This document shows positions 1 through 45,183 of a stretch of DNA of 45,183 bases, piece after piece. Made by a program: the position numbers and the translations under genes. Source of the DNA: Candidatus Thalassarchaeum betae. GTDB taxonomy: Archaea; Thermoplasmatota; Poseidoniia; Poseidoniales; Thalassarchaeaceae. Below the pieces are notes generated by a model. That model had not been told where the DNA came from. It saw only the letters and a program-made list of their open reading frames with translations, and did not search any database. Numbering within the stretch: position 1 is the stretch's first letter; each line of letters starts with the position of its first letter. Location of the stretch: assembly GCA_022447095.1 (NCBI GenBank), contig JAKUUP010000011.1, forward strand, positions 1 through 45,183. Reading direction: 5' to 3'.

Positions 1-1154
1 TCTAGAGATCGGATGCCGCCAGTAGTGTCCGAGGGGTTCTGGCCCAGTGAGGTGTTTCTTGGACCCTCAGAGCCACTGCCACCGGTTATGTAGCCATCTT
101 CGCAGTTCTTGTGTGAAGCGGCGTAGGACATCTGCCCACTGAGAGCGTAAAGTGTCTCTAGTACGGTTATGCTCGCCTGCTCAAGCAAGGGCTTGACGCC
201 TTGGAAGTAGTCGCCGCTGGTCAGGTTGCCGCCGTAGAAAACGGCGCACATGTCCTCCCACTCAGTTGTCATCGAACCGGAGGAGTCAATCAGACCGACG
301 TACTCGATGAGGCTGCCGCGGGTGTCCTCCCAAACTACGATTACCGTGTTATTTGCACCCATTGAAACAGCAGGGTTGCCCTTGAATCCAAGAGCGGGGG
401 TGATGATTGAGTTGTTTATCTGGACATCGAAGTTGCCCGATGAGTCGTAGGTTAGCATGGTGTAGTAAATCAGAGGTGTGCCGAAGTACAGTCCCTGAGC
501 GTCGTAGGTGTCGACCCAGACCACGTGGGCGCCATCGTAGGAGTCGATGGCGATGTCGGGGTCGTCGCGCACCCCAGTGCCATCAGCGACCGTGTAGGAC
601 ACCAGCGTCATGTTGGCAATGTCACCGGCATCTCCGTCCCGGTCGTCCAGCGAAGGGTCGATCAGGGTGTACAGGATCTCGAGGTCGGTTATCGCCCAGA
701 CGATGTGGACCCGGTTGTTCGAGTCGACAACCAGAGACGGACTGGATATCGCAGTGGAGTTGTTGTAGCCGATCAGGGTGTTGGATATCAGCACGGTGTC
801 TATGCCGCTGGTTGCTATGAGAGCGTACTGGAGCCGCGGCTGGGAGCCGTTCTCTATCCAGACCAGATGGACTCGACTCAGGTTGTCCATGACGCCTGTG
901 ACCTCGACCGGGTTCGACGTGTTGAGGTTTGACATCAGCGTCTGAGTGGAGCTGTCGTTCAGCGTGTTGTTGGCCGTGTCATGCCGGCTCTCGACTGGTT
1001 CGAGGAGGGAGAGGTCGGTCGACATCGAGGGGGCGAACAGAGAAGCTACCATCATGAAGGATAGGAAGAGTGTCAGATGCTTCTTCCGTATGCTCTCGTT
1101 TCTAACATGCCTAGTCGGCGGGCTGTATCTGTCTTGGGCGGGCTGTCGAACCAT
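1..1154 (-). CDS. Secreted repeat protein, partial (C-terminus cut by window edge)
   Basis: This frame is open on the minus strand from an ATG at 1154 to the left edge, about 384 codons, with no stop in the window. The first ~20 residues are charged (including an RKKH patch) and are followed by a hydrophobic stretch ending in SLFAPS, which reads as a signal peptide with a long n-region. An internal ATG pair near 1055 would start inside that stretch and is less likely. The body has at least four recurring units of the form VHLVW-I/V-D/E followed by a Y-x-x-I/L strand (VHLVWIENG, VHIVWAITD, AHVVWVDTY, VIVVWEDTR), as in beta-propeller surface proteins. After the repeats comes a segment rich in Tyr, Gly and Cys of unknown fold. 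Many N-x-S/T sites fit an exported protein. The function is unknown; binding or display at the surface is inference. Confidence 0.75.
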   Translation of the reverse strand, partial: MVRQPAQDRYSPPTRHVRNESIRKKHLTLFLSFMMVASLFAPSMSTDLSLLEPVESRHDTANNTLNDSSTQTLMSNLNTSNPVEVTGVMDNLSRVHLVWIENGSQPRLQYALIATSGIDTVLISNTLIGYNNSTAISSPSLVVDSNNRVHIVWAITDLEILYTLIDPSLDDRDGDAGDIANMTLVSYTVADGTGVRDDPDIAIDSYDGAHVVWVDTYDAQGLYFGTPLIYYTMLTYDSSGNFDVQINNSIITPALGFKGNPAVSMGANNTVIVVWEDTRGSLIEYVGLIDSSGSMTTEWEDMCAVFYGGNLTSGDYFQGVKPLLEQASITVLETLYALSGQMSYAASHKNCEDGYITGGSGSEGPRNTSLGQNPSDTTGGIRSL

Positions 1155-1254
1155 GCTTGGCCAAAGTCAGATGTACCCATAGTAGGGTCGCCGGACAGGT
1201 CCGCTAAAGCCTGTTTTCAGCGTGTTTTCCCAACCGAGGGGAGTGCTGCAGAAG

Positions 1255-2514
1255 TTAGTCGGCCCGGGGATTCTGAAGAGTCTCGATACGATCCTCGTGG
1301 ATGCGCTCCCATGGAAAGTGTCCTTCAGCGGTCGGCGGGCGCCCGAAGTGGCCCCCATTCGCCGTCTTTAGATAAATCGGCAGCTTCAGATCGAGGTCTT
1401 TGATGATGGCTGCCGGACGCCAGTCGAAGGCGTTCATAACTCGATGGGAAATCTCAGAATCCCCCATGACACCGGTTCCGAAGGTATCCACGCGCAGACT
1501 GACCGGTTCGGCCTGACCTATGACATAGGCCACCTGAATCTCACAGCGGTCAGCCAGCCCGGCGACGACGACGTGCTTGGCTGCCCATCGCGCGCCGTAG
1601 GCGGCGGAGCGGTCGACCTTGGACGGGTCCTTGCCGCTGAATGCTCCTCCTCCGTGCCTCGCCATGCCGCCATAGGCATCGGCGACTATTTTCCGGCCGG
1701 TGATACCCGCGTCCGAGTAGGGACCGCCGGGGTCGGCGAAGCGTCCAGTGTTGTTGACTTGCAGCCTGTAGCCCCGTTGGAGCCACCGCGTGGGAATCGC
1801 GTGCTCGACCACGTGCTCGCGCACCTGCTCAGTGACGAACTCGTGCTCGGCCTCCTCGGAGCCCCCAAAGCGTTCCTTTAGGGCCGCATCGTGCTGCACT
1901 GCAACAACGACGGTGTTGACGCAGCAAGGAGAGCCGTTCTCGTACTCAACAGTGACTTGGCTCTTGCCGTCCGGGCGCATCCACGGTATCTCGCCGCTGC
2001 GCTGGATGATGTCCAAGCGGCGGGTCAGTCGCTGGGCCAGCGCGGCGGCAATCGGGAAATGGCGGCCCCGCAGCTCGTCGTCCTGCTCGGTCTCGTTGCA
2101 GGCATAGCCGAACATCATGCCTTGGTCGCCCGCTCCCTGCGAATCGATATCACCTCCATCGATGCCTTGGCTGATATATGCAGACTGAGTGGTGATGTGA
2201 GTGTGTACCTCGCATATCTCGGGAGATGTAGCGTCCATCCCTATCGAGTGATCGACGTAGCCGATTGTAGCTGCGGTCTGACGCGCTATAGCCTCGTAAT
2301 CCGGCGCATCCCCGCTCAAACTGACCTCTCCTGCCAGTATGATGACAGAGCCTTCGGCCTTTCCCTTGACTAGAGTCTCGACAGCCACGCGGGCATCCGG
2401 GTCTATGGTGAGGCAGGCGTCAACAATCGCGTCAGATATGGAGTCACATATCTTGTCCGGGTGGCCCGAGGCCACCGATTCTGATGTGAACAAGTGAGAT
2501 GACGACTCCGCCAT
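1255..2514 (-). CDS. metK: S-adenosylmethionine synthetase, bacterial type
   Basis: Makes S-adenosylmethionine from methionine and ATP in the cytoplasm. The 419-residue protein has the bacterial/eukaryotic MetK signatures: GHPDK at residues 17-21, GAGDQGMMFGYA from about 127, and the glycine-rich phosphate loop GGGAFSGKDPSKVDRS at about 288-303. Its length is slightly above the usual ~385-400, the extra being an acidic-to-basic C-terminal tail. Most archaea use a very different archaeal AdoMet synthetase, so a bacterial-type copy implies an old transfer or gene displacement. It is divergent from the pcc1-like gene, with only a short gap before the latter's first possible start. AdoMet would feed the SpeD encoded at 14566 and methyltransferases in general. 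Confidence 0.95.
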   Translation of the reverse strand: MAESSSHLFTSESVASGHPDKICDSISDAIVDACLTIDPDARVAVETLVKGKAEGSVIILAGEVSLSGDAPDYEAIARQTAATIGYVDHSIGMDATSPEICEVHTHITTQSAYISQGIDGGDIDSQGAGDQGMMFGYACNETEQDDELRGRHFPIAAALAQRLTRRLDIIQRSGEIPWMRPDGKSQVTVEYENGSPCCVNTVVVAVQHDAALKERFGGSEEAEHEFVTEQVREHVVEHAIPTRWLQRGYRLQVNNTGRFADPGGPYSDAGITGRKIVADAYGGMARHGGGAFSGKDPSKVDRSAAYGARWAAKHVVVAGLADRCEIQVAYVIGQAEPVSLRVDTFGTGVMGDSEISHRVMNAFDWRPAAIIKDLDLKLPIYLKTANGGHFGRPPTAEGHFPWERIHEDRIETLQNPRAD

Positions 2515-2528
2515 AACCTCAACTGCGA

Positions 2529-2846
2529 GTGATTCCCCTTGATGAGGTTTCGGAGATTGTTGACCGCAGTAGCGAAAGCGAGTTCCGGCGTCCGAGGCTC
2601 ATGAGCAGCGTCGAGACGGATATTGTCTGGGCTGGCACCAGAGTACGTGCTGAAGCTCTGATGGCTGCTGTTTCACCAGATGACCCCGAGACTTTCGAGG
2701 CCGAGATAGTGGAAGTCGAAGGGGGTGTCGAACTGCGCATTCGAGTCGTCGGTGAGGAGCTCAAGACGGTGCGCTCGACGGTGGATGATCTACTGGCGTG
2801 TCTTGCCGCAGCAGAGTCCAGTCTCGATGTCATCGATGGGGTTTGA
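2529..2846 (+). CDS. KEOPS complex Pcc1-like subunit
   Basis: Small protein resembling Pcc1, the dimerising subunit of the KEOPS/EKC complex that makes t6A in tRNA. The core reads ETDIVW, ALMAAVSPDDPETFEAEIVEVEG, LRIRV and a C-terminal helix STVDDLLACLAAAESSL, which matches the beta-sheet/helix order and the conserved S-P-D of the family. The longest frame begins with GTG at 2529 (105 aa). An ATG at 2601 gives 81 aa, closer to the usual Pcc1 length, and would leave 86 bp to the divergent metK start for promoters; I consider 2601 the likelier start. The 3' end overlaps the convergent flavoprotein gene by 17 bp. No other KEOPS gene lies in the window. Confidence 0.75.
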   Translation: MIPLDEVSEIVDRSSESEFRRPRLMSSVETDIVWAGTRVRAEALMAAVSPDDPETFEAEIVEVEGGVELRIRVVGEELKTVRSTVDDLLACLAAAESSLDVIDGV

Positions 2847-3861
2847 GGGCCTTGGCCGCGGCTCTCGCCGTATCTACTGCGGCATCACTCAGGTAATGTT
2901 TTGATTCGACATGGCAGCCGGCCATCCCGATACTGTTCTCAATGAATATGTTCCCGTCAACACGCTCGTCGCGAGAGCACGGGTGGAGCATTATCGAAGT
3001 CGTGGAACGGCGTGCTGCGGCCATACTGCGCCAACCGGAGCAGCGCGAGTCGAGTAACTCTTTGATGCCCTCCAGCGCAGCATCCCCATCGCCTTTGAGG
3101 CATACCGCATGGAGGATGGTGCACTCAGAAGCGTCAGCGCCCTCGGGTATCCTGTCATCCGCAGTCACATCAAGTGCGAGGATGCCACTCTCTGGCTCGA
3201 ACAAACCGGAGTATGGCCGCATAGGCTTGCCCTCAAGCGCGACATCCAGTGCGGCGACCCGATGTTCGGTGCACTGTCTGAGGGAGGATGCGTCTAGGCC
3301 GGCGGTCTCAAGCAGCCTCGCGCTCTCTACCGGCGGGACAGCGAGGATGATTGCGTCGCACTCGATGTCGTTGCCAGCGATGTTCGCGGAGCGTATTCGT
3401 CCGTCCATCCCAAGAGACAGTGACTCAACGCTCTTGCCGATCTCAAACATCACATCGAGTTGGTTCGCTGCGACAATGAGTCTTCCGACCAGACTCGACC
3501 AGCCGCCCCGTGGTATTACGAGTTGGTCTGGCTTGTTGGTCACCTCGGAGTCGAGGGACATCGTAGTGAGGGCGGTCATGGCGAACTTGCCGTCACCGCC
3601 GATCTCGAGCATGTCGCCATGCGCCCACTTGGGACCGAGAACTCGTGGGGCGCGGAGCTTCCTCAGCAGTTGGTTCAGGGGGCCTTTGCGCCTCAGGAGG
3701 TGGAGGCCTGGATCTAACAGCCAATTACCGGAGTCGCGTAACCTGACGCGACCGCCTAGAGTGTCCCTAGATTCGATTAGAAGCACGGTGGCTCCATCGG
3801 CTGCGAGTTGCACCGCCGCGGCCAAACCCGCGACTCCGCCGCCCACAACCACGCTACGCAT
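2830..3861 (-). CDS. FAD-dependent NAD(P)-binding oxidoreductase (phytoene desaturase/amine oxidase-like)
   Basis: The protein begins MRSVVVGGGVAGLAAAVQLA: a Rossmann dinucleotide-binding beta-alpha-beta with GGGVAG at residues 7-12 and the ribose-binding Glu at about 30, followed by GGRV, the usual sequence for flavoproteins of the phytoene desaturase, protoporphyrinogen oxidase and amine oxidase superfamily. The C-terminus has a second FAD contact (NIFIENSIGMAGCHVESKHY). The frame is open upstream to 3951, but the GxGxxG must lie near the N-terminus and the upstream part overlaps nadC, so I place the start at 3861. It is divergent from nadC, with 27 bp between starts. The substrate cannot be told from sequence; desaturation of an isoprenoid chain (lipid or carotenoid) is a family-based guess. 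Confidence 0.85.
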   Translation of the reverse strand: MRSVVVGGGVAGLAAAVQLAADGATVLLIESRDTLGGRVRLRDSGNWLLDPGLHLLRRKGPLNQLLRKLRAPRVLGPKWAHGDMLEIGGDGKFAMTALTTMSLDSEVTNKPDQLVIPRGGWSSLVGRLIVAANQLDVMFEIGKSVESLSLGMDGRIRSANIAGNDIECDAIILAVPPVESARLLETAGLDASSLRQCTEHRVAALDVALEGKPMRPYSGLFEPESGILALDVTADDRIPEGADASECTILHAVCLKGDGDAALEGIKELLDSRCSGWRSMAAARRSTTSIMLHPCSRDERVDGNIFIENSIGMAGCHVESKHYLSDAAVDTARAAAKALKPHR

Positions 3862-3888
3862 CCCAGTTTCACGGGCGAGGATGGTCAA

Positions 3889-4872
3889 ATGTCGTTTCGG
3901 ACCATTGAAGGCAGGGGTGAGACACGTCATGGCGTGGCCACACTGCCTCACGACCGCTCTGCCCTCCTCTGGTCGGCAGACCGCCCTACTCCGCTCTTCC
4001 TCGATTCAATCGATAGGTGGGTGGATGCGATGGTTGCCGACGAGCACGGTGGCGGTGATGCTCCAGAGGGACTCGTCGAGGCTAGGATTTCGGCGAAGGA
4101 TTCGGGCATTCTGTGCGGCCGCCCAGTGGCCGAGCGTCTCCTTGCAAGGCACCTCTCAGAATGCTCTTCTGGGTGGGGTGTCAGCGAGGGTGGCGCGGTT
4201 GAGAAAGGCCAGACAGTTCTGGTTCTGCACGGGCCGGCGGATGGGATGCTTCGCTTCGAGCGGATCCTGCTGAATCTCCTCGGAAGACTGTCTGGAATCT
4301 CCTCAAACACTGCTCAATGGGCCGAAACAGCTGGCTCGATGCGTGTTGCGGCCACCCGTAAGACTGAGTGGGGACTACTTGACAAATGGGCTATTCACAT
4401 AGGTGGTGGACTGACTCACAGACTCGATCGCGGCGATGCATTGATGCTCAAGGAGAATGACCTCGCGGCGATGATGGGGGAAGGTGAGGCAGAACTCGGA
4501 GCGATGAGTCGGATGGTCTCCTCGGTAGCCATGGAGCAGCATGCCGGGTTCACTGTGGTCGAGGTCCGCAGCGTTGAGCAGGCCGTCACCGCTGCAACCG
4601 CGTGGGTCACTTCACAGAGCGGGCGCGGAGGCAACGAGAAGGTTGTGCTGCTGCTCGACAACATGGGGCCCGAGGGTTCTTCCGATGTAGGTAGGGCTCT
4701 GTCCGAGAACGGTCTACGCGATCACTGCGTGCTTGAAGGATCGGGTGGAGTAAATCTCGATTCGCTGGATGATTGGGTTGCGAGCGGTGTTGACCTAGTA
4801 TCCTCAAGCGCATTGAACCGGGGTGTGGCCCCTCTCGATTTGTCTATGCTGATTGTAGCCGGAGGGGAGTGA
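3889..4872 (+). CDS. nadC: Nicotinate-nucleotide pyrophosphorylase (quinolinate phosphoribosyltransferase)
   Basis: Converts quinolinate and PRPP to nicotinate mononucleotide in de novo NAD synthesis. The protein shows the NadC order: an early LVEARISAKDSGILCG, the helix ERILLNLLGRLSGIS, then AATRKTEWGLLDKWAIHIGGG with THRL (substrate and phosphate binding, residues ~155-178), LKEND in place of the usual IKDNH, VVEVRS, LLLDNMG, EGSGGVN and GVDLVSSSAL at the C-terminal end. An open frame extends upstream to 3808 but crosses the divergent flavoprotein start; the ATG at 3889 gives a normal-length protein of 327 aa. NadA/NadB are not in the window. It abuts the next gene with no gap, so the two are probably co-transcribed. 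Confidence 0.88.
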   Translation: MSFRTIEGRGETRHGVATLPHDRSALLWSADRPTPLFLDSIDRWVDAMVADEHGGGDAPEGLVEARISAKDSGILCGRPVAERLLARHLSECSSGWGVSEGGAVEKGQTVLVLHGPADGMLRFERILLNLLGRLSGISSNTAQWAETAGSMRVAATRKTEWGLLDKWAIHIGGGLTHRLDRGDALMLKENDLAAMMGEGEAELGAMSRMVSSVAMEQHAGFTVVEVRSVEQAVTAATAWVTSQSGRGGNEKVVLLLDNMGPEGSSDVGRALSENGLRDHCVLEGSGGVNLDSLDDWVASGVDLVSSSALNRGVAPLDLSMLIVAGGE

Positions 4873-5658
4873 ATGGGTGATATCCCACAGAATCATCCCC
4901 GACGCTCCTCGCTTTTGGCAAGACAGAAGTTGGTCGATGCCGCGGCCGACGGGCTACTGGCGGACTCGGCGATGATCGCCCACGGCCGTGGCGAGGCCTT
5001 CGACTACCTGCTGGGAGAGCGGACCTCGGACTCAGCCAAAAACGCGATTCACGAGGCTTCGGCCAGACTGCTGGCAGCCGAACGTCCTGTCATCTCCGTC
5101 AATGGTAACACCGTGGTTCTGGCCGGTGAAGACCTGATTCGTGTCGCGGCAGTCGTAGGCTGCCCCATCGAGGTCAACCTGTACTACCGGACTGATGAGA
5201 GGGTCGCTGGGCTGCTGAATAGGCTGTCGGAGCAGCGCACCTCTGTCGCTGCCGGAACAGCCCCAAAAGGCTGGTCCGGAGAATGGGATCGAGCCGTCGA
5301 GGGAGTTGAGTTGCTAGGTGAAGGCGCGGACGGAAGAATCGAGGGTTTGGAAGGTCCCCGTGCCCTCTGCTGCGCGGATGGTATCGGCAGCGCCGATGTG
5401 GTTCTAGTACCGCTCGAGGACGGTGATAGGTGCGAGGCGCTCATAGAGATGGGTAAACAGGTCCTGGTCGTCGACCTCAATCCACTCTCGCGAACATCGA
5501 GGATGGCCACCGTCACTATCGTGGATGAGATCACGAGGTCAGCAGCTGCTTTGCTCGAAGAAGTGGTCTCGGGCCATGCACAACCAAAAGACTGGGACAA
5601 CCGAGCGGTCCTGAGCGAAGCTCTCGACATTATCGCGGATGCATCTGCGGACGAATGA
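4873..5658 (+). CDS. 4-phosphopantoate--beta-alanine ligase (archaeal phosphopantothenate synthetase)
   Basis: Archaea make 4'-phosphopantothenate by phosphorylating pantoate first and then joining it to beta-alanine; this ATP-dependent ligase (DUF137 family) does the second step. Diagnostic stretches are the start (IPQNHPRRSSLLAR), AHGRGEAFDYLLGE at about 36-49, ARLLAAERPVISVNGN at about 64-78 and EVNLYYRTDERV at about 105-116. The C-terminal half has the family's VVLVPLEDGDRCEALI and VVDLNPLSRTSRMA. The length of 261 aa is usual. Its ATG directly follows the nadC stop, giving a cofactor-biosynthesis pair (NAD and CoA). It converges on the dehydrogenase gene, whose stop lies next to it. Confidence 0.92.
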   Translation: MGDIPQNHPRRSSLLARQKLVDAAADGLLADSAMIAHGRGEAFDYLLGERTSDSAKNAIHEASARLLAAERPVISVNGNTVVLAGEDLIRVAAVVGCPIEVNLYYRTDERVAGLLNRLSEQRTSVAAGTAPKGWSGEWDRAVEGVELLGEGADGRIEGLEGPRALCCADGIGSADVVLVPLEDGDRCEALIEMGKQVLVVDLNPLSRTSRMATVTIVDEITRSAAALLEEVVSGHAQPKDWDNRAVLSEALDIIADASADE

Positions 5659-6849
5659 TCACGCGGATGCGAACTGCTCTCCGAGTAAGGCTGCACACCG
5701 CTCGGCGATGGCCTGACCTACCTCAGAGGTGGATGCTGTGCCCCCGAGGTCGTAGGTCACAGCACCGCCGTCTGCGAGGTGATTGGTTATCGCCATCTCT
5801 AGGATGTCGGCGCACATTATCGCATCATCGTCTCCATGTCGAAGTCCGAGACTGTCGAACATCAACTGGACCGAGGAGATGGCGGCAATTGGGTTTACTT
5901 TGTTCTGACCGGCGTGCTTGGGGGACGAGCCATGGACTGGTTCGAACAGCATGTGATCCTCGCCGATGTTGGCGCTGGCTGCCATGCCCATCCCACCCTG
6001 CAGGACGGAGGCTAAGTCAGTGGCGATATCACCGAACATGTTCGGTAGGACGACGACGTCTAGGTCCTCGGGGTCGCGAACCAGCCACATAGTGAACGCG
6101 TCGATATAGGCCTCATTGGACTCGATGTCTTCGTACTGCTCTGAGATCTCATTGAAGATCTTTCTGAACAGACGGCATCCCCGCAGGACGTTGCTCTTGT
6201 CCACACAAGTCACCTTCTGCGGAGTGCCCATGCGAGACTCACGCCTCTTGGCGAGTTCGAATGCAAATCTGATGACGCGCTCGCTGCCGGTGCGCGAAAT
6301 CGGCCTCGGGTCCCAAGACACCTCTCCCTCGAGGCCGGGAAAACTGCTGATTTGAATCGGTTCGTCCTTGGTTCCGAGCGCGCGTTGGGCCGAGCGTCGT
6401 AGCAAACTGTGATAGAGGCCTTCGGTGTTCTCTCGGATCAACACCATGTCGACTAGGTCGGGGTCCCAGATATTGGTATAGACGCCGTGAACCTTGTGCT
6501 GGACACCGTAGTAGAGTTTGACCGGCCTGATATTGGCATAGAGATCTAGGCCGGAGCGGAGTCCGAGTATCACCTGCCCCCCCGCCAAATCGCCGTTGGG
6601 AAGTCTCGCACCGGGCCATCCTATGGCTCCCAGTAGGATCGCGTCTGAGTTATCCCTGCAGTGCTCGAAGGAGCCATCAGGCCACTCTTCTCCCGTCTCA
6701 AGGAAATGCTCCCCTCCACAAGGGATCTCGGTAATGTCGAAGGACATCGGGCTGTGTTCCTCGAATACCTCGATTATACGTCTGGCTTCGGCGGTGACCT
6801 CGCGGCCCGTGCCGTCGCCGGGGAGGACTGTCAGACGGTACTCGACCAC
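5659..6849 (-). CDS. Isocitrate/isopropylmalate dehydrogenase family protein
   Basis: A decarboxylating beta-hydroxyacid dehydrogenase. The protein begins LTVLPGDGTGREVTAEA, has LGLRSGLDLYANIRPV (substrate Arg residues), RENTEGLYHS at about 139-148, the catalytic Lys in CVDKSNVLRG (~K218), the metal Asp pair in NMFGDIATDLA (~270-280) and an NAD-binding EPVHGSSPKHAGQNKVNP loop. EPVHGSSPKHAG with Ile/Ala nearby suggests NAD rather than NADP use. The substrate could be 3-isopropylmalate (LeuB), isocitrate or a homologue; no leu genes are near, so I leave the symbol blank. At 396 aa it is longer than most LeuB (~350), with an insertion around residues 150-190. Its 5' end faces the gene at 6948 across a 98-bp gap. 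Confidence 0.88.
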   Translation of the reverse strand: MVEYRLTVLPGDGTGREVTAEARRIIEVFEEHSPMSFDITEIPCGGEHFLETGEEWPDGSFEHCRDNSDAILLGAIGWPGARLPNGDLAGGQVILGLRSGLDLYANIRPVKLYYGVQHKVHGVYTNIWDPDLVDMVLIRENTEGLYHSLLRRSAQRALGTKDEPIQISSFPGLEGEVSWDPRPISRTGSERVIRFAFELAKRRESRMGTPQKVTCVDKSNVLRGCRLFRKIFNEISEQYEDIESNEAYIDAFTMWLVRDPEDLDVVVLPNMFGDIATDLASVLQGGMGMAASANIGEDHMLFEPVHGSSPKHAGQNKVNPIAAISSVQLMFDSLGLRHGDDDAIMCADILEMAITNHLADGGAVTYDLGGTASTSEVGQAIAERCAALLGEQFASA

Positions 6850-6912
6850 ATCCCGGGCACTTGCCTTCCATTCATCAACCCCACCTATGTTCTCCCTTCC
6901 TTCTGAGATGCG

Positions 6913-6923
6913 ATAATTGATAG
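6913..6923 (+). promoter_or_regulatory. Putative TATA box for the 6948 gene
   Basis: The AT-rich run ATAATTGATAG ends about 25 nt before the ATG at 6948, in the only AT-rich part of this divergent gap. The spacing fits an archaeal TATA element and a nearly leaderless transcript. Inference from position and composition only. Confidence 0.4.
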
Positions 6924-6947
6924 ACGGTCAATACGAACCAATGTCCC

Positions 6948-7559
6948 ATGGACCGTACGCCAGATGAGGGAGGTGGTAGCCCACGAATAGACATCAGAGC
7001 CTTGCCGGACTCAGTTGCGAGGCTGTGGGAGACTATGCTCAGACTCGACCCATCTTGGGATCTGGCAGATTGGCTCGATGAGCGGGCCAACGAGGAGCTT
7101 GAGCTTGTCGAGGGGCACTTGGGACGAGAGAGGTTGAGGTTGGAGCAGCGGTTGCATCGCCTCGAGACTCTGGTCAAGCGTCTCAAGCGTCAGAGAGAGG
7201 TTGCCGAGCGAACCACTTGGACCGATCCGAACCAGAGGAACCTCTTCGACATCTACGAGAAGAAGGAGGTGTTGGAGAAAGTGGAGGTAGACGAGGGCCA
7301 TGATGGCCTACCGGCAGTTGACTTTGGATCTCTGGAAGTAGGGGATGATCCGTTGCTAGCTATCGTAGCGGAGCATATCCTAAGCATCATCGAGCAGGCT
7401 TCCAATGAAGGTCCGGAACCAGTTCACTTCGACTTGCTCTTGGAAGAGTTGGAGCCGCTTGGAATCAGAGCCGACGAGGTCGACGAAGCTGTTGCATGGT
7501 TATTGCAGAGGAGCAGCATCATCGAGGTGGGTGAGGATGCCTTCGGACTAGAGCCATGA
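6948..7559 (+). CDS. Coiled-coil protein with C-terminal winged helix
   Basis: 203 aa, not assignable to a named family. Residues ~40-85 are a charged heptad-like helix (ERANEELELVEGHLGRERL then RLHRLETLVKRLKRQREV), probably a coiled coil. A linker with LFDIYEKKEVLEKVEV follows. The last ~65 residues (from AEHILSIIEQ through FDLLLEELEPLGIRADEVDEAVAWLLQRSSIIEVGEDAFGLEP) have the pattern of a small winged-helix domain, similar in layout to the one at the C-terminus of archaeal MCM. It lies 48 bp upstream of, and in line with, the methyltransferase-like gene, so they are probably co-expressed. A DNA-binding or complex-assembly role is inference. Confidence 0.75.
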   Translation: MDRTPDEGGGSPRIDIRALPDSVARLWETMLRLDPSWDLADWLDERANEELELVEGHLGRERLRLEQRLHRLETLVKRLKRQREVAERTTWTDPNQRNLFDIYEKKEVLEKVEVDEGHDGLPAVDFGSLEVGDDPLLAIVAEHILSIIEQASNEGPEPVHFDLLLEELEPLGIRADEVDEAVAWLLQRSSIIEVGEDAFGLEP

Positions 7560-7607
7560 GCTTCATGGTTCAGGCTGCCAACGAGCAACCGTTTCCTTCA
7601 AAGAAGG

Positions 7608-9617
7608 GTGTCCTTTCGCGATGACCGTAGTACCATGGCAAGTGATGCGTCGGGATGGTACGCGCGCCTCGACAACGAGTGCTCTGACAGGCTTGAACAA
7701 CTCTCAGTATGGCTTGATTCCTGGGAGGACGCGGTCAGAGCCAGACTGCCGATTGCGGCCACCCTGCCCAGCCACTGGCCCACCCTGCCAGCCGGGCTCC
7801 TGTCGGATCCCGGAGCGGTCCTCGAGCACTTACTTGCTAGACTTGAGGCTGAGCGAGACGGTAGGTCGCCCCGAGGTGCTTCTTCTACTCCTAGCCGGCT
7901 CACTGAATCCGTACTCGCGGACGAATTGAAGAACACTCGAAGTGGTGCGAAGAAAGCCCCACCCGCGACCTTGTCGCTCGACGCCATGCCCCATGGATTC
8001 CGGGCCTATGCCGAGCGCTTCAATGATAATGTGACTGCGGGGTCGCGTGATTCTGAAATTGAATCCGTAAATGATGGTTCGCAGACTCACTCAGGCATCC
8101 CCCTGCCGTTTGCCGACCCCGCCGTCGGAGGTGGGGTCGTTCCATCACGAGCAATTAGGATTCACGTCCGCCGTAGCGCTGACCGCAATGCCAGCGAAAG
8201 GCGCGATGATACTCTCAGACTATTGCAGGGCATGCAGATGATCGACAGTTCTGAGGCAGCCGTGATATGTACCAGAAGGAGGGTTCTGCTAGTCTTGGCG
8301 CGCGCTGGTCTGGTTGACCTCGATGGCGACGGTGACGAGGCTAGAATCGGCAGGGGAGAAGCTGAGGCCGTTTTGGAGGACAGTGTGAGGTGCGCAGACG
8401 CTCTCCGTGGCGAGTGGCCATGGGAAGAAGCTCCTCGTCTGCTGGTCAGTAGGCCGCCTTGGTTACGCATCAAGGATCGTTTTCGTGGTCACCCTGAAGG
8501 TAGCCAGATGCGTAAGGATCTCTCAAGGGATCTGCGCGACACAAAGGAGCGTGATGGGAGCCTGAGGTTTGCCGCACTCAGGGGCAACGTCAATCTCTAT
8601 CGGTTATTCCTAGAACGGGCGCTGAACCTAGTTCAAGAAGGCGGCAGGATTCGCATGCTCGTCCCTGACGCGCTACTGCGTGAGAAGAGCAGTGTTGCAC
8701 TGCGCAAGTTGATGGTCGAGAAGAACGATTGGCACTCATCATGGTCTTTCCCAGAGCCTCGACGGGTCTTCCCCGGCGCCTCTCAGGGTGTTCTTGTGCT
8801 GGGGCTCACAGTCGGCGGGAGCACCGAGGTGATGACTAGTTTCGGCCCCCTTGAATTCGATGATGTATCTCCCAAGTCGGGTCTCGACAGCAGGGCCCCG
8901 TTTCTGGAGTTGGAGCGAGGGCCTTGGTCGGTCTGGACCGATTTGGCATGGGCTGTCCCCAAGATGCCGCGAGATCGGTACATGCGGCGAGCTGTGCTCA
9001 AGGCTATTGGTGAACTCGCCGACCAACCTCGCCTTGGCGAGGAGGGGAACTGGTTGAACCCCAACGGCAAGCCAATCCGAGTGCGAGTTGGAGAAATCGA
9101 CCAGACTAATTGGTCGTCAGACATTAGCGACTGGGTCTCAGATTCCCAAGGAGTTCCTTTCATTAGAGGATCGCACTTCTGCCTCGAGGACGGAGAAATC
9201 AGAATCAACCATCCTGGTTACGACACTGAAATTGAGGATGATGCAATCGAGCGTTCGCAGGCTCTGTGGAGTGGGCCCATCGAGGCAAGGGGGCATTCTC
9301 GTGTTGCGTGCCAAGCTATCGTCAACGCCCAGAAGGAACGTCGCCTTCGCTGGGCAGTCGTCCCACCTGACTGCGTGCTCGGCAACTCTGTTAATTTCCT
9401 AGAATTACCGGAGAAGGTTCTCGACGGCCTAGCCGAGGAGCATGGTAGCGTCGACGAGGGTCTTCTCTTTGTAGCAGCCCAACTCAATACTGAGGCTCTC
9501 GACCTCTGGTCGAGGGCTTGGGCAGCCAACAACAACGTGAACAATTACGAAATTGAGAATCTACCATTCCCGCCTCCATCCACTGAAGGTGCCTTGAATT
9601 ACGCTTTGAGGCAGTGA
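7608..9617 (+). CDS. Degenerate Eco57I/type IIG-like adenine DNA methyltransferase homologue
   Basis: 669 aa. The middle and C-terminal parts follow the Eco57I-type methylase/specificity layout: a motif IV-like site LLVSRPPWLRIKDRF at about 278-292, GNVNLYRLFLERALNLV at about 326-342 followed by GGRIRMLVPDALLREKS, then a target-recognition-like region (VPFIRGSHF, RVACQAIVN, RLRWAVVPPDCVLGNSVNFLEL) and the closing NNNVNNYEIENLPFPPP. The catalytic Asn of N-P-P-Y/W is replaced (S-R-P-P-W), and I see no motif I (D/N-P-x-x-G-x-G) in the first 270 residues, so methyl transfer is doubtful. The GTG at 7608 follows AAGAAGG too closely to be ideal; an ATG at 7635 is an alternative start. No nuclease motif is evident. 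It may bind DNA without modifying it. Confidence 0.75.
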   Translation: MSFRDDRSTMASDASGWYARLDNECSDRLEQLSVWLDSWEDAVRARLPIAATLPSHWPTLPAGLLSDPGAVLEHLLARLEAERDGRSPRGASSTPSRLTESVLADELKNTRSGAKKAPPATLSLDAMPHGFRAYAERFNDNVTAGSRDSEIESVNDGSQTHSGIPLPFADPAVGGGVVPSRAIRIHVRRSADRNASERRDDTLRLLQGMQMIDSSEAAVICTRRRVLLVLARAGLVDLDGDGDEARIGRGEAEAVLEDSVRCADALRGEWPWEEAPRLLVSRPPWLRIKDRFRGHPEGSQMRKDLSRDLRDTKERDGSLRFAALRGNVNLYRLFLERALNLVQEGGRIRMLVPDALLREKSSVALRKLMVEKNDWHSSWSFPEPRRVFPGASQGVLVLGLTVGGSTEVMTSFGPLEFDDVSPKSGLDSRAPFLELERGPWSVWTDLAWAVPKMPRDRYMRRAVLKAIGELADQPRLGEEGNWLNPNGKPIRVRVGEIDQTNWSSDISDWVSDSQGVPFIRGSHFCLEDGEIRINHPGYDTEIEDDAIERSQALWSGPIEARGHSRVACQAIVNAQKERRLRWAVVPPDCVLGNSVNFLELPEKVLDGLAEEHGSVDEGLLFVAAQLNTEALDLWSRAWAANNNVNNYEIENLPFPPPSTEGALNYALRQ

Positions 9618-9759
9618 AACGGTAGCCAGCGTCAAATTGCCGGTAGGATTTTTCCGTTTTTCGGATTTATTGATGCGTCAATACCAAACAGACTATTATC
9701 CGAGCGTGCCGTACGGGGAGCGTTCCATCGCGTTAGCGTTGAAATACGAGGAAACCAGT

Positions 9760-10341
9760 ATGGGTATACAACCGAAAATCGGTATCACGGGCCTACCTCG
9801 GTCTGGGAAGTCTGCCGTACTGGACAAAGTCGTCAGTATGATCATTGAAGAGCGCAAAGCCGATTCTCATGGACGAAGGAGGGGGGTCGCGGCCAACATC
9901 ATAGGAGGGATGAGGACGGAAGCAATCATCGAGGACGGGGAGCGGGTCGGATACGCCTGTGTCGACATCCTATCTGGAGACAGAGGTGTGATGGCTCACC
10001 GCGAGATAGATTCGCGGAACAGAATCCTCGGCTTCGGCATAAACCCGAGCGAGTTGGATAAGGTGGCGGTCCCTGCCATTCAGAACGCCATTGGTAACTG
10101 CGAGATACTCGTCATCGACGAGGTCGGCAAGTTCTCCGTCGAGAGTGAGGGTTTCGTGGCAGCTGTTAGAGAGGCTCTAGAGTACGACATGCCGACTCTG
10201 CTGACGCTGCACAAAAAGAGTCGTCACCCTCTGCTGCAGGACATCCGCAGGAGGGACGACGGCAGGATACTGGAGGTCACCCCAGTCAATAGGGCACTGT
10301 TGCCGTACAAGATTCTCAAACTCATCCTAGAGACTCAATGA
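9760..10341 (+). CDS. THEP1-type nucleoside-triphosphatase (DUF265)
   Basis: A P-loop NTPase of the archaeal THEP1 family, which hydrolyses ATP/GTP and other NTPs in vitro; its cellular role is unsettled. From the ATG at 9760 it reads MGIQPKIGITGLPRSGKSAV, with the Walker A at residues 11-18. The family stretch GGMRTEAIIEDGERVGYACVDILSGDRGVMAH follows at ~48-80, and Walker B is ILVIDEVGKFS. The length of 193 aa is normal for the family. The frame is open further upstream to 9637, but those residues match nothing and Walker A must be near the N-terminus. The 142 bp before the ATG hold an AT-rich patch (9645-9675). It follows the methyltransferase-like gene in the same direction; a functional link is unproven. 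Confidence 0.88.
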   Translation: MGIQPKIGITGLPRSGKSAVLDKVVSMIIEERKADSHGRRRGVAANIIGGMRTEAIIEDGERVGYACVDILSGDRGVMAHREIDSRNRILGFGINPSELDKVAVPAIQNAIGNCEILVIDEVGKFSVESEGFVAAVREALEYDMPTLLTLHKKSRHPLLQDIRRRDDGRILEVTPVNRALLPYKILKLILETQ

Positions 10342-10365
10342 TGCTCGCTTTGCGGTCAACTTGAT

Positions 10366-10381
10366 GCGTGGGTGACCACGC
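10366..10381 (+). other. GNRA-loop hairpin in front of a start codon
   Basis: GCGTGG-GTGA-CCACGC forms a perfect 6-bp stem closed by a GUGA (GNRA) tetraloop in RNA. It lies between the THEP1 stop and the ATG at 10385, with only 3 nt to that ATG, where a ribosome-binding site would be. No U-tract follows, so a terminator is unlikely. Confidence 0.45.
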
Positions 10382-10384
10382 TCA

Positions 10385-10765
10385 ATGCCCGTGGATTCAC
10401 CGGCGAGCCGTGTAGAGAGGGTGCTCATTGGCCTTGCCGTGCCACTGTACCTTCTTACCGCGCTCGCTATCGCCGACGGCAGGATTGTCATCCTCTCTGA
10501 TAATAACGTCAACGAGGATTCCGTGGCATACGTGTTCCCTGCACTAGCCCTGCTCGCTACACTGCTCTACGCTTACATCCAAAGAATGGGGGACCGTCCT
10601 CATGGCGGTTCTCCTCTCGACAGGTGGTTCAGCCGTGAGTCGGAGGATGAGATGCGCGAGCGGTTGAGGCAGGAGCAGGCAGACGCCGACGTCTCCAGCA
10701 TGGGCTCGGCATGGGCGGTGAGAGAGAAAGAGCATCTCGAACGCGCCCTTGGCGAGGAAGAGTGA
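10385..10765 (+). CDS. Small two-helix membrane protein
   Basis: 126 aa, unknown family. Two hydrophobic segments, at about 13-32 (VLIGLAVPLYLLTALAIADG) and 48-66 (AYVFPALALLATLLYAYIQ), are joined by a short loop. A soluble, charged tail follows (RWFSRESEDEMRERLRQEQAD and AWAVREKEHLERALGEEE) that should be helical and cytoplasmic. It lies in line with THEP1 and gcvH; the gap to gcvH is 50 bp. Confidence 0.7.
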   Translation: MPVDSPASRVERVLIGLAVPLYLLTALAIADGRIVILSDNNVNEDSVAYVFPALALLATLLYAYIQRMGDRPHGGSPLDRWFSRESEDEMRERLRQEQADADVSSMGSAWAVREKEHLERALGEEE

Positions 10766-10815
10766 GCATCGAAACCTTCACTCTCCGAGTGCGTCACGGA
10801 TGGGTCGAGAGTACC

Positions 10816-11199
10816 ATGAGTGAAGTTCCAGCGGAACTGCATTACACCGAGTCGCACGAGTGGATCAGAGTCGAGGAGAGCGAGGTCGTCATAGGTATCA
10901 CAGACTTCGCCCAGAACGCGCTGACAGACGTCGTCTGGGTGGATCTCGCCGAGGTTGGCGCGGTCGTGGATGCGATGGAACCCTGCGCCAGCGTCGAGTC
11001 GGTGAAGTCAGTCAGTGAGATTTACGCTCCGATTTCAGGAAAGATAATTGCCTCCAACATGGAACTTGAGGATGCTCCTGAGATAATTAACGAGGATCCT
11101 TACGGCGATGGTTGGATTCTCAGGATGACTGTAGCAGATAACGCTAATCTCGAGGCTCTGCTCGATGCTGCAGCATATACTGCCCTGATTGGAGAATGA
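10816..11199 (+). CDS. gcvH: Glycine cleavage system H protein
   Basis: Lipoyl carrier of the glycine cleavage complex. The protein starts MSEVPAELHYTESHEWIR and has the lipoyl-lysine site in ASVESVKSVSEIYAPISG (residue ~62). The domain ends with the usual NEDPYGDGWILRM. At 127 aa it is of normal length; the frame extends upstream to 10711, but that part overlaps the previous gene. No gcvT or gcvP is in the window, so it either works with distant partners or serves as a lipoyl carrier for other enzymes. Its stop overlaps the rnhA start (ATGA). Confidence 0.93.
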   Translation: MSEVPAELHYTESHEWIRVEESEVVIGITDFAQNALTDVVWVDLAEVGAVVDAMEPCASVESVKSVSEIYAPISGKIIASNMELEDAPEIINEDPYGDGWILRMTVADNANLEALLDAAAYTALIGE

Positions 11200-11741
11200 C
11201 AATGGCTGGGTCCCTTCCGCTGTACATCTACGTCGATGGATCGTGTGAGGAGAACAGGGATGTCACCGCCGCCACTCCCGCAGGATGGGGTTTCTGCGTC
11301 ATCTCAGGGGACAATGGGATCGGACGAGGGGGAGGAGAGGTCGTTTTCGAAAGAAGCGGTGTGGTTGTCACCGACGAAGATGCAGAGAGTTATCTCGGAG
11401 CTGAAGTCGGCTCAAACAACACAGCAGAGTTGAGCGCCGTTGCACAAGCCATGAGGTGGCTCCTAGCCGAGGGCGGAAGCCAGGCCGTTGTCATCCGTGG
11501 GGACTCTCAGTACGCCCTCAACATAGCCTCTGCAGTCTGGAGGGCGAAGGCGAACCGCGGCCTAGCGCTGTCCGCTCAGGCCTTGTGGAGCGAAGTCGCA
11601 TCCCTGCGCTCCCTGACACCTGAGCACGTCCGGGCGCACCGTGGGCATCGGTGGAACGAGCGCGCCGACCATCTCGCATTCAGAGCCATGCAAGGTAAGG
11701 ATGCGCTGCCTCTGCAGTTCTGGAAGCCGGGGCGCCGTTGA
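11196..11741 (+). CDS. rnhA: Ribonuclease HI family protein
   Basis: Degrades the RNA strand of RNA-DNA hybrids. All four RNase HI active-site acids are visible: Asp in YIYVDGS (D14), Glu in NNTAELSA (E78), Asp in RGDSQYA (D103) and Asp in WNERADHLA (D158), with the catalytic-loop His in RAHRGHRW. The 181-aa length includes a short insert with a run of Gly between strands 2 and 3. Archaea always carry RNase HII; an HI-type copy is less common but known. Its start overlaps the gcvH stop by 4 nt (or an ATG 6 nt further on is used), so the two are translated from one message. Confidence 0.92.
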   Translation: MTMAGSLPLYIYVDGSCEENRDVTAATPAGWGFCVISGDNGIGRGGGEVVFERSGVVVTDEDAESYLGAEVGSNNTAELSAVAQAMRWLLAEGGSQAVVIRGDSQYALNIASAVWRAKANRGLALSAQALWSEVASLRSLTPEHVRAHRGHRWNERADHLAFRAMQGKDALPLQFWKPGRR

Positions 11742-12158
11742 TTACTCCTTATCCGCCAGTGGCCCGATGCTCAACATCACATAGACGGCCTGGAGTATCA
11801 TCAGGAGGCCCAAGAGCATCAAAATCAGGCCTGCTGGGTCCGGCATAAGCTCCTGCATCGGATTGCCGGACACCCATGCTAGGGCAATTGTAGCGACACC
11901 AGCAACGAGGATCTTCCTAGACGAGCCAGGAGGGTCTTCCCACAGATCCAGCCACGGAACCAGTCCCTTCCGCTTGAAGGTCATACGATACCAAGCCACG
12001 TAGAGCAGGACCATTCCCGTCAGTCCGATTACCCCTAAAGTGAACGATTCCGAGTCCCAGGGGCCGGCTGGTGCGAAGTCGATAAACAGTGTATCAAGCA
12101 TCATCAAGGCTCCCAAGGTCGCATGGAGTCGCCATTCGGGCGCCACTTGCTCGGCCAT
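11742..12158 (-). CDS. Hypothetical four-helix membrane protein
   Basis: 138 aa from the ATG at 12158. Hydrophobic segments are seen at about 13-30, 43-62, 85-102 and 112-132, separated by short charged loops (YRMTFKRKG, WEDPPGSSRK). The frame is open further upstream to 12479, but that part is antisense to the dehydratase and is not membrane-like, so I trim it. No family recognised. It converges on rnhA and is divergent from the dehydratase gene, with an 82-bp gap. Confidence 0.7.
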   Translation of the reverse strand: MAEQVAPEWRLHATLGALMMLDTLFIDFAPAGPWDSESFTLGVIGLTGMVLLYVAWYRMTFKRKGLVPWLDLWEDPPGSSRKILVAGVATIALAWVSGNPMQELMPDPAGLILMLLGLLMILQAVYVMLSIGPLADKE

Positions 12159-12240
12159 GATGTCACGAGGCGGGTTCCCGGCTTGAAATCGCCGTAGCGA
12201 TGGTGTCTTCAAGGCCGCCTCGCAGGCGCTGGTGAGGCAC

Positions 12241-13191
12241 ATGGGGTACGCAGTTGAGTTCAGCGACGTGCAGGATGCTGCAGAGAGAGTCGCTGGTACC
12301 GTCAAGAGAACTGTCGTGGTGTCCTCGGAAGAACTCAACGATATCGCCGGCAGAGAGGTCCTACTGAAGTGCGAAAACCTGCAGCACGTTGGCGCCTTCA
12401 AGTTTCGCGGTGCGACCAACGCGGTGAGTATGCTCGATGAAGATGCAGAGATGGGAGTATGCACGCACAGTAGCGGCAACCACGCTCAGGCGCTTGCGCT
12501 CGCAGCGAAGCAGCGAGGCATCCCCGCCTACATCGTGATGCCGAATACCGCTCCCAAGGTCAAGGTGGCCGGCGTACAGAGCCATGACGCCGAGATAACC
12601 TTCTGCGAGCCTACACTGGAAGCTAGGGAGGCGACAGCTGCGAGCGTGATCGAGCGAACCGGTGCGACACTGGTTCACCCATACGACAACCCGAACGTCA
12701 TCGCAGGCCAGGGCACGGCTGCGATGGAACTCTTCGAACAGGCGGGCCCCATGGACGCGATGGTTGCTCCTGTAGGTGGTGGCGGGCTGATGTCGGGTAC
12801 TTGCATAACCACGCGGGCCCTGTTCCCCGAGACTAGGCTGTTCGGAGCCGAGCCGGAAGGAGCTGATGATGCGGCTCGTTCACTGGCCGCTGACGAATAC
12901 ATCCCTCAGACTGGTCCTGACACCATCTGCGACGGACTGCTGACCAGTTTGGGGCAATTGACTTGGCCCATATTGAGGGACCATCTCGAGGGCGTCATCA
13001 CAGTCAGCGACGAGGAGGTGATCGAGGCAATGCGGCTTCTGCTCAAACACCTCGGTATGGTGGTCGAGCCGAGCGGTGCGGCCTCACTCGCTGCGGTGCT
13101 GAGGCCTGAGTTCAGGGATCTGGAAGGTATCAGCAGAGTGGGGCTCATTCTTTCAGGAGGAAATGTCGACCCCGGATCGGTCTCCTTCTAG
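12241..13191 (+). CDS. PLP-dependent threonine dehydratase / serine racemase
   Basis: Fold-type II PLP enzyme. VGAFKFRGATNAV carries the Schiff-base Lys (K54), SSGNHAQALALAA at ~77-89 is the substrate loop, PVGGGGLMSG at ~177-186 binds the PLP phosphate, and LSGGNVD near the end contacts the ring nitrogen. At 316 aa it lacks the C-terminal ACT regulatory domain of biosynthetic IlvA, so it resembles catabolic threonine dehydratase or serine racemase; the two cannot be told apart here. The ATG at 12241 is preceded by GGTGAGG at a suitable distance. A GTG at 12232 is an alternative start. Confidence 0.88.
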   Translation: MGYAVEFSDVQDAAERVAGTVKRTVVVSSEELNDIAGREVLLKCENLQHVGAFKFRGATNAVSMLDEDAEMGVCTHSSGNHAQALALAAKQRGIPAYIVMPNTAPKVKVAGVQSHDAEITFCEPTLEAREATAASVIERTGATLVHPYDNPNVIAGQGTAAMELFEQAGPMDAMVAPVGGGGLMSGTCITTRALFPETRLFGAEPEGADDAARSLAADEYIPQTGPDTICDGLLTSLGQLTWPILRDHLEGVITVSDEEVIEAMRLLLKHLGMVVEPSGAASLAAVLRPEFRDLEGISRVGLILSGGNVDPGSVSF

Positions 13192-13212
13192 AGCGGTTGC
13201 TGAGACGGAAGA

Positions 13213-13286
13213 TGGAGCACGGGCCGGGATTTGCACCCGGGTCCATGGATCTGCAGTCCATTGCATAGCTGCTCTGCCACCCGTGC
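13213..13286 (-). tRNA. tRNA-Cys (GCA), CCA encoded
   Basis: Read on the minus strand. The acceptor stem GCACGGG/CCCGTGC is fully paired, followed by U73 and an encoded CCA. The anticodon stem ATGGA/TCCAT encloses loop CTGCAGA with anticodon GCA. The T-stem CCGGG/CCCGG is paired and the variable loop is GGAC. U73, anticodon GCA and the 13-22 mismatch are all usual for tRNA-Cys. The D-loop reads AGCAGCT and the T-loop TGCAAAT: relative to the normal G18-G19 and T54-U55-C56, position 18 is A and position 55 is G. No intron. It lies between the dehydratase and the aminotransferase, on the opposite strand to both. Confidence 0.93.
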
Positions 13287-13396
13287 AGCGACTCTCGACC
13301 CCCGAGGTCCCCTTGAAGACTCTTTGGAGAGTGGCGACGTCACTATCAGAAGACTTGGCGCATATGTTCATCTCCGGTCAGCCACCCGCCAGCGGC

Positions 13397-14530
13397 ATGC
13401 CTGAGATTTCCTCGCGCTACGACGGGCTTGGTGTGGGCTTCGCACCCTATCTGCAGCCCCCGGGACCAGAAGTAGTTCGCTGGACGGTGGGTGAGCCGGG
13501 CTTCGATGCACCGACTGAGGTCATCGAAGCGACGATCAAAGGACTCGAAGATGGTAACACAAAGTACACCCGCGGAGCCGGTTCGATGGAGTTGTGCCAA
13601 GCTGTTTCCGACTACCTAGCACGCCATCACGGAATAGATGTAGGCATGGATGATGTGGTCATCACGCCCGGTGCCAAGCAGGCGCTGCTGTACTCGTTCA
13701 TGATAGCAACCATGCCAGGCGACGAAGCCATCCTGTTGGCTCCATCGTGGGCCTCCTACGAGCCTATGCTCAGCCTGATAGGAGCGGTCCCCGTGAACGT
13801 CCCAGTGAGGAAGGACAACTTCCACCCCGACATCGATGCCATCGCGGCAGCGGTCACCGAAAGAACTCGGATGATACTAATCAACTCGCCATGCAACCCA
13901 ACGGGAGCCGTGTTCACGCCCGACGAGATGCAAGCGATAGTCGACATTGCCATCGAGCACGATCTCTGGATAGTCTCAGACGAAATTTACGCCAGATTGG
14001 TCTGGACGGACTATCCACATACCTCTCCCTCAACCCTCTCCGGTGGTAAGGAGCGTACACTAATCGTCAACGGCTGGTCGAAGTCCTGGGCGATGACGGG
14101 GATGAGGCTGGGCTTCCTCGCAGGACCCCCGGATGCGATGAGGGCGGCAGTGAAGACTCAGGCCAACTCAGCTTCGCACGTCCCTACTTTCATGATGCAC
14201 GCAGCTGCGGTGGCGCTTGACTGCGACGACTCTGTTGAGGAGTTCAACCGAGAGTACCTGAAACGACGCGATATCATGATTGGTGGACTCGAAGAAATGT
14301 CCGGTCTGAGGGTGATCGAGCCAGAAGGAGCATTCTACGTGTTCGTTGATGTCACCGGCACCGGGATGAGTGATATCGAGTTCGCCGACGGAGCCCTAGA
14401 GGCCGGAGTACAGTTGATTCCAACTTCACTCATCACCGGCGGCGAGGGTTTTGTCAGAATATCATACGCCACCGACGAGGAGGCAATTCACGAGGGATTG
14501 AGGCGCTTGCGGGCATGGCTTGTGGATTAG
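13397..14530 (+). CDS. Class I/II pyridoxal-phosphate aminotransferase
   Basis: Fold-type I aminotransferase of the aspartate/tyrosine aminotransferase family. It shows VGEPGFDAP near residue 31, YTRGAGSMELCQAV at ~57-70, NSPCNPTGAVF at ~163-173 (Asn to the PLP O3'), SDEIYARL at ~194-201 and the PLP lysine in NGWSKSWAMTGMRLGF (K229). RISYA near the end holds the Arg that binds the substrate carboxylate. The frame is open from 13163, but that part would run through tRNA-Cys. ATG at 13397 gives MPEISSRYDG, matching the usual N-terminus; ATG at 13364 is the alternative. The amino-acid specificity is not evident. Confidence 0.9.
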   Translation: MPEISSRYDGLGVGFAPYLQPPGPEVVRWTVGEPGFDAPTEVIEATIKGLEDGNTKYTRGAGSMELCQAVSDYLARHHGIDVGMDDVVITPGAKQALLYSFMIATMPGDEAILLAPSWASYEPMLSLIGAVPVNVPVRKDNFHPDIDAIAAAVTERTRMILINSPCNPTGAVFTPDEMQAIVDIAIEHDLWIVSDEIYARLVWTDYPHTSPSTLSGGKERTLIVNGWSKSWAMTGMRLGFLAGPPDAMRAAVKTQANSASHVPTFMMHAAAVALDCDDSVEEFNREYLKRRDIMIGGLEEMSGLRVIEPEGAFYVFVDVTGTGMSDIEFADGALEAGVQLIPTSLITGGEGFVRISYATDEEAIHEGLRRLRAWLVD

Positions 14531-14565
14531 TCACCTTGAAATCGATAAAACGATGCAGAGGATGT

Positions 14566-14937
14566 ATGAGCGGTTCAGCGCGCGGCGGGCACATCCTGCT
14601 GGACTACACTGGTTACGCCTCACCGGCAGACAACGACGGTGAGTGGATGTTGCAGTTGCTGCGTGACGGCGTCCGGAGAGCGGGGATCAAAGAGGTTCAC
14701 TCTCATGTCGCGCAATTCAATGGCGCAGACAGCCCGCCCGGCTTCGCGGCTGTTGTGCTGATTGACGAGAGTCATGTCAGCGCACACTGCTATTCGGATA
14801 GTGGCCTGCTGGCTATTGACATCTTCACTTGCGGAAGCAACGACCCCGGTCCTCTGGCCGACGACATCCACAGAGTACTGCAGAGTGCTGTGCCCGAATT
14901 GGTCCTCTCCGGTCGCAAACATGTAGACAGGTTCTGA
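14566..14937 (+). CDS. speD: S-adenosylmethionine decarboxylase proenzyme
   Basis: Produces decarboxylated AdoMet, the aminopropyl donor for spermidine. The chain is made as a proenzyme that cleaves itself at Glu-Ser to give a pyruvoyl group. The family signature is visible as LIDESHVSAHCYSDSGLLAIDIFTCG (about residues 60-85), with the processing Ser in ESH, the His of AHCY and the Cys of FTCG as the other catalytic residues. 123 aa from the ATG at 14566 is normal for the small prokaryotic type; the frame is open from 14515, overlapping the aminotransferase. A GATAAAA run (14544-14550) lies just upstream. It is followed after 9 nt by the DHS-like gene, so the two form a polyamine operon. Confidence 0.9.
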   Translation: MSGSARGGHILLDYTGYASPADNDGEWMLQLLRDGVRRAGIKEVHSHVAQFNGADSPPGFAAVVLIDESHVSAHCYSDSGLLAIDIFTCGSNDPGPLADDIHRVLQSAVPELVLSGRKHVDRF

Positions 14938-14946
14938 GGTGAGGAC

Positions 14947-15894
14947 GTGTCGGTACGTGACTTCATCGAGGAGAATTACCGCCACTTTAACGCTGGGGCA
15001 CTCGCACGATGCGCAGAATCTCTGCGTGGATTCCTAGACAATGATGGGAGGCTGATGGTCACTCTGGCCGGTGCGATGTCTACTGCTGAGATTGGCAGGA
15101 GCTTGGCTCCGGCTATTCGCGCTCAGAGGGTGCATGCCATCTGCTGCACCGGCGCCAATCTGGAAGAGGAACTGTTCAATCTGGTCGCACACTCTAGTTA
15201 CGAGGAGATAGAGGACTGGCGCGAGCTTACAGCTAGTGACGAGGTCGCGTTACGGGAACGTGGGATGAATCGGGTGACCGATGTTGCGATTCCGGAAGAG
15301 GATGCGATTCGCGCTATTGAGAAACCATTGATGTCGCTGTGGGAGGACGCTGAGGCTGCGGACGACCGTAGGTTCCCACATGAGTACTTGTATGACCTGT
15401 TGCTCCACGGAGAATTGGAGTTCGATGCGAAGCCAGAGAGTTCCTGGCTGGTGGCAGCAGCAGATGCGAATCTCCCCATCTTCACACCCGGATGGGAGGA
15501 CTCGACGCTTGGCAACATACTTGCTGCTCGCGTCCTCGACTGCTCGCTCAAGGGCCCGGATATTGTCAAGGGAGGCCTGCACGCTATGCAAGCGCTTGCA
15601 GACTGGTATCGCGAGGACGATTCGCCGACCGGTCTGCTTCAAGTCGGCGGTGGCATCGCCGGCGACTTTGCGATCTCGGTTGTGCCGATGCTGCGTCAAG
15701 ATGCCAAGGTCGATGTCCCGCTATGGTCCTGGTTCGCGCAAATCTCGGAGTCGCGTCCGTCCTACGGGGGCTATTCAGGCGCATCACCTAACGAGAAGAT
15801 AAGCTGGGAAAAACTCGATGCTGAGACTCCTAAGTTCGTCATTGAGTCAGATGCTACCATTGTTCTGCCACTGTTGCTGGCAGCCCTAGAATAA
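14947..15894 (+). CDS. Deoxyhypusine synthase-like protein
   Basis: Family of NAD-dependent enzymes that move the aminobutyl group of spermidine, either to eIF5A/aIF5A (deoxyhypusine) or to another amine. Motifs: VTLAGAMSTAEIGRSLA (~38-54), CTGANLEEELFNL (~71-83), PIFTPGWEDSTLGNI (~178-192), LLQVGGGIAGDF and PSYGGYSGASPNEKISWEKLD near the C-terminus. The catalytic Lys is retained in SWEK (the common form is SWGK). SYGGYSGASPNEK and ESDATIVLPLLLAAL look more like the bacterial DHS-like branch than classical archaeal DHS, so the acceptor may not be aIF5A. The GTG start has GGTGAGG just upstream. Spermidine supply from the adjacent speD fits either role. Confidence 0.85.
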   Translation: MSVRDFIEENYRHFNAGALARCAESLRGFLDNDGRLMVTLAGAMSTAEIGRSLAPAIRAQRVHAICCTGANLEEELFNLVAHSSYEEIEDWRELTASDEVALRERGMNRVTDVAIPEEDAIRAIEKPLMSLWEDAEAADDRRFPHEYLYDLLLHGELEFDAKPESSWLVAAADANLPIFTPGWEDSTLGNILAARVLDCSLKGPDIVKGGLHAMQALADWYREDDSPTGLLQVGGGIAGDFAISVVPMLRQDAKVDVPLWSWFAQISESRPSYGGYSGASPNEKISWEKLDAETPKFVIESDATIVLPLLLAALE

Positions 15895-17127
15895 GTCTGT
15901 GAAATCGCTGCATTGCTCGGCTATCCTAAGCAGTTGGTTGTACTTAGAGGTGCGATCGCTCCTCGCCGGCGCTCCAGTCTTGATTTGCTTGGCGTCAGTA
16001 CCTACGGCAAAGTCTGCGATGAGATCGTCGGAGGTCTCCCCGGAGCGGTGACTGATGACGGTGGCGAAGCCAGAGGTTCGGGCCATCTCCATGACTCGCA
16101 GGGTCTCGGTGACCGTGCCAATCTGATTGAGTTTGATGAGGATGGCATTACTCGCGCCATCGGCTATTCCTCGAGCGAAGCGCGTGGGGTTGGTCACATA
16201 GAGGTCGTCGCCGACAATCTGCACCCGGCCTCCCTCACGAGCCGTGAATTCAACCCAAGAGTTCCAATCATCCTCGCCAAATGCGTCCTCTATGGAGACT
16301 ATCGGATAGTTGTCGAGCCATGAAGAGTAGAGTGCTCCCAACTCAGAGCCGGACATCACCTTGCCGTCGATATGGTAACCATCGTCGCGATGGAACTCCT
16401 CTGCGGCGCAGTCGAGAGCAATCGAAATCTGCTCACCGGGCTTGTACCCGGCTCGCTCTATCGCTCCAAGCACGTGACGCAGTCCGTCCTCGTTGCGTGG
16501 GAGGTTAGGTGCGAAACCGCCCTCATCACCCACGCCGCTGAGAAGGCCTTCCTCTTTGAGCACCGACTTCAGCGCGTGGTAAGTCTCCACCCCAGCGCGA
16601 AGAGCCCTAGGAAAACTATCGAAGCCGTGAGGTACGATCATGAACTCCTGAACATCGACATTTGAGGATGCATGGACGCCACCGTTGAGGATGTTCATCT
16701 GCGGCACCGGCAGGCTACTGCGATCTCTGCCAGAGATGTGTGCCCACAGTGGGCCGTCTGCCGCTGCCCTCAAACACGCCATTGAGGCGCCAAGGATCGC
16801 GTTGGCACCTAGGCGGCCCTTGTTCGCTGTCCCATCGAGTGCAATGAGAGTGGCATCAATGGCTTCCTGATCATTCACATCCATGCCTATCAGAGCGTTG
16901 CGAATCTCACCGTTGACGTGGGCGACGGCTGCATCGACGCCTTTGCCAGACCACTGAGCACCTCCGTCGCGCAGTTCAACAGCCTCGTAACTGCCAGTAC
17001 TGGCACCGGAGGGGACCGCTGCACGGCCGCGCAATACCCCGTCCACGCAGCAGTCGACTTCGACAGTCGGGTTGCCGCGAGAATCCAGAATAACCCGGGC
17101 GGAGAGGTCGCTGACAGCGCCACTCAT
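15886..17127 (-). CDS. eno: Enolase
   Basis: Interconverts 2-phosphoglycerate and phosphoenolpyruvate in glycolysis/gluconeogenesis. The ATG at 17127 gives MSGAVSDLSARVILDSRGNPTVEV, the standard enolase N-terminus; the frame is open to 17172. SGASTGSYEAVELRDGG is the mobile loop, and ALDCAAEEF and SIEDAFGEDDW carry metal ligands. IVGDDLYVTN holds the third metal Asp, ILIKLNQIGTVTETL the catalytic Lys, and VISHRSGETSDDLIADFAVG the phosphate-binding loop. 413 aa is normal. The last codons overlap the DHS-like gene by 9 bp (convergent). It follows a hypothetical gene in the same direction after 49 bp. Confidence 0.96.
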   Translation of the reverse strand: MSGAVSDLSARVILDSRGNPTVEVDCCVDGVLRGRAAVPSGASTGSYEAVELRDGGAQWSGKGVDAAVAHVNGEIRNALIGMDVNDQEAIDATLIALDGTANKGRLGANAILGASMACLRAAADGPLWAHISGRDRSSLPVPQMNILNGGVHASSNVDVQEFMIVPHGFDSFPRALRAGVETYHALKSVLKEEGLLSGVGDEGGFAPNLPRNEDGLRHVLGAIERAGYKPGEQISIALDCAAEEFHRDDGYHIDGKVMSGSELGALYSSWLDNYPIVSIEDAFGEDDWNSWVEFTAREGGRVQIVGDDLYVTNPTRFARGIADGASNAILIKLNQIGTVTETLRVMEMARTSGFATVISHRSGETSDDLIADFAVGTDAKQIKTGAPARSDRTSKYNQLLRIAEQCSDFTDLF

Positions 17128-17176
17128 TGAAGCGGCGACCTGCCATCCCCCTCTCAAGGTTGCGTAGAACAAAGAT

Positions 17177-17611
17177 TCAGGCGTTGAGCCAACTCAGCCA
17201 GCGAGCGACCTTTCCTTGGACCTCAGGAACTTCCATCTCGGAGCGACAGCAGCGTTCCCAGCAAAGTTGCTCCTCTGTGGGTGAGATCGAGAACAGCTCA
17301 GCGCGGAACAGGACCCCATCGTGCTCCTGGCACTTGTCGCGGTTGTCGTCGACGAAGCAATGTAACAGGTGTTTGGGGAAATGCTGCATCTTACCAGCAG
17401 ACGGGCGACAGAGCATGACGCTCCTCTCGAGAAAGAGAAGTGAGTCGCCAGTGCCCTGATCGACCTCGTGTCCGAGTACCTTGGAGCCGGTCAAGAGAGA
17501 TGCGACGTCGACATTGTACCACTCGGTATGGGAGGGAGGGATGTCCAATCCAGAAACATCGTCGAGATACTCCTGAATACGGAGGTGCGCGACTGTCTCC
17601 TCCGCCGACAT
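17177..17611 (-). CDS. Hypothetical protein, Cys-containing
   Basis: 144 aa, no family recognised. It is mildly acidic, with no signal peptide or membrane segment. There are seven Cys residues, including a cluster LCWERCCRSE near the C-terminus and HCFVDDNRDKCQEHD in the middle, which could bind metal or form redox pairs. It precedes eno on the same strand, so it may share its message. The opposite strand also has open frames here, but this one has the most protein-like composition and the best spacing. Confidence 0.55.
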   Translation of the reverse strand: MSAEETVAHLRIQEYLDDVSGLDIPPSHTEWYNVDVASLLTGSKVLGHEVDQGTGDSLLFLERSVMLCRPSAGKMQHFPKHLLHCFVDDNRDKCQEHDGVLFRAELFSISPTEEQLCWERCCRSEMEVPEVQGKVARWLSWLNA

Positions 17612-17667
17612 CGGACGCGAATTGTCGCCGTCCCTAATGAATACGACTTTCTTTCGTGGTTTTTCTC

Positions 17668-17675
17668 ATGTACAT
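17668..17675. promoter_or_regulatory. Palindromic operator candidate upstream of the Lrp gene
   Basis: ATGTACAT is a perfect 8-bp palindrome within an AT-rich stretch between the 17611 gene and the regulator. Lrp-family proteins usually control their own gene from such sites. It is short enough to occur by chance. Confidence 0.3.
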
Positions 17676-17724
17676 AATCCGGAAACAACGAATGACCATA
17701 ATTCACACATCAGGTAGCGAACAT

Positions 17725-17733
17725 ACAAATATA
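17725..17733 (+). promoter_or_regulatory. Putative TATA box for the Lrp-family regulator
   Basis: ACAAATATA lies 22-30 nt before the ATG at 17755, in the expected place for an archaeal TATA box of a leaderless or short-leader transcript. The surrounding ~90 bp are clearly more AT-rich than the genes on either side. Confidence 0.5.
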
Positions 17734-17754
17734 GGTCCAATTTCGGCGCAATCC

Positions 17755-18177
17755 ATGGCCATAGTAGATAGTTTGGATAGAGCGATTCTGACAGTTTTGA
17801 GGGATTCGGGAAGAGCACCTTTCGTTGACATCGCCAAGCAGGTCGGAGTGACCGAGAGGACTGTTCGAACCCGCATGCGACGCATGGAAGAGGGGGGTGT
17901 GGTCCGCGGCTACACAATCCGCGAGGCTGGAATCGGACTGACTGCTTTGGTCCGTCTCAAGGTCGGCCCGGGTACAGAAATCGGAACCCTTGCTGGAGAG
18001 TTCGCTGCATGGCCTGGTATCGAGTGTGTGTACGAAATCAGTGGAGACGCGGATCTGGTCGCCGTCGTCCACGTCGACGACACCGTTGCGCTACGGGGCC
18101 TGCTTGAGGAAATGTGGCACGCCGCGCCCGGTGAAATCAGCACAACCCAAACCGAACTCGTTCTAGAGCAGTACTAG
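17755..18177 (+). CDS. Lrp/AsnC family transcriptional regulator
   Basis: 140 aa. The start MAIVDSLDRAILTVLRDSGR and the helix-turn-helix FVDIAKQVGVTERTVRTRMRRMEEGGVV with GYTI form the N-terminal DNA-binding domain (~1-60). The rest is the RAM/effector-binding fold: VRLKVGPGTEIGTLAGEFAAWPGIECVYEISGDADLVAVVHVDD, in which the G-D-x-D-L turn is conserved. The frame extends upstream to 17656, but the AT-rich promoter lies there. It probably binds an amino acid as effector. Likely targets are itself and perhaps the divergent 17611-eno unit, since it faces that unit across a 143-bp AT-rich gap. Confidence 0.9.
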   Translation: MAIVDSLDRAILTVLRDSGRAPFVDIAKQVGVTERTVRTRMRRMEEGGVVRGYTIREAGIGLTALVRLKVGPGTEIGTLAGEFAAWPGIECVYEISGDADLVAVVHVDDTVALRGLLEEMWHAAPGEISTTQTELVLEQY

Positions 18178-18732
18178 TCAGAGTTTCCACTTGACCGAGC
18201 AACCGATGCTAGTGGTACGCGGGACGGCGACGCCGCGACCGGCGGCGAGGTCGTCCATCGCATCGGATAAGTCGGAAGAAGTCGTATGTGAGGGGTCTCT
18301 CGGAGAGTCATCCAGTCTCCCGCGGTAGACGACGGAACCAGATGAGTCGATGAGGTAGAACTCTGGTGTCCTCTCCGCTCCGTACGCGCGCGCGGTATCT
18401 TGACTGGCATCATGCAGGTAGGAGTAGCTCATCCCCCTGTTTGCCCTCTTGACCATATTATCCCACGAATCAGACTCGTAGTTGACCGGGTCGTTTGAGT
18501 TAATCCCTGCGAAGCCGAGGCCTTCAGAGCGCGCGCGCTCAGCCATTGCCTCAATACGCGGTTCAGAACCCACCACATACGGGCAGTGATTGCAGGTGAA
18601 AACGACGATGGCTCCGTTATGGGACATCACGTCGGTCAGCGACATCGAATCGCCACCCACAGCTGTATTGGCATTCGGCAGGTGAAAATCGGGAGCGGTC
18701 CCCCCCGGTTCTATTCCCAGAGGCTCCGGCAT
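18178..18732 (-). CDS. Thioredoxin-fold protein with CNHCP motif (redoxin/AhpC-TSA family)
   Basis: 184 aa from the ATG at 18732. N-terminal PGGTAPDFHLPN is the standard redoxin opening. The redox centre is FTCNHCPYV (C-x-x-C). INSNDPVNYESDSWDNM, YLHDASQDTARAYGAERTPEFYLID with the cis-Pro, and VYRGRLDDSP follow, and it ends SIGCSVKWKL. This whole pattern defines a widespread small family of thiol-disulphide proteins often annotated as a thioredoxin family protein or peroxiredoxin; the substrate is unknown. No signal peptide is visible, so it acts in the cytoplasm. It lies 32 bp downstream of the TPR gene and is probably transcribed with it. Confidence 0.88.
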   Translation of the reverse strand: MPEPLGIEPGGTAPDFHLPNANTAVGGDSMSLTDVMSHNGAIVVFTCNHCPYVVGSEPRIEAMAERARSEGLGFAGINSNDPVNYESDSWDNMVKRANRGMSYSYLHDASQDTARAYGAERTPEFYLIDSSGSVVYRGRLDDSPRDPSHTTSSDLSDAMDDLAAGRGVAVPRTTSIGCSVKWKL

Positions 18733-18764
18733 GAGGCGCGGGGGTGGCGGTCGGCAGTTCAACC

Positions 18765-21059
18765 CTATGTAGTCGGACCGGGTTTCGGTGGACCGGTTCC
18801 GTCCTTGCACTCCTCAAGTCTGCGACGTGCCAGACGGTGCTCGGGATCGGCATCGAGTACTCGCCTCCATGCCGCTGCTGCCTTCTTGGGGTCACTGCCC
18901 TCGTGCAGTATCGTCGCGATTCGAAGTCGGGCATCGATGTGGTGCTCATCATGCTCGGCAGCGTTCTCAAAATCATGTGTGGCGTCCTCGATGCGCCCGA
19001 AGTCGAGATACAGAAGTCCTCGCTGGTACCATGCGTCGGAGTGCGTCGGATCGATTTGCAAAGCGGTATTCAGAGGTTTCTCCGCCTGCTCTGGTCGCCC
19101 TCTGGCAATCAAGCAGGTTCCGAGATGAACCAGTGCCATTGTGTGCTCGGGTTTGTGTTCAATCAGCCTGCGCAACTCGGCTTCGGCCTCATCCCAATCA
19201 CCGTGGTTCATGAGTATCTCAGAGCGGCGGAGGCGAGCCAAGACCAACTTGGGGTGGTTGCTGACCAAGTGATCGGCGTCGTCGAGCGCGGTCACGAGGT
19301 CTCCCTTCATGAGTGCGGCCGAGCATCTGTTGAGTCGCGCCCGAACGTGCTCCGGCTCGTTGTCTAGGACCTTAGTGAACAGTGACTGGGCCTCTGTGAG
19401 ACGGTTCTGACGAGCTGCTATCATACCGCGGATGAAAGGTATCGTCATGTGGTTATTCAATTGGGTCGCCGCCTCGGCCACCAGAGTGTCAGCCTGCTCG
19501 AGACGGCCCATGTCCAAGCAGAGTTGCGCCTCTTCGAGCGCTATCGAGGGATGTTCCGGGATTAACCGACGGGCTCTGGTCAAAGCGACTTCCGACTCGT
19601 TGGGCGCGCCCTGGTAACGTAGCGCTCTGGCACGGCCCAGCCAAGCGAGACCCGACTCGCGGTCGCGGTCAATTGCCCCATCAAAGGCAACCAGTGCATC
19701 AAGCAGAACGAGTTGGTCGTGCTGCCCCGTGTTGTCCCTATGTTCCTCAGTCGTCACCAGATGAAGGCGTCCGTCCATCACATGCAAAGAAGCGTGCTCC
19801 CATGCCTCCGGAGGTGATTCGTTCAGGACCTTTCGCGACCATTCGGTGGCTCCGGCTCGCAGAAGGACAAGACTCAGACGGGCTCTGGCCTCGGCGTCCT
19901 CTGGATTGGTCTCGAGTCTTTCCTCCAAGACGGCTCTCGCGGCGTCCAACCGGTCGTCGTTTTCGAATATCTCAGACTCCAGCAGGACTCCGTACTCACC
20001 CAGCACGGTCGCCCGGCGAATGCTCTGCAGCGCCTCCTTGGTCCTATCCGTATCCGCCGAGAGGAGTTTCGCGTGTAACAACCAGGCCTCACCGTTGTCT
20101 GGATTTACCTCCAAGGCTCTCTCCACAGATTCCAGAGCGACGGCGATCTCGCCAAGCATGAGTAATTTTGCTGCACGTTCGAGCCAACCCGAGGAGGTCT
20201 CCGGCTCGGTTGCACGGGGGTCAACGTCCTTGTTGACCTCTCTCGCTCTTTCGACTATCTCTGACAGTTCTGTGGTCACGAGAGAGGGGTCGAACTCGAC
20301 TCCCAGCGCTTCCAGTCTGCGATGGTTGCGGGTCACACGCTCTTCGTCCGACCCAGTTAGCAACAGCGCCTGCTCCTTGAGCACGGCGATGTCATCTGGG
20401 TCGATTGCAAGTAGTCTCTCAAGGCTGCGATCTAGCTTTTCTACATCGCCCTCCTCCCTCTGAATAGTGGCGAGGGCCCTGAGCGCCTCGGCGTCCTCGG
20501 CACTGAGGCTATGAGCGCAGCGGTAGAAGTCCGAGGCACGGATGGTTCGGTCGATACCGTGGAAGAGTTCGCCTAGCCTCCTGTGCTCATCGCCGCTGAG
20601 TTCCAAGTCCTCGGCCTGCATCTCGGCTTCGTTGAGGATTGCATCGAGGCGCTCGACCAACGGCAGCAGGCCCGGTATGACCTTCTTCTCGCCTTCATCT
20701 GAGCTGAGTCCTGGGTAGTAGTGGAGAATTGTCTTGGCTGCATGTGTGGCGATGGCGACGGACTCACTGGAGCTGATATTGACGTCCTGCTCGAACAGCA
20801 ATGTCTCAGCCGACTCGAGTGATTTGTGGGCATCGAGCAGTCCGTGCACCTCGGGCGTCTCACTGAGAACCGTGTCGACGCCCCTGGACAACAGGTCGAG
20901 GCGTTGAGAGGTGTCAGAGAGGTCGCCCTGTAAGGAGCCCATCTTGTCGCGCATCCGCTCCCTCTGTCTCAGCACAGCCTGATGCCTGAGCCACAGAGTC
21001 AGTAGCGCCAAACCTAGCAGGGCATACAAAGCCAGTATGCCCAAAGTAGACTGTTCCAT
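18765..21059 (-). CDS. Membrane-anchored TPR-repeat protein
   Basis: 764 aa. One N-terminal transmembrane helix (LGILALYALLGLALLTLWL, ~5-24) is followed by a basic coiled coil (RQRERMRDKMGSLQG). Helical tetratricopeptide-type repeats fill most of the remainder; clear units contain FHGIDRTIRASDFYRCAHSL, GEIAVALESVERALEVNPDN, HLGTCLIARGRPEQAEKPLN and RGLLYLDFGRIEDATHDFEN, each ~34 residues with G8/A20/P32-like positions. Such proteins scaffold complexes at the membrane; partners are unknown. The topology is uncertain. It is downstream of dnaG across a 113-bp gap holding a hairpin, and upstream of the redoxin. Confidence 0.88.
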   Translation of the reverse strand: MEQSTLGILALYALLGLALLTLWLRHQAVLRQRERMRDKMGSLQGDLSDTSQRLDLLSRGVDTVLSETPEVHGLLDAHKSLESAETLLFEQDVNISSSESVAIATHAAKTILHYYPGLSSDEGEKKVIPGLLPLVERLDAILNEAEMQAEDLELSGDEHRRLGELFHGIDRTIRASDFYRCAHSLSAEDAEALRALATIQREEGDVEKLDRSLERLLAIDPDDIAVLKEQALLLTGSDEERVTRNHRRLEALGVEFDPSLVTTELSEIVERAREVNKDVDPRATEPETSSGWLERAAKLLMLGEIAVALESVERALEVNPDNGEAWLLHAKLLSADTDRTKEALQSIRRATVLGEYGVLLESEIFENDDRLDAARAVLEERLETNPEDAEARARLSLVLLRAGATEWSRKVLNESPPEAWEHASLHVMDGRLHLVTTEEHRDNTGQHDQLVLLDALVAFDGAIDRDRESGLAWLGRARALRYQGAPNESEVALTRARRLIPEHPSIALEEAQLCLDMGRLEQADTLVAEAATQLNNHMTIPFIRGMIAARQNRLTEAQSLFTKVLDNEPEHVRARLNRCSAALMKGDLVTALDDADHLVSNHPKLVLARLRRSEILMNHGDWDEAEAELRRLIEHKPEHTMALVHLGTCLIARGRPEQAEKPLNTALQIDPTHSDAWYQRGLLYLDFGRIEDATHDFENAAEHDEHHIDARLRIATILHEGSDPKKAAAAWRRVLDADPEHRLARRRLEECKDGTGPPKPGPTT

Positions 21060-21126
21060 CGTCCCCAGCGGACCTGTACGACTTTTGATGGCTTCTGCGG
21101 TTGACGAGGCTCACGCCGGCATTGTT

Positions 21127-21145
21127 GGCGGGACTATGTCCCGCC
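21127..21145 (-). terminator. Perfect 8-bp hairpin between dnaG and the TPR gene
   Basis: GGCGGGAC-TAT-GTCCCGCC forms a perfect stem of 8 bp with a 3-nt loop, 28 nt past the dnaG stop and 68 nt before the TPR start. It has no U-run after it on either strand, so it is not a classical bacterial-type terminator. An RNA-processing or attenuation element for the downstream gene is the alternative. Confidence 0.4.
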
Positions 21146-21172
21146 GAAGAGGATTCGCTAATTGCTTGCGAA

Positions 21173-22339
21173 TCAGAGGTCTTCAGTCGAGTAGGCCTGA
21201 ACGCCGGACTTCCGGGTTACCTTGCCAACCGATGTGCCTAGCACGTTCTCGATACCTGCGCCAGAAGCGTAGTCGAATATCTTGCCTGTCACCTTGCCGG
21301 CGAAGACAAGCCCCTGGGGGTTAGACGACTCTGCTAGAGTTTCTTGGAGCTTGCTCGCCCCTATCGGATCCGAGCCCGAGCCGTCCTCGTTGACTATCAC
21401 TGCCTGATTCTGCTTCAGTCCATCTAGCATTCCTGCCCAGGCCTTGACTTCGTCGGGGGTCTCTAGGGCCTCCGCGCCTCGACCGACTGATCTGTCGTCT
21501 TCCTTGTTCATCTGGGACTGGATACGGGCGACTATCTTGCCGGCCGTCTCCTTCTGGCTGAGTGACTTCGTTACGACCTTCATTTCGAGGTGTTCGACCT
21601 CTCGGCTCTGTGGCGCGAAAGCGACATGTGTCAATGCATTGCCGAGAACACCGCTGATTTCCATCAGCAGCAGCTTGCCACCGCGGTCCCCGTCGAGGAA
21701 CGCAGTAACCGTCTTCTTCGACTTAGCGAGTTCCAACAACTCTGGCTTGATGCCGGAGCCCATGGTGGCGATTGCGTTCTTGATGTCGAACTTCAGCAGG
21801 TTAAGAACATCGTTGCGTCCTTCGACGATGATAATCGCCTCGGACTTAGTCACATTCGGACCCGCGGTCATTCCATTGTATTCAACTTCCTTTTCCAGAT
21901 TCAGTACCGAGCGAACCTCATCCAGGATGTTCCTCGATTCGTCCGCGCCGGCGTTCACGATGCTGAGCAGGAGTTCCTTGGCCCTGTCTATCACGGTGTC
22001 CCTCTTTACAGAGACGATATTCTCAATTCTCAAGACCTTGATCGAGGCCTTGCACGGTCCGATTCTGTCTATTGTCTCAAGTGCAGCGCCAATCACGGCT
22101 GTGCTGACTTCGTCGATGGACGTAGAGAGTTGTATCTCGCCCTTCACTTTGCCTTTGTGCTGGTGTAAAACGACGTCTACGTGGCCGATGCGACCAGTCC
22201 GCTGGAGCTTTCTGAGTTGCATCTCGTTGCCGAGCAGACCTTCGGTCTGTCCGAAAATCGCCCCTATGACGTCCTTACGCGCAACGGTACCGTCAGTGCG
22301 GATAGTTGCGTGAATCACGTATTTTCCTTCATTTGTCAT
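21173..22339 (-). CDS. dnaG: Archaeal DnaG (TOPRIM primase-like protein)
   Basis: Archaeal DnaG has a TOPRIM domain and is found both as a primer synthase and as a stable part of the RNA exosome. Motifs: GKYVIHATIRTDGTVARKDVIGAIFGQTEGLLG at the N-terminus; IDRIGPCKASIKVLRIENI before the TOPRIM; AIIIVEGRNDVLNLLKF with the TOPRIM Glu; and TAFLDGDRGG with the DxD-type metal residues. It lacks the bacterial zinc finger and helicase-binding domain, as expected. The C-terminal ~50 residues (LVFAGKVTGKIFD onward) form a Gly/Val-rich tail after a low-complexity linker; similar tails occur in other archaeal DnaG. It is preceded by a strong Shine-Dalgarno sequence. Confidence 0.95.
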   Translation of the reverse strand: MTNEGKYVIHATIRTDGTVARKDVIGAIFGQTEGLLGNEMQLRKLQRTGRIGHVDVVLHQHKGKVKGEIQLSTSIDEVSTAVIGAALETIDRIGPCKASIKVLRIENIVSVKRDTVIDRAKELLLSIVNAGADESRNILDEVRSVLNLEKEVEYNGMTAGPNVTKSEAIIIVEGRNDVLNLLKFDIKNAIATMGSGIKPELLELAKSKKTVTAFLDGDRGGKLLLMEISGVLGNALTHVAFAPQSREVEHLEMKVVTKSLSQKETAGKIVARIQSQMNKEDDRSVGRGAEALETPDEVKAWAGMLDGLKQNQAVIVNEDGSGSDPIGASKLQETLAESSNPQGLVFAGKVTGKIFDYASGAGIENVLGTSVGKVTRKSGVQAYSTEDL

Positions 22340-22346
22340 TGTTTTT

Positions 22347-22353
22347 TCTCCTT
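22347..22353 (-). promoter_or_regulatory. Strong ribosome-binding site of dnaG
   Basis: On the minus strand AAGGAGA lies 7 nt before the dnaG ATG. Most genes in this window have no comparable site, so dnaG is probably translated from a real leader rather than leaderless. This also supports the start at 22339. Confidence 0.7.
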
Positions 22354-22367
22354 TAGTTTAGGCTCTC

Positions 22368-22437
22368 GGCCCCACTTTTGGGGCCTCGCTCCCGGTTTTC
22401 GCCAGTCGGCGGTTCGGTGGATGGGCGCCAAGCGCCC
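22368..22437 (-). other. Structured leader/intergenic region upstream of dnaG with two hairpins
   Basis: The 233-bp gap between dnaG and the 22573 gene holds two perfect 6-bp hairpins: GGCCCC-ACTTTT-GGGGCC (22368-22385) and GGGCGC-CAA-GCGCCC (22423-22437), separated by GC-rich sequence. Coding potential is low on both strands, and no tRNA cloverleaf or SRP/RNase P signature was found. It could be the long 5' leader of dnaG with an RNA switch, or a separate small RNA. Strand assignment follows the dnaG-leader reading. Confidence 0.4.
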
Positions 22438-22572
22438 GCGAGTGTGGCAGAGTACCTGCAATTCGTCCGACCTACCTGCCCTTCATGAACGCTACTGTTG
22501 GTGGAGAGAACTGATTATCGGTTGAATGATGATTGAAAGAGCCATTAAGAGAGACGGTGTGAATAGTTGTAC

Positions 22573-23040
22573 ATGGAGGCGGGACTGACTGACTGTAGGG
22601 CGGTGTTCCACGGTGCTACAATACTCGCCCTTCGCGATGGTCAGTTGTCGAACGGAGAGAAGCGGCTCCTAGTGAAACTGGCTCATGCATTCAAACTGGA
22701 AGAGGTTGAGCCGAAGCGCGTCTACGACGCTGTCGTAAACGGCGAAAGTCTCGGGCCAGGGCGTGAAATCGGGAGGCAGGAGATGCGCTTGGTCTACGAG
22801 CAGATTCTGGAAGCCGTTCTCATCCACACCGACCGCTCCGACGACGAGCTCACCATCCTAGCCTACCTACGTCGTGCCTTCGATATCAGCGACTCCGAGC
22901 ACAGGGCAATCACAAGGAGTCTCGACCGTCAGTTAGAGGAGATAATCCATAGGAACGTGCTGCAGGACTTCAGAATGCGTTTGGACGACACCATGGAGAG
23001 AATTGGGGGGATCTTCGACGGAATCCGGAGCCAAATCTGA
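22573..23040 (+). CDS. TerB-like helical protein
   Basis: 155 aa from the ATG at 22573 (a TTG at 22567 is less likely). All-helical; HGATILALRDGQLSNGEKRLLVKLAHAFKLEE matches the first half of the TerB/DjlA-type repeat, where the acidic D-G-x-x-x-x-x-E pattern can bind a metal. DRSDDELTILAYLRRAFDISDSEHRAIT is a second copy of the same pattern, so the protein looks like two TerB-like halves. The role is unknown; TerB domains occur in stress and membrane-surveillance contexts. It overlaps or abuts the following gene (2-bp gap), suggesting translational coupling. Confidence 0.7.
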   Translation: MEAGLTDCRAVFHGATILALRDGQLSNGEKRLLVKLAHAFKLEEVEPKRVYDAVVNGESLGPGREIGRQEMRLVYEQILEAVLIHTDRSDDELTILAYLRRAFDISDSEHRAITRSLDRQLEEIIHRNVLQDFRMRLDDTMERIGGIFDGIRSQI

Positions 23041-23042
23041 GG

Positions 23043-23705
23043 ATGGACATGTCTCAACACGATTCGCTAGACGATTTTCTTGCCTCCCAACCGCCGGAGG
23101 TTCATCAATCGGACAGGCGGCTCGCCAGAGTGGTGCGTGAGGCCTACCCGATTGGTGTGCCGGCCCTGATCATGAAATCAAGCACTGACCGACTGGGGGA
23201 GTCGGCCGGCTACGCCTTCCACCTCGGGACGCCGGATGAGATGCTGCGGCAACTCGCCTCTTGGTTGCTGACCGGGGCTGGGGAAGAACAGGGCGCTCTG
23301 CTGAGGTTGGTTAGCGGGCTCTGGGCCCGTCACGGGCGCGAGGATGTCGCACTAGCTGCTATACTACTGGCCAACCTAGACCATTCGAGGCTCGGGAGCG
23401 ATCCCTGGCAAGTACTGGCCTCGTCAACCAGAGGCGTCGAGCCGGCCGAGGCCTTGCTACTGAGCATCGAGGAGCTTTTGCGGGCTGGGCGTGGGATGCC
23501 GAGCGATGCAACGCTCCTGCAATGGTGTGAAGGGCGTGCTGTGGATGCTCACATGGCTCTGCTTGTGAGTTACGCCGGCTCAGTCAGAGGCAATGAGCCG
23601 AGTGCTTTTTTGAGGAGTGCTCTGACTTCTTTGGAGGTTCCTGTTGGAGATTCGCTGCTAGGCCGGGTAAAGCAGAGGTTGCTCTCGCCTGAAGCGCAGG
23701 ACTGA
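23043..23705 (+). CDS. Hypothetical helical-repeat protein
   Basis: 220 aa, family not recognised. It is soluble and predicted nearly all helical, with HEAT-like spacing of short amphipathic helices (EEQGALLRLVSGLWARHGREDVALAAILLANL, EPAEALLLSIEELLRAG). LARVVREAYPIGVPALIMKSSTD near the N-terminus is the most conserved-looking segment. It lies directly behind the TerB-like gene in the same direction, and a small gene follows after 25 bp. Confidence 0.65.
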   Translation: MDMSQHDSLDDFLASQPPEVHQSDRRLARVVREAYPIGVPALIMKSSTDRLGESAGYAFHLGTPDEMLRQLASWLLTGAGEEQGALLRLVSGLWARHGREDVALAAILLANLDHSRLGSDPWQVLASSTRGVEPAEALLLSIEELLRAGRGMPSDATLLQWCEGRAVDAHMALLVSYAGSVRGNEPSAFLRSALTSLEVPVGDSLLGRVKQRLLSPEAQD

Positions 23706-23730
23706 TGGCTCAGGTCGCTCGCCGCCAGCC

Positions 23731-23940
23731 ATGAGCAACCGCCTCCTGCCCTCTGATGACCCGGTAGCTGAGCAGGTTCTGGAGTGGACCATCAAACGTG
23801 ATGCGCACGACATCACCCAACTGATGAGATGGATGGAGACTACCGACGTGAGGCGCGACCGGCAGATCCTGCTCAACCGCGCGCTTGATTTGATGGACGA
23901 GATACAGCACGCGCTGCGTCGGCTGGACGAGTTGCGGTGA
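23731..23940 (+). CDS. Small helical hypothetical protein
   Basis: 69 aa: MSNRLLPSDDPVAEQVLEWT followed by amphipathic helices ending in LDLMDEIQHALRRLDELR. No family recognised. It is accepted because it lies between two same-strand genes with short gaps (25 bp and 4 bp) and has the charged composition of a real protein. The stop is 4 nt before the mobA-like start. Confidence 0.6.
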   Translation: MSNRLLPSDDPVAEQVLEWTIKRDAHDITQLMRWMETTDVRRDRQILLNRALDLMDEIQHALRRLDELR

Positions 23941-23944
23941 TGAT

Positions 23945-24508
23945 ATGCGCTCCCTGTTGCTAGCTGGCGGTCGCTCGTCGCGCATGGGTCGAGACAAGGC
24001 ACTCATCGAAGTTGGCGGCGAGCCATGCATAGCCCGCGTCGCGATGGCTCTGGCCGAGGCAGGGCGCGAGCCAATCAGAATCGCTGTGGCCGAACCGGAA
24101 GATATTGAGCGCTACGGCTCGGTGCTAGACCCTACCATCCAAGTCGAGTGGGTTCTCGACGCAGAACCGCACGCAGGGCCGATTGAGGCCCTACTCGAGG
24201 CGTTTGAGGACCCATTATGCGAATCCGAGACCCTGCAGTTGGCCCCTGTGGACGTGCCTTGGATTAGCTCAGAGGTGTTCGCAGGGCTTGAGGCAACGCT
24301 GGAAGAGGGTGATGCCCTCGCGATGCCAAGCGACGGTCTGTGGGCTCACCCACTGCTGGCGCTGGTTCGCCCGGACAGGGTGGTAAACGCTCTGCGAGGG
24401 AATGACCGTAGACCACTGCACATCCAGTTCACCGAGATGCCCCACTCGCTGATGCTGGAGGAGCCGTTGGTCCTGCGCAACGTCAACACGCCAGAGGACC
24501 TAGAGTGA
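23945..24508 (+). CDS. MobA-like nucleotidyltransferase
   Basis: Probable molybdenum cofactor guanylyltransferase (adds GMP to molybdopterin) or a close relative. The start LLLAGGRSSRMGRDKALIEVGGEPCI is the nucleotide-binding signature (LAGGxSxRMGxDK), LAPVDVPWISSEVF carries the metal Asp, and the end NVNTPEDLE is the standard MobA/MobB-like C-terminus. The length of 187 aa is usual. A MOSC-domain gene at 42126 also points to molybdenum chemistry, but no moa/moe gene is here. The last 9 bp overlap purN on the other strand. Confidence 0.85.
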   Translation: MRSLLLAGGRSSRMGRDKALIEVGGEPCIARVAMALAEAGREPIRIAVAEPEDIERYGSVLDPTIQVEWVLDAEPHAGPIEALLEAFEDPLCESETLQLAPVDVPWISSEVFAGLEATLEEGDALAMPSDGLWAHPLLALVRPDRVVNALRGNDRRPLHIQFTEMPHSLMLEEPLVLRNVNTPEDLE

Positions 24509-25132
24509 TATCCGGCCCGAGCAGAGTTGGTCGAGGATCTCAGGGTAGAGTATGTGCTCGATCTTCTTGACTCGTTCCTGCAGGGCTCCCTCATCGTCAT
24601 CGGGCAGTACCTCGACCTGTCTCTGTGCGAGGACCGGGCCAGAGTCCACGCCCTCGTCGACCAGATGCACCGAACACCCGGTCACGCTTACCCCGGCAGC
24701 GAGAACATCCCGGTGCGCGTGGGCGCCCGGGAAGTTGGGCAGCAGAGAGGGGTGGATATTGATCAACCGGCCCTTCCAACGTGAGACGAACCACGGCGTG
24801 AGGATGCGCATATAGCCGCTCAATACAACGAGTTCGACATCCGCAGCAACGAGTTCGGCGTGTACCAAATGCTCGTGCGCGAGGCGCCTTTCGGACCTGT
24901 CAATCTCCATGGGAAGTGGTACGCCGACGCTCTTCACGCCGGCATTACGAGCATGTTCCAAGCCCTCTGCATCGGTGCTGTCCGCGAGAGCGAGCACGGT
25001 GGAGTGGGAGCGTGGAGTCTGCTGGTATCTGAGGAGCGCGGCGAGGCCGGAGCCGCCGCCGGAGACCAGCACCGCGAGTCTGACTGGATCTTCGATGGTG
25101 CCTGCCCGGGGAAGTAGGAACTCAGAACCCAT
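24500..25132 (-). CDS. purN: Phosphoribosylglycinamide formyltransferase
   Basis: Transfers formyl from 10-formyl-THF to GAR in purine synthesis. The N-terminal VRLAVLVSGGGSGLAALL binds phosphoribosyl. The catalytic triad is visible: Asn and His in LINIHPSLLPNFPGAHAHRD (N125, H127) and Asp in VHLVDEGVDSGPVLAQR (D163). VLSGYMRILTPWFV matches the hydrophobic core before it. The frame is open upstream to 25222, but its first codons overlie the TATA-like sequence of the divergent gene, so the ATG at 25132 is preferred. It partners functionally with purH in the same window. Confidence 0.93.
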   Translation of the reverse strand: MGSEFLLPRAGTIEDPVRLAVLVSGGGSGLAALLRYQQTPRSHSTVLALADSTDAEGLEHARNAGVKSVGVPLPMEIDRSERRLAHEHLVHAELVAADVELVVLSGYMRILTPWFVSRWKGRLINIHPSLLPNFPGAHAHRDVLAAGVSVTGCSVHLVDEGVDSGPVLAQRQVEVLPDDDEGALQERVKKIEHILYPEILDQLCSGRISL

Positions 25133-25214
25133 GTCGAGGGAGAGGCCGGACTCGGTTTGATGTTTGGGCCCTGATATGTTCGTGGAGAGTTTCGAAGGCG
25201 CCCTGCACCGGACC

Positions 25215-25220
25215 TTATAC
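25215..25220 (+). promoter_or_regulatory. Putative TATA box for the DUF454 gene
   Basis: TTATAC lies 35-40 nt before the ATG at 25255; AGGAGG at 25243-25248 sits 6 nt before that ATG, giving a short leader with a Shine-Dalgarno sequence. Confidence 0.45.
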
Positions 25221-25254
25221 ATCGAATTGCACGGCCGGATGTAGGAGGCAGCAC

Positions 25255-25740
25255 ATGGAGCGACTGGAGACGGTGGAGGAGATCGTCGAGCGCTACTGCG
25301 TGGCCAGTAGTCCGAGCAAGAGCAGGTTGTACGTCGGCCTCGGTTCTCTGTTCCTCGTGTTCGCCGTTATCGGCATCTGGATTCCTGGCTGGCCCACCGT
25401 GTCCTGGGCCGTCCCTGCCGCGTTTCTGTTCTCTATGTCCAGCGAGAGGATGTTTCGCCTGACGCTGACCAACCGCTACTTCGGCTCAGCGATGTTCGAC
25501 TACTACGCTACAGGCAAAACCATCCCCAAGCACGCCAAGTACACCACTGTCGGGCTCATCGCTCTCATGGCATCGGTCTCGTCATACTTCGTCTGGTTGG
25601 TCTCGACAAAGGGGGACGGTGTGTTGACCGACCCATCATCTTGGAGCGGGGCCGACCCTGGGTTCGGGGCTGGGACCGTCATCTTAGTTGGGCTGATTGG
25701 GATGTGGTATGTAGGATTCCGAGTTCCCAGCCGAGAGTGA
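25255..25740 (+). CDS. DUF454 (YbaN-like) membrane protein
   Basis: 161 aa with three to four membrane helices. The N-terminal LYVGLGSLFLVFAVIGIWIPGWPTVSWAVPAAFLFSMSSERMF follows the DUF454 pattern (LG, G-I/L-P-x-x-P-T, small-residue helix, SS-x-R). FDYYATGKTIPKHAKY is the conserved cytoplasmic loop. Two further helices follow, at ~98-115 and ~140-157. The function of the family is unknown. The ATG is preceded by AGGAGG. No gene follows in the same direction before the AT-rich zinc-ribbon gene. Confidence 0.85.
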   Translation: MERLETVEEIVERYCVASSPSKSRLYVGLGSLFLVFAVIGIWIPGWPTVSWAVPAAFLFSMSSERMFRLTLTNRYFGSAMFDYYATGKTIPKHAKYTTVGLIALMASVSSYFVWLVSTKGDGVLTDPSSWSGADPGFGAGTVILVGLIGMWYVGFRVPSRE

Positions 25741-25776
25741 ATTAGTCCCTAGCAAATGAGTCACATTTCTGCCGGG

Positions 25777-25784
25777 CATAAATT
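25777..25784 (+). promoter_or_regulatory. Putative TATA box for the zinc-ribbon gene
   Basis: CATAAATT lies 28-35 nt before the GTG at 25812, in an AT-rich stretch. The spacing fits a leaderless transcript starting at or next to the GTG, which supports this start over the nearby out-of-frame ATGs. Confidence 0.45.
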
Positions 25785-25811
25785 GATGATGGCGGGGGTA
25801 ATGAAGTCGCT

Positions 25812-26567
25812 GTGGGAAAGCGGAACTGTGCTATTGAAGGCTGCAATGCCTTGGAGTTCAGGTCAGAGGGAATGTGCAACAGGCATATTCGAGATATTTT
25901 GGAGCAGGGTGGCACGCATCGGGAGCAGTATACAAATCTACAACAGGAAATAGTAGAGGAGGCCTTAGACAAGGCCTCCTTCCAATTTGCGTCAGCAGAG
26001 GTCTTCCGGTGCCCGAACGGTTGCGGAGAACTCTCTTACGACCGCCATGATAAAGTGAGTGAATTCAATAAGAAGATCGCGGCTGTGCTCGGCGTTTTGA
26101 TGCTTGTAGCTGGTATAATAATTGGCGAAGGATGGTTGATATTGGGGGGTGTCGTAGCATTTGGATTATTTCTTTTTGCAACTGGAGAAACCACTGCGTA
26201 TTTCTCTTGCATTAACTGTGGAGGGGGTATGCTCGACTCCAAGACAATAATCAGCAAAATCGGGGAGGACAAAGCATTAGCCATAGAAAGAGCCCTGCGG
26301 AATTGTGAGGCCGGGGAAAAGATGTGCCCTAGTTGCGAAGGGAGAATGAATCGAATCCCAATCACCTACGTGATGCCCGACCAAAGAAGTGGCAATATTG
26401 GATTTGATTTGATACGAGCTATGATACCAAACAAGAAGGAGTATCTGGATCTCGATGGATGCTCGTCTTGTGGACTGTTCTGGTTCGACTCAGGTGAAAT
26501 GGTTAGTATCTCAGGCAGCGAGTCGATGAGGCGAGACTTCCGGGACGAATCAAAGGGTACCCCTTGA
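25812..26567 (+). CDS. Multi-zinc-ribbon membrane protein (zf-TFIIB-like end)
   Basis: 251 aa. Cysteine knuckles occur throughout: CAIEGCNALEFRSEGMCNRH at the N-terminus, CPNGCGEL, CINCGGGML, CPSCEGRM and finally CSSCGLFWFDSGEM, the last closely resembling the second half of a zf-TFIIB ribbon. Between the second and third lie two membrane helices (AAVLGVLMLVAGIII, LILGGVVAFGLFLFA). The gene is visibly richer in A+T than its neighbours and has no operon partner, which suggests recent acquisition. It starts with GTG. The stop lies inside a 26-nt palindrome, and the 3' 202 nt are antisense to the tail of pyrI. Function unknown. Confidence 0.75.
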   Translation: MGKRNCAIEGCNALEFRSEGMCNRHIRDILEQGGTHREQYTNLQQEIVEEALDKASFQFASAEVFRCPNGCGELSYDRHDKVSEFNKKIAAVLGVLMLVAGIIIGEGWLILGGVVAFGLFLFATGETTAYFSCINCGGGMLDSKTIISKIGEDKALAIERALRNCEAGEKMCPSCEGRMNRIPITYVMPDQRSGNIGFDLIRAMIPNKKEYLDLDGCSSCGLFWFDSGEMVSISGSESMRRDFRDESKGTP

Positions 26568-27043
26568 TTCGGGATACAGATGATGTTCTCGACTATCTCG
26601 TCCATGTTCTGCCCACGCCCGCAGTAGGAGCAGCGAATCTCAAGCGGCTCCACATTGATCACTCGGAGTTTTTGGGGCAAAGGTTCGCCCGCATTCTGAG
26701 TGATACAGTTCCAGAACGAGCAACGAGCGATATTCACCAACTCCTCACCCAACTCGGCCTTCAGTTTCTCAGCAACACTGTAGTTTCGGATGATTGCGAC
26801 GCTTGCTGCAGGCGCGATTAGCGCCAGCCTGTCAAGTTCCTCTTGGCTGAGCTCTCGATCTTCGATCTTCAGCACGTCCTTGCGCCCAAGTTTGGCGCTC
26901 GGTACGTTCATCACCATCGAGATTGGGTTAGAGCGCCCGATGTCCAACCTGAGCATGCGCAGGACCTGTATCGCGCGACCAGCGGGTATGTGGTCTACTA
27001 CCGTGCCGTTGCAGATCGCGGTAACACGCCTCATCTCGCTCAT
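26366..27043 (-). CDS. pyrI: Aspartate carbamoyltransferase regulatory chain, with aberrant C-terminal tail
   Basis: Regulatory, nucleotide-binding subunit that bridges PyrB trimers. The N-terminal allosteric domain has AICNGTVVDHIPAGRAIQVLRML and KDVLKIEDRELSQEELDRLALIAP; the zinc domain has the four Cys ligands in CSFWNC (108-113) and CSYC (138-141). A normal PyrI ends near residue 155, here at DEIVENI. This frame instead continues ~70 residues, beginning ICIPNQGVPFDSS, through a palindrome and antisense to the zinc-ribbon gene. The tail has no PyrI-like features and probably results from loss of the original stop. The ATG at 27043 overlaps the pyrB stop (TGATG); the frame extends upstream to 27085 inside pyrB. 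Confidence 0.92.
   Translation of the reverse strand: MSEMRRVTAICNGTVVDHIPAGRAIQVLRMLRLDIGRSNPISMVMNVPSAKLGRKDVLKIEDRELSQEELDRLALIAPAASVAIIRNYSVAEKLKAELGEELVNIARCSFWNCITQNAGEPLPQKLRVINVEPLEIRCSYCGRGQNMDEIVENIICIPNQGVPFDSSRKSRLIDSLPEILTISPESNQNSPQDEHPSRSRYSFLFGIIARIKSNPILPLLWSGIT
26546..26571. terminator. 26-nt palindrome at the pyrI / zinc-ribbon junction
   Basis: CGAATCAA-A-GGGTACCC-C-TTGATTCG is self-complementary over 13-nt arms except for one A/C mismatch. It covers the zinc-ribbon gene's stop and lies about where pyrI should end. A bidirectional terminator between convergent genes is one reading; a scar or recombination end is the other. Confidence 0.5.
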
Positions 27044-27972
27044 CACTTCACCTTCTTGGGGATCTTTACGCCGAGGCAGTCGCACAGCAGGGCCATCCTC
27101 GCGACCACACCATTGAACGCCTGCTGGAAGTACCGAGCGTGACGAGTCGAGTCGACGCTTGGATGGATCTCATTGACTCGAGGCAATGGGTGCATGATGA
27201 TCATGCTCCCCTTGGCGCCGGCTAGATCAGAGGCCGTCAGCATGTAGATGCCGGCGACCTTGGAGTACTCATCCTCGTCAGGGAAACGCTCCTTCTGGAT
27301 GCGAGTCATGTAGATGACGTCGGCATCGTCGATGGTTGCGGTGAGGTCGGCGGTTTCAGTCACCTTCGCTCCATCCGCAGTCAGATCGGATACAATCTCA
27401 GATGGTATGCGCAGCGAGTCGGGCGATACCAGAGTCAAAGTCGCCCCGAAGCGCACCAATGCGTGCGACAGGCTGTGGACGGTGCGCCCGTAACGCAGAT
27501 CGCCCACCAGGACTACGTTGAGTCCCTCGAGGGTGCCGTGCGCCTCACGGATGGTGAACAGATCAAGGAGTGTCTGAGTGGGGTGGTTGCCCGCGCCGTC
27601 TCCGGCGTTCAGCACCGGTATATCGATGGCGTCGGCGGTATACTGGGCGGCTCCCTGACGCGGGTGGCGTATGGCGGCAACGTCCGCGTAACCGTCAACC
27701 ATCTGCATAGTGTCGTACAGAGTCTCGCCCTTAGCCACTGACGAGCCGGCGGAGCTGAAGTTCAGCACAGAGCCACCAAGCCTCTTCATCGCGGACTCGA
27801 AGGACATGCGTGTCCTCGTCGAGTTCTCGAAGAACATGTTCGCTAGCACCTTGCCCTCAAGCAGAGGGAGGTGAACCTCGCCCTTGGCGATGGGAAGGAG
27901 ACGCTCGGCGTTATCGAGGAGAGTGGTAATCTCCTTGTTAGTCAGATCGTCCATCGTGATGAGGTCGCCCAT
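27043..27972 (-). CDS. pyrB: Aspartate carbamoyltransferase catalytic chain
   Basis: Joins carbamoyl phosphate and aspartate, the first committed step of pyrimidine synthesis. The carbamoyl-phosphate loop is FFENSTRTRMSFESAMKRLGG, with SSVAKGETLYDTMQM as the mobile loop from the adjacent chain. HPRQGAAQ, NAGDGAGNHPTQTLLDLFTI and VGDLRYGRTVHSL follow, and HPLPRVNEIHPSVDSTRHARYFQQA is the aspartate-binding region. 309 aa is normal. It is translationally coupled to pyrI downstream. The start faces the GHMP kinase gene across a 112-bp gap. Confidence 0.96.
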   Translation of the reverse strand: MGDLITMDDLTNKEITTLLDNAERLLPIAKGEVHLPLLEGKVLANMFFENSTRTRMSFESAMKRLGGSVLNFSSAGSSVAKGETLYDTMQMVDGYADVAAIRHPRQGAAQYTADAIDIPVLNAGDGAGNHPTQTLLDLFTIREAHGTLEGLNVVLVGDLRYGRTVHSLSHALVRFGATLTLVSPDSLRIPSEIVSDLTADGAKVTETADLTATIDDADVIYMTRIQKERFPDEDEYSKVAGIYMLTASDLAGAKGSMIIMHPLPRVNEIHPSVDSTRHARYFQQAFNGVVARMALLCDCLGVKIPKKVK

Positions 27973-28061
27973 GCCTTTCCTCAGCGAAGCCGGGAGCGTA
28001 CCGGTTATGTGTCTTACTGTGGCCCTCTGGGCCCTCTGACACGGTACCGTCGGCTTGATGT

Positions 28062-28075
28062 GGGGTAATTATCCC
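28062..28075. promoter_or_regulatory. Near-palindrome in the pyrB / GHMP kinase gap
   Basis: GGGGTAATTATCCC is palindromic apart from one base pair and is the only AT-centred element in this GC-rich divergent gap, 9 nt before the ATG at 28085. It could be an operator; it is too close to the ATG to be that gene's TATA box. A tandem 9-bp repeat (GGCCCTCTG, twice) lies at 28021-28038. Confidence 0.3.
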
Positions 28076-28084
28076 GCGCGACTG

Positions 28085-29059
28085 ATGATAATCAGCCGGA
28101 CCCCCGTCCGAGTCTCCTTCTGCGGAGGTGGAACCGATGTCGATTCGTTCGCCTCATCCGAGCCAAACGGGGGCATGGTGACCTCTTTGGCTCTCAACAG
28201 GCACATCCACGTCACCGTCAATCGGCGTTTCGACGACAAGGTCCGCGTATCCTATTCCTTGATGGAGACCGTCAATAACTTCGAGGACCTGGATCACGAA
28301 CTCGTTCGCGAGGCCATGCGACTCACTGGAGTGACTTCAGGCGTTGAGATTACGACCATCGCCGACATTCCCTCTCGAGGCACTGGCCTCGGTTCCTCCT
28401 CAGCAGTGACTGTAGGACTGCTCAACGCCCTTCACAGGTTCGCTGGGCGTGAGGTCTCAGCCGAGCAGTTGGCCGAAGAGGCTTGCCATATCGAGATTGA
28501 TGTGCTGGGACAGCCGATAGGTAGGCAGGACCAGTACGCCGCTGCTTTCGGCGGCGTCAACTCGATTCGATTTGGAGCTGACGGAGTCGAGATCGAGTCG
28601 CTGAGACTCTCGGCACATACCATGAAGCGGCTCGGAGAGGAGTTGACGCTCGTCTTCACCGGGCTGTCGCGCAGCGCTAGCGAGGTCCTGAGCGAGGCAC
28701 CGGATGACCCTGCCGACAAACTCGACAGGTTACGCGCCATCCGTATCCAAGCCGACGAGGCCAGAGAAACTCTGGAATCGGGGGACCTTTCGGGCCTCGG
28801 AAACCTGCTCAGCGGTGCTTGGGAGGCCAAGAGGGGAATCTCTGCCGGCGTCAGCGGGAACGATATTGACGCGCTACACACGCGCATCATGAGTATGGGC
28901 GCTACCGGTGCTAAGCTGCTTGGAGCCGGGGGGGGTGGATTCTTCCTAGTTCACGGTGAAGCCGGTCTGCGTGCGCGACTCGCCGAGTTGGGGCCTGAGC
29001 ACAGAATCATCCCACTGGGAATCGATCATATCGGTTCGACGATTATCCATGAAGACTGA
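28085..29059 (+). CDS. GHMP-family sugar kinase (heptose/fucose kinase-like)
   Basis: 324 aa from the ATG at 28085; MIISRTPVRVSFCGGGTDVDSF is the opening of D-glycero-D-manno-heptose-7-phosphate kinase and L-fucose kinase relatives. GMVTSLALNRHIHVTVNRR follows, then the GHMP ATP loop PSRGTGLGSSSAVTVGLLNAL, EIDVLGQPIGRQDQYAAAFGG, and GATGAKLLGAGGGGFFLV as the C-terminal GHMP motif. Upstream in-frame codons (28055-28084) are rejected because the family N-terminus starts at M-I-I. The activated sugar would serve surface glycans; the exact sugar is not evident. It precedes the metzincin gene by 9 bp, so sugar phosphorylation and the secreted protease may share a message. Confidence 0.87.
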   Translation: MIISRTPVRVSFCGGGTDVDSFASSEPNGGMVTSLALNRHIHVTVNRRFDDKVRVSYSLMETVNNFEDLDHELVREAMRLTGVTSGVEITTIADIPSRGTGLGSSSAVTVGLLNALHRFAGREVSAEQLAEEACHIEIDVLGQPIGRQDQYAAAFGGVNSIRFGADGVEIESLRLSAHTMKRLGEELTLVFTGLSRSASEVLSEAPDDPADKLDRLRAIRIQADEARETLESGDLSGLGNLLSGAWEAKRGISAGVSGNDIDALHTRIMSMGATGAKLLGAGGGGFFLVHGEAGLRARLAELGPEHRIIPLGIDHIGSTIIHED

Positions 29060-29068
29060 GGTGAAGCA

Positions 29069-32005
29069 ATGGGTTCTCGCGCTTCAGCACTGACTCTGTC
29101 GCTCCTGATGCTGTTCGGCACGCTCGCCGCCCCAGCACTCGCAAACGGCGAACAGTTGGCGAGCGGCGAGCGTGATCACCTGCCAGAGGAAGGCAATGCG
29201 AATGTAATCGATCTGCTCGTCATCTACCCAGAGCCGGAGGCAGGCAGTACTCACATCGACGACATCTCAGACGACTACGGCGAGACGACGGTGGACGGCT
29301 ACCTGAGCAGGTTGTTCGAGCATGTTAACCAGAACTACGCTAGGAGTGAGATAGGGGCGGAGTTCAGCCTCCTGCCCTCTATGCAGGTCAACATGTCCCA
29401 CTTGGACGAAGATTGGAAGAAGCAACTCTCACTAGCGATGATGAATCCCCACAACAGCCCCTATGTGGACTACATCGAGGAACTCAACCTCATCAGGAAC
29501 TCAACATACGCAGACGTAATCTTGTACTGGAGGGAGTCAGGGGACGGCGGCCCCGGGGCGAGCGGTGCCTCCAGGATTCCCGCGGAGGAGGACGAGTCGT
29601 ACGTGCATATCACGCACTACTCGATGAGCCCCTACATCGCATCTCACGAACTCGGTCATCTCCTAGGGGGCGAGCATCACATGGGCACACAGAGCGTGGC
29701 CAACGTCTCGGTGGATGGAGGGGAGTTCCAAGAGCGCGATGTTCGAACCCTGATGACCAGCCAAGTCTCGTACATCGGCTACCCTGTGGTAAGGCTCTGG
29801 GCCTTCTCGGACGCGAACGCGACCATCAACGGCACGATTCCCTGCGGTTACGGTCTCGAGCCGAGCAACTGCACCTTCGCCGAAGAGACGCCCTTGGGAA
29901 ATGCGAGCCGTAGCAACGTCGACCTCATGCGGCTGCGAGCTCCCATTATGGCTGGTTTCCGCACTGAGGAGCTTACCTGGGTCTGGCCCGACCCGCTGCC
30001 GCCGCAGGATGATGACATCATGGGCAACGCGCATCTGGATATCACAAGCAATATCGCATCCTCATCGAACATAACCGCGACTTGGTTCGCAAACGTCTCT
30101 ATTCGCGACGACTACGGCACTGATCTGCTACCTGACCATGACATCGGAGTACGTGCCCAGATAGATCAGCACCTTGGTGATGGGGACGGCTGGCTGAGTA
30201 TTCCCGAGATTGTTGATTTCGTCTCTTTAGTGGAGACTGTTCGCAACCTGACCGACTCAGAAGATTCGGGGTGCTGCGTCATCGACTATCTCTCTTTACG
30301 CTCTGACAAAGGGGGTGACATCACTGTCGTCCCACCAATCAACGGCTCGGTGGACAGTAACGGCAGTTGGGGCTGGACCGAAACGGCGGATCTCAGTGGC
30401 ACCACAGATGGGCGCTCCACTAGGATACTCGACATACCTCGTGTCGGTGGGGTCATCGAGGAGATACCCCTCCGTGTGACCCTGCCAGGAGACTGGGAGT
30501 TCCGCTACAGCGCCATGCTCGAAATCATCGAGGGAAACCCGAACGACTTCACCGTATATCGCCAACAGGCTCCCGTCGCATCGGACATCCGTATCACTCT
30601 AGGGCAGAACCAACCCCCCTCTGCTCTCTCAATCAGGCAGACCGGTGGCTCCGTGATACCACTCTCACTGCCAACTCAGTATTCGGGCGAGTGCCGCGAC
30701 AGCGTACTCGACGATACGCAGCTGTGGTGGACAGTGCATCAGAATGGGACACAGGTGTTCGAGACCCAGGAACAGAATCTGGTATTCACAGCCTCACAAC
30801 TAAACTACTCTGACGGAGAAGTTGCTACTGTTGTTCTACACTGTATGGATTCATTCTCCTCATCGAGTAATGCGAACGAAAACGTTGTCATCGACGGTCT
30901 GGATCCTACTTGGGAGGGCGCCTTCGTGCTTCTGGAGGACGGAAACTCAACCGAGCTCGAAATATCTGAGGATTATCTCGAGGTGCCATCTGGGAGAGAT
31001 ATCGACTTCAGTTTTAGCGCCTCCGACGTCGGCGGTTTACCTGTATACATCGAAGTTGCTTCGGACAAGTCAGAGGGGTGGAGTCATTCCGGGATCAATA
31101 CGCTCGTGTTCACGGACCGCTTCTCTCAGGGCGGCGAGGTCAATGGCATGCACCTCAACATCACCGAGCGGCACCAAGCGAAGAATTCGAGCGAGTACTA
31201 CCTCTCCCTGACAGTGACTGACGACGCATCCAATCAGGTCACTGACGACTGGACGATTACCATCTCCGACGGGATGGGCCCGACCATCATCCCAGACATC
31301 ATCGCCAACGGAACTTCGATTTCCCCCGAGAGTCCCTCTCGGGCAGGTGATTCGATAATTCTCTCTCTGACCGAATCCTTCGACGATCTGGACGCCATAG
31401 AAGATGTGATCTGGGAGGTCCGGGTGAATGAGGAGAAGGTCGTGGAGGGCGCTGTATGGGCCGATGTGGAGAAACTGCCACTGCCCATAACAGAGTCGGG
31501 AGTGCACCTCATCCACATCCTTGCTTGGGACACGGCAGGCAACATGGAGCAGATATCCTTCGGCCTAGCCGTATCGCCGGAGCGTGGTGTCAACCTTTCC
31601 GTTCTACAGCACAACATGTTGGGCGATGCAGTGGAAGGCGAGACGGTCAACATATTCGTCACCTTGCAGAACACTGGCGCCGACCTCGGGGCTGGAATGC
31701 TGTGCTCTAACGATGTCTGCTCGGGCGAGGTAGTGATCACTGCAGCTAACTCTGCGGGTCCTGGCGTGTTCAACGTCGAACTCGTTCTCGAACTAACGAA
31801 TACAGACCCGATAGACCTCAGATTCGAGTGGGCTAGCGACAGCGCGGGTATGCAAGGTGTGTTGGATATCGAGGACGGTTACGTCTGCTGTGTGCAGCCG
31901 TGGTGGCTGGCGGCGATGCAAGTGCTGCTCGGGGCCCTAGTGGCCCTGATGCTGCTTGCATGGGGAGCACGTCGGCTCTGGGGGCCGGAATCACAGAAGC
32001 CCTGA
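29069..32005 (+). CDS. Secreted, membrane-anchored metzincin metalloprotease
   Basis: 978 aa. Signal peptide ASALTLSLLMLFGTLAAPALA (~5-25). The catalytic domain has the zinc site HELGHLLGGEH (193-203, HExxHxxGxxH) and a Met-turn candidate in RTLMTSQ (M229), so it belongs with metzincins such as reprolysin-like proteases. A calcium-loop-like segment, DGDGWLSIPEI, follows around residue 370. The long remainder is beta-rich, with Ig/cadherin-like units (LSLTVTDDASNQVTDDW, IHILAWDTAGN, VNIFVTLQNTGA). It ends with a membrane helix (WLAAMQVLLGALVALMLLAW) and basic tail, so it is displayed outside the cell. Probable job: degrading external protein. It follows the GHMP kinase closely and precedes a membrane/helical protein after 53 bp. 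Confidence 0.88.
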   Translation: MGSRASALTLSLLMLFGTLAAPALANGEQLASGERDHLPEEGNANVIDLLVIYPEPEAGSTHIDDISDDYGETTVDGYLSRLFEHVNQNYARSEIGAEFSLLPSMQVNMSHLDEDWKKQLSLAMMNPHNSPYVDYIEELNLIRNSTYADVILYWRESGDGGPGASGASRIPAEEDESYVHITHYSMSPYIASHELGHLLGGEHHMGTQSVANVSVDGGEFQERDVRTLMTSQVSYIGYPVVRLWAFSDANATINGTIPCGYGLEPSNCTFAEETPLGNASRSNVDLMRLRAPIMAGFRTEELTWVWPDPLPPQDDDIMGNAHLDITSNIASSSNITATWFANVSIRDDYGTDLLPDHDIGVRAQIDQHLGDGDGWLSIPEIVDFVSLVETVRNLTDSEDSGCCVIDYLSLRSDKGGDITVVPPINGSVDSNGSWGWTETADLSGTTDGRSTRILDIPRVGGVIEEIPLRVTLPGDWEFRYSAMLEIIEGNPNDFTVYRQQAPVASDIRITLGQNQPPSALSIRQTGGSVIPLSLPTQYSGECRDSVLDDTQLWWTVHQNGTQVFETQEQNLVFTASQLNYSDGEVATVVLHCMDSFSSSSNANENVVIDGLDPTWEGAFVLLEDGNSTELEISEDYLEVPSGRDIDFSFSASDVGGLPVYIEVASDKSEGWSHSGINTLVFTDRFSQGGEVNGMHLNITERHQAKNSSEYYLSLTVTDDASNQVTDDWTITISDGMGPTIIPDIIANGTSISPESPSRAGDSIILSLTESFDDLDAIEDVIWEVRVNEEKVVEGAVWADVEKLPLPITESGVHLIHILAWDTAGNMEQISFGLAVSPERGVNLSVLQHNMLGDAVEGETVNIFVTLQNTGADLGAGMLCSNDVCSGEVVITAANSAGPGVFNVELVLELTNTDPIDLRFEWASDSAGMQGVLDIEDGYVCCVQPWWLAAMQVLLGALVALMLLAWGARRLWGPESQKP

Positions 32006-32058
32006 GCCCCGCTCAGTTATCCGCACACCTCTTGACCCCCGACTCTGGGTGGCTCGAC

Positions 32059-33774
32059 ATGATCCTGCTGCCCGACTACCCCGACAAGGTCGTGCTGGCA
32101 CACCGTCTCAGGGTCGAGCGACTGGCTCTGCTCTGCACTCTGGTGCTGATTGCTGGCGGGGGATGGTGGCTGTCACCCGCGGTCAATGGAGGGGCGGAAC
32201 TGCTCCCTAGGAGTGGTCCCGTGCTAGCGCTGTTCGCCTCCGGGCTGCTGATTGCCGATCTCATAGAATACGGTCCGGTAGAGCGTTCTAGGCTCGGTGC
32301 AGCCGCCAACATCGCATGGCCCAGCGTCCTCGCATTCGCAGGCATCCACTTTGGCTCCGATGATGCGATGATCGCCTTCGCTATGCTCGGGGCCATAGCC
32401 GTCTTGCTCTGGTGGTTCTCCAACCACCTGCTCGGCTCTAATCTCTCGACACGCAGGTGGCGGGGCCTCACCAGCATCGCTGGCCTCGCAATCGCCTTGG
32501 CGATCCTTGTCTCGATGAGTGATGAAGCGCTTCTCTGGGGTGTGGTCATCGTTGCATGCTGCGCGACCATGATCCCCGACCTGACTGCGAAGGACGATGA
32601 TTACGAGGCCAGAGGCGAGTTCGGCGAGAGGCTGGAGGAGGCTGATGCCAGAATGCTGAAACTGCGAGCGGAGGGTTCTGGCTTGGAACAGGCCGCTTCG
32701 TTGCTCAAGACGGCCCGTGAAGAGGGTTGGAAGGACCCTGTTAGAGGGATGACACTGATCTCTCAGGCCGAGGTAGAGGCCGAGCGGGTCCTCGCTGTGG
32801 CAGGGGACCTAGATGTTATCCGCAGTGATGCGATGAGGGCGGTCGAGAGGGCCGAGAAGGTCACGATGGACGCCCTCGGTCCGAGGCGGGCGTTCGAGAT
32901 GGGCGATAGGGAGACCGAGCACGGCGCCCTGCGAGAGGCTGAATTGCTGTACCGCCGTGCTAAGACAAAAGCGGCCGTCATCGAGGAGCACTGGCAGGCC
33001 GCCGTCGACTCGGTTGCCGAAGCAGAAGCAGCCATAGGTGGTCGGAGCGGCCATCAGGCCGAGACTGTTCGAGGCATCCTAAACACCGCCAAGGAAGCAC
33101 TCGACGCCGAGGAGCCCGAAGAGGCCCTGCACATCGCAGCATCCATCCCCGGGCACCTCGATAGTCTCGGCTCGTCCGAGGAGGGTGCCTCCAAGTCACT
33201 GAAAGACGCTGAGCACGCGGTGGCCAATGCAGAAGGTGACATTCTAATCATGACGAAAGAGAGGCTCGCCGAGGCCCGCGAGGCGATTGAATCGGGTGAC
33301 TCAGCTCTTGCTAAGGGGCTCGCAGACAGTGTCCTACGTGACGTGCGAGAGACATCAGAGGCCATGCAGGAGGTTCAGAGGGCTCTGCGTCAAAGGAAGC
33401 AGGTCGAAGACAGGTTCCCAGCAGACTCGGTGGCAGAATGGGAAGCAAAGCTCGACGATGTCGCATCCAAGGCCGCCGGAGGAGAATGGGTAGTAGCAGC
33501 GGAGGCACTGAGGGAGATTACTGCCTCGCTGCGCACGCACGAGACCGAGCTCAGCGAGGTCAGGGAGTTGATGAGGTTCGTAGACACGGAGTGGAAGACT
33601 CTGCGAAAGCGACTGGATTCCTCTGGGGTCGGACCTGGAGACGCCGGCAGGATGGCCGCCGAGAAGGCTGTATCTGAGGCAGCGAGTGCCTTGGAGCAAG
33701 GTGATGTTCAGTTATGCCACAAGGCGCTCGGTGCCGCCGGTGAGGCGCTCGAAACGCTGGGCCGTCGGACCTAG
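32059..33774 (+). CDS. Polytopic membrane protein with long helical cytoplasmic repeats
   Basis: 571 aa from the ATG at 32059. The first ~170 residues hold about six hydrophobic helices (LALLCTLVLIAGGGWWL, VLALFASGLLIADLI, SVLAFAGIHFG, MIAFAMLGAIAVLLWWF, IAGLAIALAILVSM, LLWGVVIVACCATMI). The remaining ~400 residues are Ala/Glu-rich helices with recurrent 35-40-residue units (LTAKDDDYEARGEFGERLEE, EPEEALHIAASIPGHL, SGDSALAKGLADSVLRDV, GEWVVAAEALREITASL), probably a long TPR-like or coiled-coil domain in the cytoplasm. No family recognised. An upstream in-frame ATG at 31960 overlaps the protease gene. Being in line with the protease, it may link an exported protein with a cytoplasmic partner; that is inference. 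Confidence 0.75.
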   Translation: MILLPDYPDKVVLAHRLRVERLALLCTLVLIAGGGWWLSPAVNGGAELLPRSGPVLALFASGLLIADLIEYGPVERSRLGAAANIAWPSVLAFAGIHFGSDDAMIAFAMLGAIAVLLWWFSNHLLGSNLSTRRWRGLTSIAGLAIALAILVSMSDEALLWGVVIVACCATMIPDLTAKDDDYEARGEFGERLEEADARMLKLRAEGSGLEQAASLLKTAREEGWKDPVRGMTLISQAEVEAERVLAVAGDLDVIRSDAMRAVERAEKVTMDALGPRRAFEMGDRETEHGALREAELLYRRAKTKAAVIEEHWQAAVDSVAEAEAAIGGRSGHQAETVRGILNTAKEALDAEEPEEALHIAASIPGHLDSLGSSEEGASKSLKDAEHAVANAEGDILIMTKERLAEAREAIESGDSALAKGLADSVLRDVRETSEAMQEVQRALRQRKQVEDRFPADSVAEWEAKLDDVASKAAGGEWVVAAEALREITASLRTHETELSEVRELMRFVDTEWKTLRKRLDSSGVGPGDAGRMAAEKAVSEAASALEQGDVQLCHKALGAAGEALETLGRRT

Positions 33775-33790
33775 ATGGCTGCTGAAAAAT

Positions 33791-35275
33791 TCACTCTTCC
33801 TCGAATTCGGCCAGATCTCCTACCGACTCGAATAGGCTGGGTCCGCTGCCTAGGAAATAGACCGACCCGAGTCTGCTTCGGGAGTCCTCTGGTGTGGAGT
33901 TGTTGTCGGTGGCGCAGGAGTCCGTGCAGCCGTCTGCGAAGGCCACGTACACCCGCCCCTCGTGGTCGATGTGGAGGTCATTGAAGTCCAGTAGGTTACG
34001 ATTCGAACCCCCTATATCGCGGCAGTCACCGCTGTTCAGGCAGATGCTGCCAACTTGGACCGGGTCGGGGGAGACTCTGACGGTGTGGAATACCGGCTCT
34101 GGGTCCAGCGCGTTCAGGCTGTAGGTGATGTACAGGTAGTAGCTGACATTGGCAGGCGCATAGTGTGCATTACCATCCCACGGCTCCCCGTCGATGTCGG
34201 ATTGATTCAGTTCACTTGCATTCTCACTCCCAAGATAGGTAATCGCAATCCTTCCCGGATCACCTGCATCAATCTGAGGGAATACAGTAGAGATAACTGC
34301 GCTTGGACTGATTCTGATACTGGTCTGTTCCCACGTCTCTCCCGAATTAGTACTTCTCGACATGTAGACGCCTTCGTCTGCCCCTGTCCAGATGTGATAT
34401 GCATTAGATTCAGTGTCGGTCGCAACCTCCGAATTCTTGCGAGGATTGGGTGTCCCTACATCTTCACCCATGGATCGATCAAACCAAGTCAAACCATTGT
34501 CATGGGAAACGATGACCGTTGGCGTTGCTACTCGAGGCGTGACGTATACAGTGCCATCCGGTGCAGAAGTGATAGCTCCATGGAGACCACCATTGGTTGT
34601 GGCTAATCCGAAGATTAGTCCACCCGTCTCGAATGTCGCACCGCCATCAAAACTGGTGAAGCAGAAAATACCGATGAGTTTGTTGTAACAATAGTACACG
34701 GCTGTCTCATAGTAAGCCTGAGTAAATTGGCCGCCGATTCCATAACCGCTGCTCGTCCACGGGCCAGTTGCCAGTTTGATGTGATCATTAATCGGAGTCG
34801 TACCAGAGTCGTGCGGATTACCCACCCAAGTTAATCCGTCATCATCGCTATAACATATCCAAGACGTCTCCAAGCCCTGCATCTGCACGTTGAATATCCG
34901 ATCCGTCACAGGGTCGACCCAGCCCCACGGGTCATTGGTCTGGAATGCGCACATCCACCCTGAAACGTCCTCCCATGATTGGCCATGATCGCAAGAACGC
35001 ATGACCTTCTCAAAAGCAATGAAGAAAATGCAACCACTCGAGGTGACTCCGATACTCGGCTCCGCCCCGTCCTCACCGACACTGCTGAACACGAAACTGA
35101 GGTTCAGCGGCTGATATAGGGTCAGTGAGAGGTTCTCTCCATCGGGTCCGGTGAGGAAGAACCCGTCCGGAAGAGGGGGTTCTTCGAGCGGAGATGGTGG
35201 CGGATCCTCCTTGAAACAGCCTGCAAGTGATGCCGACAACATCAGGAGCCCGACTAGCAAGACTTTCGCCCGCAT
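33791..35275 (-). CDS. Lipoprotein with Asp-box (BNR/sialidase-like) repeats
   Basis: 494 aa. The N-terminus MRAKVLLVGLLMLSASLAGCFKED is a lipoprotein signal with lipobox LAGC, then a Pro-rich linker (PPPSPLEEPPLPD). The body is a probable beta-propeller: Asp-boxes SCDHGQSWEDV, YSDDDGLTWVG, SFDGGATFETG, SHDNGLTWFD and STNSGETWEQT recur at blade-like spacing. No sialidase catalytic Arg triad can be assigned with confidence, so binding or another hydrolase activity is equally possible. It is anchored at the outer face of the membrane. An AT-rich patch at about 35303-35325 lies upstream, suitably placed for its promoter and overlapping the purH stop. An alternative start at 35302 is out of line with the signal peptide. 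Confidence 0.85.
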   Translation of the reverse strand: MRAKVLLVGLLMLSASLAGCFKEDPPPSPLEEPPLPDGFFLTGPDGENLSLTLYQPLNLSFVFSSVGEDGAEPSIGVTSSGCIFFIAFEKVMRSCDHGQSWEDVSGWMCAFQTNDPWGWVDPVTDRIFNVQMQGLETSWICYSDDDGLTWVGNPHDSGTTPINDHIKLATGPWTSSGYGIGGQFTQAYYETAVYYCYNKLIGIFCFTSFDGGATFETGGLIFGLATTNGGLHGAITSAPDGTVYVTPRVATPTVIVSHDNGLTWFDRSMGEDVGTPNPRKNSEVATDTESNAYHIWTGADEGVYMSRSTNSGETWEQTSIRISPSAVISTVFPQIDAGDPGRIAITYLGSENASELNQSDIDGEPWDGNAHYAPANVSYYLYITYSLNALDPEPVFHTVRVSPDPVQVGSICLNSGDCRDIGGSNRNLLDFNDLHIDHEGRVYVAFADGCTDSCATDNNSTPEDSRSRLGSVYFLGSGPSLFESVGDLAEFEEE

Positions 35276-35320
35276 GTCTGCATCGACAGCGGGGTAACGC
35301 AATTATCTTGTTATTGATTT

Positions 35321-36904
35321 TCAATGTAGGAAGAGTCTCATTTCAGTGAACAGCATCGCCATTTCGTGTTCGTTGGCCGCGTCGATCGACTCTTGGTCCC
35401 TGACCGAGCCGCCGGGCTGGACAACCGTGGCAACACCAATCTCGTGCGCTGCGTCAATCCCATCGCGGAATGGGAAGAAGGCGTCAGAGAGCATCATCGA
35501 GCCTGTGGCGCGCTCTCCCGCCCTGCGAGCAGCAATCCTCACCGCCTCGACCCTGCTGGTCTGGCCGGGCCCGACACCTACCGTCGCGCAACCGGTCTCT
35601 GTCCTCGTGACCAGGATGATCGCGTTCGACTTGACTTCCGCAAGCACTGCCGAGCCGAAGCGGGCCAAAGCGATCTCGGAGGAGCCAACCTGTCGCTCAG
35701 TGACGCACTTCACCTCGCCCCAGTCTATCCTCGGAGGGCCTTGGACCTGAGCCAGCCAGCCGCCGTCGAGCTGACGTAGTCTGACTTCGTCGGCGCGCGG
35801 CTCGATTGGGTCCAGCGCGAGCAGTCTGCGGTTCTTCTTGGCAGAGAGAACCTCGATCGCCCCGGGCTCGTACCCGGGTGCGATAATGCACTCGAGGAAG
35901 TGGTCTCCGATGGCCTCGGCGGTGTCCTTCTCAATTGGTTTGGTGAATGCGATGACGCAGCCGAAGGCGCTCTCAGGGTCGCTCGCGAGCGCGTTTTCCC
36001 ATGCTCCGACCTGAGTGGTGTCGACTGCCGCGCCGCAGGGGTTACTGTGCTTGACGATGATACAGCCATGGGGCTCACTTGGGCAGTTGACATAGAGGGA
36101 TCGTACCAGCCGCAGGGCACCGTCGAGATCGAGGTAGTTGTTGAATGAGAGTTCCTTCCCAGCGTGCTGCACCGCTGCCGCCAGGCCCGAAGGGCCTGAT
36201 GCTGTGGGGTAGAACGCGGCGGGCTGATGCGGATTCTCCCCGTAGCGAAGCTCGGTTCCCGGCCCGGAAGCGACGTGGATTCGCGAGGGGATATTTGTGT
36301 CTGCAAACCTACTCTCAAGTTCGTTGGAGACCGCCGCGTCGTAGGCGGCCGTCCTCTGATACGCGGCGAGCGCCAATCCCTCCCGTGCCTCTCGGCCGAC
36401 ACCAGATGGGCTGCCATCAGCGGTGGCGAGGGAGTCGAGTACACCCGGATACTGGTCGGAGTGGGTGAGGATCAGGACGTCTTGGTGGTTCTTGGCGGCA
36501 GAGCGGATCATGGTGGGCCCGCCGATGTCTATCATCTCGACGAGTTCGTCGATAGGTGCGGGAGGATCGCGCGCGGCCACCGCTTCGAAGGGGTAGAGAT
36601 TGATGCAGACGAGGTCTATCGGGAGGTAGCCCAACTCGCCGAGGGCAGACATGTCGTCCTCGCGCTCACGTCGTGCGAGAATGCCTCCGTGCACAGCCGG
36701 GTGCAGCGTCTTCACTCGTCCGTCGAAGATTTCCGGATGCCCTGTGGCCTCGGAAACCTCGGTGACTTCGAGGCCCGCCTCCCTGAGAGAACGCGCGGTT
36801 CCGCCGGTCGAGAGGAGTTTCCAACCCATGCCTGTGAGGGCTCGCCCCAGAGTCACGATGCCTGACTTGTCCCAGACACTGAGCAGAGCGCGTGGCGAAG
36901 CCAT
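35321..36904 (-). CDS. purH: Bifunctional AICAR transformylase / IMP cyclohydrolase
   Basis: Last two steps of IMP synthesis. The N-terminal IMP cyclohydrolase domain starts ALLSVWDKSGIVTLGRAL, with STGGTARSLREAGLEVTEVSEATGHPEIFDGRVKTLHPAVHGG (~30-75). The transformylase domain has ELRYGENPHQPAAFY, IVKHSNPCGAA with the catalytic Lys-His, SAFGCVIAF, and the closing SDAFFPFRDGIDAAHEIGVATVVQPGGSVRDQESIDAANEH. 527 aa is normal. Many archaea use PurO/PurP instead; a fused PurH is the bacterial solution. It has its own AT-rich promoter box and sits downstream of the thermosome gene. Confidence 0.96.
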   Translation of the reverse strand: MASPRALLSVWDKSGIVTLGRALTGMGWKLLSTGGTARSLREAGLEVTEVSEATGHPEIFDGRVKTLHPAVHGGILARREREDDMSALGELGYLPIDLVCINLYPFEAVAARDPPAPIDELVEMIDIGGPTMIRSAAKNHQDVLILTHSDQYPGVLDSLATADGSPSGVGREAREGLALAAYQRTAAYDAAVSNELESRFADTNIPSRIHVASGPGTELRYGENPHQPAAFYPTASGPSGLAAAVQHAGKELSFNNYLDLDGALRLVRSLYVNCPSEPHGCIIVKHSNPCGAAVDTTQVGAWENALASDPESAFGCVIAFTKPIEKDTAEAIGDHFLECIIAPGYEPGAIEVLSAKKNRRLLALDPIEPRADEVRLRQLDGGWLAQVQGPPRIDWGEVKCVTERQVGSSEIALARFGSAVLAEVKSNAIILVTRTETGCATVGVGPGQTSRVEAVRIAARRAGERATGSMMLSDAFFPFRDGIDAAHEIGVATVVQPGGSVRDQESIDAANEHEMAMLFTEMRLFLH

Positions 36905-36930
36905 GCTGATGCGTTCGTGCGGCGGACTTG

Positions 36931-36938
36931 AATTATTC
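36931..36938 (-). promoter_or_regulatory. Putative TATA box for purH
   Basis: On the minus strand GAATAATT lies 27-34 nt before the purH ATG (36904), the expected distance for a leaderless archaeal transcript. It suggests purH is not only read through from the thermosome gene. Confidence 0.45.
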
Positions 36939-36950
36939 GCGTCGGCAGTC

Positions 36951-38522
36951 CTAGTCGCCTCGAGCGGAGATTACCTGATCTATCCTGAGCATGCTCATAG
37001 CGGTCTCTGTGGCCGCCTCGAGACCGTCCTCAATGACTGCTCTCGGATGCCATACTCCGTCGGCTGCACCAACAGCACCATCAGCGGTGATTCCGACGAA
37101 GCCGTCGTCCTCTCTGGCAGCGGCTCGCAGTTCGAGGACTCTGTCCAACGGGTCACCGCCGGAGTTCTCGACCAGAGTGGATGGAATCGTCTCGAGGGCG
37201 CGGGCAAAGGCGTCCATTGCGAGTCTCGCCCGGCCCGGTTCGGCCTCGGATGCCCGACGTACAGCGTGGGCCATGCGAGCGTGAATCGACCCGCCACCAG
37301 GCAGCAATTCGCCACTCGCAATAGCCAGAGAAGTGGCTCGCAGTGCGTCGTGCAAGCCACGGATGATCTCCTCGGTGCCAGTCTCGCCACTGCCACCAAC
37401 CTCAATGGTCACGACACGGGGGTTGGCGCACTTCTCGATTCTGATGATGTCCTCGACTTGGTCGGTAGCCTCTCGGCGCTCCCAGACCAGCGAGCCACAC
37501 GCCCCGAGGTCTGCAGACTCGATAGCGAGTATCGAGTCGACGATGTTGGCTCCGACAGCCTCAGCGGCGTTGCGAACCTCCGATTCGTCCAGTTCGCCCA
37601 CTGCGAGGATGTCCTCATCAGATAGACGGTGCAGGATGTCGCGGTCGACCTCGCCAGAGCATAGTATGACCTGTGCCCCGCTGGCGATAACCGCGTCGGC
37701 GAGCGCGTCCTTGCGGGCCTGCTCGGCGTCGACGAAGGAGTCAAGTTGCTCGGCTTCGGTAATCTGTATCTCGGCGTCGCGGGTCATCGAGCGAATCTTC
37801 AGATCGCCGCCAAGCACCGCGACCTTGGCGTCAGTCAGCCTGTTGGGCAGGGTGTCCATCAGCACGCGGCGGTTGACGATGACGCCGCGAACCATTCGCG
37901 AATCACGCAATCTCCCGGTGCCGGTCTTGAACATAGCAACATGCTCCGCACCGGCATCGTCGCGATTAGCGGCTAGTGTAGTGAGTGCTTCCACTACAAT
38001 CGGTGAGAAGTGATCGAGCGCCGCCTCTGCGCCCTTACCACGAAGCGCGGTCTCAGCCACTGCCAAAAGACGTTCATCAGACACGCTATGCGTGTCTGTA
38101 TCCATCTGGTCCCGAGCTGAAACGAGTGCGACCCGGTAGCCATCAACGAGGGTCAGTGGGTGCAGCCCCTTGCGCATGAGAGTGCTGGCCTGTTGGAGCA
38201 GTGAGCCACACAGGAGCATCGTGGTGGTGACACCATCACCACAGGTCTCCTCCTGTGAGTTCCCCATCGAGACCATCATCTTGGCCGCAGGGTGCTTGAC
38301 GAGAAGTTCAGCGACGATCTTGGCGCCGTCGTTGGTGATGGCTGTCGTCCCATCGGTCTTGTACAGCATCTTATCGAGACCGCGTGGACCGAAAGTCGGT
38401 TTGAGCAGGTCCGAGAACACCTGTGCGGCGCTGATCAGCTTGTCCTGGACCTCGGCACCGCTAGTGACCTTGGTCTGGTCCTTCACAATGGTAACCGGTG
38501 GCTTGGCCTCACCTCCGCTCAT
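36951..38522 (-). CDS. Thermosome subunit (group II chaperonin), divergent
   Basis: ATP-driven protein-folding ring subunit. It has the chaperonin order: TFGPRGLDKMLYKTDGTTAITNDGAKIV (~43-70), HPAAKMMV, the nucleotide loop GDGVTTTMLL (~95-104), and an Asp in RGLHDALRATSLAIASG (~388-404). GGGSIHARMAHAVR (~409-422) and ALETIPSTLVENSGGDPLD follow. Differences from typical thermosomes are EETCGDGVTT in place of DEVGDGTTS/T, and GGGSIH in place of the near-universal GGGAxE. At 523 aa it is ~20 residues shorter than usual. It may be a second, specialised subunit. It is divergent from the secreted protein gene at 38592, and a perfect hairpin directly precedes its start. Confidence 0.93.
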   Translation of the reverse strand: MSGGEAKPPVTIVKDQTKVTSGAEVQDKLISAAQVFSDLLKPTFGPRGLDKMLYKTDGTTAITNDGAKIVAELLVKHPAAKMMVSMGNSQEETCGDGVTTTMLLCGSLLQQASTLMRKGLHPLTLVDGYRVALVSARDQMDTDTHSVSDERLLAVAETALRGKGAEAALDHFSPIVVEALTTLAANRDDAGAEHVAMFKTGTGRLRDSRMVRGVIVNRRVLMDTLPNRLTDAKVAVLGGDLKIRSMTRDAEIQITEAEQLDSFVDAEQARKDALADAVIASGAQVILCSGEVDRDILHRLSDEDILAVGELDESEVRNAAEAVGANIVDSILAIESADLGACGSLVWERREATDQVEDIIRIEKCANPRVVTIEVGGSGETGTEEIIRGLHDALRATSLAIASGELLPGGGSIHARMAHAVRRASEAEPGRARLAMDAFARALETIPSTLVENSGGDPLDRVLELRAAAREDDGFVGITADGAVGAADGVWHPRAVIEDGLEAATETAMSMLRIDQVISARGD

Positions 38523-38529
38523 GGATTCG

Positions 38530-38548
38530 GGCGACCCTAGGGGTCGCC
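38530..38548 (-). promoter_or_regulatory. Perfect hairpin/palindrome directly upstream of the thermosome start
   Basis: GGCGACCC-TAG-GGGTCGCC is a perfect 8-bp inverted repeat with a 3-nt spacer, ending 8 nt before the thermosome ATG. It could be an operator for a heat-shock regulator or an RNA hairpin over the ribosome-binding region. It is not placed to be a terminator, as both flanking genes diverge. Confidence 0.5.
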
Positions 38549-38591
38549 ATGAATGCTTTGAGTCGGCAAATCAGTCAGACGCGAGGAGCGA

Positions 38592-39581
38592 ATGGAGAAT
38601 ATCTATCCGAGTGGGGCATCAGCCGGAGTCGTGTCCAGAACGGCTGTGGTGCTCGTTTTCCTGCTCCTCGCGGGGCCCTTCGGGACGCTCGTCCCGGTGG
38701 CATCGGCGCAGCAGATTCTGCCGGACATCACCCTAGAGTGTGTGGATAGTGTGGATGTGGATGTCTCACCGGGCTCGACGAGGACTGCGATGGTGAACTG
38801 CGAACTGGAGAACGCCTCGATGTGGGAGGAGGAGGTGAGTCTGGATATCAGCTCAGAGGATTTGTCCGCCACAGGCCCAGACAGTGTTTCCGTCCCGGCG
38901 GGGGAGACCGTGCTGATCTCGATTACTGTGTCCGCGGATCAAGACGAAGAAGCAGGGGACTACCAAGTCAACGTCTCGGCAGAGGTGACCTCGGCTGGCG
39001 GCGTCCCGGTCCCCGGGCTGGCCAGTGATTCCGATGAGGTCGAGGTGACGATAGCCGAGTACACCACCTGCGACCACACTGTAGGGCAGGGTGGAGGCAC
39101 TCTAGAGGCCGGACAGATAATCTCGTTCTCGGTTTCGATATCCTGCGACAGCAACACCGATTCCACGACCAAATTCAGTGCCCGATTGATTGACGATTCC
39201 GGCTCGACTGCTTGGCCCTCTGGATTTGACGACCAGAGCCCGCAGTGCGAAGTTCTGATTCCTGACGGAGGGACCTCGGAGAACTGCCAGTTCCAGATAC
39301 TCACGCCCTCCAATCTCGAGTACGCCTGGGAGGGTTGCGTCATCGTTCTGGAAGACGGGGGGTCGGTGCCGAAGTCGTGCCCCGGCTCCAATGTGGTCAA
39401 CATCAAGGTAGAGCCGAAGACGCTTGGGATAGGTTCCATCGAGCTCACCGGCAACGAGTCGATCTTCGGTGAGTACTCTGACGAGGCCCCCATCATCATC
39501 GGGGGGGTCGCCACAATCCTCGTGCTGGCTATCATTGGAATGCTCGTCGCAAGGCGCAGAAGACGCTCACTCGACGATTAG
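38592..39581 (+). CDS. Secreted beta-rich protein with C-terminal membrane anchor
   Basis: 329 aa. Signal peptide around residues 15-40 (TAVVLVFLLLAGPFGTLVPVASAQQ). The body is two Ig-like/NEW3-like beta domains (PAGETVLISITVSADQDEEAGDYQVNV is typical of such domains) with Cys residues for disulphides. One membrane helix (IIIGGVATILVLAIIGMLVA) and RRRRRS follow, giving an outside-facing protein with a short cytoplasmic tail. Function unknown; such proteins act as surface adhesion or scaffold units. The 3' end overlaps the convergent gene at 39567 by 15 bp. The ATG is 69 bp from the divergent thermosome start. Confidence 0.82.
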   Translation: MENIYPSGASAGVVSRTAVVLVFLLLAGPFGTLVPVASAQQILPDITLECVDSVDVDVSPGSTRTAMVNCELENASMWEEEVSLDISSEDLSATGPDSVSVPAGETVLISITVSADQDEEAGDYQVNVSAEVTSAGGVPVPGLASDSDEVEVTIAEYTTCDHTVGQGGGTLEAGQIISFSVSISCDSNTDSTTKFSARLIDDSGSTAWPSGFDDQSPQCEVLIPDGGTSENCQFQILTPSNLEYAWEGCVIVLEDGGSVPKSCPGSNVVNIKVEPKTLGIGSIELTGNESIFGEYSDEAPIIIGGVATILVLAIIGMLVARRRRRSLDD

Positions 39582-39893
39582 GATGTGCCATCTCAGAATC
39601 AGGGTCGAGATAATTGCCAGCCAAAAGGAGACGTTCTCAGAGAAGTTGAAAGTTCCTGTGAAAATGATGTACTGAACGGCTGTAAGGGCGATGACTACGG
39701 CTAGATCCTGAAACGTCCCCCTACCGAATCCGGAGTGGTCCACCATATGCTGTCTATTCTGGACAGCGACCACGGCAAGAGTCAGGATGCCCAAAACGAG
39801 GAAGTGCCCGATCAACCATCCTGTGGTGGCTCCGAACGCCTCGACTATCGTGTCTTGTACGCTGCCTAGCACCATCGACGCGAGGTCGGCCAT
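39567..39893 (-). CDS. Small polytopic membrane protein
   Basis: 108 aa with about three membrane helices (GWLIGHFLVLGILTLAVVAV, LAVVIALTAVQYIIFTGTF, FWLAIISTLILRWHILI). The central loop NRQHMVDHSGFGRGTFQD is polar. No family recognised. It lies between convergent and divergent neighbours, so it is a single-gene unit. Confidence 0.7.
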   Translation of the reverse strand: MADLASMVLGSVQDTIVEAFGATTGWLIGHFLVLGILTLAVVAVQNRQHMVDHSGFGRGTFQDLAVVIALTAVQYIIFTGTFNFSENVSFWLAIISTLILRWHILIVE

Positions 39894-39967
39894 GGCTGTG
39901 CCAAACGAAGACTGCTCTTGAATTAAATGACCGAAGCCCCTTATCGTGGCTACCCAAGCGTGGCTTC

Positions 39968-41194
39968 GTGGAAGAGCAACGCCCGCGCCTGCTCGTCGTC
40001 AAAGCGGCGATGACTGTTCACGGTGGCGCCGCGCGCGACCTGTTGCGCAACCTGCCCAGCATCGCCGAGCACTTCGAAGTCCGCTTCGCCTGTCTGAACC
40101 TGCTCGACTCGCAGCGCACGATGATGCTCTCGCATGACATCCAGATTCTCGAACCGTACTACCAGTGGCAACCTACTGACGGCCTGCTGAACGAAATCTC
40201 AGCTGGCCAAGAACGCAGTGCTGCGGCTGCATGGAAGGAGCATTCGAGTGTTCACTCAGCTATCGAGTGGGCTGATGCGATCCACCTCACAGGAGGCAAC
40301 GGCTCGATGGAGTTCCCCGCCTTCGTTCCCCCCAGCAAGCCACTGCACCTGCACTTCCTAGAGTCCAAGCCCGGAATCCACGACGACATCAGTCACCTCA
40401 ACCCGGATGGCAGCGGCGGCTGGCGCCCGAAATTGATGCACATGCTGCAGAGCCGTCAACGAGCAAGGATCGAGAAGTCGTTCAGAGGTTTTGTCGAAAA
40501 CCAGAACTGGAGCGTCTCTGCGAACTCCGAGTTCTCGGCCCAGAATCTGCACCGGATTTACGGAATCAAGGGTGGGGTTCTGTATCCCTCGGTCGATCTC
40601 AGCGAGTTCAGTCGCGAGGAGTCCCGGGGCGAAGGTTCGGCGTTCACAGCGTTGGGGCTGGGGGAGCCTAACTCATACACAGTCACAGTCGGACGGATGT
40701 CTCGCTTCAAGGGAATCTACGAGGCCGTCGACCATCTGGTCGGCAGTGGTCTTAACCTAGTGGTCATCGGAGGTGGCAAGGAGGGTGAGAACGCCGCACT
40801 GCGCCAGTACGGTGAGAGTTTAGGCGTCGGCGTAAAAGTGCTCTCTGGCATTGATTCCGAGTCCATGCGCGCCGTCATGCGGCGCTCGGCTGCGGTGATT
40901 GGGTTGGCCCACGGGGAGGCCTTCGGTCTGACACCGATTGAAGCGATGGCGATAGGCGTCCCACCCATCTTCGTCGATGAAGGCGGCTACACTGAGACGG
41001 TGGTCGACCAGCTCAACGGCAGGCTGCTCAAGCGCGGAGACATCGAAGCGTGGCAGAGGGCTCTGGAGCAGGCTCAGGACGCGGGCACGCGAGCGCGTTG
41101 GGCGCGCAACGGCATGGAGCGAATCGAGGAGATGGGTCTGACTCCGCAGGAGCACGCGATGCGTCTAGCCGCCATCATCACCATCGAGGATTAG
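39968..41194 (+). CDS. GT4-family glycosyltransferase
   Basis: 408 aa, GT-B fold. The N-terminus RLLVVKAAMTVHGGAARDLLRNLP is the acceptor-side glycine loop. The C-terminal half has the donor-side features: TVTVGRMSRFKGIYEAVDHL, LVVIGGGKEGE, and HGEAFGLTPIEAMAIGVPPIFVDEGGYTE (the E-x7-E motif of retaining GT4 enzymes). It probably adds a sugar to a lipid or protein at the cell envelope. The start is GTG at 39968. The stop is followed after 2 nt by the kinase gene, so the two are co-translated; a third gene (MOSC) overlaps the kinase. Confidence 0.88.
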   Translation: MEEQRPRLLVVKAAMTVHGGAARDLLRNLPSIAEHFEVRFACLNLLDSQRTMMLSHDIQILEPYYQWQPTDGLLNEISAGQERSAAAAWKEHSSVHSAIEWADAIHLTGGNGSMEFPAFVPPSKPLHLHFLESKPGIHDDISHLNPDGSGGWRPKLMHMLQSRQRARIEKSFRGFVENQNWSVSANSEFSAQNLHRIYGIKGGVLYPSVDLSEFSREESRGEGSAFTALGLGEPNSYTVTVGRMSRFKGIYEAVDHLVGSGLNLVVIGGGKEGENAALRQYGESLGVGVKVLSGIDSESMRAVMRRSAAVIGLAHGEAFGLTPIEAMAIGVPPIFVDEGGYTETVVDQLNGRLLKRGDIEAWQRALEQAQDAGTRARWARNGMERIEEMGLTPQEHAMRLAAIITIED

Positions 41195-41196
41195 AC

Positions 41197-42129
41197 ATGG
41201 CCATCGAGGTGAGTCTCGAAGACGCGGAGTGGATGGTCGGTCTCGCCGGCCACACAGGCGTCGAGTCGGTAGAGCACCTTGCCGGTGGCTGGGACAACTC
41301 GAACCACAGGATCTGCTTGGCTGGTGGCTCGAGTCTGGTACTCAAGATATGGCAGGCTCAAAGCGTGCTCGAGGATGTCGAAACCGTGATACAGCGTCAC
41401 ATCTGGATCGACAGTAACGGAATCCCCACCGCAGTCCCGATGATGCTTGAAACAGGTGCTCGATACGCTGTTCGCGATGGTGTGGCGTGGACGCTTCTCC
41501 CCTTCATCGAGGGCGGGCACCTCGATAGCGACGCAGTATCGCTGACCAGTCTGGGTGCGGTGATGGCCAGAATGCACGAGGTTCCCACTGCCGAGTGCTT
41601 CCCGACCGAGTTCACGATGGGGTGGACTCTCTTCGAACGCATGTTCGTACACGCCGAAGAGAGTGGCGAGTGGACGCCCTTCCCATGGATGCTGAGAGGG
41701 GAGTCGACAGCGCTGCGCGAGAGCATCCCGGCGGGCCTCCCGCAGGGCATCCTACATGGAGACCTGTTTCCGGACAACGTCCTCGGCAGCGAGGGGGAGG
41801 TAACCGCGATCCTCGATCTCGAGGAGGCCTGGATAGGTCCGCTGGCATTCGATTTGGTGATGGCCTACGTCGGATTCGGCTGGGTCGATGGCGAGCCCTC
41901 AGAGGAGTGCTGGCAGGCTCTGCTCTCAGGTTACCAATCAGTCCGCAGTCTAACGGAAGATGAGTGGTTTGCACTGCCTATTCTGCATCGCTACGCCACC
42001 CTGTCGATTGCTGCTTGGAGATACTGGAAACACAATATGTTTCAGCCAGATGAGGAGCATGCGGACCGCTACCTCGAGATGGTCGAGAGGCTTGATGTAC
42101 CGCTCCCATTCATGGAGAATCGAAGATGA
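41197..42129 (+). CDS. ThrB/APH-fold kinase (homoserine kinase-like)
   Basis: 310 aa from the ATG at 41197; the frame runs upstream into the glycosyltransferase. Protein-kinase-like fold of the aminoglycoside phosphotransferase/type II homoserine kinase family. GGWDNSNHRI (~30-39) is the nucleotide loop, SLVLKIWQA carries the ATP-binding Lys, GILHGDLFPDNVL (~186-198) is the catalytic loop with Asp and Asn, and AILDLEEAWIGPLAFDL supplies the metal Asp. The order and GWDNSNHRI fit ThrB2-type homoserine kinase best, but sugar or other small-molecule kinases share this pattern. The neighbouring glycosyltransferase leaves both options open. Confidence 0.8.
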   Translation: MAIEVSLEDAEWMVGLAGHTGVESVEHLAGGWDNSNHRICLAGGSSLVLKIWQAQSVLEDVETVIQRHIWIDSNGIPTAVPMMLETGARYAVRDGVAWTLLPFIEGGHLDSDAVSLTSLGAVMARMHEVPTAECFPTEFTMGWTLFERMFVHAEESGEWTPFPWMLRGESTALRESIPAGLPQGILHGDLFPDNVLGSEGEVTAILDLEEAWIGPLAFDLVMAYVGFGWVDGEPSEECWQALLSGYQSVRSLTEDEWFALPILHRYATLSIAAWRYWKHNMFQPDEEHADRYLEMVERLDVPLPFMENRR

Positions 42130-42578
42130 CTGGCCTCGTGCACTCAGTCTGCGTCCGCGAGGGGGGTGGTGTGCCCAAACTGCCTCTGAGAGAAGCCAGA
42201 GTCGGGGCTGAGGGCATCGAGGGGGACAAGAAGAGGGGGGCTCGCAGGGCCGTCATAATCTACTCGTTGGAGAGGATCGAGGGTCTGCGAGAGGAGGGTC
42301 ACCCGGTCGTCGCGCCCGGGAGCCTCGGCGAGAACATACTCGTCGAGGGACTGGAATGGGACTCGCTCGCAGTGGGCGACCGTCTGCGAATCGGTGACGC
42401 TCTAATCGAGCTGACGGGGGCGACCGCGCCCTGTCATATCATCGCCGACCAGTTCCAAGACGAGGATTCGGGGAGAGTCGATCACGGGCTGAACCCCGGC
42501 TGGTCCAGATGGTGCGCAGCGGTCCTCAAAGAGGCGGTTGTGACCCCCGGTGACGCCGTCAGCCTAGTGCTGTCGTAG
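42126..42578 (+). CDS. MOSC-domain protein
   Basis: 150 aa. VREGGGVPKLPLREARVGAEGIEGDKKRGARRAVIIYS is the MOSC opening (G-x-P-K, G-x-x-GD, R-A-V), SLGENILVEGLEWDSLAVGDRLRIG is the middle, and TGATAPCHII carries the conserved Cys expected to bind the molybdenum cofactor sulphur. It is a single-domain protein, as in YiiM/MOSC-only enzymes. The ATG overlaps the kinase stop (ATGA). Its role could be hydroxylamine-type reduction or sulphur carrying; this cannot be told apart here. Confidence 0.88.
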   Translation: MTGLVHSVCVREGGGVPKLPLREARVGAEGIEGDKKRGARRAVIIYSLERIEGLREEGHPVVAPGSLGENILVEGLEWDSLAVGDRLRIGDALIELTGATAPCHIIADQFQDEDSGRVDHGLNPGWSRWCAAVLKEAVVTPGDAVSLVLS

Positions 42579-42613
42579 GCTTGATTACTACAGGTGGGTT
42601 CATCGGAGCCCAA

Positions 42614-42697
42614 GCAGAGGTGGCGGAGTGGTTAACGCGCTGGGCTGAGGGCCCAGTCCTTAGTGGATCGCAGGTTCGAATCCTGTCCTCTGCACCA
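42614..42697 (+). tRNA. tRNA-Leu (GAG), CCA encoded
   Basis: Acceptor stem GCAGAGG/CCTCTGC is fully paired, followed by A73 and encoded CCA. The anticodon stem CTGGG/CCCAG has loop CTGAGGG with anticodon GAG (CUC/CUU codons). There is a long type II variable arm (TCCTTAGTGGATCG), normal for Leu. The D-loop has the usual GG and the T-loop is TTCGAAT, unlike the tRNA-Cys of this window. No intron. Confidence 0.95.
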
Positions 42698-42774
42698 CCT
42701 AACGCTCCAAGCAGACGACAGGCTTGAATAGGTCTTCCCTGATTATTGGCCATGCCGCGTTGCTCGTCGATCAT

Positions 42775-42978
42775 ATGGAAATAATGGATAATTCCGATTT
42801 CATGAACGATGCAATGAAGATGATAGAAGAGTGGCTGGCCTCCTCGAAGGCTTGGCTAGAGTTAGAGAGCGCTAGGCTGAAGCTAGAGGCTGAGACGAGG
42901 TTGTGGGAGGCGGAGAACGATGTTTTCTCACCCGAGGCTGGCTGCTATGACTGGGAGTTCATAGACGAGTGGGTTTGA
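42775..42978 (+). CDS. Small acidic helical protein
   Basis: 67 aa from the ATG at 42775 (a TTG at 42724 is possible). MEIMDNSDFMNDAMKMIEEW is followed by one long helix (KAWLELESARLKLEAETRLW) and an acidic/aromatic tail ending DWEFIDEWV. No family recognised. It lies alone between tRNA-Leu and the esterase gene. The composition is protein-like, but with no homologue in mind the call is moderate. Confidence 0.55.
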   Translation: MEIMDNSDFMNDAMKMIEEWLASSKAWLELESARLKLEAETRLWEAENDVFSPEAGCYDWEFIDEWV

Positions 42979-43003
42979 TACCGACGCATGCCCCCCTAGT
43001 TCC

Positions 43004-45025
43004 GTGCCGAGTGCTCGATTGGCCCCCCTGGTCGTGTCTCTGATGCTGATGGCCTCCGGGCTTTTTGGTACAGGTCAGGAGTTGACAGAGGAGATTCAAG
43101 AAAGGCACTGGACCGACTCAAACGATGGTTACGGCCCTATCGACTACACCGACGATCACACTACTGCCACCATCGCCTCTGGAGGGAGGTATGCGACTCT
43201 TACCATGCCGGGTGGGCATCTCTACGATCACCCTCTCCCTCTTGTCGTCGGTCTGCATGGCTACTCCAGTTCTGGATCCTTCAACGCCTGGTGGATGAGC
43301 CTGTATGACAGCGTCCACGAGAATGAGCATCTGCTGCTCACCCCGGACGGCACCATGAATCTCATAGGGATGCGGTTCTGGAATGCCACCGATGCCTGCT
43401 GCAACCTGTTCGGCGCCGGGGTGGATGATGTCTCCTTCCTCGAAGACCTAATCGACCAGGCCGTCCAGAACTACGGGGCTGACCCGGAGGGAGTTGTGCT
43501 GATAGGTCACTCTAACGGCGCGTTCATGAGCCACAGGATGGCGTGCGACCGGGGCGGGATGATTGAGTCTATCGTGTCGCTGAACGGGGCGACGTGGGAC
43601 GATTTCGCCAACGACTGCCCCGATACCGGAAGGCCGAACATCCTGCATGTCCACGGTGCCCTAGACAGCGTCATACAGTATGCTGGTGGGTCGATGAACG
43701 GCAATTCGTATCCTTCGGCACCCCAATCAACCGCCATGTGGGCCGACAGGTCGGGCTGTGAAGCAAGTTGGACAGACATCGGTGACATCGATCTGACCGG
43801 AAACGACGGATTTCCCGAGACCGACGACCTCGAGTTCCTGAACTGTACCGATGGCAACAGGGTGGCGCACTGGAGGATCAACGACGGAAATCACGCCCCC
43901 TCTCTAAACGACCCAGAGTGGGCGGAACAAACCCTGAACTGGGCGCTCGAGGACTTCGTCCGTGATTCTGACGGCGATGGTTACCGCGACGATGTTGATG
44001 CGTTCACCTACAACCCGAATGAGTGGGCAGATGCGGACGGGGACAAAGTCGGGGATAATGCTGACCAATGCGATGATGACCCGACTGGCTGGTCAGATGC
44101 CGACGGTGATGGGGTCTGCCTCCCTAGTGATGCTTTTCCAGACAATCCGTATGAGTGGTCCGATGCCGACGGTGACGGTGTGGGGGACAATTCAGACGCC
44201 GATGACGACAACGACGGTGTAGCGGACTATTGGGATGCTTTCCCACTCGATGCCAACGAGACTGTCGACACGGATGGTGATGGGGTCGGTGACAACGCCG
44301 ACCCCGATGACGACGGTGATGGGTGGGATGACGTGCAGGACGCTTTTCGCCTCGATCCGGACGAGCATTCCGACACCGATGGGGACGGAGTGGGCGACAA
44401 CGCGGATGCCGACGACGACGGTGATGGGTGGTCTGATGAAGACGAGTTGAGTTGCCAGAGCGACCCCTTGGACGGCGCCGATGTTCCTACGGACACCGAC
44501 AGCGACTGGAAGTGCGACCTGTTCGATGATGATGACGATGGAGACGGTGTTCCTGATGGGGCCGATCAGTTCCCTCTCGACCCCAGTGAATGGGCCGACA
44601 GCGATGACGATGGGATTGGGGATAATGGCGATGTTTTTCCTCAAGATGCTTCGGAGTGGGCCGACTCGGACGGGGACGGAGTGGGCGACAACCAGGACGT
44701 GTTTCCCGGAGACCCTAGCGAGACCATGGACACCGACGGCGACGGAATAGGGGACAACAGCGATGTTTTTCCCGATAATGCCTCGGAGTGGGCCGATTCC
44801 GACGGCGACGGAGTCGGAGACAATCATGATGCTTTTCCTGGGGACGCTGGCGAGACCACGGACACCGACGGTGACGGAATAGGGGACAACGCGGACGCCT
44901 ACCCCTTCGACGCTACCAAGTGGAAGGAAGAGGCTGATATCGTGCTCTTTGTACTGTCTGCAGTAGTGGTCGTCCTGCTCGGTTTGGTGGTCTACACTGG
45001 CCGCAAGAACGACTCCGATTCCTGA
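43004..45025 (+). CDS. Secreted alpha/beta-hydrolase (LpqC/PHB-depolymerase-like) with thrombospondin type-3 repeats
   Basis: 673 aa. Signal peptide LAPLVVSLMLMASGLFGTGQ. The esterase domain (~60-310) has LPLVVGLHGYSSSG (oxyanion loop), nucleophile Ser in GHSNGAFMSHRMA (S170), acid Asp in HVHGALDSVIQYAGG (D221) and His in INDGNHAPSLND (H297), the order of polyhydroxybutyrate-depolymerase/feruloyl-esterase-like enzymes. The next ~330 residues are D-x-D-G-D-G-x-G-D-N calcium repeats, followed by one membrane helix (IVLFVLSAVVVVLLGLVVYTG) and a short tail. The enzyme is thus held outside the cell on a rigid Ca-stiffened stalk. The start is GTG; no nearby in-frame ATG precedes the signal peptide. 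Confidence 0.9.
   Translation: MPSARLAPLVVSLMLMASGLFGTGQELTEEIQERHWTDSNDGYGPIDYTDDHTTATIASGGRYATLTMPGGHLYDHPLPLVVGLHGYSSSGSFNAWWMSLYDSVHENEHLLLTPDGTMNLIGMRFWNATDACCNLFGAGVDDVSFLEDLIDQAVQNYGADPEGVVLIGHSNGAFMSHRMACDRGGMIESIVSLNGATWDDFANDCPDTGRPNILHVHGALDSVIQYAGGSMNGNSYPSAPQSTAMWADRSGCEASWTDIGDIDLTGNDGFPETDDLEFLNCTDGNRVAHWRINDGNHAPSLNDPEWAEQTLNWALEDFVRDSDGDGYRDDVDAFTYNPNEWADADGDKVGDNADQCDDDPTGWSDADGDGVCLPSDAFPDNPYEWSDADGDGVGDNSDADDDNDGVADYWDAFPLDANETVDTDGDGVGDNADPDDDGDGWDDVQDAFRLDPDEHSDTDGDGVGDNADADDDGDGWSDEDELSCQSDPLDGADVPTDTDSDWKCDLFDDDDDGDGVPDGADQFPLDPSEWADSDDDGIGDNGDVFPQDASEWADSDGDGVGDNQDVFPGDPSETMDTDGDGIGDNSDVFPDNASEWADSDGDGVGDNHDAFPGDAGETTDTDGDGIGDNADAYPFDATKWKEEADIVLFVLSAVVVVLLGLVVYTGRKNDSDS
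44585..44914 (+). repeat. Five tandem 66-nt repeats encoding 22-aa thrombospondin type-3 units
   Basis: Five in-frame units of exactly 22 codons (SEWADSDDDGIGDNGDVFPQ..., and so on) occupy 44585-44914. Units alternate: 2 and 4 are SEWADSDGDGVGDN-type, 3 and 5 are xETxDTDGDGIGDN-type, so units 2-3 and 4-5 look like a duplicated 132-nt pair. Less regular repeats of the same kind precede them from about 43960. Confidence 0.85.
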
Positions 45026-45044
45026 ACCGGACGCAGGTGAAATC

Positions 45045-45050
45045 CTTATG
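45045..45050 (+). promoter_or_regulatory. Putative TATA box for the rightmost gene
   Basis: CTTATG, within AATCCTTATGCGG, lies 24-29 nt before the GTG at 45074. The spacing supports that GTG as the start of a leaderless gene. Confidence 0.35.
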
Positions 45051-45073
45051 CGGAATCCGACTCTAGTCAGCGC

Positions 45074-45183
45074 GTGGAAGTAAACGAGTGCTGGCTGAAG
45101 GCCGAGGACGATACGGGATGGATGGTAATCACCGACTGTGGGGTGCACATGTCGGTAGCTCGTCGAATCCAGCGCACCATCGT
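45074..45183 (+). CDS. Partial hypothetical protein (cut by right edge)
   Basis: An open frame of 36 codons starts with GTG at 45074 and runs off the window. It begins VEVNECWLKAEDDTGWMVIT. No family can be assigned from this fragment. Support comes from the open frame, the upstream TATA-like element and the position just after the esterase stop. Confidence 0.45.
   Translation, partial: MEVNECWLKAEDDTGWMVITDCGVHMSVARRIQRTI

What the first reader, a model, noticed from the sequence alone, without database searches (positions are those of the whole stretch)
13213..13286. tRNA-Cys with A18/G55 in place of the near-universal G18-U55 elbow pair
Seen directly: the D-loop is AGCAGCT and the T-loop TGCAAAT, while every stem is perfectly paired, U73 and CCA are present, and the tRNA-Leu of the same window has the normal loops. 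G18 and U55 (usually pseudouridine) stack across the elbow of nearly all elongator tRNAs. Changing both at once looks like compensatory covariation, not decay. U55 is the target of the pseudouridine-55 synthase, so this tRNA could not carry that modification and might use another elbow geometry.
Basis: partly seen in the sequence, partly recalled or inferred. Interest (0 to 1): 0.75.

Follow-up and report, generated by a model that had tools for sequence, protein, structure and literature searches.

The report
tRNA-Cys with alternative A18–G55 elbow
The only cysteine tRNA of this marine archaeon replaces a near-universal base pair that holds the bend of tRNA together (G18–U55) with A18–G55, and the same paired swap is conserved across its family and turns up repeatedly in Asgard archaea, several bacteria and many phage tRNAs, so it looks like a genuine second way to build the tRNA elbow.

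Summary
Confirmed. The minus-strand tRNA-Cys(GCA) at 13213-13286 has A18 (13270) and G55 (13234). G19, C56, U54, A58, U73 and CCA are normal. It is the only tRNA-Cys among 41 tRNAs of a 98%-complete Thalassarchaeaceae-like (marine group II) genome; the others keep U55. CysRS and Pus10 are present.

Neither error nor decay fits. A18/G55 is conserved across many Thalassarchaeaceae species while stems change compensatorily. A tree of the neighbouring aminotransferase needs one gain and one loss. All 15 G55 tRNA-Cys fetched from the Asgard group have A18, as do those of Bdellovibrionales, one Rickettsiales and one further proteobacterial lineage. Distinct tRNA-Cys: G18/U55 79, A18/G55 48, G18/G55 3, A18/U55 0. 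Viral tRNAs of many isotypes: A18 with G55 96, with U55 3; G18 with G55 1, with U55 556.

Best reading: G55-C56-A57 forms a GNR turn and inserted A18 completes a composite GNRA fold, as in UGNRA lonepair triloops, in place of UNR plus G18. No Psi55 is possible. The geometry is inferred. I found no report of it in the open-access library searched. New variant of a known kind.

The parts
13213..13286 (-). tRNA-Cys(GCA), 74 nt including encoded CCA; the genome's only tRNA-Cys
13267..13273 (-). D-loop A14 G15 C16 A18 G19 C20 U21; A18 is window base 13270
   Evidence: sequence; alignment
13229..13235 (-). T-loop U54 G55 C56 A57 A58 A59 U60 (UGNRA); G55 is window base 13234
   Evidence: sequence
13252..13254 (-). 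anticodon GCA
13163..14530 (+). aminotransferase class I/II ORF (longest ORF; its 5' part overlaps the tRNA antisense, so the true start probably lies downstream); conserved neighbour of tRNA-Cys in most loci of the order
12232..13191 (+). PALP-family PLP enzyme gene, neighbour of the tRNA in the genus and some other genera (context only)

Best explanation
This is the functional, sole tRNA-Cys of a Thalassarchaeaceae-like archaeon, in which the elbow pair G18-Psi55 has been replaced by A18-G55 through covariation, with G19-C56 and U54-A58 kept. Inferred mechanism: in a normal T-loop U55-C56-R57 makes a UNR turn and G18 slips in between 57 and 58. Here G55-C56-A57 makes the equivalent GNR turn and the inserted A18 takes the fourth place of a GNRA fold through a G55·A18 (probably sheared) pair, the composite GNRA described for UGNRA lonepair triloops in other RNAs. 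The L-shape is thus kept without Psi55. Shown here: sequence, single copy, conservation, recurrence, covariation of 18 with 55 and of 19 with 56. Inferred: the pair geometry, absence of Psi55 in the cell, normal function in translation.
For: Single tRNA-Cys gene in a 98%-complete genome that has CysRS. A18/G55 conserved with compensatory stem changes across the family. Neighbour-gene tree: one gain, one loss. Recurrence with A18 in the Asgard group (15 of 15), Bdellovibrionales, a Rickettsiales MAG, RUG347/UBA2810. tRNA-Cys cross-table 79/48/3/0. Viral tRNAs: A18 loops 96 G55 to 3 U55, G18 loops 1 G55 to 556 U55. In G55 viral tRNAs with a changed 56, 19 is its Watson-Crick partner and 18 is A. 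UGCAA fits UGNRA, whose G commonly contacts an outside A to give a composite GNRA (PMC2258182).
Against: No structure, expression or modification data. G18/G55 exists in three GTDB MAGs, so G55 can at least occur without A18. Three viral A18/U55 loops were counted. Relatives are not independent, so nominal p-values overstate the case.
Confidence: 0.75

Rival explanations
1. Pseudogene, decay or assembly error: two unrelated substitutions in a dying or misassembled gene.
For: Both changed bases are normally near-invariant; the Rfam score is modest (56.9 bits).
Against: It is the only tRNA-Cys. The changes are conserved across the family in independent assemblies with compensatory stem changes.
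Confidence: 0.02
2. Different pairing register: the elbow uses G19-C56 plus an antiparallel Watson-Crick C20-G55, and A18 is not a partner.
For: The window has C20, which could pair with G55.
Against: Position 20 is C, U or A among A18/G55 tRNA-Cys while A18 is constant. Viral tRNAs covary 18 with 55 and 19 with 56.
Confidence: 0.04
3. A18 and G55 are tolerated together but do not touch: the elbow is held by G19-C56 and stacking alone, and the association reflects shared ancestry or relaxed constraint.
For: No structure. G18/G55 tRNAs exist. One tRNA-Cys lineage supplies most of the cellular sequences.
Against: The association appears in separate cellular lineages whose relatives are G18/U55 and in viral tRNAs of many isotypes. 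Relaxed constraint would give many A18/U55 and G18/G55 loops.
Confidence: 0.15
4. The A18/G55 tRNA-Cys of some cellular lineages came by horizontal transfer (from phages or each other), so there are fewer independent origins than hosts. This is a rival on origin, not on function.
For: The Odinarchaeia tRNA-Cys shares the D-arm pattern of the Thalassarchaeaceae gene. One genus has a canonical tRNA of another type at the same locus. Phages carry many A18/G55 tRNAs.
Against: Bdellovibrionales and Rickettsiales carriers otherwise resemble their own canonical relatives. Variable-loop lengths and acceptor stems differ between groups.
Confidence: 0.25

Closest known systems
Canonical tRNA elbow (G18-Psi55, G19-C56)
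   Same: Cloverleaf, U54-A58, G19-C56, loop sizes, residue 18 placed before G19.
   Different: 18-55 is A-G instead of G-U/Psi; no target for the Psi55 synthases.
UGNRA lonepair triloop / T-loop motif of rRNA and riboswitches (PMC2258182)
   Same: U-A lone pair closing a GNR triloop; an outside A available to complete a composite GNRA.
   Different: Here it is in the elbow of a tRNA, where C56 also pairs with G19; the geometry is not yet shown.
Eukaryotic tRNA-Ala with A54-A58 and R15-A48 (PMC7566577)
   Same: A natural exchange of highly conserved tertiary pairs in a tRNA, with two changes occurring together.
   Different: It concerns 54-58 and 15-48, not 18-55.
tRNA-Pyl and selC*/allo-tRNAs (PMC7609411)
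   Same: Natural tRNAs with a non-standard D/T-loop contact or core.
   Different: They have altered stems or loop sizes; the window tRNA has ordinary 7/5 stems and exchanges one pair only.

Membership tests
functional elongator tRNA-Cys | tRNA fold with GCA anticodon, U73 and CCA end | tested here: met
   sequence
functional elongator tRNA-Cys | sole or main tRNA-Cys of the genome, with CysRS present | tested here: met
functional elongator tRNA-Cys | expressed and aminoacylated | not testable with these tools
   no RNA data
canonical tRNA elbow | G19-C56 and U54-A58 | tested here: met
   sequence
canonical tRNA elbow | G18-U55 (Psi55) | tested here: not met
   A18 and G55
bacterial-type tRNA-Cys core | G9 with G13·A22 and Y21 | tested here: met
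   sequence; definition from PMC7566577
UGNRA lonepair triloop with outside A | UGNRA sequence closed by a U-A lone pair | tested here: met
   U54 G55 C56 A57 A58; consensus from PMC2258182
UGNRA lonepair triloop with outside A | an outside A that covaries with the triloop G | tested here: met
UGNRA lonepair triloop with outside A | composite GNRA geometry (A inserted, G·A pair) | not testable with these tools
   needs a structure
tRNA pseudogene | broken stems, spare copy, no conservation | tested here: not met
selC* tRNA-Cys / allo-tRNA | 8/4 or 9/3 acceptor-T domain | tested here: not met
   7/5 stems in the window sequence; definition from PMC7609411

The most novel reading that the evidence does not exclude
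A18-G55 is a second, recurrent solution of the tRNA elbow in which a D-loop A completes a GNRA-type fold with the T-loop. It arose repeatedly in cellular tRNA-Cys of archaea and bacteria and is common among phage tRNAs of nearly all isotypes, where 19-56 also covaries freely. It frees these tRNAs from Psi55 synthases and perhaps from Gm18 methylation and elbow-reading host enzymes.
Probability: 0.6. Interest if true: 0.82.

Novelty: new variant of a known kind. Interest (0 to 1): 0.7.

Why it matters
Reviews treat G18-Psi55 as invariant and Psi55 as universally conserved (PMC4810234, PMC7912444, PMC6337575), and the elbow is read by the ribosome, RNase P, T-boxes and several modification enzymes. 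A conserved, sole tRNA that does without the pair, plus a clean 18-55 covariation across domains and phages, says that the elbow has at least two interchangeable base-pair codes. That can be tested directly with four mutants of one tRNA. It also identifies natural tRNAs that cannot be Psi55 substrates, which helps to ask what Psi55 is for.

Tried and rejected
(1) Decay or error: rejected by conservation in independent assemblies. (2) A second canonical tRNA-Cys in the genome: none found. (3) C20-G55 Watson-Crick register: rejected because 20 varies and 19-56 covaries. (4) Loss of the Psi55 enzyme as the cause: Pus10 is present and the other tRNAs keep U55. (5) A Thermoplasmatota-wide trait: an even sample of 390 genomes shows G55 tRNA-Cys only in the window's family; the few other pattern matches do not look like tRNA-Cys T-arms. 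(6) GTDB hits L183 and L233 are not tRNAs by ARAGORN, and L259 and L266 do not read as tRNA-Cys. (8) Literature searches for A18 with G55 in tRNA found no description of it; two T-loop papers (PMC3748142, PMC1370325) are not held. (9) My first automatic call of base 18 counted loops such as AGTAGGA as G18; redone with an explicit ambiguous class.

Full report
What is there. The window belongs to a 1.35 Mb, 98%-complete genome in 70 contigs. Close relatives in GTDB are titled marine group II, Candidatus Thalassarchaeum or Thalassarchaeaceae archaea, so I call it Thalassarchaeaceae-like. The minus strand at 13213-13286 encodes GCACGGG UG GCAG AGCAGCU AUGC A AUGGA CUGCAGA UCCAU GGAC CCGGG UGCAAAU CCCGG CCCGUGC U CCA. 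ARAGORN and Rfam call it a tRNA, ARAGORN as tRNA-Cys. D-loop A14 G15 C16 A18 G19 C20 U21 and T-loop U54 G55 C56 A57 A58 A59 U60 give A18 and G55, with G19-C56, U54-A58 and G15-C48 intact. The one stem mismatch, G13·A22, together with G9 and U21, is normal for bacterial-type tRNA-Cys (PMC7566577).

Is it the working tRNA-Cys? RF00005 finds 41 tRNAs in the genome. The ARAGORN listing shows one tRNA-Cys, and the other tRNAs have U55. CysRS is present (397 bits). The archaeal Psi55/54 synthase Pus10 is present in this genome (398 bits) and its genus. So the tRNA should be essential, and the missing U55 is not explained by a missing enzyme.

Is it conserved? The same gene is found in 12 of 13 genus members and across genera g1, g3, g5, g6, g7, g8 and g11 of the family. 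The fetched sequences keep A18 and G55 while stems change on both sides, for example U28-A42, C28-G42 and G28-C42. Genera g4, g9 and g10 of the family and the other family of the order carry canonical G18/U55 tRNA-Cys. In most loci of the order tRNA-Cys lies beside the same aminotransferase gene. A tree of that protein needs two changes of state: one gain at the base of the clade holding all A18/G55 loci (71 rows, support 100/96) and one loss, in two genomes of g5 that carry a canonical tRNA at the same locus. G024, another family member with the canonical type, has its tRNA on a contig that groups with the other family, probably contamination (its contamination estimate is 7%).

Does it recur? 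A scan of the GTDB representative genomes for G55 tRNA-Cys with a 4-nt variable loop gave 102 stretches. Outside the order, tRNA-Cys with A18/G55 occur in Bdellovibrionales MAGs, a Rickettsiales MAG, an Odinarchaeia MAG and two proteobacterial MAGs with near-identical tRNAs, RUG347 and UBA2810. G18/G55 occurs in a Synechococcaceae MAG (with a canonical copy 4 kb from one of them), a Beijerinckiaceae MAG and a Myxococcales MAG. Directed searches agree. In the class of the Bdellovibrionales carriers, four G55 tRNA-Cys all have A18 and all listed U55 ones have G18. In the order of the Rickettsiales carrier only that genome, among the matches listed, has A18/G55. In the phylum of the Odinarchaeia MAG, G55 is frequent, and all 15 sequences fetched have A18 although D-loop lengths vary. 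In an even sample of 390 Thermoplasmatota genomes G55 tRNA-Cys is confined to the window's family.

Covariation. These searches selected on base 55 or allowed both states; a few allowed only a purine at 18, so they did not favour A over G. In IMG/VR contigs G55 tRNA-Cys was found in seven contigs; the six that parsed all have A18 and so do five non-Cys tRNAs with G55 in the same arrays. Three further scans, selected only on a G55 T-arm, gave 330 loci and 866 distinct tRNAs. With U54, C56 and A58 intact, unambiguous A18 loops had G55 96 times and U55 3 times; unambiguous G18 loops had G55 once and U55 556 times; 54 AGG loops were ambiguous. The G55 cases span 60 contigs and 19 standard isotypes; a Val case is in L178. 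In four G55 tRNAs with a changed base 56, base 19 is its Watson-Crick partner and 18 is A: C19-G56 twice (Gly, L731 and L605), A19-U56 (Asp, L662), U19-A56 (Cys, L676). Many U55 viral tRNAs likewise show 19-56 exchanges such as A19-U56. This supports the register 18-55 and 19-56.

Mechanism. Shown: the pair covaries, recurs and is kept. Inferred: UGCAA fits the UGNRA consensus of type R1 lonepair triloops, in which the triloop G commonly contacts an outside A to give a composite GNRA tetraloop (PMC2258182). In tRNA, residue 18 already lies between 57 and 58 (PMC4810234), which is where the last A of GNRA would be. That GNRA tetraloops and UNR loops share the same turn is from my own knowledge. 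So G55-C56-A57 plus A18 should form the fold, with C56 still free to pair with G19. The tRNA cannot carry Psi55. Archaeal TrmY is reported not to tolerate mutation of U55 in a T-arm substrate (PMC7912444), so m1Psi54 may be affected too.

Known or new. Reviews describe Psi55 as universally conserved (PMC4810234; PMC7912444) and the pair as invariant (PMC6337575). Text searches of the open-access library for A18 with G55 in tRNA found no description. Subscription literature was not searchable, so priority is not established. I rate it a new variant of a known kind: an ordinary tRNA with an exchanged elbow pair, whose recurrence is the surprising part.

Noticed in passing
L149, L151 (G048, G053, genus g5 of the family): At the same tRNA-Cys/aminotransferase locus these genomes carry a canonical G18/U55 tRNA-Cys whose body resembles that of the sister family: an apparent replacement or reversion of A18/G55.
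   Followed up: partly
viral loci such as L499, L651, L663, L672, L747: Many viral tRNAs have a changed C56 with the matching change at 19 (A19-U56, U19-A56, C19-G56): the second elbow pair also covaries freely in phage tRNAs.
   Followed up: partly
L172 tRNA-Ala, L177 tRNA-Gly, L379 tRNA-Ile: T-loops ATCATAC, ATCGTAA and ATCGTTA look like A54-U58 in place of U54-A58, a possible reversal of the T-loop closing pair.
   Followed up: no
viral tRNAs with C55: Thirteen tRNAs with C55 all have a G18-type loop, apparently G18-C55.
   Followed up: no
L176 (IMGVR_UViG_2619618912_000004), 1974-2005 minus: The 3' half of a Bdellovibrio-like G55 tRNA-Cys without a full tRNA call, as expected for an attachment site of an integrated element.
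   Followed up: no
G326 (Synechococcaceae MAG; L188, L216): Two G18/G55 tRNA-Cys copies coexist with a canonical copy 4 kb from one of them: possible spare or decaying copies.
   Followed up: no
G000:C33:3385-3458 (L041): Low-scoring tRNA-Arg(gcg) with T·T mismatches in the anticodon stem on a 4.8 kb contig; possibly foreign.
   Followed up: no
L278 (PATJ01000002.1, titled Acidimicrobiaceae): This contig carries the Thalassarchaeaceae tRNA-Cys/aminotransferase locus and groups inside that family in the tree; probably mis-binned.
   Followed up: partly
window 13163-14530: The longest aminotransferase ORF overlaps the tRNA-Cys gene on the other strand; the annotated start of this gene is likely to be too far upstream if the longest ORF is taken.
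   Followed up: no
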